DNA from: Azospirillum sp.
GTDB taxonomy: Bacteria; Pseudomonadota; Alphaproteobacteria; CACIAM-22H2
Reading direction: 5' to 3'
NCBI GenBank assembly: GCA_020249045.1
Contig: JADCGK010000140.1
Coordinates: 1-63,772 of the forward strand
Length of the DNA stretch: 63,772 nucleotides
Every line of letters begins with the position of its first letter. Position 1 is the first letter of the stretch. Below, piece by piece: positions 1-63,772 of this stretch. Below the pieces are notes generated by a model. That model was not told the DNA's origin, made no database searches, and was given only the letters and a program-made list of their open reading frames with translations. Position numbers and translations under genes: made by a program.

Positions 1-176
1 ATCGACGCGCCATGGATCCACAAAACCTTGCCCAGCGGCCGGGGCCGGTCGGTGACGCCCTTGCGTTCGCGCCAGCGCAGCGGGTCTTCCTTGCCGCGCG
101 CCAGCCGACGGCGCAAAAACACGTCGAGCGCCGGTTCGGCCAGCGCGGCCACGCCGCGGTAGAGCGCACGGGTCAC
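1..176 (-). CDS. waaA: 3-deoxy-D-manno-octulosonic acid (Kdo) transferase, N-terminal fragment
   Basis: Only the first 58 codons lie in the window; the gene runs off the left edge. It would add Kdo to the lipid A precursor at the inner membrane. The fragment has the usual WaaA start: a short hydrophobic stretch, then RRRLARGKED (residues 22-31) and WIHGAS (53-58). The start codon is GTG, overlapping the stop of the upstream acyltransferase as GTGA, which implies translational coupling. A DUF374 acyltransferase beside waaA is a common alphaproteobacterial arrangement and supports the call. Only the N-terminus is visible, so the catalytic part is unseen. Confidence 0.82.
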   Translation of the reverse strand, partial: MTRALYRGVAALAEPALDVFLRRRLARGKEDPLRWRERKGVTDRPRPLGKVLWIHGAS

Positions 177-835
177 GCGCCGCGCTCCGGTGCGGCGAGT
201 CCCGTCATCCGGTCGGCGTCCTCGCACAAGGCGTCGAGGCGCGCTTTGAGCGCTGCGGAGAACGCGTCGACCTCCGCGCGGGTCGCGGGCGCCGGCAGGG
301 CGTCGCCCCAAATCATAACGCCGCGCCCGAAGGGCAACGGAACCATGAATCGGTCCCAGCTGCGCAGGAACTTGGCGCGCGACACCGAATAGGCGACCGG
401 TACGACGGCCACCCGCGCCAGCATCGCCGCGGCGGCGACGCCTTGGGCGGCTTCGCGCGCCGGCCCGCGCGGGCCGTCGGGCGTGACGGCCACGACCTCG
501 CCGCGCTTGAGCGCCGCGATCAAGCCGCGCAGCGCGTCCGTGGCGCCGCGATTGGTCGATCCCACGATCGTGGGCACGCCGAACCGCGCGATCGTCTTGC
601 TGATCAGGACGCCGTCGCGGTGGCTGGAGATGAGCATGTTCAACCGCCGGCGCGCGCGCCAGATGGGCGGCAGCATCAGCATGCGTTGATGCCAGAAACA
701 GCCGATGAACGGACCGTCGGGCGGCGCGCCCAGCGTCGTCCAACGCGTCGTCCGATGGACGAAGCCGATATAGCCCGCCGCCAGGCGCGCGACCAAGCTC
801 TGCCCGGTCTCTGATTTGAGGAATTTTTTGAACAT
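173..835 (-). CDS. DUF374 lysophospholipid acyltransferase family protein
   Basis: Predicted 220-residue acyltransferase of the DUF374 branch of the LPLAT superfamily, probably acting on lipid A or phospholipid precursors at the inner membrane. Visible motifs are the catalytic-type HRDG (residues 72-75), which replaces the classical HxxxxD box, and TPDGPRGP (118-125), typical of the family. I chose the ATG before FKKFLKSETG because a longer in-frame start would add a basic, low-complexity leader unlike the family. It overlaps waaA by 4 nt, so the two are probably co-translated. The acyl donor and acceptor cannot be read from sequence. Confidence 0.85.
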   Translation of the reverse strand: MFKKFLKSETGQSLVARLAAGYIGFVHRTTRWTTLGAPPDGPFIGCFWHQRMLMLPPIWRARRRLNMLISSHRDGVLISKTIARFGVPTIVGSTNRGATDALRGLIAALKRGEVVAVTPDGPRGPAREAAQGVAAAAMLARVAVVPVAYSVSRAKFLRSWDRFMVPLPFGRGVMIWGDALPAPATRAEVDAFSAALKARLDALCEDADRMTGLAAPERGA

Positions 836-969
836 GTGCACGAAACGGGCGAGAAAGTGCCGTCCGCGCGGCGTTCTGGCAAGCGCGGGATTGTGCGCGC
901 CCCCCGCGCGGCGCCATAATTCCGCCCGATTCGCGCGGCGCCCGGATCGCCCCATCGACGGAGTGCGCT

Positions 970-1443
970 TTGTCCCAACGGCCCGAGTTCCAAGAAAAAC
1001 GCCTGGAATCGCTCTATGCGTTTTGGGACGCGCGGCGTAACGGCCGTCCGGTGCCCGCCCGGGCCGATTTCGACCCGATCGATATGCGCCCCTGGCTCGG
1101 CCATTTGATGCTGGTCGATTGGGCCGACGGCAAATGGGTCTACCGGCTTTACGGCACGGCCTTCGTCGAGGCGTTCCGGCGCGAGATGACAGGCAAATCC
1201 ATCGACGAATTGCCGGCCGAGCAGGCCGCGTTGCTGCGCGCGGAATACGAGACGGTCCGCGCGAGTGCGGCTCCGCAATGGCGGACCTATTCGGCGCAAT
1301 TCGATCACGGCACGCTCGACGGCCGCCAGCAATGGCAGCTGGGCCAGACGTGGGAACGACTGGCCCTGCCGCTCAGCGCGGGCGGCGGCGAAGTGTCGCT
1401 CGTGCTGGTCGGCGCCTACCGGATCGCGGGCGCCGGGGGCTGA
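970..1443 (+). CDS. PAS-domain protein (PAS_5-like)
   Basis: A 157-residue single-domain protein resembling the alphaproteobacterial PAS_5 family. Typical features are the opening helix with YAFWDARRNGRPVPAR, then DFDPIDMRPWLGHLMLVD (about residues 37-54) and a closing beta strand LVLVGAYRI. No kinase, GGDEF or DNA-binding domain is attached, so it is likely a sensory or adaptor module; ligand and partner are unknown. The start is TTG with only a weak GAG upstream, so the N-terminus is less certain than the rest. It is convergent with the DUF3501 gene, one base apart. Confidence 0.72.
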   Translation: MSQRPEFQEKRLESLYAFWDARRNGRPVPARADFDPIDMRPWLGHLMLVDWADGKWVYRLYGTAFVEAFRREMTGKSIDELPAEQAALLRAEYETVRASAAPQWRTYSAQFDHGTLDGRQQWQLGQTWERLALPLSAGGGEVSLVLVGAYRIAGAGG

Positions 1444-1444
1444 C

Positions 1445-2041
1445 CTACTCGAAGTCGGCGGCGAGCGCCGCGCGGCCGGTCTCCGACACCACGGCGATGT
1501 GGCCGTAATTCGGATGGTCGATGCCGATCAGCACGCGCGCGCCGGGCTTGCGGAATTCGGCGATCTGCGCGGGCGCGAAGCGGAAGCGCACGAAATGCAC
1601 CGAGGACGTCTTGCCGTCCTCCTTGGTGCGCTCGACGTCGCTTTCGCTCTCGGCATAGACCTTGGCGCCGGCGACTTCGACGTACATGTGCCGCTCGATG
1701 TGGCCGAGGCCCGCGAGGGTGCGCGCGCGGCGCACCGGATCCTCGATTTCGAGCATCACGGTGGCGACCAGTTCCGCACCCTGCGGGATCAGCGGATTGT
1801 AGGCCGCCAGCTCGTCCGCGATCTGCGCGTCGCCGCCCTTCTCGATGTACAGCATCTCGTGCACCTGATGCCACATCGTCTGGTAGTTCTCGAAATAGAA
1901 GGTCGCGAACGGCCCCACTTCGACGCGGCGGTGCTTCTTCACGGCCACGACGCTCTCGCGCAAAGCGCGGCGCTCGAGCGCGTAGTCGGCGGTCGGCAGG
2001 ATGTCGGCGCGGGAAATCTGGCGTTTGGCGGCGGCGATCAT
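1445..2041 (-). CDS. DUF3501 family protein
   Basis: A 198-residue soluble protein matching the DUF3501 family: R(A)DILPTADY near the N-terminus, FYFENYQTMWHQVHEML in the first third, and HVVRF/PNYGH-like strands towards the end. Biochemical function is not established. It follows the Fe-S CCG protein by 16 bp on the same strand, with rubrerythrin upstream; rubrerythrin, the CCG Fe-S protein and DUF3501 often travel together in proteobacteria, suggesting a shared peroxide- or iron-linked redox role. It has no transmembrane segment and no obvious metal-binding cysteine cluster. Confidence 0.8.
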   Translation of the reverse strand: MIAAAKRQISRADILPTADYALERRALRESVVAVKKHRRVEVGPFATFYFENYQTMWHQVHEMLYIEKGGDAQIADELAAYNPLIPQGAELVATVMLEIEDPVRRARTLAGLGHIERHMYVEVAGAKVYAESESDVERTKEDGKTSSVHFVRFRFAPAQIAEFRKPGARVLIGIDHPNYGHIAVVSETGRAALAADFE

Positions 2042-2057
2042 TTTCTGTCTCCGGTCT

Positions 2058-3407
2058 TCAGGCGAGGCCGTAGGCCTTCGCGAACAATTCGATGGGATGC
2101 AGCGACGTCTCGATCTTCTCGGGCCGGTCGGCGGCGGGCAGGCGCTCGATGCCCTGCACGATGTGCTCGCCCGCGAGCGGGCATTCGGAGGCGAGATAGG
2201 TCTTCGCGTTCTTCGCCGCGGTCTTGGCGACGGGCTTGCCGACCTTGAGCGCGGTTTCGAAATTCTTCTTCATCACGCCCCACGAGCCGCCATGGCCCGA
2301 GCAACGCTCGATGACCGCGACGGAAATCTCGGGGATCAGGCGCAGCATTTCGGCCGCCTTCGGACCCATGTTCTGGGCGCGCGCGTGGCAGGCGAAATGC
2401 ATCGACACGCCGCCGTCGAGCTTGGACAGGCCCGGCGCCAAACCTTCGCGCTTGGCGATGTCCACGACGTATTCGGACGCATCGAACGTCGCTTGCGCCA
2501 GCTTCTTGACCAACGGGTCGTCGGGCACGATCAGCGGCCATTCGAACTTCAGCATCAGCGCGCAGGACGGGATCAGGGCCACGATGTCGTAGCCCTCGTC
2601 GATCACCGGCGACAACTCGGCCGCGACCTGCTTGGCGGTCGCCGCGACCTTCTCGATCTCGCCGTGTTCGAGCTGCGGCATGCCGCAGCATTTGGGATAC
2701 ACGACTTTGCTCTCGACGCCGTTCTTGGCGAGCACGGCGCGCATCGCCATGCCGATGTTCGGATTGTTGTAGTTGACGAAGCAGGTGGCGTAGAGCGCGG
2801 CCTTGCGCTTGCCGAAGGCCGGCGCCTCGCGGTTGGGCTCCAGCGGCTCGCGCTTGGCGCGCACGGCGAAGGTCGCGCCGTGGAACTTCGGCAACGCCGC
2901 TTCCGGATGCACGCCCGCGACCTTGTCGAGCAGGCCGCGCGTCGTCTTGTTGGCGATGTCGGAGGCCCAGTTGGCGATGCCCGGGGCCATCGCCGCGAGC
3001 TTGCCGTTGCGGTCGGTCTTGGTCAGCTGCGCTTCGGCGAAGGGCACGCCCTTCTTCTTGGCCTCGACCGCGCGCGCGCGAACCATCAAATGGGGGAAGT
3101 CCAAGTTCCATTCGTGCGGCGGCACGTAGGGGCACTTGGTCATGAAGCACAAATCGCACAGCGTGCAGGCGTCGACCACGGATTTGAATTCGGTGGACGG
3201 CACGTCCTCGAGCGATTCGCTGGGCGAAGCGTCGATCAGGTCGAACAGCTTCGGGAAGGAGTCGCACAGATTGAAGCAACGGCGGCAGCCGTGGCAGATG
3301 TCGAAGGCGCGGCGCAGTTCGGCGTCGAGCTTGGCTTCGTCCCAGAAATCGGGGTTCTGCCAGTCGATCGGATGGCGGATCGGCGCTTCGAGACTGCCTT
3401 CGCGCAT
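2058..3407 (-). CDS. Heterodisulfide-reductase-like Fe-S protein (two 4Fe-4S motifs plus CCG domains)
   Basis: A 449-residue soluble electron-transfer protein of the GlpC/HdrD type. Two 4Fe-4S motifs lie at C38-C41-C44-C48 and C81-C84-C87-C92. They are followed by two cysteine-rich CCG-type domains: C209, C240-C241 and C282, then C340 and C369 (CSGHGGSWG). No flavin domain or membrane anchor is present, so it probably passes electrons between a donor and a partner, plausibly the neighbouring rubrerythrin. A strong terminator separates it from rubrerythrin (84 bp gap), so expression is likely by read-through or a weak internal promoter. It leads directly into the DUF3501 gene. Confidence 0.85.
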   Translation of the reverse strand: MREGSLEAPIRHPIDWQNPDFWDEAKLDAELRRAFDICHGCRRCFNLCDSFPKLFDLIDASPSESLEDVPSTEFKSVVDACTLCDLCFMTKCPYVPPHEWNLDFPHLMVRARAVEAKKKGVPFAEAQLTKTDRNGKLAAMAPGIANWASDIANKTTRGLLDKVAGVHPEAALPKFHGATFAVRAKREPLEPNREAPAFGKRKAALYATCFVNYNNPNIGMAMRAVLAKNGVESKVVYPKCCGMPQLEHGEIEKVAATAKQVAAELSPVIDEGYDIVALIPSCALMLKFEWPLIVPDDPLVKKLAQATFDASEYVVDIAKREGLAPGLSKLDGGVSMHFACHARAQNMGPKAAEMLRLIPEISVAVIERCSGHGGSWGVMKKNFETALKVGKPVAKTAAKNAKTYLASECPLAGEHIVQGIERLPAADRPEKIETSLHPIELFAKAYGLA

Positions 3408-3431
3408 GGGTCTTGGTCCTGTCGAGGTTTG

Positions 3432-3468
3432 AAAACGGCCGGCGGACCGGACGAACCGGTCCGCCGGC
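3432..3468 (-). terminator. Intrinsic terminator after rubrerythrin
   Basis: Perfect 13-bp GC-rich inverted repeat (arms 3438-3450 and 3456-3468) with an ACGAA loop. Read on the minus strand it is followed by GTTTTC. It lies 23 bp after the rubrerythrin stop and would uncouple that gene from the Fe-S protein downstream. Confidence 0.8.
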
Positions 3469-3491
3469 GTCGCGTGAAACGCAAGCGGGCG

Positions 3492-3914
3492 TTACTTGCC
3501 CAGCGCTTCGAGCGTCTTCTGGAACTTGCCGGCGTGCGACTTCTCGGCCTTGGCCAGCGTCTCGAACCAGTCGGCGATCTCGTCGAAGCCTTCCTCGCGC
3601 GCGGTGCGCGCCATGCCCGGGTACATGTCGGTGTACTCGTGCGTTTCGCCCGCGATCGAAGCCTTCAGGTTCTGCGCGGTCGTGCCGATCGGCTCGCCCG
3701 TCGCCGGGTCGCCGACTTCCTCGAGGAACTCGAGGTGGCCGTGCGCGTGGCCCGTCTCGCCTTCCGCCGTCGAGCGGAACACCGCGGCGACGTCGTTGAA
3801 GCCTTCGACGTCCGCCTTTTGGGCGAAGTAGAGGTAGCGGCGGTTGGCCTGGCTCTCGCCTGCGAACGCTTCCTTCAGGTGCTGCTCGGTCTTGGTTCCC
3901 TTGAGCTGGGGCAT
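3492..3914 (-). CDS. Rubrerythrin-type diiron peroxidase (no rubredoxin domain)
   Basis: A 140-residue four-helix-bundle ferritin-like protein that probably reduces hydrogen peroxide in the cytoplasm. Diiron ligand candidates follow the family pattern: E20, E53-x-x-H56, E90/E93 and E124-x-x-H127. It ends just after the last helix, so the C-terminal rubredoxin domain of classical rubrerythrin is absent and electrons must come from another protein; the downstream Fe-S CCG protein is the obvious candidate. The start is chosen at MPQLKG because GGGAG precedes it and a longer start would add a basic leader. Its promoter region holds an ICE-like box overlapping a possible -10, and irr is just upstream. 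Confidence 0.9.
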
Positions 3915-4054
3915 TGGGGGAGTCTCCCTGGAAAAGTTCCGATCGTTCCGGCGGCGACCGGCTGCAGCGAGGCCGCCTGACGGTCCGGAACGCGCGCCCG
4001 GCGGAATGCCGAGCCGGAGGCTCATATGGGTCTTCGAGGGGCGGGAGTCAATAC

Positions 4055-4071
4055 CCTGGAATTATTCTAAA
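4055..4071. promoter_or_regulatory. ICE-like (Irr) box upstream of rubrerythrin
   Basis: CCTGGAATTATTCTAAA matches 11 of 14 defined positions of the iron-control element TTTAGAA-N3-TTCTAAA; the right half is perfect. On the minus strand it overlaps a TAGAAT -10-like hexamer lying 17 bp from a weak CTGCAA, upstream of rubrerythrin. The Irr gene itself ends about 35 bp away. Binding by Irr is inferred, not shown. Confidence 0.5.
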
Positions 4072-4107
4072 GCGACTGCGAATGACTTGCAGATAAAAGA
4101 AAAAATT

Positions 4108-4545
4108 TTACAGCGAGGTGTCCGAATCCGTCACACGAACGATCACATCGACCCGTGCCACGCGCTTGCCCACCGGCGGGGCCGGCAGGGCCGCCACGGC
4201 GATCTGATCGGCCGGGATGTCGATCAGGCGATTGGCGGATTCGTCGAAGAAATGATGATGGTCGCCGAGATTGGTGTCGAAATAAGACCGGCCCGGCTCG
4301 ACGACGACTTCGCGCAACAGCCCGGCCTGGGTGAATTGGTTGAGCGTGTTGTAGACCGTCGCGAGAGCCACGCCGAAGCCGGCGGCCTTGGCTTCGCTCG
4401 CCAGCTGTTCGGCGGTCAAGTGCCGGTGCCCGCCCTCGGCGAGGACACGCAACAATTGCAGCCGCTGGCGCGTCGGGCGCAGGCCGGCGGCCTTCAGGCG
4501 GTCGACCAAAGCGGCAAAGGGACGGGAAGCGCTCATTTCCGTCAT
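4108..4545 (-). CDS. irr: Iron response regulator Irr (Fur family)
   Basis: A 145-residue Fur-family regulator. The winged-helix segment has GLRPTRQRLQLL (residues 21-32) and LATVYNTLNQF (61-71). It carries the Irr signature SYFDTN..DHHHFFDE with H96-H97-H98, where ordinary Fur has a different metal site. In alphaproteobacteria Irr senses haem status and controls iron and haem genes through ICE boxes; one such box lies in the next intergenic region, before rubrerythrin. The first ATG is used; a second at residue 4 is possible. Assignment as Irr rather than Fur or PerR rests on the HHH motif and the neighbouring sequence. Confidence 0.85.
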   Translation of the reverse strand: MTEMSASRPFAALVDRLKAAGLRPTRQRLQLLRVLAEGGHRHLTAEQLASEAKAAGFGVALATVYNTLNQFTQAGLLREVVVEPGRSYFDTNLGDHHHFFDESANRLIDIPADQIAVAALPAPPVGKRVARVDVIVRVTDSDTSL

Positions 4546-4597
4546 ATAGGACGTTCGCCGGGAAAATGAAAGCCCTCGGGCAGATTCTGGAATCGAT

Positions 4598-5398
4598 CTA
4601 TTCCTCGGCCGGGCTTTCGACGAGGCCGGCCATGCGCCGCAATTCGGCCAACACGGCTTCCCAATGGGCGATCGCGGGCGCGTTGGCGCGGCTGCGCGCG
4701 ATATCCAAGTTATGGTTCGCGAACGGTCGCGCGCGCGGCCCCAAGCGGGTCTGGATCATCGCCGCCGCGTCGGGCGCTGCGCGCCAGCGCGCGTCGAACT
4801 CGAACGGATCGAAGGTCGGGGCGTGCGGCCGGATCGGCGCGCCGCGCTCGCGCATCAGCATCACCAGATATTCGAACGGCACGGGCAGATGCAGCGCCTC
4901 GGTCGCGGGCAACCCGACACCCGCGCGCAGCTCCTCGGCCAGCGCCCACTCGTAAAGCGCGCGCCACCCGCCGCGCCGGGCGGCTTGGGCTTGCGCGGTC
5001 AAGCGCACGTAAAGCCGCCCGCCCGACGCGTGCCACAGCCCGCCGTTGGTCGCGGGCGATTCGTCGACCGCGTCGATCGCCGTCCAGGGAATCGCGGGCA
5101 CGCCCGCCGCGGAATCCCAAACGCCGATCCGATCCACGATCAATTCGCGCGTGGCCAAGCGCGTGCGCCAAAACCCCGCCAGCAGCCAAGCGAAGACGGC
5201 CGCTGCGACCGTGGCGATCGCCAGGCCCGGCGCGCCGCCCGCGAGCCCCGCAAGGAAGATCACGCTCAAGCTCGGGCCCACCAGCAATGCGATCCAGACC
5301 AAGCTCCAAAACCGCCCTTGCGTGCGCGCGCGCACGCGCACGCCGTCGTGGGGCAGGCCGAACTCGACGGCTTGGAGGGCGGGGGCTGGATCGGACAT
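4598..5398 (-). CDS. Two-TM membrane protein of unknown function (possible PH-like domain)
   Basis: A 266-residue protein not matched to a named family. Two adjacent hydrophobic helices lie at about residues 28-78, followed by a soluble region with a PH-like strand pattern (ELIVDRIGVWD, IPWTAIDAV) and a C-terminal helical tail rich in Arg and Glu. This is the general architecture of small bacterial membrane proteins with a PH-like domain after two helices. The start is placed at MSDPAPALQ, one base after the GST stop, so the two genes are probably one transcription unit. No function can be assigned. Confidence 0.65.
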   Translation of the reverse strand: MSDPAPALQAVEFGLPHDGVRVRARTQGRFWSLVWIALLVGPSLSVIFLAGLAGGAPGLAIATVAAAVFAWLLAGFWRTRLATRELIVDRIGVWDSAAGVPAIPWTAIDAVDESPATNGGLWHASGGRLYVRLTAQAQAARRGGWRALYEWALAEELRAGVGLPATEALHLPVPFEYLVMLMRERGAPIRPHAPTFDPFEFDARWRAAPDAAAMIQTRLGPRARPFANHNLDIARSRANAPAIAHWEAVLAELRRMAGLVESPAEE

Positions 5399-5399
5399 G

Positions 5400-6062
5400 T
5401 CAGTCTCCGGGCGTTTCGTATTTGGCGAGGCGCCACGGTTCGGCCTCGGCCGCGGCGACCCATTCCCGCATCCAAGGATGCGACCACATGGCCGCGACAT
5501 AGGCCTTGCTCGCGGCCGTCAATTCGGGCTGCCAGGTCACGAAGCGCGCGACCACGGGGGCGTACATCGCGTCCGCCATACCGAATTGCGCGCCGAACAA
5601 GAAGGGCCCATCGGCGCCGAACCGGTCGCGCGTTTCGGCCCACAGGCCTTGGATGCGCGCGACATCGGCAAGTGCCCCCGGCGTGCGGCCTTTGCCGGGA
5701 AAGCGCGCGCGCACGTTCATCCACATCGCCTTGCGCAATTCAACGAAGCCCGCGTGCATCTCGGCCGCGATCGACCGGGCTTGGGCGCGGGCCGCGGGCG
5801 TTTGGGGCCAGAACTTCGCGGGCGCCTCGTCGGCCAGGAAATCGCCGATCGCGAGCGATTCCCAAACGCTGGCGCCGTCCACGACCAAGCACGGCACCTT
5901 GCCGGTGGGCGAGCGCGCGGCGACCCAGGTTTTCCAATCGGCCGCCCCCATGTCGTGGACTTCCTCGCGGAAGGCGATGCCCGCGATCTTGCACGCGAGC
6001 CAGCCGCGCAACGACCACGAGGAATACGCCTTGTTGCCGAGATATAGGACGGCTTGCGCCAT
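5400..6062 (-). CDS. Glutathione S-transferase family protein
   Basis: A 220-residue cytosolic GST-like protein. The N-terminal thioredoxin-like domain shows YLGNKAYSSWSLRGWL, with the SSWS serines where the glutathione-activating residue is expected, then the conserved TGKVPCLVVDG cis-proline strand and ESLAIGDFL. The C-terminal helical domain includes FLFGAQFGMADAMYAPVV. The overall pattern resembles the YfcF/YfcG-like bacterial branch. It is divergent from the aminopeptidase gene across a 106-bp gap in which I see no convincing consensus promoter. Substrate unknown. Confidence 0.82.
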   Translation of the reverse strand: MAQAVLYLGNKAYSSWSLRGWLACKIAGIAFREEVHDMGAADWKTWVAARSPTGKVPCLVVDGASVWESLAIGDFLADEAPAKFWPQTPAARAQARSIAAEMHAGFVELRKAMWMNVRARFPGKGRTPGALADVARIQGLWAETRDRFGADGPFLFGAQFGMADAMYAPVVARFVTWQPELTAASKAYVAAMWSHPWMREWVAAAEAEPWRLAKYETPGD

Positions 6063-6168
6063 GGATGGGATCTCCCAGAGTCCGATGTGGTTAGCGGTCC
6101 CCCGACTTTCCAGAGCCACGCGATTGGGGCAAGGTCTTTTCTCTCGACAAACCGCCGCCGGAGTCGCC

Positions 6169-7581
6169 ATGCCCGCCCGTCTTGCCTTGCGTCCCAAGCC
6201 CGCCGCCGCCACCGTCAAATTGACGGCGGTAACCAAGGGTGATTTGGCCGGTTGGCTGAAGCGCGCGTCGGCCGCCCAAAAGCGATACGCCGAGGCGATG
6301 GGCTTCAAAGGCGGGGCGGGCGAGGTGCTGGCGTTGCCGGGACGCGACGGAAGGATCGAGCGCGTTCTCGCCGGCATGCCCGAACGCGAATCCCCCGACG
6401 GATCGGGTTTGCGGTTCTGGACGTGGGCCGCGCTGCCCGGAAAGCTGCCGGCGGGATCCTATCGGCTCGATCCCGAACCGGCGGACGCGAATGCGGCGAA
6501 CGATGTCGCACTCGCGTGGGGATTGGGCGGGTACGCGTTCGACCGCTACAAGAAGGCCGCGCGCAAACCCGCCGAATTGGTGTGGCCCGCGAAAGCCGCG
6601 CGCGCGGCCGTGACCGCCGCCGTGCGTGCGGACGGAATCGCGCGCGATCTGATCAACACGCCCGCCGAGGATATGGGCCCGGCCGCCTTGGCCGAGGCAT
6701 GCCTCGAAACCGCGCGCGAACTTGGGATGAAGGCGGCGACGATCGTCGGCGGCGATCTGCTCGCGCGGAATTTTCCGCTGATCCACGCGGTGGGGCGTGC
6801 GGCGGCGACCGAGCCGCGCCTGATCGACCTTTCCTGGGGCGATCCCAAGCATCCGAAGATCGCGGTGATCGGCAAGGGCGTGTGCTTCGATACCGGCGGG
6901 CTCGACCTCAAGCCCGAGGCCGGCATGAAGATGATGAAGAAGGATATGGGCGGGGCGGCGCACGCGCTGGCGCTGGCGCGCATGATCGTGGAAGCCGAAT
7001 TGCCGGTGCGCTTGCGCGTGCTGATCCCGGCGGTCGAAAACTCGGTCTCGGGCAATTCGATCCGGCCGCTGGACGTCGTCAAGTCGCGCAAAGGGATCAC
7101 GGTCGAGATCGGCAACACCGACGCCGAAGGCCGCCTGATCCTGGCCGATGCGATGGCCTACGCGGGCGAGGAAAATCCGGAACTGATGGTCGATTTCGCC
7201 ACGTTGACGGGGGCGGCCCGCGTGGCGCTGGGGCCCGATCTGCCCGCGCTTTACGCGAACGACGACGCGCTGGCGCACGATCTGCTCAACGCGGGCATCG
7301 TCGCGCGCGATCCGATGTGGCTGATGCCGCTTTGGCAAGGCTATCGCGCGCGGATGGAAAGCAAGGTCGCCGACACGTCGAGCATCTCCGACGGGCCCTT
7401 CGCGGGCTCGGTCACGGCGGCGTTGTTCTTGCAGAATTTCGTGCCCGCGAACTGCCGTTGGGCGCATTTCGACGTTTTCGCGTGGAACCCGTGGAACCGC
7501 CCGGGCCGCATCGAGGGCGCCCATCTGCAGGGGCCCCGCGCCGTGTTCGCGGCCTTGTCGAAGCTTTACCCGAGAGCGTAG
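6169..7581 (+). CDS. Leucyl aminopeptidase family protein (M17)
   Basis: A 470-residue dizinc M17 aminopeptidase, expected to release N-terminal residues from peptides in the cytoplasm. Both metal and active-site motifs are present: GKGVCFDTGG (residues 235-244) followed by MKMMKKDMGGAA, and the family signature NTDAEGRL (316-323). The N-terminal domain is shorter than in PepA, as in the PepB-like branch. The ATG after GAGTCGCC is taken because coding similarity begins there. Its end is convergent with the next gene, 7 bp apart, and a small GACGCGC/GCGCGTC hairpin spans that junction. Confidence 0.88.
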   Translation: MPARLALRPKPAAATVKLTAVTKGDLAGWLKRASAAQKRYAEAMGFKGGAGEVLALPGRDGRIERVLAGMPERESPDGSGLRFWTWAALPGKLPAGSYRLDPEPADANAANDVALAWGLGGYAFDRYKKAARKPAELVWPAKAARAAVTAAVRADGIARDLINTPAEDMGPAALAEACLETARELGMKAATIVGGDLLARNFPLIHAVGRAAATEPRLIDLSWGDPKHPKIAVIGKGVCFDTGGLDLKPEAGMKMMKKDMGGAAHALALARMIVEAELPVRLRVLIPAVENSVSGNSIRPLDVVKSRKGITVEIGNTDAEGRLILADAMAYAGEENPELMVDFATLTGAARVALGPDLPALYANDDALAHDLLNAGIVARDPMWLMPLWQGYRARMESKVADTSSISDGPFAGSVTAALFLQNFVPANCRWAHFDVFAWNPWNRPGRIEGAHLQGPRAVFAALSKLYPRA

Positions 7582-7588
7582 GACGCGC

Positions 7589-8578
7589 TCAGCGCGTCAA
7601 GCTCCACTCGGAATCCTGCGGGAAGTGGCGCGCGACGAACCGGTAGGTCGTGCGCACAAGCCGGTCGACGCGGCCTTCGCGTTCCATCGGTACGTTCTTC
7701 CAGGCGGGCAGGATGTCGTCCCACAGCATGAAGCGCTGGTGCAGGTCGTCGCGCTGATCGCGGATGTAGCCGATGACTTCCGGCAGGCGCTTGAGCACGT
7801 TGAACACCTCGCCGGTGTTCGCGTCGATCTGCAGCAGGATGTTCGCGATGTCGTCGACCGGTTTCTTCATCAGGATGCGGATCCGGCCGATCTCCTCCTG
7901 GACGCCGCGCTCGCGCTTGTAGGCGAGAAAAAGGACGTTGAAGCCCGAATAAAGCTTCTGGATGTCGGCGTAGCGTTCGCGCAAGGCTTCGATGTAGGCG
8001 CTTTCCTTGGCGAGCTGTTCGATCTTGTCGACGACCTGGTTCTTGTTGGCGCGGCCCAGCCCCAGTTTTTCGGCCAGCAATTCGAAGGCTTCCTGGACCT
8101 TCTTCTTGGTCTCGGGATTGTTGGCCATCGCTTCGAGTTGGTGCGCGTCGCCGAATTCGACCGGCTTGCCGGACATCCACGAAATGATCGACATCGAGAT
8201 GCGCGCATTGGCGCGCGCGACGTGGTGCGGCTCCACGCGCCAGGATGCCGTGCCGTCCAGGATCTCGGCCGGGATCGAATCGCCGGGCTCGATCCGCTTC
8301 ACGTACTTCATCGATTTTTGGACGACGTCGAGGAGCTTGGAGTCCTCGCTGTCCTTCTCGATCTTGAACTGGACCAGCACCGCGTCCAGCGGAACGGCCG
8401 CCATGATGTCGCCCAGCGGAACGTGCAGGCACACCGTATCGCCGTCCTTGCCGAATCCGAAATACGCCCCCTTCACCTGGAAGACGGCGTGATCGAACGC
8501 AAAATGCTTGCTCTTGTCCGCCTTTTTCGGCGGCGGAAGCTCGGCAGGCGGTTCGTTCTTGGTTGCGGCGTCGGTCAT
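7589..8578 (-). CDS. Conserved-looking hypothetical protein with helical core
   Basis: A 329-residue soluble protein I do not recognise. It begins with an acidic, proline- and lysine-rich tail (PPAELPPPKKADKSKH), then a beta-rich segment (FAFDHAVFQVKGAYFGFG, VCLHVPLGDIMAAVPL) and a long helical middle with heptad-like stretches (LGRANKNQVVDKIEQLAKES, LRERYADIQKLYSGF). It ends with tryptophan-rich HQRFMLWDDILPAWKNVPM and RHFPQDSEWSLTR. There is no signal peptide, TM helix or known catalytic motif. Codon use and GC match the neighbours, so it is a real gene rather than an acquisition. It is monocistronic, convergent with the aminopeptidase. Confidence 0.72.
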   Translation of the reverse strand: MTDAATKNEPPAELPPPKKADKSKHFAFDHAVFQVKGAYFGFGKDGDTVCLHVPLGDIMAAVPLDAVLVQFKIEKDSEDSKLLDVVQKSMKYVKRIEPGDSIPAEILDGTASWRVEPHHVARANARISMSIISWMSGKPVEFGDAHQLEAMANNPETKKKVQEAFELLAEKLGLGRANKNQVVDKIEQLAKESAYIEALRERYADIQKLYSGFNVLFLAYKRERGVQEEIGRIRILMKKPVDDIANILLQIDANTGEVFNVLKRLPEVIGYIRDQRDDLHQRFMLWDDILPAWKNVPMEREGRVDRLVRTTYRFVARHFPQDSEWSLTR

Positions 8579-8672
8579 CTGCGTAACTTAGGCGATTCCC
8601 GGACGGGATATCACACTCCGGGGAAGGGTGAACCTATCGTCTTTGCTTACCACGGCGCAATGCCGTCGTCAG

Positions 8673-9602
8673 TCAATATCCCTGGCCCCGATCGACGAGG
8701 TTTCGCAACGGTTTTCCGTTCAAAAATGCGCGAACGTTTTCGACCACTTGCGGCGCCGCGGTGGCGGGGTTGGTGAGACTCGCGATATGCGGCGTGATCT
8801 CGATTTTGGGATGCCGCCAGAACGGATGGATCGCGGGCAGCGGTTCGGGATCGGTCACGTCGAGAAGCGCGTAGGCGACCGGTCCGGAGTCCAACGCCGC
8901 GACCAAGTCGGCCGCGACGACATGCCCGCCGCGCGCGATGTTGATCAGCGCCGATCCTTGCGGCATCGCGGCGAACGCCTCGGCGTTCAGGATCCCGCGC
9001 GTCGCGTCGGTCAACGGCAAGACGCAGACCAGGATGTCCGTGCGCGCGAGGAAAGGCTTCCAGCCGGCCGCGCCGGCGAACATTTCAAGGCCTTCGGGCC
9101 CGTCTCCCGACCGCGACCAACCCGCGACGGCGAAGCCCAGGCCCGCGAGCGCGCGCGCGACCGCCCCACCGATCTCGCCCACGCCGGCAACGCCCACGCG
9201 GGTCGATTTCGTGTCGGGTGCGGGCAGCGGGCGCCACTCGCCCGCGCGTTGGAAGGATTCGTACTGGCGCATCTGCCGGTGATGGCGCAGCGCGCCGTAG
9301 ATCGCGTATTCGACCATCCCGTCGGTCAGCGACGGATCCACCAGGCGCACGAACGGAACGTGCGCGGGGAAGTGCGGGTCGCCGACGATGTGATCGATGC
9401 CCGCGCCGAGCGAGGAGACGAGCTTGAGGTTCGGATACCGCGCGAGTTCGCCGGGCGGATACTTCCAGACCAGCGCGAAATCGATCGCGGCCGGATCGGG
9501 CACGTCGGGCCACTGGACGAATTCGAGCTCGGGCGCGAGTTTGGCGAATTGCGCGCGCCACGCCTCGGCGCGGTCGGCACCCGAAAGGAAAAGAAGTTTC
9601 AC
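8673..9602 (-). CDS. ghrA: D-2-hydroxyacid dehydrogenase, GhrA-like (glyoxylate/hydroxypyruvate reductase)
   Basis: A 309-residue NAD(P)-dependent dehydrogenase. It shows SSLGAGIDHI in the catalytic domain, GVAGVGEIGGAVARAL as the dinucleotide fold, NIARGGHVV with the catalytic Arg, a DPEPLP Glu segment and PHIAS with the catalytic His. This arrangement and length fit GhrA-type glyoxylate/hydroxypyruvate reductases, though another 2-keto acid is possible. It starts with GTG overlapping the YejF stop as GTGA, so it is co-translated with the peptide transporter. Linking peptide import to a 2-ketoacid reductase is unusual and not explained by the sequence. Confidence 0.8.
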   Translation of the reverse strand: MKLLFLSGADRAEAWRAQFAKLAPELEFVQWPDVPDPAAIDFALVWKYPPGELARYPNLKLVSSLGAGIDHIVGDPHFPAHVPFVRLVDPSLTDGMVEYAIYGALRHHRQMRQYESFQRAGEWRPLPAPDTKSTRVGVAGVGEIGGAVARALAGLGFAVAGWSRSGDGPEGLEMFAGAAGWKPFLARTDILVCVLPLTDATRGILNAEAFAAMPQGSALINIARGGHVVAADLVAALDSGPVAYALLDVTDPEPLPAIHPFWRHPKIEITPHIASLTNPATAAPQVVENVRAFLNGKPLRNLVDRGQGY

Positions 9603-11239
9603 GTCCGCACTCCTGCGTCTTCGACCACGCGGTGCTCGAAGGCCGCGGCCATCAACGCCTTCGTATAGGCCGCCTGCGGGGCGTCGAAAACCCGCGCCGC
9701 CGGGCCGTGTTCGACCGCTTTGCCGTCCTTCATCACGAGCACGTCGTCGGCCAGCGCTCGCACGACCTTCAGATCGTGGCTGATGAACACGTAGGCGAGG
9801 CCGTAGCGCGCCTGGAGTTCGCGCAGAAGATCCACGATCTGCGCCTGCACCGACATGTCCAGCGCCGACGTCGGCTCGTCCAGCACGACCAATTTGGGCT
9901 TCAGCACCAATGCGCGCGCGATCGCGATGCGCTGGCGCTGTCCGCCGGAGAATTCGTGCGGATAGCGATGGCGCGTCGCGGGGTCCAGCCGCACTTCTTC
10001 GAGGGCGGCGACCACGCGCGCGTCGCGCGAAGCGGCGTCGAGTCCGGGCTCGTGGATCGCCAAGCCCTCGGCCACGATCTCGGCGATCGACAGGCGCGGG
10101 CTGAGCGAGCCGTAGGGATCCTGGAAAACGATCTGCATTTCCTTGCGCAGCGGGCGCAACGCGCCGCCGCGCAACGCGGCGATGTCCCGGCCGTCGAACT
10201 CGATGGCGCCTTCGGCGCGTTCCAGACGCAGCAAGGCGAGACCGAGCGTGGTCTTGCCCGATCCCGATTCGCCGACCACGCCGAGGGTATGCCCGGCCTT
10301 CAGCGTCACGTTGATGCCGTCCACGGCCTTCACATGTCCGACCGTGCGGCGGAAAACGCCGGCCTTGATCGGGAACCACACCCGAATGTCGCGTCCCGCG
10401 AGCACGACCCGCGCCGCCGGGTCGCGCGCGACGACGGCCCCCTTGGGCTCGGCCGCGAGCAGATGGCGCGTGTAGTCGTGGGACGGGGCGGCGAAAACGT
10501 CGGCGACCGGCCCCGCCTCGACCGCGCGGCCCTTGTTCATCACGACCACGCGATGGGCGAGGCGGCGCACGATACCCAGATCGTGGGTGATGAACAGTAT
10601 CGCCATGCCGAGCTTGGCCTGCAGTTCCTTGAGCAGCTTGAGCAGCTGGGCCTGGATCGTCACGTCCACAGCCGTGGTGGGTTCGTCGGCGATCAGGATG
10701 TCGGGTTCGTTGGCCAGCGCCATCGCGATCATCACGCGTTGGCGCTGACCGCCGGAAAGCTGGTGCGGATAGGCATCGAGGCGCTTTCTCGCCTGTTCGC
10801 CCAAGCCCACGAGTTCCAGCAATTCGACGATCCGCGCGCGCGCGGCGTCCGCGGACAGGCCCTTGTGGATCAGCAGCGCTTCGCCGATCTGCTTTTCGAT
10901 CGTGTGGAGCGGATTGAGCGAGGTCATCGGCTCCTGGAAGATCATGGCGATCCGGTTGCCGCGCACTTGGCGCAACACGGCTTCGCCCGCGCCCAGCAAT
11001 TCCTCCCCCCGGAAGCGGATCGACCCGGACGGGTGCGAGGCGAGCGGATACGGCAGCAATTGCAGGATCGACAGCGCGCTGACCGACTTGCCCGAGCCGG
11101 ACTCGCCGACGATCGCGAGCGTCTCGCCGCGCCGCAGATCGAACGACAGCCGATCGACGGCCAGGAACTTGCGTCCGCCGCCGGCGTCGAACCGGACCGA
11201 AAGATCGCGCACCGCCAGCAAGGGGGCTTCCGCCGTCAT
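9599..11239 (-). CDS. yejF: Peptide/microcin C-type ABC transporter, fused double ATPase
   Basis: A 546-residue cytoplasmic ATPase with two nucleotide-binding domains in tandem. Both Walker A sites read GESGSGKS/T, both signature motifs are LSGGQRQR or FSGGQRQR, and both Walker B segments are followed by ADEPTT or LDEPTS with an H-loop. The double-domain format is that of YejF and GsiA. It overlaps the upstream permease by 4 nt (ATGA) and completes a yejA-yejB-yejE-yejF set. The system imports oligopeptides; in enterobacteria it is the microcin C route. The substrate in this organism is inferred by homology. Confidence 0.9.
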
Positions 11240-12285
11240 CGGGTCTCCACCTTGAACGTCTTGCGCGGGTCGAAGGCGTCGCGCACCGCCTCGCCCACGA
11301 AGATCAGCAGCGACAGCATGATCGCCAGGATAAAGAACGCGGTCAGCCCGAGCCAAGGCGCGTTCAGGTTCGATTTGCCCTGCGACAGCAATTCCCCCAG
11401 CGAGGGCGAGCCGGGCGGCAGACCGAAGCCGAGAAAATCGAGCGAGGTCAGCGCCACGACCGAGCCCGACAGGATGAAGGGCATGAAGGTCAGCGTCGCG
11501 ACCATCGCGTTGGGCAGGACGTGGCGGAACATGACCGACGCGTCCGAAGCGCCCAATGCTTTGGCCGCGCGCACGTAGTCGAAGTTCCGCGCGCGCAGGA
11601 ACTCCGCGCGTACGACGCCCACCAGGCCCATCCATTGGAAAAGCAGCAACAGGCCGAGCAGCCACCAGAAATTCGGTTCCACGAACGCCGCGAGGATGAT
11701 GAGCATGTAAAGCTGGGGCAGACCGTCCCAAATCTCGATGAAACGCTGGAACAGCAGATCGACCCAGCCGCCGTAATAGCCCTGCACCGCACCCGCGATC
11801 ACGCCGACGATCGACGACAGGATGGTCAGCGTCAGCCCGAACAGCACCGAGATCCGGAAGCCGTAGATCAGCCGCGCGGCGACGTCCCGGCCCTGGTCGT
11901 CGGTGCCGAGCCAATTGACGGCCGACGGCGGCGCCGGTGCCGGCACGGGCAGATCCAGATTGACGGTCCGGTACGAGAACTCGATCGCCGGCCACAGCAA
12001 CCAGCCTTTGGCGTCGATCAGCGCCTTGACCTCGGGGTCGCGGTAGTCGGCTTCGGTTTCGAACTCGCCGCCGAAGGCGGTTTCGGGGTAGGCCACGAAC
12101 ACCGGGAAATGCGGCCTGCCTTCGTACATCACCAGAATGGGCCGGTCGTTCGCGATGATCTCCGCGAACAGCGACAGCACGAACAGCGCGAGGAAAATCC
12201 AGAACGACCAATAGCCCCGCCGGTTCGCCTTGAAGTTGGCGAGGCGGCGGCGGTTCAGCGGCGACAGGCGCTCGGCGAAGGCCAT
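11236..12285 (-). CDS. yejE: Peptide ABC transporter permease YejE
   Basis: A 349-residue inner-membrane permease. A first TM helix (YWSFWIFLALFVLSLFAEII) is followed by a long periplasmic segment typical of YejE, with FGGEFETEADYRDPEV and NWLGTDDQGRDV, then five more helices. The EAA-loop ATPase contact is around YVRAAKALGASDASVMFRHVLPN. It overlaps yejB by one base and yejF by four. The start ATG follows directly from the yejB stop (TGATG), and the N-terminal sequence LSPLNRRRLANFKANRRG matches the family. Confidence 0.9.
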   Translation of the reverse strand: MAFAERLSPLNRRRLANFKANRRGYWSFWIFLALFVLSLFAEIIANDRPILVMYEGRPHFPVFVAYPETAFGGEFETEADYRDPEVKALIDAKGWLLWPAIEFSYRTVNLDLPVPAPAPPSAVNWLGTDDQGRDVAARLIYGFRISVLFGLTLTILSSIVGVIAGAVQGYYGGWVDLLFQRFIEIWDGLPQLYMLIILAAFVEPNFWWLLGLLLLFQWMGLVGVVRAEFLRARNFDYVRAAKALGASDASVMFRHVLPNAMVATLTFMPFILSGSVVALTSLDFLGFGLPPGSPSLGELLSQGKSNLNAPWLGLTAFFILAIMLSLLIFVGEAVRDAFDPRKTFKVETR

Positions 12286-13391
12286 CAGCCGCGGCCCTCG
12301 AAGTCGATGCGCGGATCGACGAAGGTGTAGGTCAGGTCCGACACGATCTTCATCGCCAGCCCCAGCAGCGTGAAGAAATAGAGCGTGGCGAACATCAGCG
12401 GATAGTCGCGGTTGATCGCGGCCTCGAAGCCGAGCAGGCCCAGGCCGTCCAGGCCGAAGATGATCTCGATCAGCAGCGAGCCGGTGAAGAAGATCGACAC
12501 GAACGCGCCCGGAAACCCCGCGATGACGATCAGCATCGCGTTGCGGAAGACGTGGCCGTACAGCACGCGGTTCTCGGCCAAGCCCTTGGCGCGGGCGGTG
12601 ACGACGTATTGCTTGCCGATCTCGTCCAGGAACGAATTCTTGGTCAGCATCGTCAGGCCCGCGAAGCCGCCGATCACCATCGCGAAGACCGGCAACGCCA
12701 TGTGCCACAGGTAATCGACGATCAGCGCCGGCCACGACAGATCGCGCCAATCGTCCGACACCATGCCGCGCAAGGGAAACCAGTCGAGAAACCGCCCTCC
12801 CGCGAACAGCACGATCAGAAGGATCGCGAACAGGAAGCTGGGGATCGCGTAGCCGACGATGATGGCCCCCGACGTCCATACGTCGAAGCGCGACCCGTCC
12901 TTGATCGCCTTGCGTATGCCCAGCGGAATCGAGATCAGGTAGACGAGCAGCGTCGTCCATAGGCCGAGCGATATCGACACCGGCATTTTCTCGACGACCA
13001 GATCGACGACCGGCCGGTCCTTGAAGAACGACCGGCCGAAATCGAAGGTCAGGAACTTGACCATCATCGCCCCGAAGCGTTCGAGGGGCGGCTTGTCGAA
13101 GCCGAACTCCCGTTCGAGTTCGGCGATCAGTGCCGGATCGATGCCTTGGGCGCCGCGGTATTGGTGGCCGGACCCGCGCGATTCCGCCTGGCCTTGCGGT
13201 CGGCCTTGGGTTTCCGAACCGCCGGTGCCGGAAATGCGCTGGGTGGCGTCGGTCGACAATCCGCGCATCTCGGCCAGGATCACGTCGATCGGCCCGCCGG
13301 GGGCGGCTTGGATGATCGCGAAATTGACGATCATGATGCCCAGCAGCGTGGGCACGATCAGCAGCAGGCGTCGGAGGAGATAGGCGCCCAT
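12285..13391 (-). CDS. yejB: Peptide ABC transporter permease YejB
   Basis: A 368-residue inner-membrane permease closely following the known YejB pattern. It opens with [19 protein letters not shown] and has a hydrophilic insert after TM1 (about residues 45-80, rich in Gly, Gln and Ser) that is also present in E. coli YejB. The [17 protein letters not shown] segment and the EAA loop [25 protein letters not shown] follow, and it closes with [12 protein letters not shown]. It pairs with YejE to form the channel. It sits 7 bp after yejA in the operon. Confidence 0.92.
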
Positions 13392-13398
13392 CGCGGCG

Positions 13399-15240
13399 TC
13401 AGCGCGGACGGCGCGCGCGCAGATTGGCGTCGCGCTGGGGATCGACCCACCAGCTGGTCCAATCGAAGCCGTTCTTGGCGTTGGTTTCGGGCCAGCCGAA
13501 GCGGTCCCATGCGGCGACGCGGTCGACCGCGACGTACCAATTGGGGATCACCCAATGGCCCCATTGCAGAACGCGGTCGAGCGCGCGCACGCGCTGGACG
13601 AGCGACGCCCGGTCCGGCGCGGCGATCAGAAGTTCGACCAGTTCGTCGATCGCCGGATCCTTGATGCCCGCGTAGTTGCGCGAGGCCTTCTGGTCGGCCT
13701 TCACCGACGACCAATAGTCGCGCTGTTCGTTGCCGGGGGACTCCGATTGACCGAACGTCGTCAGGATCACGTCGAAGTCGAAATCGTCGACGCGGTTCTG
13801 GAACTGCGCGACGTCCACGGGGCGGATGCGCGCGGCGATTCCCAGGCGTTCGAGGTTCTGGATGAACGGCGTCAGGATGCGCTCGAACGCCGTCTGGCCC
13901 TGCGGCAGAAGGAACTCGAACGACATCTGCCGGCCCGAGGCGTCGACCAGCTTGCCGTCCGCCACCCGCCAGCCGGCTTCGCGCAGGATGCGCGTGGCCT
14001 CGCGCAAGCCCGCGCGGTTCTGCGGCGTGCCGTCGGATCTGGGCGGGTTGTATTCGGTCGTGAACACCTCCGCCGGCACGCGGTCGCGCAAGCGGTTCAG
14101 GATCTCCAATTCCTCGCCCTGGGGCAGGCCGCGCGCGGCCAATTCGCTGTTGTCGAAATAGCTGCGCGTGCGGACATAGGCGTCGAAGAACAGGTTCTTG
14201 TTCGACCATTCGAAGTCGAAGGCGTGGGCCAGCGCCTGGCGCACGCGGCGGTCGTCGAAGGGCTTGCGGCGCGAATTCATCACGAAGCCCTGCATCCCGG
14301 CCACGCGCGTTTCGGGGATTTCGAGCTTGCGGAACAGCCCCGCGCGCAGCGCGTCGGTCTCGTAGCCGGTGGCCCATTGGCGCGCCGTGTTTTCGACCTT
14401 CAGGTCGTAGGCGCCGGCCAGGAACGCCTCGTGGGCGACTTGCGCGTCGCGATACCAATCGTAGCGCAGCGTGTCGAAGTTGTAGCGGCCGCGGTTGGGC
14501 GGCAGGTCGCGCGCCCAATGGTCGGCGACCCTGCGGAGAGTCATCGACCTTCCGAGTTCGAAATTCTCGATGCGATAGGGGCCCGAACCGAGCGGCGCTT
14601 CGGTCAGCGGACGCTCGAAATCGCGGCCCTCCCACCATTTGCGCGCGAGGACGGGCGCCTGGCCGACGATGAGGGCGAGTTCGCGGTTCTCGCCGTTGCG
14701 GAACACGAAGCGCACCTTTCGCGGGCCGGTCTTCTCCACGCGCACGACGTCGCCGTAGTAGGACCGGTAGAAAGGTCGGCCTTTGGCCTTCAGCGTTTCG
14801 AACGTCCAGATCACGTCTTCGGGTTCGATGGCGCTGCCGTCGTGGAAGCGCGCCTCCGCGCGCAGCTCGAATTCGACCCACGACCGGTCGGCGGGCGTTT
14901 CGACCGTCCGGCAGATCAGGCAGTACATCGTGAACGGCTCGTCGTCCGAACTGACCATCAGCGTTTCGACGGTCAACCCGACCAGCCCCGTGGCGGTGCC
15001 GCGGATGATCCACGGGTTCAGGCTGTCGAATGTGCCGATCGCATGGAAGCGCACGTCCCCGCCTTTGGGCGCGTTGGGATTGACGTGGGCGAAGTTGCGA
15101 TAATCGGCGGGGTACTTGATGTCGCCGTGCATGGCGATGGCGTGGCGCGGCCCCGTGCCGGGCGCCAACGGCGCTTGCTGGGCGAAAGCGGGGGTGGCGA
15201 GCGCGAGGCTCAGCAGGGCGGCGGCGGCGAAGTCACGCAT
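13399..15240 (-). CDS. yejA: Periplasmic peptide-binding protein YejA
   Basis: A 613-residue family 5 solute-binding protein feeding YejBEF. A Sec signal peptide is clear ([22 protein letters not shown], cleaved after AFA). The mature part carries the YejA-type [12 protein letters not shown] and [13 protein letters not shown]-like start and the usual [21 protein letters not shown] domain. I chose the ATG three codons inside a GTG, because the GGAG site sits correctly for the ATG and too close to the GTG. Free cysteines C-L-I-C near residue 107 are a small oddity. It is the first gene of yejABEF-ghrA. Confidence 0.9.
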
Positions 15241-15322
15241 CGGCGGCACTCTCCGGCAACGGGGGCGGGCGCCAGTTTACAGGTCGGCGCGCCGGGCAGT
15301 AGGCCAAATATGGGCGCCCGCG

Positions 15323-16105
15323 TCACGCCGCCAAGAGGGCGCGCGCCGGTTCCTGCAGCCGGGGGTCGCCCGCGGCGATGACGCGCCCGTCGGTGTCGAG
15401 CGTGACCTTGCCGCCCCGCCAATCGAGGATCGTGCCGCCGGCGTTTTCGATCACCGGCACCAGCGCCACGATGTCGTAGATGCCGAGCCCGGCCTCGACG
15501 ACGAGGTCGACATGACCCGAGGCGAGCAGCCCGTAGGCGTAGCAATCGCAAACATGCATCGGCCGCTTCACCGCCTTGCGCAGCCGGTCCATGCCCGCGA
15601 ACGTCGTCGCCCCGGACAGCGGCGCTTGGCTGTAGAGCGCGGCCTTGCCCAGTTCGGGGCAGGCGCGCGCGCGGGCCGGGAAATCCGCCCCCGTCCGGTC
15701 GCGGAACACCGTGGGGTGGCCGTCGGCCCCGACCCAGCGTTCGCCCAAGCCCGGGCATTCGATCACGCCCAGCGCCGGCGCGCCGTCGACCGCAAGGCCC
15801 ACCAGCGTGCCGAAGACCGGGTTGCCGCTGATGAAGGCCTTGGTCCCGTCGATGGGATCGAGCACCCAAACCCGCGAAGCCCCAGGGCGGTCCTTGCCGA
15901 ATTCCTCGCCGATCACGCCATCCTGCGGCCGCTCCTTGGCGATCAGGTCGCGCATCACGCGCTCGGCTTCGCGGTCGGCGATGGTGACGGGCGACGTGTC
16001 GTCCTTGTCGTCGATCGCGACCGGGGTGCGGAAATACTGGCGCGCGATCTTGGCGGCGGCGTCGGCCAGACGATGGGCGAAGGCGATATCGGCGGCGGAA
16101 ATCAT
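15323..16105 (-). CDS. hisN: Histidinol-phosphatase, inositol-monophosphatase type
   Basis: A 260-residue Mg-dependent phosphatase. Metal-site residues are E67/E68 (GEEFG) and D83-P-I-D86-G, followed by the HisN-like TKAFISGNPVFGTLVGLA. The SPVTIADREAE motif lies at residues 38-48. The FISG-GTLVGL pattern favours HisN, the last dephosphorylation step of histidine synthesis, over inositol monophosphatase or CysQ. Start chosen at MISAADIAFAH; a longer frame adds residues unlike the family. No other his gene is nearby, which is normal for hisN in alphaproteobacteria. Confidence 0.82.
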   Translation of the reverse strand: MISAADIAFAHRLADAAAKIARQYFRTPVAIDDKDDTSPVTIADREAERVMRDLIAKERPQDGVIGEEFGKDRPGASRVWVLDPIDGTKAFISGNPVFGTLVGLAVDGAPALGVIECPGLGERWVGADGHPTVFRDRTGADFPARARACPELGKAALYSQAPLSGATTFAGMDRLRKAVKRPMHVCDCYAYGLLASGHVDLVVEAGLGIYDIVALVPVIENAGGTILDWRGGKVTLDTDGRVIAAGDPRLQEPARALLAA

Positions 16106-16141
16106 GACGGCGCGCACTATGACTCTTGCGTGACGGTCGCT

Positions 16142-16176
16142 CAAACGAAAATCCCGGGCCCTCGGGGCCCGGGATT
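16142..16176 (-). terminator. Intrinsic terminator after hbd
   Basis: A perfect 12-bp inverted repeat (arms 16150-16161 and 16165-16176, loop TCG) followed on the minus strand by TTTTCGTTT. It lies about 20 bp after the hbd stop and closes the etfB-etfA-hbd unit before hisN. Confidence 0.82.
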
Positions 16177-16195
16177 GGTGCGCGAAGACGGCGAT

Positions 16196-17071
16196 TCAGC
16201 GCGTCGGAACCGGCTTCGGCCCCGAATAATCGTAGAAGCCCCGCTTGGTCTTGCGGCCCAGCCAGCCGGCCTCGACGTACTTCACCAGCAGCGGGCAGGG
16301 GCGGTACTTGGAATCCGACAATCCGTCGTAGAGGACGTGCATGACCGCAAGGCAGGTGTCGAGGCCGATGAAATCCGCGAGTTCGAGCGGGCCCATCGGA
16401 TGGTTGGTGCCGAGCTTCATCGCCGTATCGATCGATTCGACCGAGCCCACGCCTTCGTACAGCGTGTAGACCGCCTCGTTGATCATCGGCAGGAGGATGC
16501 GGTTGACGATGAAGGCCGGAAAATCCTCGGCCGTGGCCGAGGTCTTGCCGAGCTTGGCGGTCAATTCCTTGACCGCTTCGTAGGTTTCGTTCGACGTCGC
16601 GATGCCGCGGATCAACTCCACCAGCTGCATGACCGGCACGGGGTTCATGAAGTGCATGCCCATGAACTTGGCCGCGCGGTCGGTGGAGGCTCCCAGTCGC
16701 GTGATCGAAATCGACGAGGTGTTGGAGGCGATCAGCGCCTCCTTCTTCAGCGCCGGGCACAGCTTCTTGAAGATCTCGCGCTTGATCGCTTCGTTTTCCG
16801 TCGCCGCCTCGATCACCAGATCGCAATCCCCGAAGATCGCGTAATCCGCCCCGGTCTTGATGCGGCCCAGCGCTTCGGCCTTGGCCGCTTCGGTCATGGC
16901 GCCCTTCTTGATCTGGCGGTCCATGTTGCCGGTGATCGTGGCGATCGCCTTGGGCAGCGAATCCGGGTTGGCGTCGAGCAGGCGCACGTCGAAGCCGCTT
17001 TGCGCGCAGACATGCGCGATGCCGTTGCCCATCTGGCCGGCGCCGACGACGCCGATGATCTGGATGCTCAC
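16196..17071 (-). CDS. hbd: 3-hydroxybutyryl-CoA dehydrogenase
   Basis: A 291-residue NAD-dependent dehydrogenase interconverting acetoacetyl-CoA and 3-hydroxybutyryl-CoA. The Rossmann motif [13 protein letters not shown] lies at about residues 8-20. Catalytic-site segments include [21 protein letters not shown] with the conserved His-Asn dyad, and the C-terminal [19 protein letters not shown] start, preceded by AAGGAGA at ideal spacing. It follows etfA by 18 bp, so electron-transfer flavoprotein and beta-oxidation-type steps are co-expressed; with the PHA depolymerase elsewhere in the window this fits 3-hydroxybutyrate turnover. Confidence 0.93.
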
Positions 17072-17089
17072 GAGGGATTCTCCTTGGTT

Positions 17090-18034
17090 TTATTTCTTCG
17101 CCGGCAGGGCGGCGGTGAATTCCGGCACGAGCTTGAACAAATCGCCGACCAGGCCGAAATCGGCGACCTGGAAGATCGGCGCTTCCTCGTCCTTGTTGAT
17201 CGCGACGATGGTCTTGGAGGCGGACATGCCCGCCAGATGCTGGATGGCGCCCGAAATTCCGACGGCGACGTAAAGATCCGGGGCGACGACCTTGCCGGTC
17301 TGCCCGACCTGATAGTCGTTGGGCGCGTAGCCCGCGTCGACCGCCGCGCGCGAGGCACCCACGGCGGCACCCAGCTTGTCGGCCAGCGGCTCGATATAGG
17401 TCTTGAAGTTCTCGCCCGAGGCGAGGCCGCGCCCGCCCGAAACCACGATCCTGGCGGCGGTCAATTCGGGCCGCTCGGATTTGGTCAGTTCCTGGCCGAC
17501 GAACTTCGACAGGCCCGCATCCGCGGCGCCAGCGACGGCTTCGACGGCCGCGGCACCGCCTTCGGCCGGAGCGGCCGGAAAGGCGGTCGTGCGCACGGTC
17601 ACGACCTTGATCGCGTCCTTGGCGCGCACGGTGGCGAGCGCGTTGCCCGCGTAGATCGGGCGCACGAACGTGTCGGCGGCCTCCACGGCCACGACGTCGG
17701 AGATCTGCATGACGTCGAGCAACGCCGCGACGCGCGGAAACACGTTCTTGCCTTGTGCGGTTGCGGCGGCGACGACATGGCTGCGGCCGTGGGCGAGCTT
17801 GGCGACCAGCGGCGCCAGGTTTTCGGCCAGACCGTTGGCGAGCGCCGGGTCGTCGGCGTGCAGCACTTTGGCCACGCCCGCGATTTTGGCGGCCGCTTGG
17901 GCCGCCGCCGCACAACCCGAACCGGCGACGAGGACTTCGACGGGGCCGCCCATCTTGGCGGCCGCCGCGACGGCGTTGAGCGTGGCGGGCTTCAGGCCCG
18001 CGGCGTCGTGATCGGCGAGGACGAGGACGGACAT
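17090..18034 (-). CDS. etfA: Electron transfer flavoprotein alpha subunit
   Basis: A 314-residue FAD-binding alpha subunit. The N-terminal domain begins [19 protein letters not shown]. The C-terminal FAD domain contains the family signatures [41 protein letters not shown] and [20 protein letters not shown]. It receives electrons from acyl-CoA dehydrogenases and passes them to the quinone pool through ETF-QO, which is not in this window. It begins one base after the etfB stop, giving equal expression of both subunits, and leads into hbd. Confidence 0.95.
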
Positions 18035-18035
18035 C

Positions 18036-18785
18036 TCAGATCACCTTGGCGTCGGATTGGAGCTTGGCGACGAGCGCCGCCACGTCGGGCACCTTGATGC
18101 CGCCCGCGCGCTTGGGCGGCTCTTCCACCTTCAGCGTTTCGAGGCGCGGGGCGACGTCCACACCCAGCGCTTCGGGCGTCAGCGTGTCGATCGGCTTCTT
18201 CTTCGCCTTCATGATGTTGGGCAGCGAGGCGTAGCGCGGCTCGTTCAAGCGCAGATCGGTCGTGACGATCGCCGGCAGCTTGATCGCGATCGTTTCGAGG
18301 CCGCCGTCGACTTCGCGCGTGACCTGGGCGCCGTCGCCCTCGACCGCGAGTTTGGAGGCGAACGTGGCCTGCGGCCAACCCAACAGGGCCGCCAGCATCT
18401 GGCCGGTCTGATTGCAATCGTCGTCGATCGCCTGCTTGCCCAGGATGACGAGCTTGGGTTGCTCCTTTTCGACCACGGCCTTCAAAAGCTTGGCGACCGC
18501 CAGCGGCTCGAGGGCCGCGTCTGTCTGCACCAGCACGCCGCGGTCCGCACCCATCGCCAGCGCGGTGCGCAGGGTTTCCTGACACTGCGCGACGCCCAGC
18601 GACACCGCGACGACTTCGCCCGCCGCGCCCTTTTCCTTCAGGCGGACGGCTTCCTCGACCCCGATCTCGTCGAACGGGTTCATGGACATTTTGACGTTGG
18701 CGAGCTCGACGCCCGACTTGTCGGCCTTCACGCGGATCTTGACGTTGTAATCGACGACCCGCTTGACCGCGACCAGCACTTTCAT
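18036..18785 (-). CDS. etfB: Electron transfer flavoprotein beta subunit
   Basis: A 249-residue beta subunit that carries the AMP site and docks dehydrogenases. Opening [20 protein letters not shown], the [20 protein letters not shown] segment, and the recognition-loop signature around [11 protein letters not shown] and [29 protein letters not shown] are all present. The start is set at MKVLVAVK; a slightly longer in-frame start (MLSR) is possible but not typical. It heads the operon etfB-etfA-hbd and has a good promoter about 40 bp upstream. Confidence 0.95.
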
Positions 18786-18818
18786 CCGGCTCAACACTCC
18801 GAAATGGCGAGGGCAAGG

Positions 18819-18847
18819 AAACTAGACGGCCCCGCCTCGGGGGTCAA
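18819..18847 (-). promoter_or_regulatory. Candidate sigma-70-type promoter of etfB-etfA-hbd
   Basis: On the minus strand, TTGACC (5 of 6 to the -35 consensus) is separated by exactly 17 bp from TAGTTT (weak -10), about 34 bp before the etfB start. Position and spacing support it; the -10 is poor. Confidence 0.45.
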
Positions 18848-18887
18848 CGCGCGCCTATGTCGCGCGCGTCCCGCCCGCCCGCCGGAG

Positions 18888-19451
18888 TCAGCGGTTCTTC
18901 CCCGGCACCCAAAGCACGTCCTTGGCGCCGTCCTCGTTCAAATGCCGCGAGAGCACGAACAGATGGTCCGACAGCCGGTTGGCGTAGCGGATCGCCGCGG
19001 GGTTGATGGTTTCGCGCGCGGCCAGCGCCACGATCTCGCGTTCGGCGCGGCGGGCGACGGTGCGCGCGAGGTGCAGGGCGGCTGCGGCCGGCGAACCGCC
19101 GGGCAGCACGAAGGAGTTGAGCGGCGCGAGCTTCTCGTTCATCGCGTCGATCTCGCGTTCCAGGCGCTCGACCTGGCCCTCGGCGATGCGCAAGGGCGGG
19201 TATTTGGGATCGGGCGTCTCGGGCGTGCACAGATCCGCACCCAGATCGAAAAGATCGTTCTGGATGCGCGCGAGCATCGCGTCGGCTTCGCCCGACGTAT
19301 GCAGCCGCGCGAGGCCCACGCACGCGTTGGCTTCGTCCACCGTACCGAACGCCGCCACGCGCGTGTCGGTTTTGGGAACGCGCGCGCCGTCGCCCAGCGA
19401 GGTTTCGCCCTTGTCGCCGCCCTTGGTGTAGATGCGCGTCAGCCTGACCAT
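18888..19451 (-). CDS. Cob(I)yrinic acid a,c-diamide adenosyltransferase, PduO type
   Basis: A 187-residue trimeric ATP:cob(I)alamin adenosyltransferase of the PduO/MMAB family, making adenosylcobalamin. It has the ATP-site motif YTKGGDKGETSLGDG (residues 8-22), the VDEANACVGLAR helix, FVLPGGSPAAAALHLARTVARRAER and RYANRLSDHLFVLSRHLN. Good GGGGAG ribosome site before the ATG. A second adenosyltransferase, the unrelated CobO type, is encoded at the far right of the window. Its place beside etfAB and the twin-TM protein is a known alphaproteobacterial neighbourhood and may supply AdoCbl to methylmalonyl-CoA mutase-type enzymes. Confidence 0.92.
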   Translation of the reverse strand: MVRLTRIYTKGGDKGETSLGDGARVPKTDTRVAAFGTVDEANACVGLARLHTSGEADAMLARIQNDLFDLGADLCTPETPDPKYPPLRIAEGQVERLEREIDAMNEKLAPLNSFVLPGGSPAAAALHLARTVARRAEREIVALAARETINPAAIRYANRLSDHLFVLSRHLNEDGAKDVLWVPGKNR

Positions 19452-19460
19452 CGAACTCCC

Positions 19461-19673
19461 CTAACCCGCCGCGCGCCGCAGCGATACGTACGTGACCAAC
19501 AGAATCACCGCGAGCAATTGCAGCCCGACGCGCCAGCGCATCATCCGGTTGCCGTGCCGACGGTTGAACTGGCCGCCCTGGGCCATGCCGCCCAGGCCGG
19601 TGAAAAGACTCAAGACCACGCCCAAACACACGGCGCCGATCAGATAAGGCAGAACGAGAAGGACGATTTCCAT
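19461..19673 (-). CDS. HIG1-like twin transmembrane protein
   Basis: A 70-residue inner-membrane protein with two hydrophobic helices (about residues 3-25 and 47-66) joined by a basic loop containing GGQFNRRHGNRMMRWRV. This is the bacterial twin-TM relative of the HIG1 domain, whose mitochondrial members associate with respiratory complexes. It lies 9 bp upstream of the PduO-type adenosyltransferase and 6 bp downstream of barstar on the same strand. The exact role is unknown, but the sequence match is good for so short a protein. Confidence 0.78.
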   Translation of the reverse strand: MEIVLLVLPYLIGAVCLGVVLSLFTGLGGMAQGGQFNRRHGNRMMRWRVGLQLLAVILLVTYVSLRRAAG

Positions 19674-19679
19674 GATGGT

Positions 19680-19964
19680 TCAGCCGCGACGGAACTTGAA
19701 ATCGCCGCGCGCGTCCTGAAGGTCGCCGAGCAACGCGAGCAGCGCCTTGGCCTTCGGGCCGATCTTGCGAGCGGCGGCGGGGGCACCCTTCCAGACGATT
19801 TCGAACGGGCCCGGCACGTCGCGCAGCAGGGCGTCCCACAGCGCGTCGAGATTGCGAGCGAAATGCGCGGGCAACGCCAGCTCCGCGGCGAGCGTGGCGT
19901 AGACCTTGTCCATCGTGTCGTGGGCGGCGGTCAGTTGCGCGCGCTTCATCGGGGCTGTCTTCAT
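19680..19964 (-). CDS. Barstar-family ribonuclease inhibitor
   Basis: A 94-residue cytoplasmic barstar homologue. The binding helix LPAHFARNLDALWD (residues 31-44) aligns with barstar LPEYYGENLDALWD, so D40 and D44 correspond to barstar D35 and D39, the key contacts with barnase. The C-terminal third is lysine- and alanine-rich with LLALLGDLQDARGDF. Its ATG overlaps the stop of the upstream barnase-like nuclease as ATGA, so the inhibitor should be translated with its toxin. It is followed by the twin-TM gene 6 bp on. Confidence 0.9.
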   Translation of the reverse strand: MKTAPMKRAQLTAAHDTMDKVYATLAAELALPAHFARNLDALWDALLRDVPGPFEIVWKGAPAAARKIGPKAKALLALLGDLQDARGDFKFRRG

Positions 19965-20404
19965 TGGGGGACGGGCCGGAACGAGTCGTAATGGTCGATG
20001 GTCACGAAGATCAGCCGGTCGGAGGAAAACACCAGCCGCTTGGCGTTGCGCCGCCCGCAGCCGTAATCCAGATCCGCCTCCGTCCAGCGTCGGCCGGCGG
20101 CGGCGGGCAGGCGTCCTTCGCGGTTGCCGAAGCGGTCGCCGCCGATCATCCGTCCGGGCGCGATGCGGCACAGATCGGCGCCCGGCCGCCAGCCCAGCTT
20201 CCCGGCGTCGTCCTTGTCGATGTAGCGCGCGGGCAAGCGCCCCGTGGCGCGGATCGATTCGACCGTGGCCACGAACCCGTCGATATCGGTCAGACGCATC
20301 TCGCGCGCGAATCGGCGCAGCTCGGCCGCATCGGCCAGCGCCGCCGACGGCATCGACGCCAGCGCCACGAACGCGGCGAGGAGGAGCGCGAGAATCCGTT
20401 TCAT
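19961..20404 (-). CDS. Barnase-like secreted ribonuclease
   Basis: A 147-residue guanyl-preferring RNase with a Sec signal peptide (MKRILALLLAAFVALASMPSAALA). The mature domain follows barnase closely: YIDKDDAGKLGW, APGRMIGGDRFGNREGRLP, RRWTEADLDY, RNAKRLVFSSDRLIFVT and DHYDSF. Every catalytic residue has a counterpart: K64, E109 (barnase E73), R119 (R83), R123 (R87) and H138 (H102). It should therefore be active and exported, with cytoplasmic protection from the overlapping barstar gene. No attached delivery domain (PAAR, LXG, YeeF) is visible, so it is a stand-alone exoenzyme. No Shine-Dalgarno is obvious before the ATG. Confidence 0.92.
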   Translation of the reverse strand: MKRILALLLAAFVALASMPSAALADAAELRRFAREMRLTDIDGFVATVESIRATGRLPARYIDKDDAGKLGWRPGADLCRIAPGRMIGGDRFGNREGRLPAAAGRRWTEADLDYGCGRRNAKRLVFSSDRLIFVTIDHYDSFRPVPQ

Positions 20405-20450
20405 CGCGTGCTATATAGCGCGCGATCCCGCTTTCGCCCAGGCGCCCGCC

Positions 20451-21296
20451 ATGTCCTTCCTCGACCGCATCGCCGAGTGCAACGCCCACGAGCCCGCCGC
20501 CTACCGTCCGTTTTTCGCCGCCGGGCGGCGCGTGGGCGCCGTGCGCCATGCGCTGGCCGACAGGTTGGCGTCGATGCCCGCGATCTTCGCCGTGGCGCCC
20601 GACGGCGTGACGCTGAACCCGGCCTTCGATGCGCCGCCCGCGCGCACCGCCGCGCTCGACCGCGCCGTGCGCGCGCTCGAGGCAGACGGCATCGTCCAAG
20701 GCCGGCGGAACGAGAATTATCCCGCCTGTCCCGAATGGGGCCGGCCGGCGGATTTCGAGATCGAGCGCGCCGCGGCGCCGCATTTCGGCATCCGGTCCTA
20801 CGGCGTGCACATGACCGGCTATGTGCGCAAACCCGATGGACTCCACATTTGGGTGGCGCGGCGCGCACGCGCCAAGCCCACATATCCGGGCATGCTCGAC
20901 AATACGGTGGCCGGCGGCCAGCCGGTCGGCCTCGGCCTCGTCGAGAACATGATCAAGGAATGCGGCGAAGAGGCCGGCATTCCGCCCGATCTAGCGCGCG
21001 GCGTCGTGCCGGTCGGCGCGATTTCCTATCGCATGGACGCGCCGGATGGGCTGAAGCCCGACGTTCAATTCTGCTTCGATTTGGAATTGCCGTCCGAATT
21101 CACGCCGCGGAACACCGACGGCGAAATCGACGAGTTTTTCCTGTGGCCGTGGCGGCGCGTGGCGGAAACGGTCGAACGCACGCGCGAGTTCAAGTTCAAC
21201 TGCAATCTGGTTCTGATCGATTTTTTCGTGCGCCACGGGCTGATCGCGCCCGACCATCCGGATTATCTGGCGATCTGCGCGGGCTTGCGCCGATAG
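20451..21296 (+). CDS. DUF4743/NUDIX hydrolase family protein (Tnr3-like)
   Basis: A 281-residue protein. The N-terminal half (about residues 1-115) resembles DUF4743, and the C-terminal half holds a degenerate Nudix box, GGQPVGLGL..ENMIKECGEEAGI, like the Nudix part of yeast thiamine pyrophosphokinase Tnr3 and plant NUDT24-type enzymes. Those relatives hydrolyse damaged thiamine diphosphate forms, so a housekeeping role is plausible but unproven here. The HYRSYGVHMTGYVRK-like strand and WVARRARAKPTYPG are typical. Divergent from the barnase gene across 46 bp; the ATG is favoured by coding similarity, not by a strong ribosome site. Confidence 0.82.
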   Translation: MSFLDRIAECNAHEPAAYRPFFAAGRRVGAVRHALADRLASMPAIFAVAPDGVTLNPAFDAPPARTAALDRAVRALEADGIVQGRRNENYPACPEWGRPADFEIERAAAPHFGIRSYGVHMTGYVRKPDGLHIWVARRARAKPTYPGMLDNTVAGGQPVGLGLVENMIKECGEEAGIPPDLARGVVPVGAISYRMDAPDGLKPDVQFCFDLELPSEFTPRNTDGEIDEFFLWPWRRVAETVERTREFKFNCNLVLIDFFVRHGLIAPDHPDYLAICAGLRR

Positions 21297-21320
21297 CCGT
21301 CCGGCGTGCCGAACGTGCGA

Positions 21321-22163
21321 TCAGGCGAAATCCGCGTCCAACGGCAGGCGCGCGCGGATCGTCGCGGGCGTTTCGCCGGCCGCGCGCAAATCCGCGATCG
21401 CGGGCGATTCGCGGCGCTTGGCGAGGCGCTGTCCGGTTTCGTCCCGGATCAGACGATGATGGCGCCACTCGGGCACGTCGAGGCCCAGCAGCGCCTGCAG
21501 CAGGCGGTGGATCGGCGTGGCGGGGAGCAAATCCTCCCCGCGCGTGACCAGCGTCACCCCTTGCAAGTGGTCGTCGAGCGTGACGGCCAAATGATAGGAC
21601 GTCCCGATGTCCTTGCGCGCGAGCACGACGTCGTCGAGGACGGCGCGCCCGACCGCGAAGACGCCGCGTTGCCGGTCGCGCCAGACCAAATCCCCGGTCG
21701 CGGCGAGGGCCTTGGCCGCATCCAATCGCAGCGCATAGGCCCGGCCGGCCGCGATGCGTCCGGCGGCTTCTTCCCGCGAAAGGCCGCGGCACGTGCCCGG
21801 ATAAAACGCTTCGCCTTCGTCCGCCGCATGCGGTGCGCCGGCCGCCTGCGCGATATCCGCGCGCGTGCAAAAACACGGGTAGAGCACGCCCGCCGTTTGC
21901 AGCTTGCCCAACGCGGCGCGGTAGTCGGCCATATGCTCGGATTGGCGGCGAACCGGCGTTTCCCAGCTGAGGCCGAGCCACGCGAGGTCCGCGAGCAGGG
22001 CTTGCTCGTGCGCGGGCCGGCAGCGCGCGGCGTCGATATTCTCGATGCGCAGCAAAAAGCGCCCGCCCGCGCGGCGCGCGGCTTCGTGCGCGAACAGCGC
22101 CGAATAGGCCGAGCCCAAATGCAGACGCCCGGTGGGCGAGGGCGCGAAACGCGTGACGATCAT
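21321..22163 (-). CDS. gluQ: Glutamyl-Q tRNA(Asp) synthetase
   Basis: A 280-residue truncated GluRS paralogue that attaches glutamate to queuosine in tRNA(Asp) and lacks the anticodon-binding domain. Visible are the HIGH-like FAPSPTGRLHLGSA (residues 6-19), FLLRIENIDAARCRP, the zinc-site C-x-C...YPGTC, SYHLAVTLDDHLQGVTLVTRGEDL and a KMSKS-equivalent GQRLAKRR. The length and missing C-terminal domain distinguish it from GltX. Divergent from the esterase gene with only 18 bp between starts, so promoters must overlap coding sequence. Confidence 0.92.
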   Translation of the reverse strand: MIVTRFAPSPTGRLHLGSAYSALFAHEAARRAGGRFLLRIENIDAARCRPAHEQALLADLAWLGLSWETPVRRQSEHMADYRAALGKLQTAGVLYPCFCTRADIAQAAGAPHAADEGEAFYPGTCRGLSREEAAGRIAAGRAYALRLDAAKALAATGDLVWRDRQRGVFAVGRAVLDDVVLARKDIGTSYHLAVTLDDHLQGVTLVTRGEDLLPATPIHRLLQALLGLDVPEWRHHRLIRDETGQRLAKRRESPAIADLRAAGETPATIRARLPLDADFA

Positions 22164-22181
22164 CGCAGGACAGGAAATAGC

Positions 22182-22871
22182 ATGCTATACGCCCCGTCCA
22201 TGTCGATGTTCGAACTCGACGGCCCGCGTGTTGGGCCGGCCGCCGGCGGCAAGCCGGACTCCGTCGTCGCACTGCTCCACGGTCTCGGGGCGGACGGCAA
22301 CGACCTCATCTCGTTGGCGCCCGTCTTCTCGCGCGCGCTGCCGAACACGGCGTTCGTTTCCCCGCACGCGCCCTTTCCGTGCGACATGGCGCCCTATGGC
22401 CGGCAATGGTTCTCGCTGCAGGACCGCGATCCCGCGCGTGTGCTTGCGGGCGTGCGCGCCGCCGCCCCCATCCTCGACGGCTTCATCGACGCCGAACTCG
22501 CCCGTTGGGGGTTACCGCCCGAACGCTTGGCGCTGCTCGGGTTCAGCCAGGGCACGATGATGTCGCTGCACGTCGCGCCGCGCCGCGCCGCGGCGATCGC
22601 GGGCGTGGTCGGCTATTCGGGTGCGTTGGTGGGGGCCGAACTTCTGGCGGCCGAGATCAAGGCGCGCCCGCCGGTTTTGCTCGTGCACGGCGACGCCGAT
22701 CCCATCGTGCCTTTCCAGGCGATGGCGCGCGCCGCGCAAGCCTTGGGCGACAACGGTATTTCGGTCGAAACCCTGGCCTGCCCCGATCTGCCCCATTCGA
22801 TCGACGAGGACGGCATTCGCGCCGGCCTGGAATTCCTGATGGGCGCTTTGGGTCGCACGCTGACCGCCTGA
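22182..22871 (+). CDS. Carboxylesterase/phospholipase-type alpha/beta hydrolase
   Basis: A 229-residue cytoplasmic hydrolase of the dienelactone/phospholipase-carboxylesterase family. It has the oxyanion motif LLHGLGADGNDL, the nucleophile elbow GFSQGTM (S122), the acid segment VHGDADPIVPF and the base LPHSID near the C-terminus. Substrate is probably a short acyl ester or lysophospholipid. CAGGAAATAGC before the first ATG supports this start over the two downstream in-frame ATGs. Stand-alone gene; divergent from gluQ. Confidence 0.88.
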   Translation: MLYAPSMSMFELDGPRVGPAAGGKPDSVVALLHGLGADGNDLISLAPVFSRALPNTAFVSPHAPFPCDMAPYGRQWFSLQDRDPARVLAGVRAAAPILDGFIDAELARWGLPPERLALLGFSQGTMMSLHVAPRRAAAIAGVVGYSGALVGAELLAAEIKARPPVLLVHGDADPIVPFQAMARAAQALGDNGISVETLACPDLPHSIDEDGIRAGLEFLMGALGRTLTA

Positions 22872-23040
22872 CCCCGTCGGGGGTGTCCGGCAATCTTCAT
22901 CGTGCCGCAACGGACGGCCGCACGCGACATATTGTGTTCGGGCTGCGATTCGCCTAACAATTCGTGGAATCTGCGATGTCACGGACGCCTTGGCGCTTAT
23001 GCCCGGGGAGTAGGAGCGGGCGACGTTTGCGGCGGGGCGG

Positions 23041-23060
23041 CCTTCGAACCTTCGAAGGAG
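23041..23060 (+). promoter_or_regulatory. Inverted repeat covering the HNH gene ribosome-binding site
   Basis: CCTTCGAA-CC-TTCGAAGG is a perfect 8-bp inverted repeat (23041-23058) whose right arm contains most of the GAAGGAG Shine-Dalgarno (to 23060), 10 bases before the GTG start. It could hide the ribosome site in mRNA or act as a DNA operator. The role is inferred. Confidence 0.4.
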
Positions 23061-23070
23061 CAAGGCCCGC

Positions 23071-23634
23071 GTGCAAGTTTCCGCCGAAGCCTGTCCAGCG
23101 CTGGTGTTGAACGCCGACTTCCGGCCGCTGTCGTATTATCCGCTGTCGGTTTGGTCCTGGCAGGACGCGGTCAAGGCCGTGTTTCAGGACCGCGTCAACG
23201 TGGTTTCCGAATACGACAAGGTCGTGCGCTCGCCCACGCACGCGATGCGCCTGCCGTCGGTCATTTCGCTCAAGGAATACGTCCCCGCCGCCCGCCGGCC
23301 GGCCTTCACGCGCTTCAACGTGTTCCTGCGCGACCGCTTCGTTTGCCAGTATTGCGGCGACGGGTTTCCCGCCCACGACCTGACCTTCGATCACGTCATC
23401 CCGCGTTCGCGCGGCGGACGCACGACCTGGACCAACGTCGTGACGGCGTGTTCGTGCTGCAACCTCGCCAAAGGCAGCCATCTGCCGCACGAGGTCGGGA
23501 TGTTCCCGCGCCACGCGCCCGTGACGCCCAGTTCGACCCAGCTGCAGGAAAACGGCCGCGCGTTCCCGCCCAATTTCCTGCACGAAAGCTGGCGCGACTT
23601 CCTGTACTGGGATTCGGAACTCGATCCGGTCTAG
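23071..23634 (+). CDS. HNH endonuclease family protein
   Basis: A 187-residue chromosomal HNH protein of the type widespread in alphaproteobacteria. The zinc and active-site core lies at residues 92-131: C92-x-x-C95, D107-H108, N122, C127-x-x-C130 and N131, the full HNH ligand set. The N-terminal part (LVLNADFRPLSYYPLSVWSWQDAV) matches the same family. Its biological role is unknown; it is not linked to a restriction, phage or CRISPR system here. The start is GTG behind GAAGGAG, which is embedded in an inverted repeat. Confidence 0.88.
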   Translation: MQVSAEACPALVLNADFRPLSYYPLSVWSWQDAVKAVFQDRVNVVSEYDKVVRSPTHAMRLPSVISLKEYVPAARRPAFTRFNVFLRDRFVCQYCGDGFPAHDLTFDHVIPRSRGGRTTWTNVVTACSCCNLAKGSHLPHEVGMFPRHAPVTPSSTQLQENGRAFPPNFLHESWRDFLYWDSELDPV

Positions 23635-23641
23635 CGGGCCG

Positions 23642-24898
23642 CTAGCGTTTGCGCGCCTTCGCGAACACGCCGACTAATTCCAGATGCCCGGTCCAAGGGA
23701 ATTGGTCGACGGGGACCACGCGCGTCAACGCATAGCCGCCTTCGGTCAGGATTTTCGCGTCGCGCGCGAAGCTGATCGGATTGCACGACACGCCGACGAC
23801 CATCGGCACGCGCCCGCGCGCCAGGTTGCGCGCCTGCACGAGCGCGCCATCGCGCGGCGGGTCGAAAACCAGCGCGTCGAAGGCTTCGAGTTCGGGGGGC
23901 GTCAGCGGACGGCGGTCGAGATCGCGGGTTTCGGCGGCGATGCGCCCGGCGCGTTTGGCTTTGCGGGCGGCCGCATCGAGTGCGGCGCGCGCCGCATCGT
24001 TGCCTTCGAAGGCGTGCACGCGGGCCGGGGAGGGGAAGGTGAACGTCCCCAATCCCGCGTAAAGATCGGCGACCCGTTTGGCTTTGCCGAGCGCGCCGGC
24101 GACCTCCTCGACCAGGATCGCCTCGGCGGCGGCGCTCGCCTGCAGGAAAGCGCCGGGCGGCGGTTCGACGGCGACGCCGGACAGCGTCAGGACCGGCACG
24201 CGCCGCAACGCCACGATCTCGGGGGAGTGGCGCGCGCTCGTGCGCCACGCCACGCGCGGGATGTCCGCGGCGCGCGCGTACTCGGCCAATCGCGCGCGCG
24301 CTTTGGCGTCGGGGGCCGCCCCCGTGAACAGCACGTCGATCCCGGTTTCGGTCGCGGTCAGATGCGCGTCCACGCGCTGGGCTTGGCGCAGGACGTCGGC
24401 GAGGGCCGCGCGAAGCGCGGGCAGGGCCGCGAACAGCGGCGGGGCCAGCACCTCGCACGCGGCGAGATCCACGACGCCGGCCTCGCCCTCGCGGTGGAAG
24501 CCGAGCGCGACGCCCGCCGCCGTGCGCACGGCGGCGAATTCCGCGCGCCTGCGGTCGTGGCGCGGCACGCCGCGCAAGGGTGCGATCGCCGGATCCAGAC
24601 CTTCGCGCGCCAGCGCCGCGCGCGCGAGTCCGAGCTTCCATTCGACGTAAGCCGGTTCGGCGAGGTGTTGGATCGAGCAGCCGCCGCAGATGCCGAAATG
24701 CCGGCACGGCGGCGTTGCGCGGGCGGCTGCCGGCGTCAGGATTTGAAGTACCGTGCCGCGGCCGCCTTTGCCCGGCATCACGCGCACGCGTTCGCCGGGA
24801 AGCGTTCCCGGCACGATCAAGCGGGCGCCGTCGGGCGCCTTGGCGAGTCCGTCCCCGCCCGCGCCCAGCGCGTCGATGGTCGTTTCGAATTCGGTCAT
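23642..24898 (-). CDS. RumA/TrmA-type 23S rRNA or tRNA uridine-5-methyltransferase
   Basis: A 418-residue SAM-dependent RNA m5U methyltransferase. The N-terminus is a TRAM domain (about residues 2-55). A 4Fe-4S cluster site follows at C65, C71, C74 and C148, as in RumA/RlmD. The Rossmann domain has VADLYAGLGTFTF and FDPPRDGA, and C372 in VGVSCNP is the catalytic nucleophile. The rRNA or tRNA target cannot be read from sequence. It lies 8 bp after flhB on the same strand, so it may be transcribed from the flagellar operon. Confidence 0.88.
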   Translation of the reverse strand: MTEFETTIDALGAGGDGLAKAPDGARLIVPGTLPGERVRVMPGKGGRGTVLQILTPAAARATPPCRHFGICGGCSIQHLAEPAYVEWKLGLARAALAREGLDPAIAPLRGVPRHDRRRAEFAAVRTAAGVALGFHREGEAGVVDLAACEVLAPPLFAALPALRAALADVLRQAQRVDAHLTATETGIDVLFTGAAPDAKARARLAEYARAADIPRVAWRTSARHSPEIVALRRVPVLTLSGVAVEPPPGAFLQASAAAEAILVEEVAGALGKAKRVADLYAGLGTFTFPSPARVHAFEGNDAARAALDAAARKAKRAGRIAAETRDLDRRPLTPPELEAFDALVFDPPRDGALVQARNLARGRVPMVVGVSCNPISFARDAKILTEGGYALTRVVPVDQFPWTGHLELVGVFAKARKR

Positions 24899-24906
24899 GG
24901 CGAGCT

Positions 24907-26037
24907 TCAGCGCGCGGGTGGCGCGGGCGTGCGCGGCTCGGGCCCGCGCGGCTCGGACTTGCGCGCGCCGGTCTTCTTGCGCAGCGCGAAGACGTAGGAG
25001 ATCACCTCGGCCACGGCCTTGTACTGGTCGGGCTTGATCTCCTCCTCGAGGTCGACCGTGGCGTAGAGCGCGCGGGCGAGGGGCGGGTTTTCGACGACCG
25101 GCACCTCGGAGTCGCGGGCGAGGTCGCGGATGCGCAGCGCGACCAGATCGACGCCTTTGGCGACGCAGATCGGCGCGGCGGATTTGCCCTCCTCGTAGCG
25201 CAGCGCCACGGCGAAGTGCGTCGGGTTGGTGACGACGACGGTGGCCTTGGGAACCTCGGCCATCATGCGTTTGCGCGCGCGCTCCATGCGCAGCTGCTTG
25301 ATGCGTCCCTTGACCATCGGGTCGCCTTCGGCCTGCTTGTATTCCTCCTTGATCTCCTGCTTGGTCATGCGCAGGCGCTTGTTGTGCTGGAAGCGCTGCC
25401 AGAACCAGTCGAGCCCGGCGATCGCCGTCATGACCGAGATCACCGCGATCATCACCGCGATGGTCATGTCGCCCATGATGGGGCCGAGCTGCCGCGGCTC
25501 CATCTCGATGAACCGGGAAATGTCGTGCGTCTGATCGGCGATCACGTACCACGCGGCCGCGGTGACGATGGCGATCTTGATGAGACCCTTGATGAACTCG
25601 ACCAGGGCGTTGGCCGAAAACATCCGCTTGAAGCCCGTGGTGGGCGACAGGCGTGTGAAATTGGGCTTGAGCGATTCGCCCGAAACGACCAAGCCGTTCT
25701 GCAGCGCTTGCGCGGCCAGGGCCGCGATCATCAGGACGACGAGCAGCGGGCCGATGGCGAGCAACGGTTCGACCAACGCGATCGCGACGACGCGCTGCAG
25801 CCCGTTGACCGAAACTTCGATGTCGTGGGGGCGCTCGAAGAACGGCAACAGCGAAACGCTGAGACGCTGCCACGCGTATTGGGCGAACAGGGCCAGCGCC
25901 AGCGTCGCGGACACGAACATCATCCAATGGCCGATTTCGCGCGAGACGGCGATCTGGCCTTTCTCGCGCGCGTCTTCGAGCCGTTTTCCGGTTGGCTCTT
26001 CGGTTTTGGAGGATTCGTCTTCGGCTTCTTCGGCCAT
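24907..26037 (-). CDS. flhB: Flagellar export switch protein FlhB
   Basis: A 376-residue export-apparatus protein. A charged N-terminus (KTEEPTGKRLEDAREKGQ) is followed by four TM helices and a cytoplasmic domain with the autocleavage motif N271-P272-T273-H274, whose cleavage switches export from rod/hook to filament substrates. The C-terminal tail is rich in Arg, Pro and Glu. Next to fliR and fliQ, it forms the export gate with FliP. A second, gate-less copy of its C-terminal domain is encoded divergently in the same locus. Confidence 0.95.
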   Translation of the reverse strand: MAEEAEDESSKTEEPTGKRLEDAREKGQIAVSREIGHWMMFVSATLALALFAQYAWQRLSVSLLPFFERPHDIEVSVNGLQRVVAIALVEPLLAIGPLLVVLMIAALAAQALQNGLVVSGESLKPNFTRLSPTTGFKRMFSANALVEFIKGLIKIAIVTAAAWYVIADQTHDISRFIEMEPRQLGPIMGDMTIAVMIAVISVMTAIAGLDWFWQRFQHNKRLRMTKQEIKEEYKQAEGDPMVKGRIKQLRMERARKRMMAEVPKATVVVTNPTHFAVALRYEEGKSAAPICVAKGVDLVALRIRDLARDSEVPVVENPPLARALYATVDLEEEIKPDQYKAVAEVISYVFALRKKTGARKSEPRGPEPRTPAPPAR

Positions 26038-26047
26038 CGTCGCCTTC

Positions 26048-26830
26048 CTAGGGCCGCAACAGCAGCGGTTCGAGTTTGTCCAGGAAGCCGCGTTCGAAGG
26101 CGATCATCGCCGCCGACATCGCGACCGCCAGCGCGAACAGCGAAACCGCGATCTGCAGCGGTTGGGTGATGAAGAATATCTGCATCTGCGGCATCAGGCG
26201 CGCGATCAGGCCCATGGCGAGGTTGAGCACCAGGCCGAAGACCAGGAACGGCGCCGCGATCTGCACGCCGACCAAAAAGGCGTTGGAGGTCCAGCGCACG
26301 AAGGCCTCCGCCCAGTCGCCGAGCGGCACGGTTTGGGTCGGCGGAAACAGCGCGTAGGAATCCGCGAGGGCGCGCAGCAGCAAGTGGTGCAGATCGGCCG
26401 TGAAGATGACCGCAAGCGCCGTGGCGACCAGGATCGAGGACACGGCCGTGCCCTGCTGGCCGAAGCCGGGATCGAACAGCGTGGCGGCGGCCAAGCCGCC
26501 TTGCTGGGCGATGATCGTGCCGCCGATGGTCAGCGCGGACAGGCTGAAGCGCGCGGCCAGTCCGATGAAGGCGCCGACCAGCGATTCCTGCACGAAGATT
26601 CCCGCCAGCGGAAAGATCGTTTCGGGCATCGCGGGCAGCGTGCTTGCGACCGGCGGGGCGATCGTGGCGGCCACGGCCAGCGCCAGACCCAGGCGGATGC
26701 GGACGGGCACGTAGACCTCCCCGAACCCGGGCATGGCCACCAGCGCCGCGCCGATGCGCACCAAGACGACGAAGAAGGCGAAAACCTCCGCCGGCAGGGC
26801 CGCGACGAAGGGGGCGGCCAGCGCGTTCAT
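26048..26830 (-). CDS. fliR: Flagellar export gate protein FliR
   Basis: A 260-residue polytopic membrane protein with six predicted helices. It shows the FliR hallmarks AALVAMPGFGEVYVPVRIRLGLALAV and PPVASTLP, an ESLVGAFIGLAARF helix, and VGVQIAAPFLVFGLVLNLAMGLIARLMPQMQIFF. It assembles with FliP and FliQ into the export gate. It overlaps fliQ by 4 nt (ATGA) and is followed 10 bp later by flhB, the usual fliQ-fliR-flhB order. Confidence 0.94.
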   Translation of the reverse strand: MNALAAPFVAALPAEVFAFFVVLVRIGAALVAMPGFGEVYVPVRIRLGLALAVAATIAPPVASTLPAMPETIFPLAGIFVQESLVGAFIGLAARFSLSALTIGGTIIAQQGGLAAATLFDPGFGQQGTAVSSILVATALAVIFTADLHHLLLRALADSYALFPPTQTVPLGDWAEAFVRWTSNAFLVGVQIAAPFLVFGLVLNLAMGLIARLMPQMQIFFITQPLQIAVSLFALAVAMSAAMIAFERGFLDKLEPLLLRP

Positions 26831-27108
26831 CCCGCGCCACCCACGCCGATGCCCACCGCGCGCGTCATCAATTCGCGGGTGAATTCGATCAGCGTGTTGG
26901 ACATGAACGGGATGGTCAGCACGAAGACCGCGAACAGGATGACGATCTTCGGCACGAAAGTCAGCGTCTGCTCCTGAAGCTGCGTCAACGCCTGCAGCAG
27001 ACCGATCACGAGCCCCACCACCAGCGCCGTGAGCATCAGCGGCGCCGAGATCTTCAGCATGATCCAGATCGAATCGCGGCTGATCTCGAGGACGTCGGTG
27101 GCGTTCAC
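26827..27108 (-). CDS. fliQ: Flagellar export gate protein FliQ
   Basis: A 93-residue membrane protein with two hydrophobic helices separated by ALTQLQEQTLTFVPK, the conserved FliQ loop. MNATDVLEISRDSIWIMLKISAPLML is the family start. It lies in the ring of the FliPQR gate. It begins 10 bp after fliE and is translationally coupled to fliR. Confidence 0.95.
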   Translation of the reverse strand: MNATDVLEISRDSIWIMLKISAPLMLTALVVGLVIGLLQALTQLQEQTLTFVPKIVILFAVFVLTIPFMSNTLIEFTRELMTRAVGIGVGGAG

Positions 27109-27118
27109 GGCGCCGTCC

Positions 27119-27430
27119 TCAGATCTGCATCCGGATGATTTCCTGATAGGCGCTGACGACGCGGTCGCGCACCGCGACCGCCGTTTGCAGGGTCACTTCG
27201 GCGGCCGAAACCGCCTGGACGACTTGGGCGACGTCGGCTTTGCCGGCGAGGGCGCGCAAGCTCGCCTGCTCGCCCGCCTTGAGGGTGCCCATCGACGTGC
27301 GCGCGGCGTCGGCCAGCACGTCGCCGAAGGACGCCACGTCGCCGCTGCCGCGGCCTTCCAGACCGGGCGCGCGCCCGATCGCTTGGGTTCCGGCGTAGGC
27401 GGCTGCCGCCGCCGAGGGATTGATGGCCAT
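27119..27430 (-). CDS. fliE: Flagellar hook-basal body protein FliE
   Basis: A 103-residue basal-body protein joining the MS ring to the rod. It has an Ala-rich N-terminus and the conserved C-terminal helix with VVQAVSAAEVTLQTAVAVRDRVVSAYQEIIRMQI. The short linker FGDVLADAARTSMGTLKAGE is typical. It is 17 bp after flgC and 10 bp before fliQ, in the order flgB-flgC-fliE that is standard for rod genes. Confidence 0.93.
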   Translation of the reverse strand: MAINPSAAAAAYAGTQAIGRAPGLEGRGSGDVASFGDVLADAARTSMGTLKAGEQASLRALAGKADVAQVVQAVSAAEVTLQTAVAVRDRVVSAYQEIIRMQI

Positions 27431-27447
27431 TTTCGCGATCCTTTACG

Positions 27448-27858
27448 TCAGCCGCGCAGGATGTCGATCGTGCGCATGATCATCTGCTTGGACGTGTCGA
27501 TCACGTTCACGTTGGCTTCGTAGCTGCGCTGGGCTTGGCGCATATCCATCGCCTCGATCAGCGTGTTGACGTTGGGCGCGAGCACGTAGCCCTCGGCGTC
27601 CGCGGCCGGGTGGCTCGGGTCGTGGCGGCGCGGGAATGCCGATTTATCGGTGCCGATGCGCGACGGACGCACCGTTTCGGCGCCGAGCTGGCGGTCGAGG
27701 ATGTTGCGGAAGCTGACCGTTTTGCGCCGATAGGGATCGGCCCCCGGGGTTTCGCCCAGCGCGTCGGCGTTGGCGATGTTTTCGGAGATCACGCGCATGC
27801 GCGTCGATTGGGCGTTCATGCCCGAGGCGGAGATGCGGATCGCTTTTTGGAGGTCCAT
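27448..27858 (-). CDS. flgC: Flagellar proximal rod protein FlgC
   Basis: A 136-residue rod protein. It has the N-terminal rod/hook motif (AIRISASGMNAQSTRMRVISENIANADA) and the matching C-terminal helix ANVNVIDTSKQMIMRTIDILRG. The central loop, with PGADPYRRKTVSF and YVLAPNVNTLIEAMDMRQAQRSYE, fits FlgC. Exported by the flagellar type III system. 25 bp after flgB. Confidence 0.95.
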   Translation of the reverse strand: MDLQKAIRISASGMNAQSTRMRVISENIANADALGETPGADPYRRKTVSFRNILDRQLGAETVRPSRIGTDKSAFPRRHDPSHPAADAEGYVLAPNVNTLIEAMDMRQAQRSYEANVNVIDTSKQMIMRTIDILRG

Positions 27859-27883
27859 GGCGGTTTTTCCCGTTGGCGCGTGT

Positions 27884-28288
27884 CTACTGGCCCGGGCGGC
27901 CGATCGCCGCGCGCAGCATGGCGATCTGTCGGCGGTAGATGTTCGTCGTCAGCTGGTAGTCCATCGCCGTGTCGGCGACCTTCATGAGTTCGCTGTCCAT
28001 CTGCACCGAGTTTCCCGACAGCGTCGTTTCCGACGGGCGCGGCGCCTCGACGCGGTGCGGCGGCGGGATGATGCGGCTTTGCTGATGGGCGCCCGAGGTG
28101 GTCGTGGGCGCCAAGCGCTGGGATTGGCCGCGCAGTTCGGCGCGGAAGTCGATGGCCTTCAGATCGCGCGGCCGGTAATCCGGCGTATCCGCGTTGGCCA
28201 CGTTCTGCGCGAGCACCTGCTGGCGCTGGCTGAGCCAGTCCATTCGGCGGGAAATCATCCCGAACAGGGGCAAACGCGTGAAATCCAT
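27884..28288 (-). CDS. flgB: Flagellar proximal rod protein FlgB
   Basis: A 134-residue rod protein. The motif RQQVLAQNVANADTPDYRPRD lies near the N-terminus and the C-terminal helix NIYRRQIAMLRAAIGRPG at the end. The start MDFTRLPLFGMISRRMDWL is family-typical; longer in-frame starts would run into the AT-rich promoter region. It heads the leftward operon flgB-flgC-fliE-fliQ-fliR-flhB, controlled from the 286-bp divergent region with two CtrA-like boxes and a 17-bp palindrome. Confidence 0.93.
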   Translation of the reverse strand: MDFTRLPLFGMISRRMDWLSQRQQVLAQNVANADTPDYRPRDLKAIDFRAELRGQSQRLAPTTTSGAHQQSRIIPPPHRVEAPRPSETTLSGNSVQMDSELMKVADTAMDYQLTTNIYRRQIAMLRAAIGRPGQ

Positions 28289-28358
28289 GATCGTCTCGAA
28301 GTTCCGTGGTCGGCCGCCCCTTCTCGGGGCGTTGGCGGTCAGTATTGGACCGCAAGCG

Positions 28359-28373
28359 TTAACAGACGGTAAA
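28359..28373. promoter_or_regulatory. CtrA-like box near flgB
   Basis: TTAA-cagacgg-TAAA matches the CtrA recognition pattern TTAA-N7-TTAA at 7 of 8 positions. It lies 71 bp upstream of the flgB start in a locally AT-rich gap, where CtrA commonly activates flagellar genes in alphaproteobacteria. Binding is inferred. Confidence 0.42.
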
Positions 28374-28379
28374 TTATCC

Positions 28380-28397
28380 CAAATTTTAGAGAATTTG
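28380..28397. promoter_or_regulatory. AT-rich inverted repeat near flgB promoter
   Basis: CAAATT-ttagag-AATTTG is an inverted repeat with 6-bp arms, just upstream of a GATAAT -10-like hexamer read towards flgB. It could be part of the flgB promoter control region, but its short arms make it a weak call. Confidence 0.25.
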
Positions 28398-28436
28398 AAG
28401 CCCTTTCGAATCGACCCAAGAATCAATATCTTGGCA

Positions 28437-28453
28437 GTCGACTCGGAGTCGAC
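28437..28453. promoter_or_regulatory. Perfect 17-bp palindrome in the flagellar divergent region
   Basis: GTCGACTC-G-GAGTCGAC is a perfect inverted repeat with 8-bp arms and a single central base, midway between the two divergent flagellar operons. It is a good candidate operator for a dimeric regulator controlling both directions. No T-run follows, so a terminator is unlikely. Confidence 0.55.
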
Positions 28454-28505
28454 ACGCGAGGCGGGTTTTACGGTAAGTGACGGGAATTCCTCGGTAAAGT
28501 GTCTT

Positions 28506-28520
28506 TTAAGAAACTTTTAG
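28506..28520. promoter_or_regulatory. CtrA-like box near the FlhB-like gene
   Basis: TTAA-gaaactt-TTAG matches TTAA-N7-TTAA at 7 of 8 positions, about 55 bp before the FlhB-like start. It mirrors the box on the flgB side and lies on the far side of the palindrome. Binding is inferred. Confidence 0.42.
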
Positions 28521-28574
28521 GGGATTTGCGGGCATCATGATCCAAACGTCCTTCGAGTCAGGATCGCCGCCGCT

Positions 28575-28892
28575 TTGGCCCGTCGCCCGCCCCGCAAGCC
28601 GTTCGACCCGGATGTCACCCGCGCGGTCGCGCTCAAATACGAGCGCGGCGGCGACGAGGCGCCGATCGTCAAAGCCAAAGGCGAAGGCCTGCTCGCCGAC
28701 AAAATCGTCGAGATCGCGCGCGCGCACGGCGTGGAGGTGCGTTCGGACCGCGATCTCGTCCGATTGCTCGACGCGGTGGACGTCGACAGTCCCATTCCGT
28801 TGGAGGCGTTCCAGGCCGTGGCCGAAATCCTGTCCTACATCTACCGCAAGCAGGACAAGCTCAAACCTACCGCCGACGCGAAGGGACGTTGA
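28575..28892 (+). CDS. FlhB C-terminal-domain homologue (EscU/YscU/HrcU-type, no NPTH)
   Basis: A 105-residue soluble protein aligning with the cytoplasmic domain of FlhB: AVALKYERGGDEAPIVKAKGEGLLADKIVEIAR matches FlhB from residue 276 on, and the FQAVAEILSYIYR helix also fits. FlhB NPTH is replaced by DPDVTR, so it cannot self-cleave, and no TM helix is present. Similar stand-alone forms (FhlX, YlqH) can substitute for the released FlhB fragment in other bacteria. The start is TTG with AGGA 12 bases upstream; no in-frame ATG or GTG was found, so the N-terminus is uncertain. It heads the rightward flagellar operon. Confidence 0.82.
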   Translation: MARRPPRKPFDPDVTRAVALKYERGGDEAPIVKAKGEGLLADKIVEIARAHGVEVRSDRDLVRLLDAVDVDSPIPLEAFQAVAEILSYIYRKQDKLKPTADAKGR

Positions 28893-28896
28893 CGTC

Positions 28897-29157
28897 ATGC
28901 GCGCCGTGGAAGTTTTCAGCCAAATCGTCGACATGACCCGCGAGATCGACGAGGCGCGCGCGCGCGTGCACCGCGGGCAAGCGGTCGATCTCGCCGGCCT
29001 CGACGTGCGCGTGCGCGATCTTTGCCTGTCGGCGACGGAGTTGCCGAAGGCCGAAGGCGTCGCTTGCGCGGGCGCGCTCGACGGTGTGGCCTTCGCCCTC
29101 GACCGGCTCGCCGCCGCGTTGCGATTGGCCGACCGGACGGCGCCGTCCGCGCCATGA
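28897..29157 (+). CDS. Small helical protein of unknown function in flagellar operon
   Basis: An 86-residue acidic, alanine-rich helical protein with no recognised domain. Two heptad-like stretches stand out (FSQIVDMTREIDEARARVHRGQ and ALDGVAFALDRLAAALRLADR), a pattern seen in flagellar type III chaperones such as FliT and FlgN, but similarity is too weak to name it. It begins 4 bp after the FlhB-like gene and overlaps fliO by ATGA, so it is co-translated with export-gate genes. Confidence 0.7.
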   Translation: MRAVEVFSQIVDMTREIDEARARVHRGQAVDLAGLDVRVRDLCLSATELPKAEGVACAGALDGVAFALDRLAAALRLADRTAPSAP

Positions 29158-29456
29158 CGACCCCCGATCCGCAACAAATCGCCCAGTTCGGCGCGGCACT
29201 CGCCTTCGTCCTGGCGCTGGTCGCGCTGATCGCCTGGCTCGCGCGCCGGTTTTTGCCGGGGGCCGTCGGCGTCGCATCGGGCAAGCGTCGGCGCTTGTCG
29301 ATCGTCGAATCGCTCGCCCTCGATCCCAAAACGCGCGCGGTGCTGCTGCGCCGGGACGAGGTCGAACATCTGATCGTGCTCGGGCCGCACGGCGCCGCCA
29401 GCATCGAAACCGTGCCGGGCGCGCCGCCCGTCCCGAACCCCGAGCCGCCGCGATGA
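29154..29456 (+). CDS. fliO: Flagellar biosynthesis protein FliO
   Basis: A 100-residue bitopic membrane protein with one hydrophobic helix (about residues 10-28, FGAALAFVLALVALIAWLA) and a cytoplasmic part carrying the FliO-like KRRRLSIVESLALDPKTRAVLLRRDEVEHLIVLG. FliO helps assemble FliP. It overlaps both neighbours by ATGA, giving the unit fliO-fliP. Confidence 0.88.
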   Translation: MTTPDPQQIAQFGAALAFVLALVALIAWLARRFLPGAVGVASGKRRRLSIVESLALDPKTRAVLLRRDEVEHLIVLGPHGAASIETVPGAPPVPNPEPPR

Positions 29457-30181
29457 TCCGCTGGATCCCGACGGCGCTTGCGCTCGTCTTGTGGCCGGGC
29501 GACGCGCTCGCCCAGTCTTTCACGCTCGACCTTGGCGACGGGGCGACGACGACCGGGCGCATCGTCCAGTTGATCCTGGTCATGACGGTGCTGACCTTGG
29601 CGCCGTCGATCCTGATGATGGTCACGAGCTTCGTGCGGATCATCGTCGTGCTGTCTCTGCTGCGCACGGCCCTGGGCACGCAGCAGGCGCCGCCGAACAT
29701 CGTGCTGACCAGCCTCGCGCTGTTCCTGACCTTCTTCGTGATGGCGCCGACGGGCGAACGGGCGTGGCGCGAAGGCATTTCGCCGCTGATCGAAAACCGC
29801 ATCACCGAAGAACAGGCGATCCAGCGTTCCGCCCAGCCGTTCCACGATTTCATGACGCGCCACACCCGCGAGACGGACGTCGCGCTGTTTTTGGACATCG
29901 CGCGCATCGAGCCACCCGCCTCGCCCGAGGCGCTGCCCTATCGCGTGCTGATCCCGGCCTTCATGATCTCGGAACTGCGGCGCGCGTTCGAAATCGGGTT
30001 CCTGCTGTTCATCCCGTTCGTCATCATCGACATGGTCGTGGCCGCGGTACTGATGTCGATGGGCATGATGATGATGCCGCCTGCGGTGGTGGCGTTGCCG
30101 TTCAAGCTGATCTTCTTCGTGCTGGTCGACGGCTGGTACCTGATCGCGGGCTCGCTCGTGCAATCCTTCGGCGCGGGGTAG
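29453..30181 (+). CDS. fliP: Flagellar export gate protein FliP
   Basis: A 242-residue membrane protein with a cleavable signal (MIRWIPTALALVLWPGDALAQ), typical of FliP. Signatures include TVLTLAPSILMMVTSFVRIIVVLSLLR, the LGTQQAPPN loop, RIEPPASPEALPYRVLIPAFMISELRRAFEIGFLLFIPF and GMMMMPP. FliP forms the core of the export channel with FliQ and FliR, encoded divergently here. ATGA overlap with fliO. Confidence 0.95.
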   Translation: MIRWIPTALALVLWPGDALAQSFTLDLGDGATTTGRIVQLILVMTVLTLAPSILMMVTSFVRIIVVLSLLRTALGTQQAPPNIVLTSLALFLTFFVMAPTGERAWREGISPLIENRITEEQAIQRSAQPFHDFMTRHTRETDVALFLDIARIEPPASPEALPYRVLIPAFMISELRRAFEIGFLLFIPFVIIDMVVAAVLMSMGMMMMPPAVVALPFKLIFFVLVDGWYLIAGSLVQSFGAG

Positions 30182-30191
30182 CGCCGCCGGT

Positions 30192-30220
30192 TTGACACCT
30201 TCGCCGCCGGACGCGATAAC
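30192..30220 (+). promoter_or_regulatory. Candidate sigma-70 promoter of the SsuA-like ABC operon
   Basis: A perfect TTGACA -35 (30192-30197) lies 17 bp from GATAAC (30215-30220, 4 of 6). It is followed by GGAGG and the ATG of the binding protein 27 bp further on. Spacing and position are both ideal. Confidence 0.65.
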
Positions 30221-30246
30221 CGCCCGAACCGGAGGAACGTTCGCCC

Positions 30247-31284
30247 ATGAAGAAAAGCATTCCCGTCGCGCGCCGCGCGTTGCTTGCGGGCGCCGCCGCG
30301 GCGCTGGCGCTGCCCGCTCCCGCGCTCGCCCAAGCCCGCGCGCGCGCCTCGGTCGGCGTGCTGCGCCTCTCGTCCTCGGGCCCCGTCTTCATCGCGCACG
30401 AGCGCGGCTATTTCCGCGAGGCGGGCCTCGACGTCGAACTCAAATTCTTCACCGCAGCACAGCAAGTGCCGGTCGCCGTCACGTCCAACGACGCGGATTT
30501 CGGCGTGACGGGCCTGACGGCCGCATTCTTCAACCTGGCCGGGCGCGGCGCGCTGAAGATCGTCGCCGCGCAGAGCCGCGAGGAACCGGGCTACAACCTC
30601 GTCGCCTACATGGTCACCAACGCCGCCCACGAACGCGGCTTCCGAAGCTTGCGTGATTTCGCCGGCAAGCGCGTGGGCATCACGACCACGGGATCGACGT
30701 TCCACTATTCGCTCGGACTGCTCGCGCGCAAGCAGGGCTTCGACCTCGCCTCGGTGACGCTCGTGCCGCTGCAGACGCTGCCGAACATGCAAGCCGCCTT
30801 CAGAGGCGGCCAGGTCGATGCGATCCTGGCGCCGGTCACGCTCGCCCGCGCGCTCGAAGCCGACGGCTCGGGCCGCGTGCTCGGTTGGGTCGGCGACGAA
30901 ACGCCGTGGCAGTTGGGTGCTTTGTTCACGAGCCCGCGCGCGATCGAACGCAACCGCGCGACGGTGGAACGCTTCGTGCGCGGCTACGTGCGCGGCGCCG
31001 CCGATTTCCACGCCGCCTTCAACGCGCGCGACCGCGGCCGGCCCGTCCAGGGCCCCGCCTACCGCGAGAATCTCGAGATCGTCGCCCGCGCGGTCCAGCA
31101 GACGCCCGAACTCGTGTCGGTGGGCCTGCCTTACGTCGATCCCGAGGGCCGGCTCGACGTGGGCGACATCCACAATCAGATCGCGTTTTGGCAGTCGCTC
31201 AATCTCGTCGGCCGCGAGGTTTCGGGGCGGGAGATCGTCGATCTCTCCTTCGTGCGCGGACACACGAACGTACCGCGCGGCTAG
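30247..31284 (+). CDS. NMT1/SsuA-type ABC transporter substrate-binding protein
   Basis: A 345-residue periplasmic binding protein with a signal peptide containing ARRALLAG, which may be Tat-type (mature after ALAQA). The NMT1/THI5-like fold is seen in FIAHERGYFREAGLDVELKF, NDADFGVTGLTAAFFNLAGRG, GKRVGITTTGSTFHYSLGLLARKQG and GGQVDAILAPVTLARAL. Such proteins bind alkanesulfonates, nitrate, taurine or pyrimidine precursors; no residue here settles which. It heads a three-gene operon with ATPase and permease, after a strong-looking promoter. Confidence 0.85.
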   Translation: MKKSIPVARRALLAGAAAALALPAPALAQARARASVGVLRLSSSGPVFIAHERGYFREAGLDVELKFFTAAQQVPVAVTSNDADFGVTGLTAAFFNLAGRGALKIVAAQSREEPGYNLVAYMVTNAAHERGFRSLRDFAGKRVGITTTGSTFHYSLGLLARKQGFDLASVTLVPLQTLPNMQAAFRGGQVDAILAPVTLARALEADGSGRVLGWVGDETPWQLGALFTSPRAIERNRATVERFVRGYVRGAADFHAAFNARDRGRPVQGPAYRENLEIVARAVQQTPELVSVGLPYVDPEGRLDVGDIHNQIAFWQSLNLVGREVSGREIVDLSFVRGHTNVPRG

Positions 31285-31296
31285 GACGCGCGCCGC

Positions 31297-32062
<766 letters not shown>

Positions 32063-32073
<11 letters not shown>

Positions 32074-32848
32074 CCCGATCCGGTTTCGCGGCGGCGGGTT
32101 CGCGCCGCGGCCCAAGCGCGGGGCGGCGGTGATCGCCTTCGCCGCGGCGCTGGGACTGTGGGCCGCCGCCGGCCGGTTCGGATGGGTGTCGCCGATTTTC
32201 CTGCCCCCGCCCGACGCGGTGGCGGCGGCGTTTTGGGACCTCGCGCGCGGCGGCCTGCTGTGGCGGCATATCGGCGAAAGCCTTTACCGGATCGTGTGGG
32301 GATGGGGGCTCGGCACGTTCCTGGGCCTTGCGGCGGGCTTCGCGATGGGCATTTGGTCCTATTCGCGGGCGATCGGCGTGCCGTTCGTCTCGGCGCTGTT
32401 CCCGATCCCGAAGATCTCGCTGCTACCGCTGCTGATCCTGTGGCTTGGGATCGGCGAAGCCTCGAAGGTCGCGACGATCGCGCTGGGTGTCTTCTTCCCC
32501 ACGGCGATCGCGACCTACGCCGCCATCGACGCGGTTCCGCGCAACCTGATTCGGATGGGCCAAAGCTTCGATCTGCCGCCGCACGCGGTCTTGCGCAAAA
32601 TCGTGTTGCCCGGCGCGTTGCCCGGGATTTTGGCGGGCTTCCGCATCACCGCGTCGATCGCGCTGATCCTGCTGGTCTCGGCGGAGATGATCGGCGCCGA
32701 ATACGGCATCGGCGCGTTCATTCTGCAGGCCGGAAATCTGATGCTGACCGATCAGCTTTTGGCCGGCGTTGCGATGCTGTCGGCCCTGGGCCTTGCGATC
32801 GGCACCGGTCTCACGCGGCTCGAGAAATACCTGCTGCGTTGGCGGTAA
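32063..32848 (+). CDS. SsuC/TauC-type ABC transporter permease
   Basis: A 261-residue inner-membrane permease with about six helices. The family loop AALGLWAAAGRFGWVSPIFLPPPDAVAAAF is near the N-terminus and the EAA-like GQSFDLPPHAVLRKIVLPGALPGILAGFRI contacts the ATPase. It completes the importer with the two preceding genes; substrate unknown, most likely a small sulfur- or nitrogen-containing compound by family habit. Confidence 0.88.
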
Positions 32849-32992
32849 ACCTCCGCGTTTCGTCGTGCGTCGAGAACACGATGTCGCTTGAATCGGCCGC
32901 GACTCGGGGCGCATGATTCGCAAGTCGATTCGCCGGGGGGCGACACGGCGCGAAGGCGCGTCGGGCACCGATCCGGTCGATGGGGGACAAAC

Positions 32993-33184
32993 ATGAAAAA
33001 GCAAATCGCACTCGCTTTCGGCCTCGCTTTCGCGCTCGCCACCTTCGCGGTGCCCGCCACGGTCCAAGCCGCCGCTTTCGGCGCGCCGGGTGCCGCCCAG
33101 GCCGTCGCGGCCGACTCGACGCCGTCGCACGACATCGCCACCAAGAAAAAGTCGAAGAAGAAGGCGGCGCGCCCCGCGCGCTGA
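32993..33184 (+). CDS. Small secreted cationic protein
   Basis: A 63-residue protein not matched to a named family. It has a clear signal peptide (MKKQIALAFGLAFALATFAVPATVQA) and a mature part of about 37 residues: Ala/Gly-rich at first, then ending in a lysine-arginine tail, KKKSKKKAARPAR. A GGGGGAC ribosome site lies at good spacing and a strong terminator follows within 25 bp, so it is a separate transcription unit. Proposed roles such as envelope binding or an antimicrobial are guesses. Confidence 0.6.
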   Translation: MKKQIALAFGLAFALATFAVPATVQAAAFGAPGAAQAVAADSTPSHDIATKKKSKKKAARPAR

Positions 33185-33207
33185 ACCCGTTCTTCCGAGG
33201 CGTCCGA

Positions 33208-33238
33208 ACGGGCCCGGCGGCGACGCCGGGCCCGTTTG
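33208..33238 (+). terminator. Intrinsic terminator after the small secreted protein gene
   Basis: A perfect 12-bp GC-rich inverted repeat (33208-33219 and 33224-33235) with a GCGA loop followed by TT and a short T run. It ends the small-protein transcript and isolates it from the next operon. Confidence 0.8.
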
Positions 33239-33277
33239 CGTTCCGTCCGGCCCACCCCCCCCTCCGGGCCGCCAATC

Positions 33278-33305
33278 TGGACTGAGGCCGTAACCGGCCT
33301 ATATT
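33278..33305 (+). promoter_or_regulatory. Candidate promoter of the oxidoreductase-GPx-aminotransferase unit
   Basis: TGGACT (4 of 6 to -35) and TATATT (5 of 6 to -10) are separated by 16 bp, about 35 bp before the oxidoreductase start. A plausible but not strong match. Confidence 0.4.
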
Positions 33306-33340
33306 GGGCGTCGAACCTTTCCCCCGAAAGGGGCCCCCCG

Positions 33341-34003
33341 ATGGCGAACGACGACGGCATTCTCGGCCAGATCAAGCAAAAACTGGTCGATACGAAGCGC
33401 AAATGGTCCGACGAAGGCCGCCTGCTGACCGGCGTGGCGGCGGACCCGGCCGTGCGCCTGCCGCCCGGTCAGCGTGAAGTGAAGAACTGGCCGGTGCTCG
33501 ATCTCGGCATCCAACCGGACGTTTCGGCCAAGACATGGCGGCTCGACGTCGCGGGCCTGGTCGAAAACCCGATCTCGTGGGGTTGGGCGGATTTCGCACG
33601 CCAGCCGCAGGTCGATTTCGTCTCCGACATCCATTGCGTGACCGCGTGGTCGCGTTTCGACAACCGCTGGCGCGGCGTCGCCACACGCCATCTGCTGGAC
33701 CTGGTCAAGCCCCACCCGTCGGCCAAATACGTGGTCCAGCATTCCTACGACGGCTACACGACCAACGTGCCGCTCGCCTATTTCGCGGATGCGGACGTGC
33801 TGCTCGCCCACGAATGGGAGGGCCAGCCGATCTCGCGCGAACATGGCGGCCCGGTGCGTCTCGTGCTGCCCAAGCTCTATTTCTGGAAGTCGGCGAAGTG
33901 GCTGACGAAGCTCGAATTCGTCGCCGAGGATCGCGCGGGCTTTTGGGAGGTGCGCGGCTATCACATGCGCGGCGATCCGTGGACGGAGGAACGCTATGGC
34001 TGA
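33341..34003 (+). CDS. Sulfite-oxidase-like molybdopterin oxidoreductase
   Basis: A 220-residue protein of the sulfite oxidase/YedY fold. The molybdenum-coordinating cysteine is C99 in DIHCVTAWSRFD. Other family strands include WRLDVAGLVENP, HSYDGYTTNVPL, HEWEGQPISREHGGPVRLVLPKLYFWKSAKWL and RGYHMRGDPWTEERYG. No Tat or Sec signal is present, so it is cytoplasmic, unlike periplasmic MsrP. Substrate unknown. It overlaps the glutathione peroxidase gene by 8 bp, forming a tight operon with an aminotransferase. Confidence 0.88.
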   Translation: MANDDGILGQIKQKLVDTKRKWSDEGRLLTGVAADPAVRLPPGQREVKNWPVLDLGIQPDVSAKTWRLDVAGLVENPISWGWADFARQPQVDFVSDIHCVTAWSRFDNRWRGVATRHLLDLVKPHPSAKYVVQHSYDGYTTNVPLAYFADADVLLAHEWEGQPISREHGGPVRLVLPKLYFWKSAKWLTKLEFVAEDRAGFWEVRGYHMRGDPWTEERYG

Positions 34004-34601
34004 CAAGCCGAATTTGGGCCGCCGTCTGTTCGCGGGGTTCGCCTTCGCGGCCGGCATGGCCGCCTATCACGGGCACCGGTTGTTCGGCGCGCCCGCGCAG
34101 GCGAAAGGAAGGTCGGGTATGTCCGCTTGGGACATCGAATTCACGTCCATCGACGGGGAGAAGATGCCGCTCGCCGGCTTCCGGGGCAAAGCGCTGTTGG
34201 TGGTCAACACGGCGAGCTTCTGCGGCTTCACCGGGCAGTATCGCGACCTCGAAAAGGTCTGGGACGACTACAAGGACCGCGGCCTTGTCGTGATCGGCGT
34301 GCCGTCGAACGATTTCGGCGGGCAGGAGCCGGGCTCGGTCGCCCAGATCAAGGCGTTCTGCGAAAGCTACGACGTGTCGTTCCCGCTGTCGGAGAAAAGC
34401 GAGACGCGCGGCGCCCGGCGCCATGCGTTCTACGCCTGGGTTGCGGCCGAACTGGGCGAGGGCGCCGTGCCGCGCTGGAACTTCTTCAAATATCTCGTCG
34501 GCCGCGACGGCGCTTTGGCCGGCCATTGGCCGTCTTCGGCCAACCCGACGGGCCGGGAAATCCGCGCCGCCATCGAAAAGGCCTTGGCCGCGCGTGTCTG
34601 A
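33996..34601 (+). CDS. Glutathione peroxidase-family thiol peroxidase
   Basis: A 201-residue GPx-family peroxidase. The peroxidatic cysteine is C76 in NTASFCGFTGQY, with VIGVPSNDFGGQEPGS and the Trp-containing PRWNFFKYLVGRDG. An N-terminal hydrophobic segment (about residues 10-25, FAGFAFAAGMAAY) precedes the catalytic domain and suggests membrane attachment or export. The start ATG overlaps the previous gene by 8 bp; MSAWDIEF at residue 42 would give a conventional cytoplasmic form if used. It also overlaps the next gene by 8 bp. Confidence 0.88.
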   Translation: MADKPNLGRRLFAGFAFAAGMAAYHGHRLFGAPAQAKGRSGMSAWDIEFTSIDGEKMPLAGFRGKALLVVNTASFCGFTGQYRDLEKVWDDYKDRGLVVIGVPSNDFGGQEPGSVAQIKAFCESYDVSFPLSEKSETRGARRHAFYAWVAAELGEGAVPRWNFFKYLVGRDGALAGHWPSSANPTGREIRAAIEKALAARV

Positions 34602-35727
34602 TTTCCGACTGGCACCGGGGACGATCCAGCTCAATCACGGATCGTTCGGCGCCACGCCCGAACCGGTCATGGCCGCCGCCGAGGCCTGGCGGCGCGACTT
34701 CGAGGCCGATCCGACCCATTTCATGCGCGCGCGCTGGGCCCCGTGTCTGGCCGAGGCGCGCGCCAAGCTTGCGGCGTTCCTGAACGCCGATCCCGCCGGG
34801 CTTGCGTTCGTCACGAACGCCAGCGAGGGGGCGAACGCGGTCCTTCGCTCGCTTGCGTTCGCACCCGGCGACGAAATCCTGGTCACGTCGCATGGCTATC
34901 GCGCCGTCGCCAAGACGGTGGCGCATGTCTGTGCGACGTCCGGTGCCGCCATGCGCGTGGCGGACGTGCCGTTCCCGCTGACCGATGACGCGCAAATCCT
35001 GGCGCCCATCGAAGCCGCGTTGTCCACGCGCACGCGGCTGATCGTGGTCGATCACATCACCTCGCCGACCACGACCGTTTTCCCGGTCGCGAAAATCCAG
35101 GCGCTGGGCCGCAAGCGCGGAATTCCGGTTCTGATCGATGGCGCGCACGCGCCCGGACAATTGGCGCTCGACCTTGCGGCGCTCGCGCCCGATTTTTACA
35201 TCGGCAATTGCCATAAATGGCTGTTCGCGGCGAAGGGGGCCGCGTTCCTTTGCGTCGCGCCGCCGTTCCGGATGCGGCTCCATCCGGGCACGATCTCGCA
35301 TGGCTACGGCCAAGGTTTGGCGGCGGAGTTCGATTGGACGGGCACGCGCGACGTGGGCGCGTGGTTGTCGGTTCCCGAAGGGATCGCCTATGCCGAACGG
35401 CACGGCGGCTGGCCCGCGTTGCGGGCGCGCAATGCCGCGATGATCGACGCGGCGGTCGCGACGCTCGCCAAGGCATGGGGCACGCGCATCGGCGCGGGTG
35501 CCGGTATGCGCGCGCAAATGGGGTGCGTCGAAATCCCGCTGGCGGGACCGGCCGACGAAGCGCGCGCGCAAGCGCTGTGGACCAAGCTGCACGCCGCGCA
35601 CCGCATCCAAATGCCGGTGATCGCGTTCGCGGGGGCGTTGTGGGCGCGGCCCTCGGCGCAGATCTACAATTCGCCCGCCGATTACGACGCGCTCGCCCGG
35701 GTCGATTGGCGCGCGCTTGACGCCTGA
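34594..35727 (+). CDS. Class V aminotransferase, isopenicillin N epimerase-like
   Basis: A 377-residue PLP enzyme. It has [14 protein letters not shown] at the start, a PLP-site [14 protein letters not shown] with D, the catalytic lysine K208 in GNCHKWLF, and a [15 protein letters not shown] tail motif. The family includes CefD-like epimerases and C-S lyases (for example EgtE-type), so an epimerase role is not assured; beside a molybdenum oxidoreductase and a peroxidase, a sulfur-related lyase is an alternative. GTG start, overlapping the GPx stop by 8 bp. Confidence 0.82.
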
Positions 35728-35771
35728 GGGGCGCCCGCGCGACCTTTCCGGTCAAACCCCGGGGAGACTCG

Positions 35772-37301
35772 ATGACGCCCTATCTGCTCGCCCTCGACCA
35801 GGGCACCACGTCGACGCGCGCGATCCTGTTCGACCTCGAAGGCGCGATCGTCGCGACCGCGCAGGTCGAGCTCAAACAGTATTTCCCCCAGCCGGGTTGG
35901 GTCGAACACGATCCGGAGGAAATCTGGCGGGCGGCTTTGAGCGTCGTCCGCCGGGCGCTGGAAATCGCACGCGCGCAAAGCGGGCAAATCGTGGCGCTGG
36001 GCATCACCAACCAGCGCGAAACGACCGTGATATGGGACCGCAAGACCGGCGCGCCGATCCATAAGGCCATCGTCTGGCAGGACCGCCGCACCGCCGATTG
36101 GTGCCGCAAGATGAAGGCGAAGATCGGCGACGCGGAACTGGGCAAGCGCACGGGGCTCCTGTTCGACGCCTATTTCTCGGGCTCGAAAATCGTCTGGCTG
36201 CTCGACAACGTGAAGGGCGCGCGCGCGGCCGCGCGCAAGGGCGAACTCGCCTTCGGAACGATCGACACGTTCCTGCTGTGGCGCCTGACCGGCGGCAAGG
36301 TCCACGCGACCGACGCGACCAACGCATCGCGAACGATGCTGTTCGACATCGGCAAGCAGAAATGGGACGCCGGCCTGCTGAAGGCGTTCGATGTGCCCGC
36401 TTCGTTGCTGCCCGAGGTGCGCGACTCGGCCGCCGATTACGGCGCCACCGAATCCGCCCTGTTCGGCGGTCCGATCCCGATCCGCGGCATCGCGGGCGAC
36501 CAGCAGGCCGCCACGGTCGGCCAAGCGTGCTTCAAGCCCGGCACGATCAAGGCGACCTACGGCACGGGGTGTTTCGTGCTCGCGAACACCGGCAAGAATT
36601 TCGTTCGTTCCAAAAACCGGCTGCTGTCGACCATCGCCTACCGCATCGCGGGCAAGCCGATCTACGCGATCGAGGGCTCGGTGTTCGTGTCGGGGGCCGT
36701 CGTGCAATGGCTGCGCGACGGGCTCAAGGCGATCAAGACCGCGGCCGACAGCGAAGCGCTCGCCAAATCGGTGCCGGATTCGGGCGGCGTTCACTTGGTC
36801 CCCGCGTTCACCGGATTGGGCGCGCCGTGGTGGGACCCGGACGCGCGGGGTGCGATCCTCGGCCTCACCCGGGATTCCTCGCTCGCCCATATCGTCCGCG
36901 CGGGACTCGAAGCCACGGTCTTCCAAACCCGCGATCTGATGGGCGCCATGCAGGCCGATATCGGCGCCAAAACCAAGCTCGCCGAAATCCGCGCGGACGG
37001 CGGCATGGCGGTCAACGCCTGGGTGATGCAGTTTTTGGCCGACCAACTCGCCCTGCGGGTCGACCGGCCGGCGGTGACCGAAACCACCGCCTGGGGGGCT
37101 GCGGCCTTGGCCGGTTTGGGCGCCGGTGCTTTCAAATCGCTCGACGACATCGCCAAGCGGCGGCACTCGGCGCGCCTGTTCCAGCCCTCGACCGACCGGA
37201 GCAAGCGCGATGCGCTTTATGCGGACTGGCGGGCGGCGGTTGCGCGCGTGCGGAGCGATGCGAAACCCTTTGGCGGCGGCAAACGCCGTGCTAAGTCTTA
37301 G
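35772..37301 (+). CDS. glpK: Glycerol kinase
   Basis: A 509-residue FGGY-family kinase phosphorylating glycerol to sn-glycerol-3-phosphate. It has the phosphate motif [13 protein letters not shown] near the N-terminus, the NQRET substrate site, [22 protein letters not shown] and the C-terminal [21 protein letters not shown]. Length and motifs are full. GGGGAGA precedes the ATG. It sits upstream of ugpBAEC, so glycerol and glycerophosphodiester use are grouped. Confidence 0.96.
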
Positions 37302-37404
37302 TCATAAAAGCGTCACTGAACCGTCTCCCGACGGACATCCGCGGCGCCTAAAGCAGGCGAAGGCCGGACGACGGCCATTCGCCTCAGCAGGAAAGGGAGA
37401 AGAT

Positions 37405-38763
37405 ATGATCTCGCGTCGTCATCTGTTGTCCGCGGCCGCCGGTTTGGCGCTGGTCGCGAGCGCCTCGGCCGCTTCGGCCCAGCAGCGCGTTCAAATCGAC
37501 TTTTGGCACGGTCTGACGCAGCCGCTCGGCGGCATGCTCGAGCAGATCGCCGCCGACTTCAACGCTAGCCAGCAGCGTTACCAAGTCAACGCCACGTTCC
37601 GCGGCGCCTATCCCGAAACGATGGTCGCGGCGATCGCGGCGTATCGCGCCGGGAATGCTCCCCATATCGTGCAGATGTTCGAAGTCGGCACGGCCACGAT
37701 GATGGCCGCGCGCGGCGCCATCGTGCCGGTGCAGGATCTGATGGCCGAAGCGGGCATGGCGTTCAACCCGAACGACTACATCGCCTCGGTGCGCGGCTAT
37801 TACAGCCTGCCCAACGGCGTGCTGGTCTCGATGCCGTTCAACTCCTCCACCTCGATCCTGTTCTGGAACAAGGAACACTTCCGCCGCGCCGGGTTGAACC
37901 CCGAGCAGCCGCCGCGCACCTGGGCCGAAACGCGCGAATTCGCGACGAAGCTGAAGGCCGCCGGCCTCAACTGCCCGCTGACGACCGCTTGGCCGACTTG
38001 GACGCAGTTCGAGCAGTTCTCCGCGATCCACGATGTGCCGCTCGCCACCAAGTCGAACGGTCTGGGCGGCATGGATGCCCAGCTGCGCATCAACTCGCCG
38101 CTGCACGTCCGCCACGTGCAGACGCTGGTCGACATGCAGAAGGAAGGCACGTTCCGCTACGGCGGCCGCGACGGTGCGGCCGACGCGCTGATGGCTTCGG
38201 GCGAATGCTCGATGATCCACGCGTCCTCGGGTTTGCGCGCGCGCCTGCTGCGCGAACTGCCCGGCGGCGTGGCCAATCTCGGCGCGGGCTTCCTGCCCTT
38301 CTACGACGACCATATCCGCGAGCCGAAGAACTCGATCATCGGCGGCGCGTCGTTCTGGGTCATGCAGAAGCCCGGCCGCACGCGCGAGGAATTCCGCGGC
38401 GTGGCGGAATTCTTCCGCTACATCGGCCGTCCCGAAGTGGTGGCCAAGTGGCACACCGATACGGGCTTCCTGCCGATCACCCAGGCGGGCTTCGAGATGG
38501 TGCAGCGGACGAACTTCTACCAGCAGAACCCCGGTGCCGACGTGCCGGCGCGCCAGATGCTGCGCACGCCGACCACTGAAAACTCGATGGGTCTGCGGCT
38601 CGGCAACATGCCCGAGATCCGCGTCGTGATCCAAGAGGAGCTGGAGCGCGCGCTGCAAGGCCAGCAGACGGCCAAGCAGGCGATGGATCGCGCGGTCGAA
38701 CGCGGCAACACGATCCTGCGCAACTTCGAACGCGCCAACCGCGGCGCGGCGACGCGCGGCTGA
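37405..38763 (+). CDS. ugpB: sn-Glycerol-3-phosphate ABC transporter, substrate-binding protein
   Basis: A 452-residue periplasmic binding protein with a twin-arginine signal ([23 protein letters not shown]). UgpB-type landmarks are [72 protein letters not shown] and GGASFWVMQ. It binds glycerol-3-phosphate for the UgpAE-C2 importer. AGGGAGAAGAT precedes the ATG. A strong terminator follows, before ugpA, which should leave more ugpB than permease mRNA. The 103-bp gap from glpK is AT-rich and may hold a promoter. Confidence 0.93.
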
Positions 38764-38779
38764 CGTACGACGGCGAACG

Positions 38780-38816
38780 CGGCCCGATCCCTCGCGGGAT
38801 CGGGCCGTTTTCGTTT
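38780..38816 (+). terminator. Intrinsic terminator between ugpB and ugpA
   Basis: Perfect 12-bp stem (38780-38791 and 38796-38807) with a TCGC loop and TTTTCGTTT tail. Inside the operon, it should act as an attenuator that raises the binding protein to permease ratio. Confidence 0.85.
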
Positions 38817-38824
38817 CCCGTTCC

Positions 38825-39706
38825 ATGCACAAACGCGTCATCTTCAACGACAAGCTTCTGCCCTATCTGCTGCTCGCGCCGCAGATCGCGGTGACGGTCG
38901 TCTTCTTCTTCCTGCCGGCGGGGCAGGCGGTCCTCTATTCGCTCTACATCCAGGACGCCTTCGGCCACGATTGGCAGTTCGTCTGGTTCGAGAATTTCGA
39001 GGTCGTGCTGACCGACCGCGACTATCTCGACACGGTCTGGCGCACGATCCTGTTTTCGGGCGCCGTCACGTTCGTGTCGATGGGCTCGGCGCTGATCCTG
39101 GCCGTCATGGCCGACAAACACATCCGCGGCGCCACCGTCTACAAGACGCTGATCGTGTGGCCCTATGCGGTCGCCCCCGCCGTGGCGGCCGTGCTGTGGT
39201 ACTTCATTTTCCATCCCTCGATCGGATTCGCCTCCAAGGGCTTGGTTGCGCTGGGCGTGAACTGGGACTGGAAACTCGACGGCGGCCAGGCCATGGCGAT
39301 CGTCGTGCTCGCCGCGTCGTGGAAGCAGGTCAGCTACAATTTCCTGTTTTTCCTCGCGGGCCTTCAGTCGATCCCCAAATCGGTGCTTGAGGCGGCCTCC
39401 ATCGACGGCGCGGGCTCGACCCGGCGCTTCTGGACCATCGTCTTTCCGCTGCTGTCGCCGACGACGTTCTTCCTGCTGGTCGTCAACGTGGTCTACGCCT
39501 TCTTCGATACCTTCGGCACGATCCACGCGCTGACCCAAGGCGGACCGGGCAAGGCGACCGAAACGCTGATCTACAAGGTCTATTCCGACGGCGTGCAGAA
39601 TCTCGATCTGGGCTCCTCCTCCGCGCAGTCGGTGATCCTCATGCTGATCGTCGTCGCGCTGACCGCGATCCAGTTCCGTTACGTCGAACGCAAGGTGCAT
39701 TACTGA
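38825..39706 (+). CDS. ugpA: sn-Glycerol-3-phosphate ABC transporter permease UgpA
   Basis: A 293-residue inner-membrane permease of the MalF type with six helices. The opening [26 protein letters not shown], the EAA loop [33 protein letters not shown] and [24 protein letters not shown] match UgpA. It ends in ATGG so that the ugpE ATG shares its last base region (one-base overlap). Confidence 0.94.
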
Positions 39707-40557
39707 TGGGTGCGGAAGCCGCACGCAGGAACTGGGTCGCGCACGCCGTGCTGCTGTTGGGCGTGGCGATCTTCGCGTTTCCGATCTACGTCGCGCTCGT
39801 CGGCTCGACGTGGGATGCGGCCACCATCGGCCGAGGATCGATGCCCCTGGTCCCGGGGCCGCTCGGCGTCGAGAACTACGTTCAGGCCTGGACGTCGGGC
39901 TCGGGCGAGCGCGTGGTCGGCGCGCCGGTCGGCGGCATGCTGTGGAATTCGATGCTGATGGCGCTCGTGATCGCTTTCGGCAAGATCGGGATTTCGATCA
40001 TCTCGGCCTACGCGGTGGTGTTCTTCAACTTCCCGGGCCGGATGTTCTTCTTCTGGATGATTTTCGTGACGCTGATGCTGCCCGTCGAGGTGCGCATCAT
40101 TCCGACCTATCAGGTCGTCGTCGACATGGGGTTGTTCGATTCGTTCTGGGGTTTGACGGTGCCGCTGATCGCCTCGGCGACGGCGACGCTGCTGTTCCGC
40201 CAGTTTTTCCTCACCATCCCGGACGAACTGGTCGAAGCCGCGAAGATCGACGGCGCGGGCCCCATCCGCTTCTTCTTCGACGTGATCCTGCCGCTGAGCC
40301 GCACCAACATCGCGGCGTTGTTCGTCATCCTCTTCATCTACGGCTGGAACCAGTATCTCTGGCCGCTGCTCATTACCAAATCGAAGGAACTGGAAACGAT
40401 CGTGATCGGCATCACCAAGATGATCGGCACGGGCGATTCGCAGACCGATTGGAACATCATCATGGCCACGACGATCATGGCCATGCTGCCCCCCGTGCTG
40501 GTCGTGCTGTTCATGCAGCGCTGGTTCGTGAAGGGGCTCGTGGACAGCGAGAAATAG
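39706..40557 (+). CDS. ugpE: sn-Glycerol-3-phosphate ABC transporter permease UgpE
   Basis: A 283-residue MalG-type permease. ILFAFPIYVALVGSTWD-like opening, KIGISIISAYAVVFFNFPGRMFFFWMIFVTLMLPVEVRIIPTY, the EAA loop IPDELVEAAKIDGAGPIRFFFDVILPLSRTN and YGWNQYLWPLLITKSKELETIVIGITKM support the call. It pairs with UgpA. Followed 12 bp later by ugpC. Confidence 0.95.
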   Translation: MGAEAARRNWVAHAVLLLGVAIFAFPIYVALVGSTWDAATIGRGSMPLVPGPLGVENYVQAWTSGSGERVVGAPVGGMLWNSMLMALVIAFGKIGISIISAYAVVFFNFPGRMFFFWMIFVTLMLPVEVRIIPTYQVVVDMGLFDSFWGLTVPLIASATATLLFRQFFLTIPDELVEAAKIDGAGPIRFFFDVILPLSRTNIAALFVILFIYGWNQYLWPLLITKSKELETIVIGITKMIGTGDSQTDWNIIMATTIMAMLPPVLVVLFMQRWFVKGLVDSEK

Positions 40558-40569
40558 GGCGGACGGATC

Positions 40570-41634
40570 ATGGCGCAGGTCGAACTTCGCGCGATCAAGA
40601 AAAGCTTCGGCGACGTCGCCGTGATCCACGGCGTCGATTGCCCGATCGCGGACGGCGAGTTCGTCGTCATCCTGGGGCCGTCGGGCTGCGGGAAGTCGAC
40701 GTTGCTGCGCATCGTGGCGGGTCTCGAAACCCAGTCCTCGGGCGACGTCGTGATCGGCGGCAAGGTCGTCAACACCGTCGAACCCAAGGACCGGAACATC
40801 GCGATGGTGTTCCAGAACTACGCGCTCTATCCGCATATGAGCGTGCGCGAGAACATGGCCTACGGGCTCAAGGTGCGCGGGCTGCCGAAGCCGGAGATCG
40901 AAGCGGCCGTCGCGCGCGCGGCCAAGATCCTGGAGCTCGAAAAACTGCTCGACCGGCGGCCGCGCCAGCTTTCCGGCGGCCAGCGCCAGCGCGTGGCGAT
41001 GGGCAGGGCCATCGTGCGCAATCCCGAAGTCTTCCTGTTCGACGAGCCGTTGTCCAATCTCGACGCTAAACTGCGCGTGCAGATGCGCATCGAGCTGAAG
41101 CAGCTGCACAGCCAACTTAAAACGACCTCGATCTACGTCACGCACGATCAGGTCGAGGCGATGACGCTGGCCGACCGTCTGATCGTGATGAACGGCGGCC
41201 GGGCCGAACATATCGGTGCACCCCTCGACGTCTACGCGCGTCCGGCCACGACCTTCGTCGCCGGCTTCATCGGCGCGCCGGCGATGAACCTCGTCCCCGG
41301 CACGTTGGTCGCGGGCGGCGTCGCCATCGACGGCACGAAACTGGGTGTCGCGCATCCGGCCAAGACGGTGACGGGTGCCGACGTCACCGTCGGGTTCCGG
41401 CCCGAAACGCTGCATTTGGACCCGGCCGGACCGGTCGCGCTGCTCGTCACCTTGGTCGGAGCGTTGGGCGCCGACACGCTGGTCCACGGTCGGATGGGCG
41501 GTCCCCAGGGCCCGACCATCACCGCCCGCTTGCCCGGTGTGGTCAAGGTGCGGGAGGGCGAACGCATGGTGCTGCGCGTGGCGCCCGAGGATATCCATCT
41601 GTTCGACCGCGCCACCGGCCGCCGGATCGATTGA
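40570..41634 (+). CDS. ugpC: sn-Glycerol-3-phosphate ABC transporter ATP-binding protein
   Basis: A 354-residue MalK-type ATPase. Walker [14 protein letters not shown]-loop [22 protein letters not shown], signature [19 protein letters not shown], Walker [18 protein letters not shown]-loop [15 protein letters not shown] and a C-terminal TOBE domain ([26 protein letters not shown]). It completes glpK-ugpB-A-E-C. No UgpQ phosphodiesterase is found here. Confidence 0.95.
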
Positions 41635-41643
41635 GGGCGGGGG

Positions 41644-42093
41644 ATGCGGGCGCTCGAAACCCGTATCCCGCCGCCCGTCGTGGCGCTGACGCTCGGTGCG
41701 CTTGCCTGGGTTGCGGGCGGCCCGGGATTCGATTTTCCCGGCCGAGCGGCCGCGACGTTCCTTGCGGCCGCATCGGGGCTCGGGATCGAACTCGCCGCGG
41801 CACTTGCCTTCCTCAGGCGGCGGACGACGCTGCTGCCTTGGGCGCCGCAGCGCACGCAAGCCCTCGTGACGTCCGGCCTGTTCGGGTTCAGCCGCAACCC
41901 GATGTATGTGGGCCAAGCCCTGTTGCTCGTCGCGTGGACGCTCCATCTCGGCGCATGGGCCGGCCTCGCGGCCGTACCCGCTTACGTGCTGTACATGAAC
42001 CGATTCCAGATCGGTCCCGAGGAGCGCATCCTCGCCGCCAAGTTCGGCGCCGATTACGACGCCTATCGCGCGCGCGTCCGGCGCTGGCTTTAA
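41644..42093 (+). CDS. Isoprenylcysteine carboxyl methyltransferase-like membrane protein
   Basis: A 149-residue integral-membrane protein with about four helices and the ICMT/PEMT-like motif SGLFGFSRNPMYVGQ, followed by EERILAAKFGADYDAYRARVRRW near the C-terminus, the usual SAM-binding tail of this family. Such proteins methylate small lipids or unknown acceptors in bacteria. It follows ugpC by 9 bp and is convergent with the EEP gene, overlapping it by 4 bp. Substrate unknown. Confidence 0.75.
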   Translation: MRALETRIPPPVVALTLGALAWVAGGPGFDFPGRAAATFLAAASGLGIELAAALAFLRRRTTLLPWAPQRTQALVTSGLFGFSRNPMYVGQALLLVAWTLHLGAWAGLAAVPAYVLYMNRFQIGPEERILAAKFGADYDAYRARVRRWL

Positions 42094-42968
42094 AGATCCA
42101 TCTCGGTCCAGATCGGCTGGTGGTCGGAGCCTTGCGCCTTCTGGTCGATCCAGGCTTTGCGCACGCGCGGCGCAAGCTCGGTCGACACGAAACAATAGTC
42201 GAGACGGCGCAGCGTGCGCGGCGGCTCGCACGAGTCGCAGGTCCAGTCCTTCGGATCGTTCTCCGCTCCGCCGGCGGCCACGAACGCGTCGATCAATCCG
42301 CCCGCATGGCTCATCCGGCCGTAATCGGCCGAATAGGGGCCCGTCAGGCGCGTATAGAGCGGCGAGTCGGGCGGGATGTTGTAGTCGCCCATATAGACCG
42401 CGGCCGCCGGCATCGGCGGCGGACCGAAGCCCAGGGTCCAGGCCTCCTCCTTATGCGTGCCGCACCAAGCCCCGCCTTCGAGCGGGGCGGTCCGGTGGAT
42501 CTCCAGCAGCTTTTCGACCTGCGGGGCGCGGTCGCCATCGCCGACATGGCTCAGATGCAGCGAATTCACGCGCAAGGCGCCCGCCTTCGGCGTTTCGATC
42601 ACCGCTTCGATCATCGAACGCTGCAGCGAGTACTGCCGCGCCAATCCCATTTTGGGCAGCGGATAGTGGCGCGACGAAAGAATGGGCGTCTTCGACAGCA
42701 CCATATTGCCGAATTGACGGCGCCGCCCGCCCGGCTTGCCGCCGTTGGCGTCCATGTCGAAACCGGGACCGTAGACCCAGTGATAGGCGCCGCCGAGCAG
42801 GGCTGCGATTTCCGCCGGTTGATCGGCGTCGCCCGAGCGCGGCCAGAACCGTTCGACCTCCTGTAGCGCGATCACATCCGCGCCTTCGAGCGCGGCGCAG
42901 ATCCGCGCGAGGTCGAATTTTCCGTCTTTCCCTTTGCCGTATTGGATATTGTAGCTCGCGAAGCGCAT
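42090..42968 (-). CDS. Endonuclease/exonuclease/phosphatase family protein
   Basis: A 292-residue EEP-fold hydrolase. The family motifs are SYNIQYGKG (start), ALQEVE, GDYNIPPDSP and SDHQPI, giving the catalytic Asn, Glu, Asp and His. Targets in this family range from DNA to phosphoesters; none can be read here. No signal peptide. A strong GGGAGGATT ribosome site precedes its ATG. Its start codon shares the CATG tetranucleotide with the divergent EamA gene. Confidence 0.82.
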   Translation of the reverse strand: MRFASYNIQYGKGKDGKFDLARICAALEGADVIALQEVERFWPRSGDADQPAEIAALLGGAYHWVYGPGFDMDANGGKPGGRRRQFGNMVLSKTPILSSRHYPLPKMGLARQYSLQRSMIEAVIETPKAGALRVNSLHLSHVGDGDRAPQVEKLLEIHRTAPLEGGAWCGTHKEEAWTLGFGPPPMPAAAVYMGDYNIPPDSPLYTRLTGPYSADYGRMSHAGGLIDAFVAAGGAENDPKDWTCDSCEPPRTLRRLDYCFVSTELAPRVRKAWIDQKAQGSDHQPIWTEMDL

Positions 42969-43857
42969 GACGAATCCTCCCGCCCGACTATACCTCGCCT
43001 TGACCTATATGGTCGCCATGGGTGCGATCTGGGGCCTGCAGTTTTCGACGGCCAAGATCGGGCGCGCGCACGGTATCCCCCCGTCGGCCTGGGTGTTTTG
43101 GATGGGCGTTTCGGGCGCCGCGGTGCTGCTGGCGATTTCCGCCGCGCGCGGCGGCCGGCCGTGGGTCCTGGCGGGCGAATGGCGCTACGCCATCGTCGCC
43201 GGGGCGACGGCCGTGGCGATACCGAACACGATCATGGCGCTCGTCGTCGGCCATGTGCCCGCCGGGATCGCCGCGTTGCTCAACACCTTGTCGCCGCTTA
43301 TGACCTATGCGATCGCACTCGGCTTGCGCATGGATGCGCTGCATCGCTTGCGCGTCGCGGGCTTGGGCTTCGGTTTCGCGGGAGCCGTGTTGGTTCTGGG
43401 GCCGCGCGCCAGCCTGCCCGATCCCGCGATGTGGCCGTGGGTCGCGTTGTGCTTATGGGTGCCGTTCTTCTACGCCGCGTCCAACATCTATATCGGCCGG
43501 TTCCGGCCGCCGGGGGCGGAGTCGATCGGGCTGGGCGGGGCGATGCAGGCGGGCGCGGTCGCCAGCGTGCTGCCGCTGGCGCTCGTCGACGGCTTCTACG
43601 TGCCGTTGCCGCCCGCGCATCCGGGCGATTGGGCGCTTTTGGCGCAGGCCTCGGTCAATTGGATCGGGTCGCTGTTGTTTTTCGAGGTGATGCGCCTCGC
43701 CGGCCCCGTGTTCTTCAGCCAAACCGGGTTCCTGGTCACGCTGTGCGGCGTGTTCTGGGGATGGCTGCTGTTCGGCGAAACGCACAGCGCCTATGTGTGG
43801 GCGGCGATGGTCGCGATTTTCGCGGGCTTGGCGCTGGTCACCCGCGCGGGCCGCTGA
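42967..43857 (+). CDS. EamA/DMT-family transporter
   Basis: A 296-residue exporter-type protein with ten predicted helices in two EamA repeats. Landmarks include MVAMGAIWGLQFSTAKIG, an LSPLMTYAIALGLRMDALH helix pair, and FFSQTGFLVTLCGVFWGWLLFGETHSAYVWAAMVAIFAGLALV at the end. Substrate probably an amino acid or drug-like metabolite. No Shine-Dalgarno precedes the first ATG and its 5' region is the other gene's coding sequence, so it may be leaderless or start at an internal ATG (residue 15 or 18). Confidence 0.82.
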   Translation: MTNPPARLYLALTYMVAMGAIWGLQFSTAKIGRAHGIPPSAWVFWMGVSGAAVLLAISAARGGRPWVLAGEWRYAIVAGATAVAIPNTIMALVVGHVPAGIAALLNTLSPLMTYAIALGLRMDALHRLRVAGLGFGFAGAVLVLGPRASLPDPAMWPWVALCLWVPFFYAASNIYIGRFRPPGAESIGLGGAMQAGAVASVLPLALVDGFYVPLPPAHPGDWALLAQASVNWIGSLLFFEVMRLAGPVFFSQTGFLVTLCGVFWGWLLFGETHSAYVWAAMVAIFAGLALVTRAGR

Positions 43858-43879
43858 CCCGCGCCCGCCGGCGCCGATC

Positions 43880-45103
43880 TCAGCGGTTGTCGCGGATGAA
43901 GTCGCGCACTTGGGGCAGGATTTCGGTCTTCCAGCGCTTGCCGTTGAAGATGCCGTAATGGCCGACCTTCGGCTGCAGCCAATGCCGGTGCTTGTCCGCC
44001 GGCAGGCCCGCGCACAGCGCGTGCGCGGCGTAGGTCTGGCCGACGCCGGAGATGTCGTCGAGTTCGCCTTCGACGGTCAGCAGCGCGGTCGTGCGGATCG
44101 CCTTGGTATCGACCGGCCGGTCGCGGCTGACCCAGGTGCCGCGCGGCAGCGCGTGCTCCTGGAAGGCGATCCGCACGGTCTGCAGATAGAATTCGGCGTC
44201 CAGATCCATCACCGAAAGATACTCGTCGTAGAACTCGCGGTGGTTATGCGCGTTCTCGCCGTCGCCGCGCACAAGGTGGTTGAATTGCTTGAGCGCCGAG
44301 CCGACATGCCGGTCGAGGTTCATGCTCATGAAGCCCGACAGCTGGATGAAGCCCGGGTAGACGCGCCGCATGAAGCCCTGATAGCCCGGCGGCACGTTCT
44401 GCACGACCGCGCGTTCGAACCATTCGAGCGGCTTTTCCGCCGCCAGTTTGTTGACCCTCGTCGGATTGACGCGCGTATCGATGGGCCCGCCCATCAGCGT
44501 CATCGAGCGCGGGGCGGTGTCCGGCGCGTCGGCCGACATCAGCGCCACCGCCGCGAGCACCGGCACCGACGGCTGGCAGACCGCGACCACATGGGTTTCG
44601 GGGCCCAAAAAGCCCAGGAATTCGATCAGATAGTCGACATAGGCGTCGAGGTCGAACACGCCATCGACCAACGACACATGCGCCGCGTTCATCCAATCGG
44701 TGATGAACACGTCGTGGTGGGGCAGTAGGCCTTCGACCGTGCCGCGCAGCAGCGTCGCGTAATGGCCCGACATCGGCGCCACCACGAGCACTTTGGGGTC
44801 GTCGCGCTCGGCCGGGGTTTCGCGCGCGAAATGCAGCAGGTCGCAGAACGGCTTGCTCAGCACGATCTCCTCGCGCACCGCGACATCCGCCCCGTCCACC
44901 GTCGTGCGCGCGAGTCCGAATTGCGGTTTGCCGTAGCGCCGCGTGGCGCGCTCGACCATCTCGGCGCCCGCGGCCATCGCGCGGCCGATGCGCGTGTAAC
45001 TCATCGGCATCATCGGATGGCTGAACACGTGCTGGACCGTTTCGGCCGCCAAGCGGACCGGCGAAAGCATGGTCTGCTGAAGGTCGTAGAGATGATAAAG
45101 CAT
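43880..45103 (-). CDS. phaZ: Intracellular polyhydroxyalkanoate depolymerase
   Basis: A 407-residue PHB-mobilising depolymerase. The catalytic cysteine is C176 in HVVAVCQPSVPVL, the lipase-box variant of this family, and the likely His lies in KVGHYGIFNGKRW near the C-terminus. The start MLYHLYDLQQTMLSPVRLAAE is family-typical; the ATG is used rather than the longer in-frame GTG. It releases 3-hydroxybutyrate from storage granules, matching hbd in this window. A TGC-ACT-GCA site in its upstream gap resembles the PhaR box. Confidence 0.92.
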   Translation of the reverse strand: MLYHLYDLQQTMLSPVRLAAETVQHVFSHPMMPMSYTRIGRAMAAGAEMVERATRRYGKPQFGLARTTVDGADVAVREEIVLSKPFCDLLHFARETPAERDDPKVLVVAPMSGHYATLLRGTVEGLLPHHDVFITDWMNAAHVSLVDGVFDLDAYVDYLIEFLGFLGPETHVVAVCQPSVPVLAAVALMSADAPDTAPRSMTLMGGPIDTRVNPTRVNKLAAEKPLEWFERAVVQNVPPGYQGFMRRVYPGFIQLSGFMSMNLDRHVGSALKQFNHLVRGDGENAHNHREFYDEYLSVMDLDAEFYLQTVRIAFQEHALPRGTWVSRDRPVDTKAIRTTALLTVEGELDDISGVGQTYAAHALCAGLPADKHRHWLQPKVGHYGIFNGKRWKTEILPQVRDFIRDNR

Positions 45104-45168
45104 CGCGTTACCGTTTCTGCTGATGAGGGTGGAGGCTACCCTGCCGGGTCCGAAAGGCAAGACAATTG

Positions 45169-45178
45169 CTGCACTGCA
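45169..45178. promoter_or_regulatory. Possible PhaR-like site upstream of phaZ
   Basis: CTGC-ACT-GCA fits the CTGC-N3-GCAG pattern reported for PhaR-type regulators at 7 of 8 defined positions, 65 bp upstream of the phaZ start. A short site such as this is a weak prediction. Confidence 0.25.
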
Positions 45179-46498
45179 TCATTGGCGTGTGGAATCAAAG
45201 TCGATCAAGTGGATAAACGAGCCGGCAACCGTGCCCGCGCGCAATCCCGCCCGCCCCAGCGATACGCCGCGCGCGTCGGTCGTCTCGAACAGGGGCTCGC
45301 CCGGACCTTCGCGCAGAACGCGCGTGTAGTGGAACTCGTGCGCCGCGAACCCGGTGCCGCGCACGCCGAGGGCGTGATCGTCGATCAGTTTGGCGCGGCG
45401 ATAGCCGAGGTGAAGCTTGCGCGCCGCGAACGACGTTTCGAGCGCGAGCAACCCCGCCATCGCGTGGCGTGCGCCGTCGGCGTCGATCAGACCTTCGCCC
45501 AAGGTCATGTAGCCGCCGCATTCGCCGAAGATCCGGACCCCCCGCGCGGCCATCGCGCACAGCGCGCCCAGAAAGGGGGCGGCGGCCAACTTGCCCGCGT
45601 GCAGTTCGGGATAGCCGCCGGGCAGATAGACCGCATCGGCCATCGCGTCGGGCATTTGGCCCTCCAGCGGCGCGAAAGGTAGAATCTCGGCACCTTCGCG
45701 ACGCCAGGCATCGATCAGATGCGCGTAGACGAACGCATACGCATCGTCGCGCGCGAGCGCGATGCGCGCGCCCAACGGCGGAACGCGCGCGCACGTCGCG
45801 GCGTTGCGCGGCGACGGCCGCGCCGCCGCGCGTATCGCCGCGACATCGACATGCGCGCCAACCATCTTGGCGGCGCGATCGACGAAGGCATCGAGATCGG
45901 CGCGTTCGCGGGCCTGCACGAGACCCAAATGCCGTTCGGGATGGACGAGGTCGGCGTCGCGCGGGATCGCGCCGAAAAACGCGAGTTCCGGCGCGTGGCG
46001 TTTCAACGCATCGCGCAAAAGCGCCGCGTGGCTGGGCGCGCCGATGCGGTTGAAAACGACACCCGCGACCGCCGGCGCTTCGAGCGCGCGCGCGAACCCG
46101 GCCGCCAGCGGCCCCGCCGACGCCGCCATGCCGCGCGCGTCGACGACGAGGACGACCGGCCAGCCCGCGAAGCGCGCGAGGGCGGCGGTCGAACCTTCGC
46201 CGTCCGCGCCGACGCCGTCGTAGAGCCCCATCGCTCCTTCGCACAGCGCGAAGTCGGCATCGGCCATCCCGCCGATCAGTCCCGCGAGCGACGCATCGCC
46301 CATCGCCCACCGGTCGAGGTTGACGCAAGGCCGGCCGCTCGCGGCCGCGTGGAAGGCGGGATCGATGTAGTCGGGGCCCGATTTGGCGCACGCGACGCGC
46401 AACCCCGCATCGCGCAAATGCCGGGCGAGGCCCAGCGCCAAGGTGGTTTTGCCCGAGCCCGAGGACGGTGCGGCGAGAACGAGCCCGGGGGCGATCAA
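45179..46498 (-). CDS. cobB: Cobyrinic acid a,c-diamide synthase
   Basis: A 439-residue amidase using glutamine and ATP to convert hydrogenobyrinic or cobyrinic acid to its a,c-diamide (CobB or CbiA). The P-loop APSSGSGKTT lies at residues 10-19, SGPDYIDPAFHAAA and EGAMGLYDG follow, and the glutaminase Cys is in FGECGGYMTLGEGL. The start is TTG overlapping the lipoprotein stop as TTGA, and no good ribosome site precedes it, consistent with coupling. Last gene of cobA-lipoprotein-cobB. Confidence 0.92.
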   Translation of the reverse strand: MIAPGLVLAAPSSGSGKTTLALGLARHLRDAGLRVACAKSGPDYIDPAFHAAASGRPCVNLDRWAMGDASLAGLIGGMADADFALCEGAMGLYDGVGADGEGSTAALARFAGWPVVLVVDARGMAASAGPLAAGFARALEAPAVAGVVFNRIGAPSHAALLRDALKRHAPELAFFGAIPRDADLVHPERHLGLVQARERADLDAFVDRAAKMVGAHVDVAAIRAAARPSPRNAATCARVPPLGARIALARDDAYAFVYAHLIDAWRREGAEILPFAPLEGQMPDAMADAVYLPGGYPELHAGKLAAAPFLGALCAMAARGVRIFGECGGYMTLGEGLIDADGARHAMAGLLALETSFAARKLHLGYRRAKLIDDHALGVRGTGFAAHEFHYTRVLREGPGEPLFETTDARGVSLGRAGLRAGTVAGSFIHLIDFDSTRQ

Positions 46499-46800
46499 GT
46501 GCGCGTGGCGCCCGGCCGGACCGTATCGCCCTGGCGTTCGCGTCGCCAGCCGCGCGATTCCATGCAGCGGCGATAGGTGTCGGCCGTGATCGAGCCGCCC
46601 TGGCCTTGGCGGGAATTGTCGAGCCCGTAGACGCCGCCGCGATCGATGTAGCCGTAATTGCCGGACTCGCGCGTGCAGTCGCGCTGGTCGAGATCCAGCT
46701 GCCCCGGCGGCGCGCTTTCCTTGACCCAAACCGTGCGCGACTCGCACGCGCCGAGCAGCGTCAGGGCGGCGAAGGAAACAAGAATGGATGCGCGCGTCAT
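46495..46800 (-). CDS. Small lipoprotein
   Basis: A 101-residue lipoprotein precursor: signal MTRASILVSFAALTLLG with a lipobox LLGAC, giving lipidation at C19. The mature part holds CTRESGNYGYIDRGGVYGLDNS and YRRCMESRGWRRERQGD, a two-cysteine pattern common to small alphaproteobacterial lipoproteins. It sits between cobA and cobB, 22 bp after cobA and overlapping cobB by TTGA, so its place is firmly operonic. Function unknown; no cobalamin link is visible in the protein. Confidence 0.72.
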   Translation of the reverse strand: MTRASILVSFAALTLLGACESRTVWVKESAPPGQLDLDQRDCTRESGNYGYIDRGGVYGLDNSRQGQGGSITADTYRRCMESRGWRRERQGDTVRPGATRT

Positions 46801-46822
46801 GGGAAGGCTTGCTCCGTGATCG

Positions 46823-47665
46823 TCAGGCGGACGCCGCGTCGCGCGCCAAGCGCAACGGATCGGCGTCCAAGGAACGGTTATGCGACATGGCGCCCAGCCA
46901 GTCCAGACCGGCGCGCAAGCGCACGGCCTCGCCCACCACGAACAATCCCGGCGGTTGCAAGCCCGCCGCCTCCGCCGCGCGGGGCGCTTGGGCGAGCGTG
47001 GTTTCGAGAACGCGCTGATCGGGCAGGCTCGCGCGCACGACGATTGCCGCCGCATCGCCGGGCGGCCGGCCGGCCGCGATCAACCGCCGCACGATCGCGT
47101 CGAGATGCTTGAGCGCCATATAGAACACCAGAACCGGCGCGCCGTGGGCGAGGGCGCGCCAGTCGAGTCCGTCGGGCAGGTCGCCCGTGACGCCGTGCCC
47201 GGTCACGAAGGTGACCGCGTGATTGACGTCGCGATGGGTCACGGGGATGCCGGCGTAGGCGAGCCCGCCGACGCCCGAACTGATGCCGGGCACGATCCGG
47301 AACGGCACGCCCGCACCGACAAGGGTCAACGCTTCCTCGCCGCCGCGCCCGAACACGAACGGGTCCCCGCCCTTGAGGCGCAGCACGCGATGGCCCGCGC
47401 GCGCGAGTTCCACGAGCCGCAACGAGATGTCGCGCTGCTTGGGGCTGGGCTTCCCGCCGCGCTTGCCCGCGTATTCGCGCAGCGCGCCGGGTCTGGCCGC
47501 ATCGATCAGGCGCGTGTCGACCAGCGCGTCGTAGACGATGGCGTCGGCCGAACGCAGCGCGTGATAGCCGAGCAGGCTCAACAGGCCCGGATCGCCCGGT
47601 CCCGCGCCCACCAGCCAAACGCTACCGGGTGCGAACTCCGGCATCTCGAACGGCAAGGATTCCAT
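46823..47665 (-). CDS. cobA: Uroporphyrinogen-III C-methyltransferase
   Basis: A 280-residue SAM-dependent enzyme that methylates uroporphyrinogen III to precorrin-2, the branch point to cobalamin and sirohaem. It has VWLVGAGPGDPGLLSLLGYHAL, VRLKGGDPFVFGRGGEEAL-like (LRLKGGDPFVFGRGGEE), PFRIVPGISSGVGGLAYAGIPVTHRD and the closing QPPGLFVVGEAV. CysG oxidase/chelatase domains are absent, so it is the single-domain CobA. Divergent from cbiD across 69 bp, too short for a cobalamin riboswitch. Confidence 0.94.
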   Translation of the reverse strand: MESLPFEMPEFAPGSVWLVGAGPGDPGLLSLLGYHALRSADAIVYDALVDTRLIDAARPGALREYAGKRGGKPSPKQRDISLRLVELARAGHRVLRLKGGDPFVFGRGGEEALTLVGAGVPFRIVPGISSGVGGLAYAGIPVTHRDVNHAVTFVTGHGVTGDLPDGLDWRALAHGAPVLVFYMALKHLDAIVRRLIAAGRPPGDAAAIVVRASLPDQRVLETTLAQAPRAAEAAGLQPPGLFVVGEAVRLRAGLDWLGAMSHNRSLDADPLRLARDAASA

Positions 47666-47734
47666 TGGCTTGTTCGATCTTCCCCTGGGTCGGAACTCTA
47701 TCCCGGCCGGTGCGCGGATGCTAGCTTTGCCGCC

Positions 47735-48823
47735 ATGGCCGAGGACGAACTGCCCCCAAAACCGGAAGGTCCGTTGCGCGCGGGCTGGACGACCGGGGCC
47801 TGCGCCGCGGCCGCTGCGGCCGCCGCCGCCCAAGCCCATGCCACGGGCGAATTTCCGGCCGAAATCGCGATCCGCCTACCTTTGGGCCAGATCCCCGTTT
47901 TCGCCCTCGCCCATCGCGCGCGCGGGGCCGATTGGGTCGAAGCGGGCGTGACGAAGGATGCTGGCGACGATCCGGATGTCACCCACGGGGCGATGATCGT
48001 AACCCGCTTGCGCCCGGCCCCGCCGGGATCGGGTCTGCGCTTCGAAGCGGGCGAGGGCGTGGGGACGGTCACGCGACCGGGCTTGGCGTTGCCGCCGGGC
48101 GAGCCCGCGATCAATCCGCATCCGCGCAAGCTGATCGCCGAGTCGCTGGCGGCGGTCGCGGCCGAATTCGGCGGGCCGCTGGATTGGGTCGTGCGCGTAT
48201 CGATCCCGGGCGGCGCCGAACTCGCCAAGAAAACGCTCAACGCGCGGCTCGGCATCGTCGGCGGGCTGTCGGTCCTCGGGACCACGGGGATCGTGACGCC
48301 CTATTCGTGCGCGGCGTGGATCCATTCGATCCATCGCGGCATCGACGTCGCCCGCGCCGCCGGTCTCGGGCACGTCGCCGCTTCCACCGGCTCCGTCTCG
48401 GAATCCTTCGTCAAGGCGCATTACGCGCTGCCCGAGGCGGCGCTGATCGACATGGGCGATTTCGCGGGCGGCACCTTCAAGTATTTGCGCGATCACCCGA
48501 TCCCGCGCGTGACGTTGGCGGGCGGTTTCGCCAAGCTCGCGAAGCTCGCCGGCGGAGCGATGGACTTGCATTCCGCGCGCAGCCGCGTGGACAACGCCGC
48601 GCTTGCCGCCCTGATGCGCGAACTGGGGGCCGCGACGGATCTGCCGGCCGACGCGCCGGCGGGGGCCTATCTGTTGGAGGCGCGCCGTACGGGCGTGCCG
48701 TTGGGCGACGCCGTCGCCGCGCGCGCGCGCGCGGTCGCGTGCGCCACGATCGGACCGGGTGTGGCGCTCGACGTTTTGGTCGTCGACCGGTCAGGCGACT
48801 GCGTCGGGCGGGCGGGACCGTGA
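47735..48823 (+). CDS. cbiD: Cobalt-precorrin-5B (C1)-methyltransferase
   Basis: A 362-residue CbiD of the early-cobalt pathway. Features are RAGWTTGACAAAAAAAAAQ, TKDAGDDPDVTHGAMI, NPHPRKLIAESLAAV, LNARLGIVGGLSVLGTTGIVTPYS and SFVKAHYALPEAALIDMGDFAGGTF. A functional marker for cobalt insertion before ring contraction. It overlaps cobK by 4 nt (GTGA). Confidence 0.93.
   Translation: MAEDELPPKPEGPLRAGWTTGACAAAAAAAAAQAHATGEFPAEIAIRLPLGQIPVFALAHRARGADWVEAGVTKDAGDDPDVTHGAMIVTRLRPAPPGSGLRFEAGEGVGTVTRPGLALPPGEPAINPHPRKLIAESLAAVAAEFGGPLDWVVRVSIPGGAELAKKTLNARLGIVGGLSVLGTTGIVTPYSCAAWIHSIHRGIDVARAAGLGHVAASTGSVSESFVKAHYALPEAALIDMGDFAGGTFKYLRDHPIPRVTLAGGFAKLAKLAGGAMDLHSARSRVDNAALAALMRELGAATDLPADAPAGAYLLEARRTGVPLGDAVAARARAVACATIGPGVALDVLVVDRSGDCVGRAGP
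48718..48733. repeat. (CG)8 alternating dinucleotide run
   Basis: Sixteen consecutive alternating C and G bases near the 3' end of cbiD, coding an Ala-Arg stretch. It could adopt left-handed DNA or slip, but is short and in a GC-rich context. Confidence 0.4.
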
Positions 48824-49563
48824 CGGGGCGCATTCTGATCCTGGGCGGGACGAACGAAGCGCGGGTTTTGGCCGACGAAGCGGTCGCCGCCGGGGGCGCG
48901 GTCGTGCTGTCGCTGGCCGGGCGCACATCCGCACCCGCGTCGAGCCGGGCGCCGACGCGGACGGGCGGCTTCGGCGGTGTCGCGGGCTTGCGCGCCTATC
49001 TGCGCACGGAAGGGATCGCACGCGTCCTCGATGCGACGCATCCTTTCGCCGCGCGCATATCGGCAAACGCCGCAGCCGCGTGCGCCGCCGAGAACGTGCC
49101 CTATCTTGCGCTGTCGCGCGCGCCGTGGATCGAGGTCCCCGGCGACCGCTGGCATCGCGTCGCGGACGTCGCCGAAGCCGCGGCCCTTTTGCCGAGTCTG
49201 GGCAGGCGCGTTTTCGTCGCCTTCGCCGACGGGCTGACGCCGCTCGCCGGCTCGGGGCTCGACTTCGTCGTCCGGCGCATCGAACCGGGCGATCCCGGGT
49301 TGCCGGGCGCTTCGCTGGTGTTGGGGCGCGGCCCCTTCGCGGTCGATGACGAGATCGCGCTTTTCCGCGGGCGCAAGATCGACTGCGTTCTCGCCAAGGA
49401 TTCCGGCGGCGACGCCGCGCGCGCCAAGCTCGACGCGGCGCGCGCGCTGGGCTTGCCGGTCGCTCTGATCCGGCGGCCCACGCCGCCCGCCGCGGCGACG
49501 TATCGTCGCGCGGACGCGCTGGCGTGGCTCGGCCTTGACGCGGTCACGCGCGTTTCTATCTAA
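48820..49563 (+). CDS. cobK: Precorrin-6A / cobalt-precorrin-6A reductase
   Basis: A 247-residue NADPH-dependent reductase acting late in corrin ring formation. Opening ILILGGTNEARVLADEA, then VLDATHPFAARISANAAAAC, YLALSRAPWIE, the C-terminal [31 protein letters not shown] and WL. CobK and CbiJ cannot be separated by sequence; the company of CbiD favours the cobalt form. GTG start coupled to cbiD. Confidence 0.9.
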   Translation: MTGRILILGGTNEARVLADEAVAAGGAVVLSLAGRTSAPASSRAPTRTGGFGGVAGLRAYLRTEGIARVLDATHPFAARISANAAAACAAENVPYLALSRAPWIEVPGDRWHRVADVAEAAALLPSLGRRVFVAFADGLTPLAGSGLDFVVRRIEPGDPGLPGASLVLGRGPFAVDDEIALFRGRKIDCVLAKDSGGDAARAKLDAARALGLPVALIRRPTPPAAATYRRADALAWLGLDAVTRVSI

Positions 49564-49571
49564 TCGCGATC

Positions 49572-50120
49572 ATGAAGCGACGGATCGTCCTCGCCGCCTT
49601 GCTCGCCCTGACGCCCGCGGCGGCACGCGCGCAAATCGGCGTCGAAATCCTCCAGCGCCGACCGCTCGCCGAGGCGGCGCGCGACGGCAATTTGGAGGTG
49701 TTGCGCGCGCGGTTGGCGGCCAACGATCCGCCCAATCAACTCGATCTCGAATTCCGGCCCGCGATCCTGCTCGCGGCCGCCAACAACCATCTCGATGCCG
49801 TCCGCATGTTGCTTGAGAACCGCGCGAATCCCGATTTGCGCGACCGCCAGAACCGGACGGGCATGATGTGGGCCGCCGAACGCGGGCACGCGCGCATCGT
49901 GGAGGCGCTGCTGCAAGGCCGCGCCAATCCCAATCTCGACGACCGTACCGGCACGACCGCGCTGATGATCGCCGCGCGCGAGGGGCATGTGCGGGTCGTC
50001 GAAGTTCTGTTGCGCGGCGGCGCGGATCGCGACAAGACAGACGCGACCGGACGCACCGCGCTCGACATTGCCCAACTCGGCAACCGCCGCAACGTCGTCG
50101 AAGCGTTGCGCCGGCCATGA
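49572..50120 (+). CDS. Ankyrin-repeat protein with signal peptide
   Basis: A 182-residue protein. A signal peptide (MKRRIVLAALLALTPAAARAQ) precedes about four ankyrin repeats, for example GRRTGMMWAAERGHARIVEALLQGRANPNL-type units and TGTTALMIAAREGHVRVVEVLLRGGADRDK. Predicted periplasmic or secreted protein-binding module. It begins 8 bp after cobK and overlaps the PhyH-like gene by ATGA. Why it lies inside the cobalamin locus is unknown. Confidence 0.8.
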   Translation: MKRRIVLAALLALTPAAARAQIGVEILQRRPLAEAARDGNLEVLRARLAANDPPNQLDLEFRPAILLAAANNHLDAVRMLLENRANPDLRDRQNRTGMMWAAERGHARIVEALLQGRANPNLDDRTGTTALMIAAREGHVRVVEVLLRGGADRDKTDATGRTALDIAQLGNRRNVVEALRRP

Positions 50121-51139
50121 GTTACGGGACTGCCGTCGAGATCGGCTCGCCGCGCGACACTCTGCAATACGTGCGCAGAACGATGATCCCGTGGCTCCAA
50201 TGGGATCTCGTCGCGGACTCCGTCGCCAAGCGATTGGCGGCAGCCCGTCCGGATCTGCGCGGGCCGGGGCTGCAGGCCCCGGCGCTCGCCGCCGCGCTGG
50301 CTTCGCTCAAGGAAAGCGCCGTGGCCCCGCTGGGCCAAGTTCTCGCGCCCGCGCAAACGGACGAGATCGGGGCGTATTTGCGCGCGCAGCCCGGTTTCGC
50401 GGGTCACCACATGACCAGTTCCGACGGTCGCGAACGGCCTTACGCCGACATCGTCGCCGAGGGCGGTCGTTACGTCGCCTATCGGCCCGAGACGGTCGTC
50501 AAGGCGCCCCATGCGATGGCGCTCGCCAACCGGCCCGAGATACTCGATTTGGTCGAGGCTGCGCTCGGTTGTCCGCCGACGCTTTACTCCGTCAGCGCGT
50601 GGTGGTCGTTTCCGGTCGCGGGCGAGCCCTGGCCGCCGCATTCCCAGCATTTCCACCGCGACGACGACGATTTCCGCTTCTTCACGCTGTTCGTCTATCT
50701 GACCGACGTGGACTCGGAATTCGACGGGCCGAACCAGATCGTGCCCGGCAGTCATACGTTGGCGGGCATGAACGCGTTGATCGCCGACGCGGCGACCGCC
50801 GGGCGCCTCGTGCCCGATCAGGCCATGGTGAACAACCTGCTGACCCAATGGCCGCAACCCACGACGCTGGTCGAAAACGCTTTCGCGCCGCGTATCGTTT
50901 CGACGCTCGGGCCGCGCGGCACCGGCTTTTTCGCGGATACGCGCACGCTGCATCGCGGCTTCCAGCCGCGCGAGCGCGTCCGCGGGATTCTGTGGTTCCG
51001 TTTCGGCTTGGGGCCGAATTCGAACTCATCGGACGTGGATTTGGTCGACGGTCCGGTTCCGGTCGCCGCGGTGGGGTCGGCTATCCCCGACACCCCGCGC
51101 CATCGTTACGTCAACCGGCTGTTGGTCCGCTGGGATTGA
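50117..51139 (+). CDS. Phytanoyl-CoA dioxygenase-like Fe(II)/2-oxoglutarate enzyme
   Basis: A 340-residue oxygenase-like protein. The likely iron triad is H180-x-D182 (in HFHRDDDDF) and H279 (in TLHRGF), with R-x-x-R-G following. PNQIVPGSHTL also fits the PhyH fold. Substrate unknown. Co-translated with the ankyrin protein; its 3' end overlaps the convergent FkbM-like gene by 29 bp. Confidence 0.72.
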   Translation: MSYGTAVEIGSPRDTLQYVRRTMIPWLQWDLVADSVAKRLAAARPDLRGPGLQAPALAAALASLKESAVAPLGQVLAPAQTDEIGAYLRAQPGFAGHHMTSSDGRERPYADIVAEGGRYVAYRPETVVKAPHAMALANRPEILDLVEAALGCPPTLYSVSAWWSFPVAGEPWPPHSQHFHRDDDDFRFFTLFVYLTDVDSEFDGPNQIVPGSHTLAGMNALIADAATAGRLVPDQAMVNNLLTQWPQPTTLVENAFAPRIVSTLGPRGTGFFADTRTLHRGFQPRERVRGILWFRFGLGPNSNSSDVDLVDGPVPVAAVGSAIPDTPRHRYVNRLLVRWD

Positions 51140-51890
51140 CCGCGCGCTGCCGGCGCTCTGTCTCGATCATGTTCATGAGACCGAGGATCGCCAGCGATTG
51201 ATCGCGCATCAGGCGGTAGAGCGCGAGATCCGCCGGGTCGAAGGCGTCCTTGCGCAACGCGTAGATGTCGGTCACGGACCAGAATATCTCGTAGCCGGCT
51301 GCGTCCAGCGCGTCGCGGATGGCTTGTTTTTGCGCCTCCGCCAGATGGATGACTTCGATTTCGACGAAAGCCGGCCGCCAGCCGCGTGCCCACCACACCT
51401 CGAACAGCGTGTGATCGTAGCCTTCGGTATCGGTCAGGAAAACGTCGGGGACCGCAAACCCCGGCTCGGCGATCCATTCGTCGATCGCAAGGCAAGCGAC
51501 GTCGACTTCGACCAATTGCTCCTCGACATGCTCGAAGCCCGGTGCGGTCTTGTGCTTGACGATGACGTCGCGCCGGAACGACGAATTCGTCGTGGAAAAG
51601 GGCACGTTGTAGAACTTGCGCGGACCCCCGGGCGCGTCGGCGACGACGGCTTGATTGCGCAACACCGCGCGCGGGCGCTCGGCGTAGGCAGACTTCAGCC
51701 CTTCGAAAGGTCCGGGCAACGGCTCGAACAGCGTGCCGCGCCATTTGGGATCGGCGGTGTGTTTGTAGAGCGGATCGCCGCGCGTGCCGTCGTTGGCGCC
51801 CACGACGGCGTAGACCACCTCCGGCAAACGGCGGGTCAATTTGACGAGCGCGTCGTCGCGAATCGCATTGAAGGTTTCATGGTAGTACAT
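51111..51890 (-). CDS. FkbM-family methyltransferase-like protein
   Basis: A 259-residue SAM-type methyltransferase. VYAVVGANDGTRGD is the nucleotide loop, LTDTEGYDHTLFEVWW the motif after it, with KFYNVPFSTTNSSFRRD between, as in FkbM proteins of saccharide and O-methylation pathways. The ATG is chosen over a GTG two codons upstream because the AGG ribosome site suits it. Substrate unknown. It lies upstream of cobM on the opposite side of a 27-bp gap in the same direction. Confidence 0.72.
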   Translation of the reverse strand: MYYHETFNAIRDDALVKLTRRLPEVVYAVVGANDGTRGDPLYKHTADPKWRGTLFEPLPGPFEGLKSAYAERPRAVLRNQAVVADAPGGPRKFYNVPFSTTNSSFRRDVIVKHKTAPGFEHVEEQLVEVDVACLAIDEWIAEPGFAVPDVFLTDTEGYDHTLFEVWWARGWRPAFVEIEVIHLAEAQKQAIRDALDAAGYEIFWSVTDIYALRKDAFDPADLALYRLMRDQSLAILGLMNMIETERRQRAVNPSGPTAG

Positions 51891-51923
51891 GATCACAAAC
51901 CTATCAGGCGCCGCGGTGCATCG

Positions 51924-52682
51924 CTACTTTTTGCGCAGCACATGGGTATGCCCGGCGGCGTAAAGTCGGCTGTCCGGCGCGGCGTCGCCGCCGGCGAGAC
52001 CGCGCCCGACCAGGATCAGGGCCGTGCGGGTGAAGCCGGCGGCCTTCACCTTCGCGCGGATGTCACCGAGTGTCCCCGACAAAAAAGCCTGATCGGGCCA
52101 ACTGATGCGATAGCCGACGACGACCGGACAGGTCGCGCCGAGCACGGGTTCCAACTCGCGCACGATATTGGCGAGATTGTTGATCGACAGATGGATCGCC
52201 AGCGTGGCCCCCGTGCGCGCGAACGCGGCCAAGTCCTCACCCGGGGGCATCGCCGAGGCGCGCGTGGCGGTGCGCGTCAGCACGACCGACTGCACGATCT
52301 CGGGCAAGGTCAGTTCGCGATTGAGCGCCGCGGCCATCGCCGCATACGCCGAAACGCCGGGCGTCACGTCGTAGGGAATGCCCAGCGCGTCCAGCCGCCT
52401 GATTTGTTCGGCGATCGCGCCGTAAAGCGAGGGATCGCCCGAATGCACGCGTGCGACGTGCCAACCTTTGGCATGTGCTTGGGCGATCTCGGCGACGATC
52501 TCGTCCAGATGCAAAGGGGCCGTATCGATCGCGGCCACGCCCGGGCGGCGTGCGGCGACGACCGCCTCGGGTACGAGCGAACCGGCGTAGAGCACGAGGT
52601 CCGCTTTGCGGATCAGATCGAGCCCGCGCACGGTGATCAGATCCGGAGCGCCGGGGCCCGCGCCGATGAAATGGACGGTCAT
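51924..52682 (-). CDS. cobM: Precorrin-4 C11-methyltransferase
   Basis: A 252-residue SAM-dependent methyltransferase (CobM or CbiF). FIGAGPGAPDLITVRGLDLI, VARVHSGDPSLYGAIAEQI, TPGVSAYAAMAAALNRELTLPEIVQSVVLTR and YRISWPDQAFLSGTLGD are family-typical. It overlaps the upstream CbiG/CobJ gene by ATGA and ends the leftward operon cbiX-cobH-cobL-cobI-cbiG/cobJ-cobM. Confidence 0.93.
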   Translation of the reverse strand: MTVHFIGAGPGAPDLITVRGLDLIRKADLVLYAGSLVPEAVVAARRPGVAAIDTAPLHLDEIVAEIAQAHAKGWHVARVHSGDPSLYGAIAEQIRRLDALGIPYDVTPGVSAYAAMAAALNRELTLPEIVQSVVLTRTATRASAMPPGEDLAAFARTGATLAIHLSINNLANIVRELEPVLGATCPVVVGYRISWPDQAFLSGTLGDIRAKVKAAGFTRTALILVGRGLAGGDAAPDSRLYAAGHTHVLRKK

Positions 52683-54439
52683 GTCTTCGCCTTATCCGCG
52701 TAACCGCGCGGGGTATAGACGCGCGGGCCCTCGGCGGTCGCCGTCCGCCGTGTCGCCGCGGCGCCGATCGTCACCAAGGTCAGCATGTCGACCTTGCCGG
52801 TCCAATCGTCGCCCAGAGCGACGATCTCGATCGCCTCGCCCGGCCGGCCGAGATTGCGCGCAAGGACGACCGGCGTGGTCGCGGGGCGTGCCGCCAAGAA
52901 GATCTCTCTCGCGCGCGGCAACAGCGTTTTGCGCCGCTCGGAGGCGGGGTTGTAAAGCGCCACGACGAAGTCGCCCGCGGCCGCCGCGTGCAGGCGCCGT
53001 TCGACCGTCGCGGCGGGCGTCAGCAGATCGGACAGCGAGATCGCGCAGAAATCGTGGCCCAGCGGGGCGCCCGCGCGCGCCGCGGACGCCTGCAACGCGG
53101 AAACACCCGGGCAAACGCGGATCGACGGCCGTCGCCATTCGGGGGGGCCTTCGTCGCGCCGCTCGTAGACGAGGGTGGCGAGCGCGTAGATGCCCGCATC
53201 GCCCGAGCACACGAGCGCCACGCGATGGCCCCGCGCGGCGAGCGCCAGGGCCGCGTCCACGCGCGCGGCCTCGTGCCCCAGCCCCGTCGCATGGCGCGGC
53301 TTGTCGCCGATCGCGTCGGCGGCGATGTCGAGATAAAGATCGTAGCCGACGACGTGCTCGGCCGCGCGCAACGCCGCGTCGGCTTCGGGCGTGCGCCAGG
53401 CGGGCGCACCGGGGCCGATGCCGACCACGTCCAGATGGCCGCGCGCGCGGCCGATGGCGGCCGGGTCGAGTGGGGCGGCCGCGCGCGCGATCGCGCAGGT
53501 GGTCCGCGCGCCTTTTCGTTTGGGAACGACCAATGCGCCGCCCGGGCCCGCGGCCGTCAACGCCGCCGCCTCGGCCACCGACGGCGTGCCGACCTCCGCC
53601 CGCACGATTTCGGAGCCTTGCGTGACCCGCGTTTCGGCCGCGAGCGTGGCGGCGTCGAAGAAGCGCGCGGGTACACCCAACGTCGCGGCAAGGGCGAGGA
53701 CCGCGACCTCGTCCGATTTGAGATCGAGCGACACGACGCACGCCACGGCGCGCGGGTCGAGTCCGGCTTCGGCGAGTGCTTCGCGCGCAAGGGCTTCGAG
53801 TTCGGCGGCGGGGGCGCCGCGCTCGGTGCCTACGCCCAAGGCGAGCAGCGGCGGGTGATAGACGAGGCCCGTCGGCGCGATCTTGTCGGTCGCATGGATC
53901 GTCACGCTCGCGTCGGGAGCTTGGGGAAGCCCCGCGAGCCAGGGCGCCTCGCCCGCGATCGCGACCTTGCCGCCCGCCAGCAAATGCGCCGCGACGGGCT
54001 TGATCGCCGTTTCGTCGGCGATGCGCCAGCCTGGCGGCGGTTCGTCGAGCGATACGCCGAAGGTCGCATCGCCCGCCGTCGTGATCGCGGGGGTCGTATC
54101 GAGCCGCGACGCCAGGGCGCGCGCCAGCGCGTTCGCGCCGCGATGGCCGCCGAGCAGCGGTACGACCGACTTGCCATCGGGCGAGACGGCGACGACGGGC
54201 GGTTCGTCGCGCTTTCCGGCGAGGACGGGCGCGAGCGCGCGGATGAGGATGCCGGCCGCGCAAATCCCCACGATGGCGCGGCCCGTGCCGAACAGCGCGC
54301 GCAGATGCGCGGCCGTATCCTGGAAAGCGACGTCCGGATCGGTCACGCGTCCGGCGAGACCGTGCACTTCCCCGTCCACGCGGCGCGCGAGATCGGCACC
54401 GGCTTGCGTCAGGCACACGAAAGCCGGGTTCAACGCCAT
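52679..54439 (-). CDS. CbiG-CobJ fusion (cobalt-precorrin-5A hydrolase / precorrin-3B C17-methyltransferase)
   Basis: A 586-residue fusion. Residues 1-320 are CbiG: GGHRGAN at 97-103 with a middle region to about 195 and a CobE-like C-terminal region from 198. Residues 335-586 are CobJ/CbiH, beginning DVVGIGPGAP and containing VCSGDAGIYALATLVYE, CPGVSALQASAARAGAPLGHDF and VALYNPASERRKTLLP. CbiG opens the lactone during early-cobalt ring contraction, so the fusion channels consecutive steps. It overlaps cobI by 10 bp. Confidence 0.92.
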   Translation of the reverse strand: MALNPAFVCLTQAGADLARRVDGEVHGLAGRVTDPDVAFQDTAAHLRALFGTGRAIVGICAAGILIRALAPVLAGKRDEPPVVAVSPDGKSVVPLLGGHRGANALARALASRLDTTPAITTAGDATFGVSLDEPPPGWRIADETAIKPVAAHLLAGGKVAIAGEAPWLAGLPQAPDASVTIHATDKIAPTGLVYHPPLLALGVGTERGAPAAELEALAREALAEAGLDPRAVACVVSLDLKSDEVAVLALAATLGVPARFFDAATLAAETRVTQGSEIVRAEVGTPSVAEAAALTAAGPGGALVVPKRKGARTTCAIARAAAPLDPAAIGRARGHLDVVGIGPGAPAWRTPEADAALRAAEHVVGYDLYLDIAADAIGDKPRHATGLGHEAARVDAALALAARGHRVALVCSGDAGIYALATLVYERRDEGPPEWRRPSIRVCPGVSALQASAARAGAPLGHDFCAISLSDLLTPAATVERRLHAAAAGDFVVALYNPASERRKTLLPRAREIFLAARPATTPVVLARNLGRPGEAIEIVALGDDWTGKVDMLTLVTIGAAATRRTATAEGPRVYTPRGYADKAKT

Positions 54440-55134
54440 GCGCGGCCCCTGCGATGGACGAGGACCAGCGAAAAATAGGGTGCCACGTCGAACGCCGCAT
54501 CGCGCAGGGCGAGCAGTCTTTCGCCCGGCTGGCCCGCGCGTTCGACGTAAAGCGCGGCCTCGGTCAGTCCTGCGCTCCCCAGCAGCGCCTTCACCCGCGC
54601 GAAATGCCGGCCGAGTTTCAGGAAGACGAGCGAATCGTGCGCTTCGATCCGCCTGGATATCTCCTCGTCGTCGAGCGTCGCGGGAACGACCGCGAGCGAA
54701 TCCCCGCGCGCGGCGACCGCGTGTCCGGCCAATGCGGCCGAGGCGGCGAAGGACGTCACGCCCGGAATCGCGACGACGCGATGGCGCGTCGCAAGACGCG
54801 CTTGAAGATACATGAACGAGCCGTAGAAGAGCGGATCACCCAGACACAGCAGAGCGACGTCGCGCCCCGCGTCGAGTTCGCGCGCCAGCGCCACCGCGCC
54901 CGCGTCGTAGGCGTCTTGGGCCGGATGCCGTTCGATATCGATGGGCAGTCGGATCGGCAATTCGATTTTACCCGGCGGCACGTGCGGATCGGCGATCATC
55001 CGCGCAAGCGAAGCGCCGGTTTCCGGCGCCGGAAAGGCCAGCACCGGGCATGCCGCGATCGTCTTGACCGCTTTGACCGTCAGCAGGTCGGGGTCGCCCG
55101 GTCCGACGCCGATTCCGTAAAGCGTGCCGCTCAC
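54430..55134 (-). CDS. cobI: Precorrin-2 C20-methyltransferase
   Basis: A 234-residue methyltransferase (CobI or CbiL). LYGIGVGPGDPDLLTVKAVK, LPIDIERHPAQDAYDAGAV, LLCLGDPLFYGSFMYLQARL and IPGVTSFAASAALAGHAVAARGDSLAVVPATL are family motifs. GTG start overlaps the cobL stop as GTGA, and its end overlaps the CbiG/CobJ start by 10 bp. Co-translated corrin-ring methylation unit. Confidence 0.93.
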   Translation of the reverse strand: MSGTLYGIGVGPGDPDLLTVKAVKTIAACPVLAFPAPETGASLARMIADPHVPPGKIELPIRLPIDIERHPAQDAYDAGAVALARELDAGRDVALLCLGDPLFYGSFMYLQARLATRHRVVAIPGVTSFAASAALAGHAVAARGDSLAVVPATLDDEEISRRIEAHDSLVFLKLGRHFARVKALLGSAGLTEAALYVERAGQPGERLLALRDAAFDVAPYFSLVLVHRRGRAWR

Positions 55135-56336
55135 GGCTTCACCGTGCGGTAGCACGTGACCTGCATCGACGGCCGCCAGCCGCGATAGGGTCCGACCTTC
55201 TCCGCGCGACCGACGGAAAGCCGCGCCGTTTCCCCGCCCCAGGTTTTGTGCAGATCGGCGAGTACGCTCTCGCCCTCCAACGTCACCGCGTTGGCGGCGA
55301 ATACGCCGCCCGGCGCGAGTGCCGCCCAGCACGCAGCGATGGTCGCGGGGTTCGACAGGCCGCCGCCCAGGAAGACCGCGTCGGGGGCCGGCAGATCGGC
55401 CAACGCGCCCGGCGCTTCGCCGGTCACGATCGCGATTTCGGGCACGCCCAGCGCGCGCGCGTTGCGCGCGATCCGCGCGGCGCGTTCGGGGTCGCGCTCC
55501 ACCGCGACGGCGCGGGCATGCGGGGCGGCGCGCATCCACTCGATGCCGACAGATCCGTTGCCCGCGCCGATGTCCCACAGTACGGCGCCCGGAAACGGCG
55601 CGAGATGCGCGAGGGTCAGCGCGCGGATCTCGCGTTTGGTCAATTGTCCGTCGTGTTCGAACGCCTCGTCGGGCAAGCCGCCCGCGCAGGTGGCCCACGC
55701 AGCACCGGGGGCCGCGCGGCAATCCACGGCGACGAGATTGAGTTCGTCGACCGGTCCGTGCGTCCACGCCTCGGCGGTGCCGTCCAGACGCCGCTCTGCC
55801 GGGCCGCCCATGCGCTCGAAAACCGACATCGCACTGGCCCCGAAGCCGCGTGCGGCAAGGAATGCCGCGATGGCCCCGGGCGAACTGCCGTCCGCCGACA
55901 GAATCAGAAGTTTGGCGCGCGGGTGCAGATGGCGCGCAAGCGTGTCGAGTTCGCGGCCATGGACCGAGACGAGCGCGCAACGCTCCATCGGCCAGCACAA
56001 GCGCGCCGCCGCCAGCGAAAACGCGCCGACATGGGGATGCACCTCGATTTCGGCGGGGCCGAACAGGCCGGCGAGCTTGGCGCCGACGCCGAACCACAGC
56101 GGTTCGCCGCTGGCCAGGACGGTGACCCGCCGCCCGCGCAGCCCCTCGATTTGGGCGAAGGATTCGTGGAACGGCTTGGCCCACACGATCCGTTCGGCGG
56201 CCGATCGCGGCACGAACGCCAGGTGCCGCTTTCCGCCGATCAAGAATTCGGCGTCGTCGATCCGCGCGCGGGCGGCGGGCGAGAGGCCCGCAAGCCCGTC
56301 TTCGCCGATTCCGACCAAGGCCAGCCAGCGCGTCAT
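55131..56336 (-). CDS. cobL: Precorrin-6Y C5,15-methyltransferase (decarboxylating)
   Basis: A 401-residue CbiE-CbiT fusion. The CbiE domain covers about residues 1-200 (VGIGEDGLAGLSPAARARI, LASGEPLWFGVGAKLAGLFG, HVGAFSLAAARLCWPMERCALVSVHGR). CbiT is about 215-401 (KREIRALTLAHLAPFPGAVLWDIGAGNGSVGIEWM). Methylates C5 and C15 and removes a carboxylate. ATGA overlap with cobH. Confidence 0.94.
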   Translation of the reverse strand: MTRWLALVGIGEDGLAGLSPAARARIDDAEFLIGGKRHLAFVPRSAAERIVWAKPFHESFAQIEGLRGRRVTVLASGEPLWFGVGAKLAGLFGPAEIEVHPHVGAFSLAAARLCWPMERCALVSVHGRELDTLARHLHPRAKLLILSADGSSPGAIAAFLAARGFGASAMSVFERMGGPAERRLDGTAEAWTHGPVDELNLVAVDCRAAPGAAWATCAGGLPDEAFEHDGQLTKREIRALTLAHLAPFPGAVLWDIGAGNGSVGIEWMRAAPHARAVAVERDPERAARIARNARALGVPEIAIVTGEAPGALADLPAPDAVFLGGGLSNPATIAACWAALAPGGVFAANAVTLEGESVLADLHKTWGGETARLSVGRAEKVGPYRGWRPSMQVTCYRTVKP

Positions 56337-56968
56337 CGGCCGGCCTCCTCGGGGTTGCCCATCAACGCGTTGACGGCCGCCGCCGCCATGGCGCTGCCGC
56401 CACGCCGGCCCGGCAATGTGACGAAGGGCACGCCGATCTCGGCCCCGATCAACGCAGCCTTGGATTCGAGCGCGCCGACGAAGCCGACCGGAAAAGCCAG
56501 AATCGCGGCCGGCTTGGGCGCGCCCTCGGCGAGACGTTCGAGCAGCCGGAACAAGGCCGTCGGCGCGTTGCCGATGGCGACGACCGCACCCGCCAGCGAT
56601 TCGCCCCACAGATCGACCGCGGCGGCCGCGCGCGTGGTCGCCAGCATCGCCGCGCGGGCGTGCGTATCGGGCGCGTCGATCGTGCAGACGACGGCGTTGC
56701 CCGCCGGCAGTCGCGCGCGCAGGACCCCGCTTGCGACCATCGCCGCGTCGCACAGAATCGGCCGGCCTTGGGCGAGCGCCGCCCGGCCTGCGACACCGGG
56801 CCCGCCGGCGAAGACCAGGGCTGCGGCAGCATCGACCATGCCGCACGCATGCGCGACGCGCAGCGCGATGTCGCCGTCCGCCGGCGCCAACCCCGCGAGA
56901 TTTAGCTCGTCGCGCAGGATGGCGAAGGAACGGCGATAGATCTCGGCCGGGTCGCGGATCCAATCCAT
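56333..56968 (-). CDS. cobH: Precorrin-8X methylmutase
   Basis: A 211-residue enzyme moving a methyl from C11 to C12. DWIRDPAEIYRRSFAILRDE, the catalytic His in ALRVAHACGMVDAA, GRPILCDAAMVASGV and LPGRRGGSAMAAAAVNALM are family features. ATG preferred over a much longer frame that would read the CbiX His-rich tail in another frame. It starts 4 bp after cbiX. Confidence 0.92.
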   Translation of the reverse strand: MDWIRDPAEIYRRSFAILRDELNLAGLAPADGDIALRVAHACGMVDAAAALVFAGGPGVAGRAALAQGRPILCDAAMVASGVLRARLPAGNAVVCTIDAPDTHARAAMLATTRAAAAVDLWGESLAGAVVAIGNAPTALFRLLERLAEGAPKPAAILAFPVGFVGALESKAALIGAEIGVPFVTLPGRRGGSAMAAAAVNALMGNPEEAGR

Positions 56969-56972
56969 CGGG

Positions 56973-57956
56973 CTATTTGTGTTTGTGCGGATGATCGTGG
57001 TGGTGATGCCCGTGCCCGTGCCCGTGCCCGTGCCCGTGATGATGGCCATGCCCGTGATCGTGGCTATGGCCATGATCGCCGTCGGTGCCGATGCCGCGCA
57101 CGTGCAAGTGATGGCCCGCTTGCACCGTGCCGACATCGGCCTCGTAGCCGACGATCTGCGTCCGGTACTTGCAGACCATGCAGTTCATCGCGTTCTTGCC
57201 CTGGTCGATCTCGGCCAGACGCTCGACGAAGGCGTCGAGCACGCGCGGATGGGCGTTCAGGTAATCGGCCTTCAGGAATTCGACGTCGGTGTTGAGGGCG
57301 GCGACTTCATCGGCCTGTTCGTAGATGCGTTTGACCAGGATGCCGTTGAACAGAAAATAGGGGAACACGACGATCCGGCGGAAGCCCAAGCGCACCGCGC
57401 GGGCGAGGCACGCGTTGGTGCGCGGATGCGCCACGCCCGAATAGGCGACGGTCGCCCAGCCGAAGCCCATGCCTTCCCACAGCATGCGCGCGATCTTGGC
57501 GACGTTCGAGTTCGCGTCCGGATCGTTGGTGCCCCGGCCCACGACGACCAACAGCGTCTCCTCGCGCGTCGCGGGACGCTTGGCTTGGGCCTCGGCCTCC
57601 TCGATGCGCTGCTTGGCCGCTTCGATCAGCTTGAGGTCGATGGCGAGATCCCGGCCGAACTCGACCTTGACGCCGGGGTTCTCGGACGCCCACGTGTTCA
57701 GCTCCCACGGCAAATCGTTTTTGACGTGCCCGGCGGCGAACAGCATCGCGGGCAAGGCCAGGATGCGCTTGGCGCCCTTGGCCTTCAGGTCGTCCAGACC
57801 TTCGCGGATGATCGGCCGCGCGAATTCCAGGAACCCGGAACCGACCGGCATGCCCGGAATGCGCGGCCGCAAAGCTTCGACCATCGCATCGAACTCGCGG
57901 ATCGCGTCCAGGTCGCGGCTGCCGTGGCCGCAGATCATCACCGCCGTATCGTTCAT
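56973..57956 (-). CDS. cbiX: Sirohydrochlorin cobaltochelatase, long His-rich CbiX
   Basis: A 327-residue chelatase that inserts cobalt into sirohydrochlorin at the start of the early-cobalt pathway. Catalytic His are H11 (HGSRD) and H77 (AAGHVKNDLPWE). A M257-x-C259-x-x-C262 motif, like the Fe-S ligand MXCXXC of Bacillus megaterium CbiX, is followed by a tail with 19 histidines in the last 33 residues (295-327), a probable cobalt reservoir. GGAAGGGA precedes the ATG. First gene of a six-gene leftward operon. Confidence 0.93.
   Translation of the reverse strand: MNDTAVMICGHGSRDLDAIREFDAMVEALRPRIPGMPVGSGFLEFARPIIREGLDDLKAKGAKRILALPAMLFAAGHVKNDLPWELNTWASENPGVKVEFGRDLAIDLKLIEAAKQRIEEAEAQAKRPATREETLLVVVGRGTNDPDANSNVAKIARMLWEGMGFGWATVAYSGVAHPRTNACLARAVRLGFRRIVVFPYFLFNGILVKRIYEQADEVAALNTDVEFLKADYLNAHPRVLDAFVERLAEIDQGKNAMNCMVCKYRTQIVGYEADVGTVQAGHHLHVRGIGTDGDHGHSHDHGHGHHHGHGHGHGHGHHHHDHPHKHK
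57009..57038 (-). repeat. 5 x CCCGTG tandem hexamer coding His-Gly repeats
   Basis: Five exact CCCGTG units in a row, read on the minus strand as CACGGG and coding (His-Gly)5 in the CbiX tail. Unit gain or loss would keep the frame, so tail length may vary between strains. Confidence 0.85.
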
Positions 57957-58009
57957 TTGCCAGTCCCTTCCATTTGACCGAATCGCCGCGTCGATCCACT
58001 CTCACGCGG

Positions 58010-58999
58010 ATGTTTCCCGCCCCGTCGCGCGTCGATCCTCTGCTGATTCTCGCGGTCGCGCTCGCCCTCGACGCCGTCGTCGGCGATTTGCGGCCGGTTT
58101 TCGCGCGGATCGGCCATCCGGTGCAATGGCTGGGAAGGCTGATCGCGGGGTTGGAGGCGAAGTTGAACCGCCCGCAGCGCACGCCCGGCGCCCGCCGTGC
58201 GCGGGGCGCGCTGACGGTGATGCTGGTCGCGGGGCTCGCCACGGCGGCGGGGTTCGCGTTGCTGATTTTCCTGCGCGGCCGCTGGTGGGGCTGGATGGCC
58301 GAGGCGTTCGTCGTCTGCGTGCTGGTCGCCCAACGTTCGCTCCACGATCACGTCCGCGCGGTCGCCGACGGGCTCGATAGGGGCGGGCTCGCCGGCGGGC
58401 GTGCGGCGGTCGCGCATATCGTCGGCCGCGATCCCGAAAGTCTCGACGCGCACGGCGTGGCGCGCGCGGGCGTGGAATCCCTCGCCGAGAATTTCTCCGA
58501 CGCGGTCGTGGCGCCGTGCTTCTGGTACGCGGTGTTCGGATTGCCGGGCCTGTTCCTCTACAAGGCCGTCAACACGCTCGATTCGATGATCGCGCATCGG
58601 AACGACCGCTACCTCGATTTCGGGCGCTTCGCGGCCCGGCTCGATACGGCGATGAATTTCCTGCCCGCGCGGGCGTCGGCGCTGATCGTGGCGCTCGCCG
58701 CGTGCGTGGCGCCAGGGGCGGCCCCCCTCCAAGCCTTGCGCACCGCCTTTGCCGACGCGCGCAAACACCGTTCGGTCAACGCGGGCTGGCCCGAAGGCGC
58801 CTTCGCGGGCGCGCTGGGGCTCGCCCTGGCGGGGCCGCGGCGCTACGGCGCCGAGATTGTCGACGATCCGTGGATCGGGGCGGGCCGCGCGCGCGCCACG
58901 GTCGAGGACATGCGCCGCGCGTTGTGGCTTTTCGTGTGTGCGTGCCTCGTCAACGCGCTGATTTTCGCGGGTGCGGGCCTCGCGCGGATGTCGCTTTAG
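58010..58999 (+). CDS. cbiB: Adenosylcobinamide-phosphate synthase
   Basis: A 329-residue integral-membrane protein (CobD in aerobic nomenclature) attaching aminopropanol phosphate to cobyric acid. [86 protein letters not shown] and VNAGWPEGAFAGALGLALAGP match CbiB. The ATG is favoured over an earlier in-frame TTG. Divergent from cbiX over 53 bp; convergent with cobQ 2 bp apart. Confidence 0.92.
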   Translation: MFPAPSRVDPLLILAVALALDAVVGDLRPVFARIGHPVQWLGRLIAGLEAKLNRPQRTPGARRARGALTVMLVAGLATAAGFALLIFLRGRWWGWMAEAFVVCVLVAQRSLHDHVRAVADGLDRGGLAGGRAAVAHIVGRDPESLDAHGVARAGVESLAENFSDAVVAPCFWYAVFGLPGLFLYKAVNTLDSMIAHRNDRYLDFGRFAARLDTAMNFLPARASALIVALAACVAPGAAPLQALRTAFADARKHRSVNAGWPEGAFAGALGLALAGPRRYGAEIVDDPWIGAGRARATVEDMRRALWLFVCACLVNALIFAGAGLARMSL

Positions 59000-59001
59000 G
59001 T

Positions 59002-60453
59002 TCATCGCGCGAGCTCCAGCACGCGGTCGAGATCGATGGACCGCGCCAGATGCGCCGCGAGCCCGTCGAGCGCCGCCTCGACGCGCGATTCGAACGCAAC
59101 GCCGCCCGCGCGGCCTTCGCGCACGCGCGCGAGGAAAGCCGCGCGGTAGGCGTCCGAGGCGAACAGCCCGTGCACATAGGATCCGAGCACGCGGCCATCG
59201 GCGCTGCGCGCGCCTTCGGCCGCGCCGTCGAGCGACAGCAGCGGCGCTTCGTTCGACCACGTTTCGCCCAAGTGGATCTCGTATCCGGCGATCGCCGCAC
59301 CGGAGATCGCATCGCGCGCCGCCACCCGGCGCAGGGTCTTCCCGGGCGCCAGAACGGTCGCCGCGTCGAGCAAGCCCAGCCCCGGCGCGTCGCCCGCCGG
59401 ACCTTCGTGACCGCCCGGATCGGCGATGGTGCGGCCGAGCATCTGGTAGCCGCCGCACAGGCCGACGATCCAACCGCCGCGCCGGCGATGGGCGGCGATG
59501 TCCACGTCCCAGCCTTCGCGCCGCAACGCGGCCAGATCGGCGAGCGTCGATTTCGAACCGGGCAGCAGCACGACGTCGCAATCCCCCGGCAGCGCTTGGC
59601 CGGGTTCGAGCAGGGCGAGATCGACGTCCGCCTCGGCCGCGAAGGGGTCGAGGTCGTCCGTATTCGCGATGCTCGGCAGCCGCGGCACCCGGATCCTGAT
59701 GGCGCCCGCCGCGTTCGCGTGGCGCCGCTCGAGGCCGACGGAGTCCTCCGCCGGCAGATCGCGCGCGCGCGCGAAGAACGGGATCACACCCAAGCACGGC
59801 AGCGCGCGCGCCTCGATTTCGCGCACGCCGCCGTCGAACAGCGCGGGGTCGCCCCGGAATTTGTTGACGAGGCACGCGCGCAGCAGCGTGCGCTCCTCCG
59901 GTTCCAGCACGGCCAATGTCCCCACCAGGGCTGCGATCGCCCCGCCGCGCTCGATATCCGCGACGAGCACGACGGGCACGTTCTCGGCGCGCGCGAAGCC
60001 CATATTGGCGATGTCGCCGGCGCGCAGGTTGATCTCGGCGGGCGAGCCCGCGCCCTCCACCAGAACGAGATCGGCGCCGGCCGCCAGTCGCGCGTAGCTG
60101 TCGCGCACGGCCCCCAGCAATTCCGGCTTCAGCGCGTGGTAGTCGCGCGCCGTCGCCCGGCCGCGCACGCGGCCTTGGACGATCACCTGACTGCCGGTTT
60201 CGCTTTCGGGCTTCAGCAGGACGGGGTTCATGTGCACCGAACTCGCCGCGCGCGCGGCGCGGGCCTGCAGGGCTTGGGCCCGGCCGATCTCGCCGCCGTC
60301 GTCGGCGACGGCGGCGTTGTTGGACATGTTCTGCGGCTTGAACGGCGCCACACGAAGGCCGCGGTCGGCGAAGGCGCGCGCGAGACCCGCGACGATCAGC
60401 GATTTGCCGACGTCCGATCCCGTGCCTTGGAACATGAGCGCGCGTGCCGGCAT
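59002..60453 (-). CDS. cobQ: Cobyric acid synthase
   Basis: A 483-residue amidotransferase (CobQ or CbiP) amidating positions b, d, e and g. The P-loop is near the N-terminus ([11 protein letters not shown]), followed by [31 protein letters not shown] and [25 protein letters not shown]. The C-terminal glutaminase has [11 protein letters not shown] and HGLFAS. Two bases upstream of its start lies cobO, so cobN-cobO-cobQ is one leftward operon. Confidence 0.94.
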
Positions 60454-60455
60454 TC

Positions 60456-61052
60456 TCAGAACTCGACGCCCTTCTGGGCTTTTACGCCGTCGCGGAAAGG
60501 ATGTTTGACCAGCGTCATTTCGGTGACGAGATCGGCCATCTCGATCAATTCCGCCGCCGCGTTGCGCCCCGTCGCCACGACGTGCTGCATCGCCGGGCGC
60601 GCGGAGATCGCGTCGAGCACGGGGCCCAGCGGGATCTGCTCGTAGCGCAGCGCGATGTTGATTTCGTCCAGGATCACCATCGCATAGGCCGGATCGGCCA
60701 GCATCCGCGCGGACTCGGCCCACGCGCGCGCGGCCGCCGCTTCGTCGCGCGCGCGGTCTTGCGTCTCCCACGTGAAGCCTTCGCCCAGCGTTTTGATCTC
60801 GCAAAGTTCGGGGAAGCGCGCGAGGAACCGGGCCTCGCCGGTGTCCCAAGCGCCCTTCACGAATTGCACGATCCCGACCCTCAGTCCGTGGCCCAGGCAG
60901 CGCATCGCCATCCCGAAGGCGGAGGAGGACTTGCCCTTTCCCTTGCCGGTATGGACGATCAGCAGGCCCTTCTCGCCGCTTTTGCCGGCCATCATGCGCG
61001 CGCGCGCGGCCTTGATGCGGCGCATCTTTTCGGCGTGGGCGTCGTCGGTCAT
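60456..61052 (-). CDS. cobO: Cob(I)yrinic acid a,c-diamide adenosyltransferase, CobO type
   Basis: A 198-residue CobO/BtuR adenosyltransferase with P-loop [14 protein letters not shown] (about residues 34-47), [15 protein letters not shown] and [16 protein letters not shown]. The second adenosyltransferase of the window, unrelated in fold to the PduO type near etfAB. ATGA overlap with cobN. Confidence 0.94.
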
Positions 61053-63772
61053 GCGCGGAACCTTTCGAGCAAAGCGGGCGTATCGTTGGCCCCGGGTCGC
61101 CACAAGCCGCGCTCGCGCGCTTCGGCGAAGCGCGCGGCCATCTCGCGCAGAGCGGGCGCGTTGACCCGCTCGACGAAGCCGCGCGTTTCGGGATCGCGCA
61201 GATAGGCGTCGAACAGCGCGTCGAAATGCCGGTCGGCGACGGCGTCGGTCGTCGCGGCGAAGGCGAACAGATAGTCGACCGTGGCGGCCATCTCGAAGGC
61301 GCCTTTGTAGCCGTGGCGCTTGCAGCCTTCGATCCATTTGGGGTTGGCGGCGCGCGCGCGCACGATCAGGGCGATCTCCTCGGCCAGCGTGCGGATCTTG
61401 GGCGCTTCGGGGCGCGCGTGGTCGTTGTGGTAGATCGCCGGCGCTTTGCCGCGCGCGCGCGCGACCGCGGCCGCAAGCCCGCCTTCGAATTGATAGTAAT
61501 CGTCCGAGTCGAGCAGATCGTGCTCGCGGTTGTCCTGGTTGTGCAGCACGGCTTCGATCCGCGCGAGGCGCCGTTCGAACGCGGCGTGCGCGGGCGCGCC
61601 TTCGCCGCCGGCGCGATAGGCGAAGCCGCCCCAGCGCAGATAGGCTTCGGCCAAGTCGTCGCGCGTTTTCCAGCCGCCTTCGTCGATGAACGCCTGCAAG
61701 CCCGCGCCGTAGGCGCCGGGCTGGGAACCGAACACGCGGGCCGCGTCGCCTTCCTCGCGCGCGCGCGCGGCGAGCGGATTGAGATGCGCGGGCTCGTCCA
61801 GGTCGGCGACCGCGCGCGCGGCCGAATCGAACAGATCGATCAGCGTGGCGAAGGCATCGCGGAAGAAGCCCGAAACGCGCAACGTCACGTCCACGCGCGG
61901 CCGGTCGAGCAGGTCCAGGGACAGGATCTCGAACCCCGTCACGCGCAGGCTCGCCGGATCCCAGGTCGGCTTGACGCCCATCAAGGCCAAAGCTTGGGCG
62001 ATGTCGTCCCCGCCCGTACGCATGTTGGATGTGCCCCAGGCCGAAAGCGCCACCGCGCGCGGCCAATCGCCGTGTTCTTGGGTGTGCCGTTCGAGGAGAA
62101 GTCCCGCCGATTTCCAGCCGAGCGCCCAAGCCGACGGCGTGGGCACCGCGCGGGTATCGACCGAATAGAAGTTGCGCCCGGTCGGCAGCACGTCCGGCCG
62201 GCCGCGCGAGGGCGCGCCGGAAGGGCCGGGTGCCACGCGCCGTCCGTCGAGCGCGGCGAGCAAGGCGGCGATTTCGGCGGTGCCGCTGGCATCGAGGCGC
62301 GGGGCGAGTTCCGCGCCGATCCATTCGGCGACGGCGGCGCTCGCGGGGCCGGGCGCCGCACCGCCTGCGGCCAGTGCCACGGCGGCGTCCTCCAACGCAT
62401 CCGGACGGTCGGGATCGCGGCCCAAATCGCGCGCGAGCGCGCCATGCAGCGATTCGTCGCGGGCGCCCGCGCCGGGCCGGGGGGCCCGCGCGATCGCGGC
62501 CAACGTATCGGCGCGCGCGCGGCCTTGGGGCGAAGCGCCGAAGATATGCAACCCGTCGCGGATCTGATGGTCCTTGAGTTCGCACAGCGCCGCGTCGAGC
62601 TTCGGCAAGGCGGCGTCGAGCGTGTCGGCGGGATCGAGCCCGCATTCGGCCGCGATACCGCTGCGCCGGGCAAGGTCGAGGATTTCCGCGCCCAGCGGTT
62701 TCAGCCGCCGCGGATCGAGGCGCCGGGCCTCGTCGTATTCGTCGATCAGGCGTTCGAGGGCCGCTTGCGGGCCATAGGCGCCCGCGCGCGTCAACGGCGG
62801 GGTCAGATGATCGACGACGACCGCCGATATCCGCCGCTTGGCTTGCGTGCCTTCGCCGGGGTCGTTGACGATGAAGGGATAGACCGCCGGCAGGGGGCCG
62901 AGCGCCGCCTCGGGGAAGCACGAACTCGACAGCGCCAGCCCTTTGCCCGGCAGCCATTCGAGATTGCCGTGCTTGCCCACGAAAACCGCGGCATGCCGGC
63001 CGCGCAACCACGCGTGAAACGCGAGATAGCCGTGCGGCGGCACGAGGGCGGGGTCGTGATAGCTCGCCTTCGGATCGATTTCGTAGCCGCGCGCGGGTTG
63101 GATCGCGACGGCGACATGCCCGAATTCGTGGACCGGCAGCACGAACGCGCCGTCGGCGTAACGCGGGTCGGCTTCGGGCGGCCCCCAGCGCGCATCCACC
63201 GCCGCGCGCACGCCCGGGGGCAAGCCCGCCAGGAACGCGGTATACGCCTCGAGCGGCAACTTCACCCCGCCCGCCGCAGTTTTCTTGAGGTTGGTGGGCC
63301 CCGCCATCAGCCGCGCCATCAACGCCTCGGACGTTGCGGGCGCGTTCGCGACGCGATAGCCCGCGCCGGCCAGCGCGCGCAGGATCGCAAGCGTCGATGC
63401 GGGCGTATCGAGCCCCACGCCGTTGGCCAGACGCCCGTCCTTGCCCGGATAGTTGGCGAGCACCAAGGCGATCTTCCGCGCCGCGGGCCGCGTACGGCGC
63501 AAACGTACCCATGCGGCGGCCAGATCCGCGACGAACGCGCAGCGATCGCCGTCGGCCTCGAAGCCGACGAGTTCGGCTTCGGTCGCTTCGTCGCGGCCCA
63601 GCGGTCCCTTGAACCCGATCGCGCGCGTGAAGATGCGGCCGTCGAGCTCGGGCAACGCCACGTTCATGGCGACGTCGCGCGGCCCCAAACCGCGCGCGCC
63701 CGCCGACCATCCGGCGCGCGTCTCGGCCGCGAGCACGGCCTGCAGCACCGGCGCGTCCAGCGCGGCGAGCGG
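61049..63772 (-). CDS. cobN: Cobaltochelatase large subunit CobN, C-terminal part
   Basis: 907 residues are visible and the open frame continues through the right edge, so roughly the first quarter is missing. Features include [15 protein letters not shown] at the edge, [98 protein letters not shown] and a C-terminal [33 protein letters not shown]. This matches CobN of the late-cobalt CobNST chelatase rather than BchH. Partners CobS and CobT are not in the window. Confidence 0.93.

Follow-up and report, generated by a model that had tools for sequence, protein, structure and literature searches.

The closest described counterparts of the flgB upstream region examined here are two divergent flagellar promoter regions controlled by CtrA. 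In Caulobacter, flgB and fliO lie 144 bp apart in divergent orientation and share one CtrA site, with fliO activated and flgB repressed (PMC6180460). In Rhodobacter (Cereibacter) sphaeroides, flgB2p and fliI2p were found by experiment to be two independent CtrA-activated promoters, and both arms were lost in a ctrA deletion; in CtrA promoters of this species transcription starts 23-24 nt beyond the CtrA site, and an A at -11 is invariant (PMC6180460).

The locus analysed here lies in the window, the whole stretch of DNA examined (63,772 nt), which comes from a 3.87 Mb draft genome of the Alphaproteobacteria. It resembles R. sphaeroides flgB2p-fliI2p in that flgB is divergent from another early flagellar operon and each arm has a predicted CtrA site of its own, and the position of the -10-like element after the flgB-side box fits the mapped start distance and the A at -11 (PMC6180460). 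The partner operon differs, being fliI there and fhlB-fliO-fliP here, as does the layout, with starts 47 bp apart and half-sites separated by 6 bp in R. sphaeroides and boxes 132 nt apart with N7 spacing here (PMC6180460). As in Caulobacter flgBp-fliOp, flgB faces the fliO-fliP side with CtrA sites, predicted in our case, in the gap; unlike Caulobacter, there are two conserved boxes and no single shared site, fhlB and orfX precede fliO (PMC6180460), and the window has no sigma-54 element towards flgB. CtrA probably switches on these two back-to-back flagellar gene sets together, an ordinary type of control in this class.

Two CtrA-like boxes between divergent flagellar operons

The gap at 28289-28574 (286 bp) separates a leftward operon headed by flgB from a rightward operon headed by fhlB. 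The genes of the two arms are:

24907-27858, minus strand: flgC, fliE, fliQ, fliR and flhB, the rest of the leftward operon, each over the cut-off of an NCBIfam model
27884-28288, minus strand: flgB, first leftward gene, 134 aa (TIGR01396, 77 bits, cut-off 59)
28575-28892, plus strand: fhlB, short FlhB C-terminal-domain protein, 105 aa, TTG start (Pfam Bac_export_2, 74 bits)
28897-29157, plus strand: orfX, 86 aa, kept in the genus, between fhlB and fliO
29154-29456, plus strand: fliO (Pfam FliO, 27.1 bits, cut-off 22; TIGR03500, 48 bits, below the cut-off of 55)
29453-30181, plus strand: fliP (TIGR01103, 296 bits, cut-off 217)

The fhlB product scores 85 bits with TIGR00789, below its cut-off of 117, and orfX gave no family match in Pfam or NCBIfam. 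The rightward genes are spaced by 4 bp or overlap by 4. With this content, the genes for FliP, FliQ, FliR and FlhB all fall within the two operons that start at the gap. In some relatives (L024, L025, L028 and L061) the rightward operon includes what reads by eye as a CsrA-like gene, placed between flgB and fhlB.

A motif scan against TTAA-N7-TTAA, with eight scored positions and a threshold of at least 7/8, located two CtrA-like boxes in the gap, their coordinates and letters exactly as given in the initial annotation:

28359-28373, minus strand: CtrA-like box 1, TTAA-CAGACGG-TAAA, which reads TTTAC-CGTCTG-TTAA towards flgB; 7/8 match
28506-28520, plus strand: CtrA-like box 2, TTAA-GAAACTT-TTAG, facing fhlB; 7/8 match

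A third 7/8 match, TAAA-N7-TTAA at 28495-28509, which the initial annotation does not mention, shares the first half-site of box 2 and is present at the equivalent place in just four of the 11 genus members (L001-L004, where L001 is the window). These three are the only matches of at least 7/8 in the window, and all fall inside the 286-bp gap; the whole-window expectation is 0.83, and 6 of 100 shuffles reach three. Dinucleotide shuffling of the gap alone, repeated 2000 times, gave a mean of 0.11 matches, with at least one in 10%, at least two in 0.5% and at least three in none. A single box is weak evidence because about a tenth of the shuffles produce one, whereas two boxes are unlikely by chance. 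That the boxes are nevertheless chance matches in AT-rich DNA gains something from this ease of obtaining one match and from the source genome as a whole, where TTAA-N7-TTAA or TTWAC-N6-TTAA showed no genome-wide enrichment over a backward control. Among 14 genome-wide sites, only those of flgB and one methyl-accepting chemotaxis protein (L138) were recognised by eye. The comparison with relatives described below contradicts a chance origin.

The gap had also been described as the longest and most AT-rich of the window. Its composition bears this out, with 51.4% GC against 68.1% for the window and with the 12 lowest-GC 286-bp stretches listed all starting at 28231-28286. Its rank as the longest is not borne out: apparent gaps of 320-420 bp occur elsewhere in the mechanical gene list, although that list includes shadow ORFs. 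No promoter turned up in 28200-28700 with a simple sigma-70 scan, and an Rfam search of the window found no RNA.

Promoter geometry and the flgB leader

Each box is followed by a candidate -10 element, of unequal quality on the two sides:

28341-28346, minus strand: AATACT, 12 nt past box 1, a -10-like element for the presumed flgB promoter
28532-28537, plus strand: GCATCA, weak -10-like match of the presumed fhlB promoter, placed by analogy with box 1

Transcription of flgB would be expected to start near 28335, a position derived via PMC6180460, and that of fhlB near 28544, by analogy with box 1. The two boxes had been said to flank the promoters. More accurately, each promoter has one box at its presumed -35 position.

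Of the thinned regions, 30 carry a strict flgB-side form of the box, the logo of which is TTTAC-N6-TTAA with a preference for T at the second base ahead of the downstream half-site. A GATACT-like hexamer (at least 4/6) starts 11-14 nt past the flgB box in 20 of the 30, against at most four for other 4-nt windows, and the offset is 11-12 nt in most of these regions. The GATACT consensus was picked after seeing the logo; the offset and shuffle controls are the tests. The start distance and the A at -11 described for R. sphaeroides (PMC6180460) place the -10 where the GATACT-like element was found. The fhlB-side logo, built from 25 regions, contains a mild -10 signal.

The distance from the box to the flgB ATG, measured in 52 loci with duplicates included, was 23-25 nt in 14 loci and at least 49 nt in the other 38 (70 nt in the window). 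No locus had a distance below 23 nt or of 26-48 nt, and there is thus either no space for a leader or ample space. A start of transcription 23-25 nt past the box would account for such a distribution. The 14 short-distance loci are those of seven genus members (L005-L011), their public duplicates and L121. In L005-L011 and L121 the flgB ATG lies at the expected start of transcription, and the predicted flgB message may be leaderless.

Conservation of the boxes and sigma-54 elements in relatives

The search for FlhB-like loci took in 61 genomes, the window's own among them (30 loci; 41 genomes with a match), and a public genome set (80 loci kept of 169 confirmed). From these 110 loci, 16 without a divergent flgB were set aside (15 with no flgB found in the available flanking DNA and one with flgB on the same strand), leaving 94 divergent loci, of which 81 were distinct and 64 remained after thinning by shared 10-mers.

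Comparison with relatives, named in the initial annotation as a refuting check, found both boxes in 11/11 genus members and in many other families of the class. When the 11 genus members are aligned, TTTTAAGAAA-N-TTTTAG and GTAAATT do not vary, against a mean column identity of 55% and a drifting spacer. A further element is invariant in the genus:

28382-28393, no strand: AATTTTAGAGAA, invariant in 11/11 genus members, adjoining box 1 upstream

This stretch is perhaps an UP-like element, and in the logo and the genus alignment it was not seen as such in other families. Across the class, at least one box occurs in 45 of the 64 thinned gaps (shuffle mean 8.8, maximum 16), at least two in 35 (mean 1.8, maximum 5) and an exact 8/8 box in 18 (mean 0.6, maximum 3). 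This conservation settles the boxes as real, and together with the class-wide enrichment it makes their origin as chance matches extremely improbable.

Half-site spacings of N3-N12 were compared in the same 64 gaps, and N7 gives the most matches. The counts for N6 and N8 are also raised (36/64 and 25/64), perhaps from shifted AT runs that are counted twice. These results bear on whether the boxes are bound by some other regulator, or are plain -35 elements of constitutive AT-rich promoters. The AT-richness of the gap, the reach of the conserved stretch past the boxes into AATTTTAGAGAA and the presence of boxes in some genomes without CtrA over the cut-off would all suit such a reading. Against it, N7 is favoured over other spacings, the control motifs AATT, TATA, ATAT, TAAT and ATTA stay below TTAA, though AATT still reaches 20/64 and ATTA 18/64, and both the site form and the start distance fit mapped CtrA promoters. 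We regard this alternative as distinctly improbable.

Co-occurrence of CtrA and the box was also tried as a test in 50 genomes, a few of which do not belong to the 64, and was not clean. No CtrA over the cut-off was found in nine of them, three of these having fragmentary matches, and four of the nine carry at least two boxes in the gap; conversely, 20 of the 41 genomes with CtrA have no box there. The latter group led us to inspect the box-less gaps, which were first read by eye; many showed a -24/-12 sigma-54 element towards flgB, and a test for such elements was set up afterwards. This scored 13 positions of a sigma-54 consensus with a GG-N10-GC core.

A sigma-54 (RpoN) element scoring at least 10/13 holds the flgB side in 17 of the 64 thinned gaps (for example L110, L117, L122, L097, L073, L085 and L111). 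At a threshold of at least 12/13 there are 16 such gaps, against 0.02 in dinucleotide shuffles. None of the 64 has an element of at least 11 towards fhlB. The window itself has no match with the GG-N10-GC core towards flgB, and its best score towards fhlB is 6/13. No gap combines the strict flgB-type CtrA box with a sigma-54 element: 30 gaps have the box only, 17 the sigma-54 element only, none both and 17 neither. When any 7/8 box is counted, three gaps have both, 42 a box only, 14 the sigma-54 element only and five neither. In one of the three with both, L017, a sigma-54 element points towards flgB, and an 8/8 CtrA box followed by TATACT was seen by eye towards fhlB.

On a tree of joined FlgB, FlgC and FhlB sequences the CtrA/sigma-54 label changes three times, and a paired test had only two pairs on starred branches, too few to reach significance; the exclusion reflects few independent changes, with only two or three switches, and its Fisher p values are not to be taken as a tally of evolutionary events. 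In Caulobacter, FliX works with the later flagellar class. Its loss was ruled out as a cause of the difference, FliX being present in 58/64 genomes that include both architectures.

On balance we lean towards reading the gap as a switchable regulatory joint, at which control of the flgB (rod) arm has passed between CtrA and sigma-54 two or three times with gene order unchanged, L017 representing a mixed state with Caulobacter-like logic, and at which part of the genus would have a leaderless flgB with its CtrA promoter directly before the start codon. In a limited search of the open-licence literature we found no description of a CtrA/sigma-54 exchange at the flgB/FlhB-like gap, or of a leaderless flgB. 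Control of the flgB side by CtrA or by sigma-54, depending on the relative, offers a testable case of flagellar expression order being rewired while gene order stays unchanged.

Proposed control of the two arms and other sites

Activation of both arms is the reading favoured by the two boxes and by the spacing on the flgB side. We consider it likely, from the sequence comparisons above, that two divergent flagellar promoters of the housekeeping-sigma type lie in the gap, each with a CtrA site over its -35, and that CtrA activates both arms. Phosphorylated CtrA would bind each box and recruit RNA polymerase to the -10 element 11-12 nt further on, giving a leftward output of flgB-flgC-fliE-fliQ-fliR-flhB and a rightward output of fhlB-orfX-fliO-fliP. 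FliP, FliQ, FliR and FlhB, which jointly form the export gate, would then be made together with the proximal rod under one cell-cycle signal. In this scheme the boxes and their conservation, the spacing on the flgB side, the operons and the presence of a CtrA gene are observed, whereas CtrA binding, its phosphorylation, the timing and the activation of both arms are what we infer. The proposal in the initial annotation that both arms are CtrA-controlled gains from the separate conserved box on each arm and from the spacing of the flgB -10; the -10 of the fhlB arm is weak, and the opposite effects of CtrA on the two arms in Caulobacter (PMC6180460) keep the proposal inferential.

Several findings count against joint activation: the lack of genome-wide enrichment, the boxes in 4/9 genomes without CtrA over the cut-off, the 20/41 CtrA genomes that are box-less and the weak fhlB-side -10. 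In addition, experiments on a gap with this gene order come only from Caulobacter, where CtrA represses flgB (PMC6180460). CtrA could accordingly act in opposite directions in the window as well, activating fhlB-fliO-fliP and repressing flgB, which would be driven later by another activator. Such opposite effects from one shared site in Caulobacter (PMC6180460), the presence of FliX in the source genome and the arrangement in L017 speak for this possibility. The window has instead two separate boxes 132 nt apart, its flgB box stands at an activating distance from a conserved -10, and a sigma-54 element towards flgB is lacking; we think control in opposite directions unlikely. Activation of both arms, the reading we prefer, would extend direct CtrA control of early flagellar genes, in a two-box layout, to a Rhodospirillales-type lineage known mainly from draft genomes, and would make a single signal responsible for the proximal rod and most of the export gate.

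The source genome encodes CtrA (418 bits in a profile search, cut-off 350), as well as GcrA, a RAMA-domain methylase of the CcrM type and FliX. CtrA reportedly controls motility in Magnetospirillum. The ctrA gene has a 7/8 box of its own upstream (L145:886), and a TTAAC-N6-TTCA box lies upstream of fliF in 7/7 genus members with a fliF match. A GATACT-like element follows the fliF box in the six sequences examined; the seven members are close relatives and represent few events.

GANTC is rarer in the window than expected (132 against 312), a depletion typical of CcrM genomes. The gap contains a cluster:

28408-28450, no strand: group of four GANTC sites spanning 43 bp and lying between the promoters

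Relative to the predicted flgB start these four sites are 73-115 nt upstream; another, at 28555, lies just past the predicted fhlB start. A possible role for GcrA/CcrM was considered: the 11 genus gaps have a GANTC density 5.3 times that of the window, but P was 0.02-0.61 against shuffles of each gap, and GANTC is known to favour intergenic DNA. A second cluster, at 32890-32931, has four GANTC in 42 bp and is the sole other of that density in the window. Midway between the boxes, 28421-28433 is an exact match to an IHF consensus, the one such match in the window (0.2 expected); by eye, an IHF-type site is present in L002-L004 and absent from the other seven genus members. Finally, one contig of the source genome, C186, carries both ctrA (22642) and fliF (10921), separated by about 11 kb, and similar linkage was seen in three other genomes (G006, G023 and G026).
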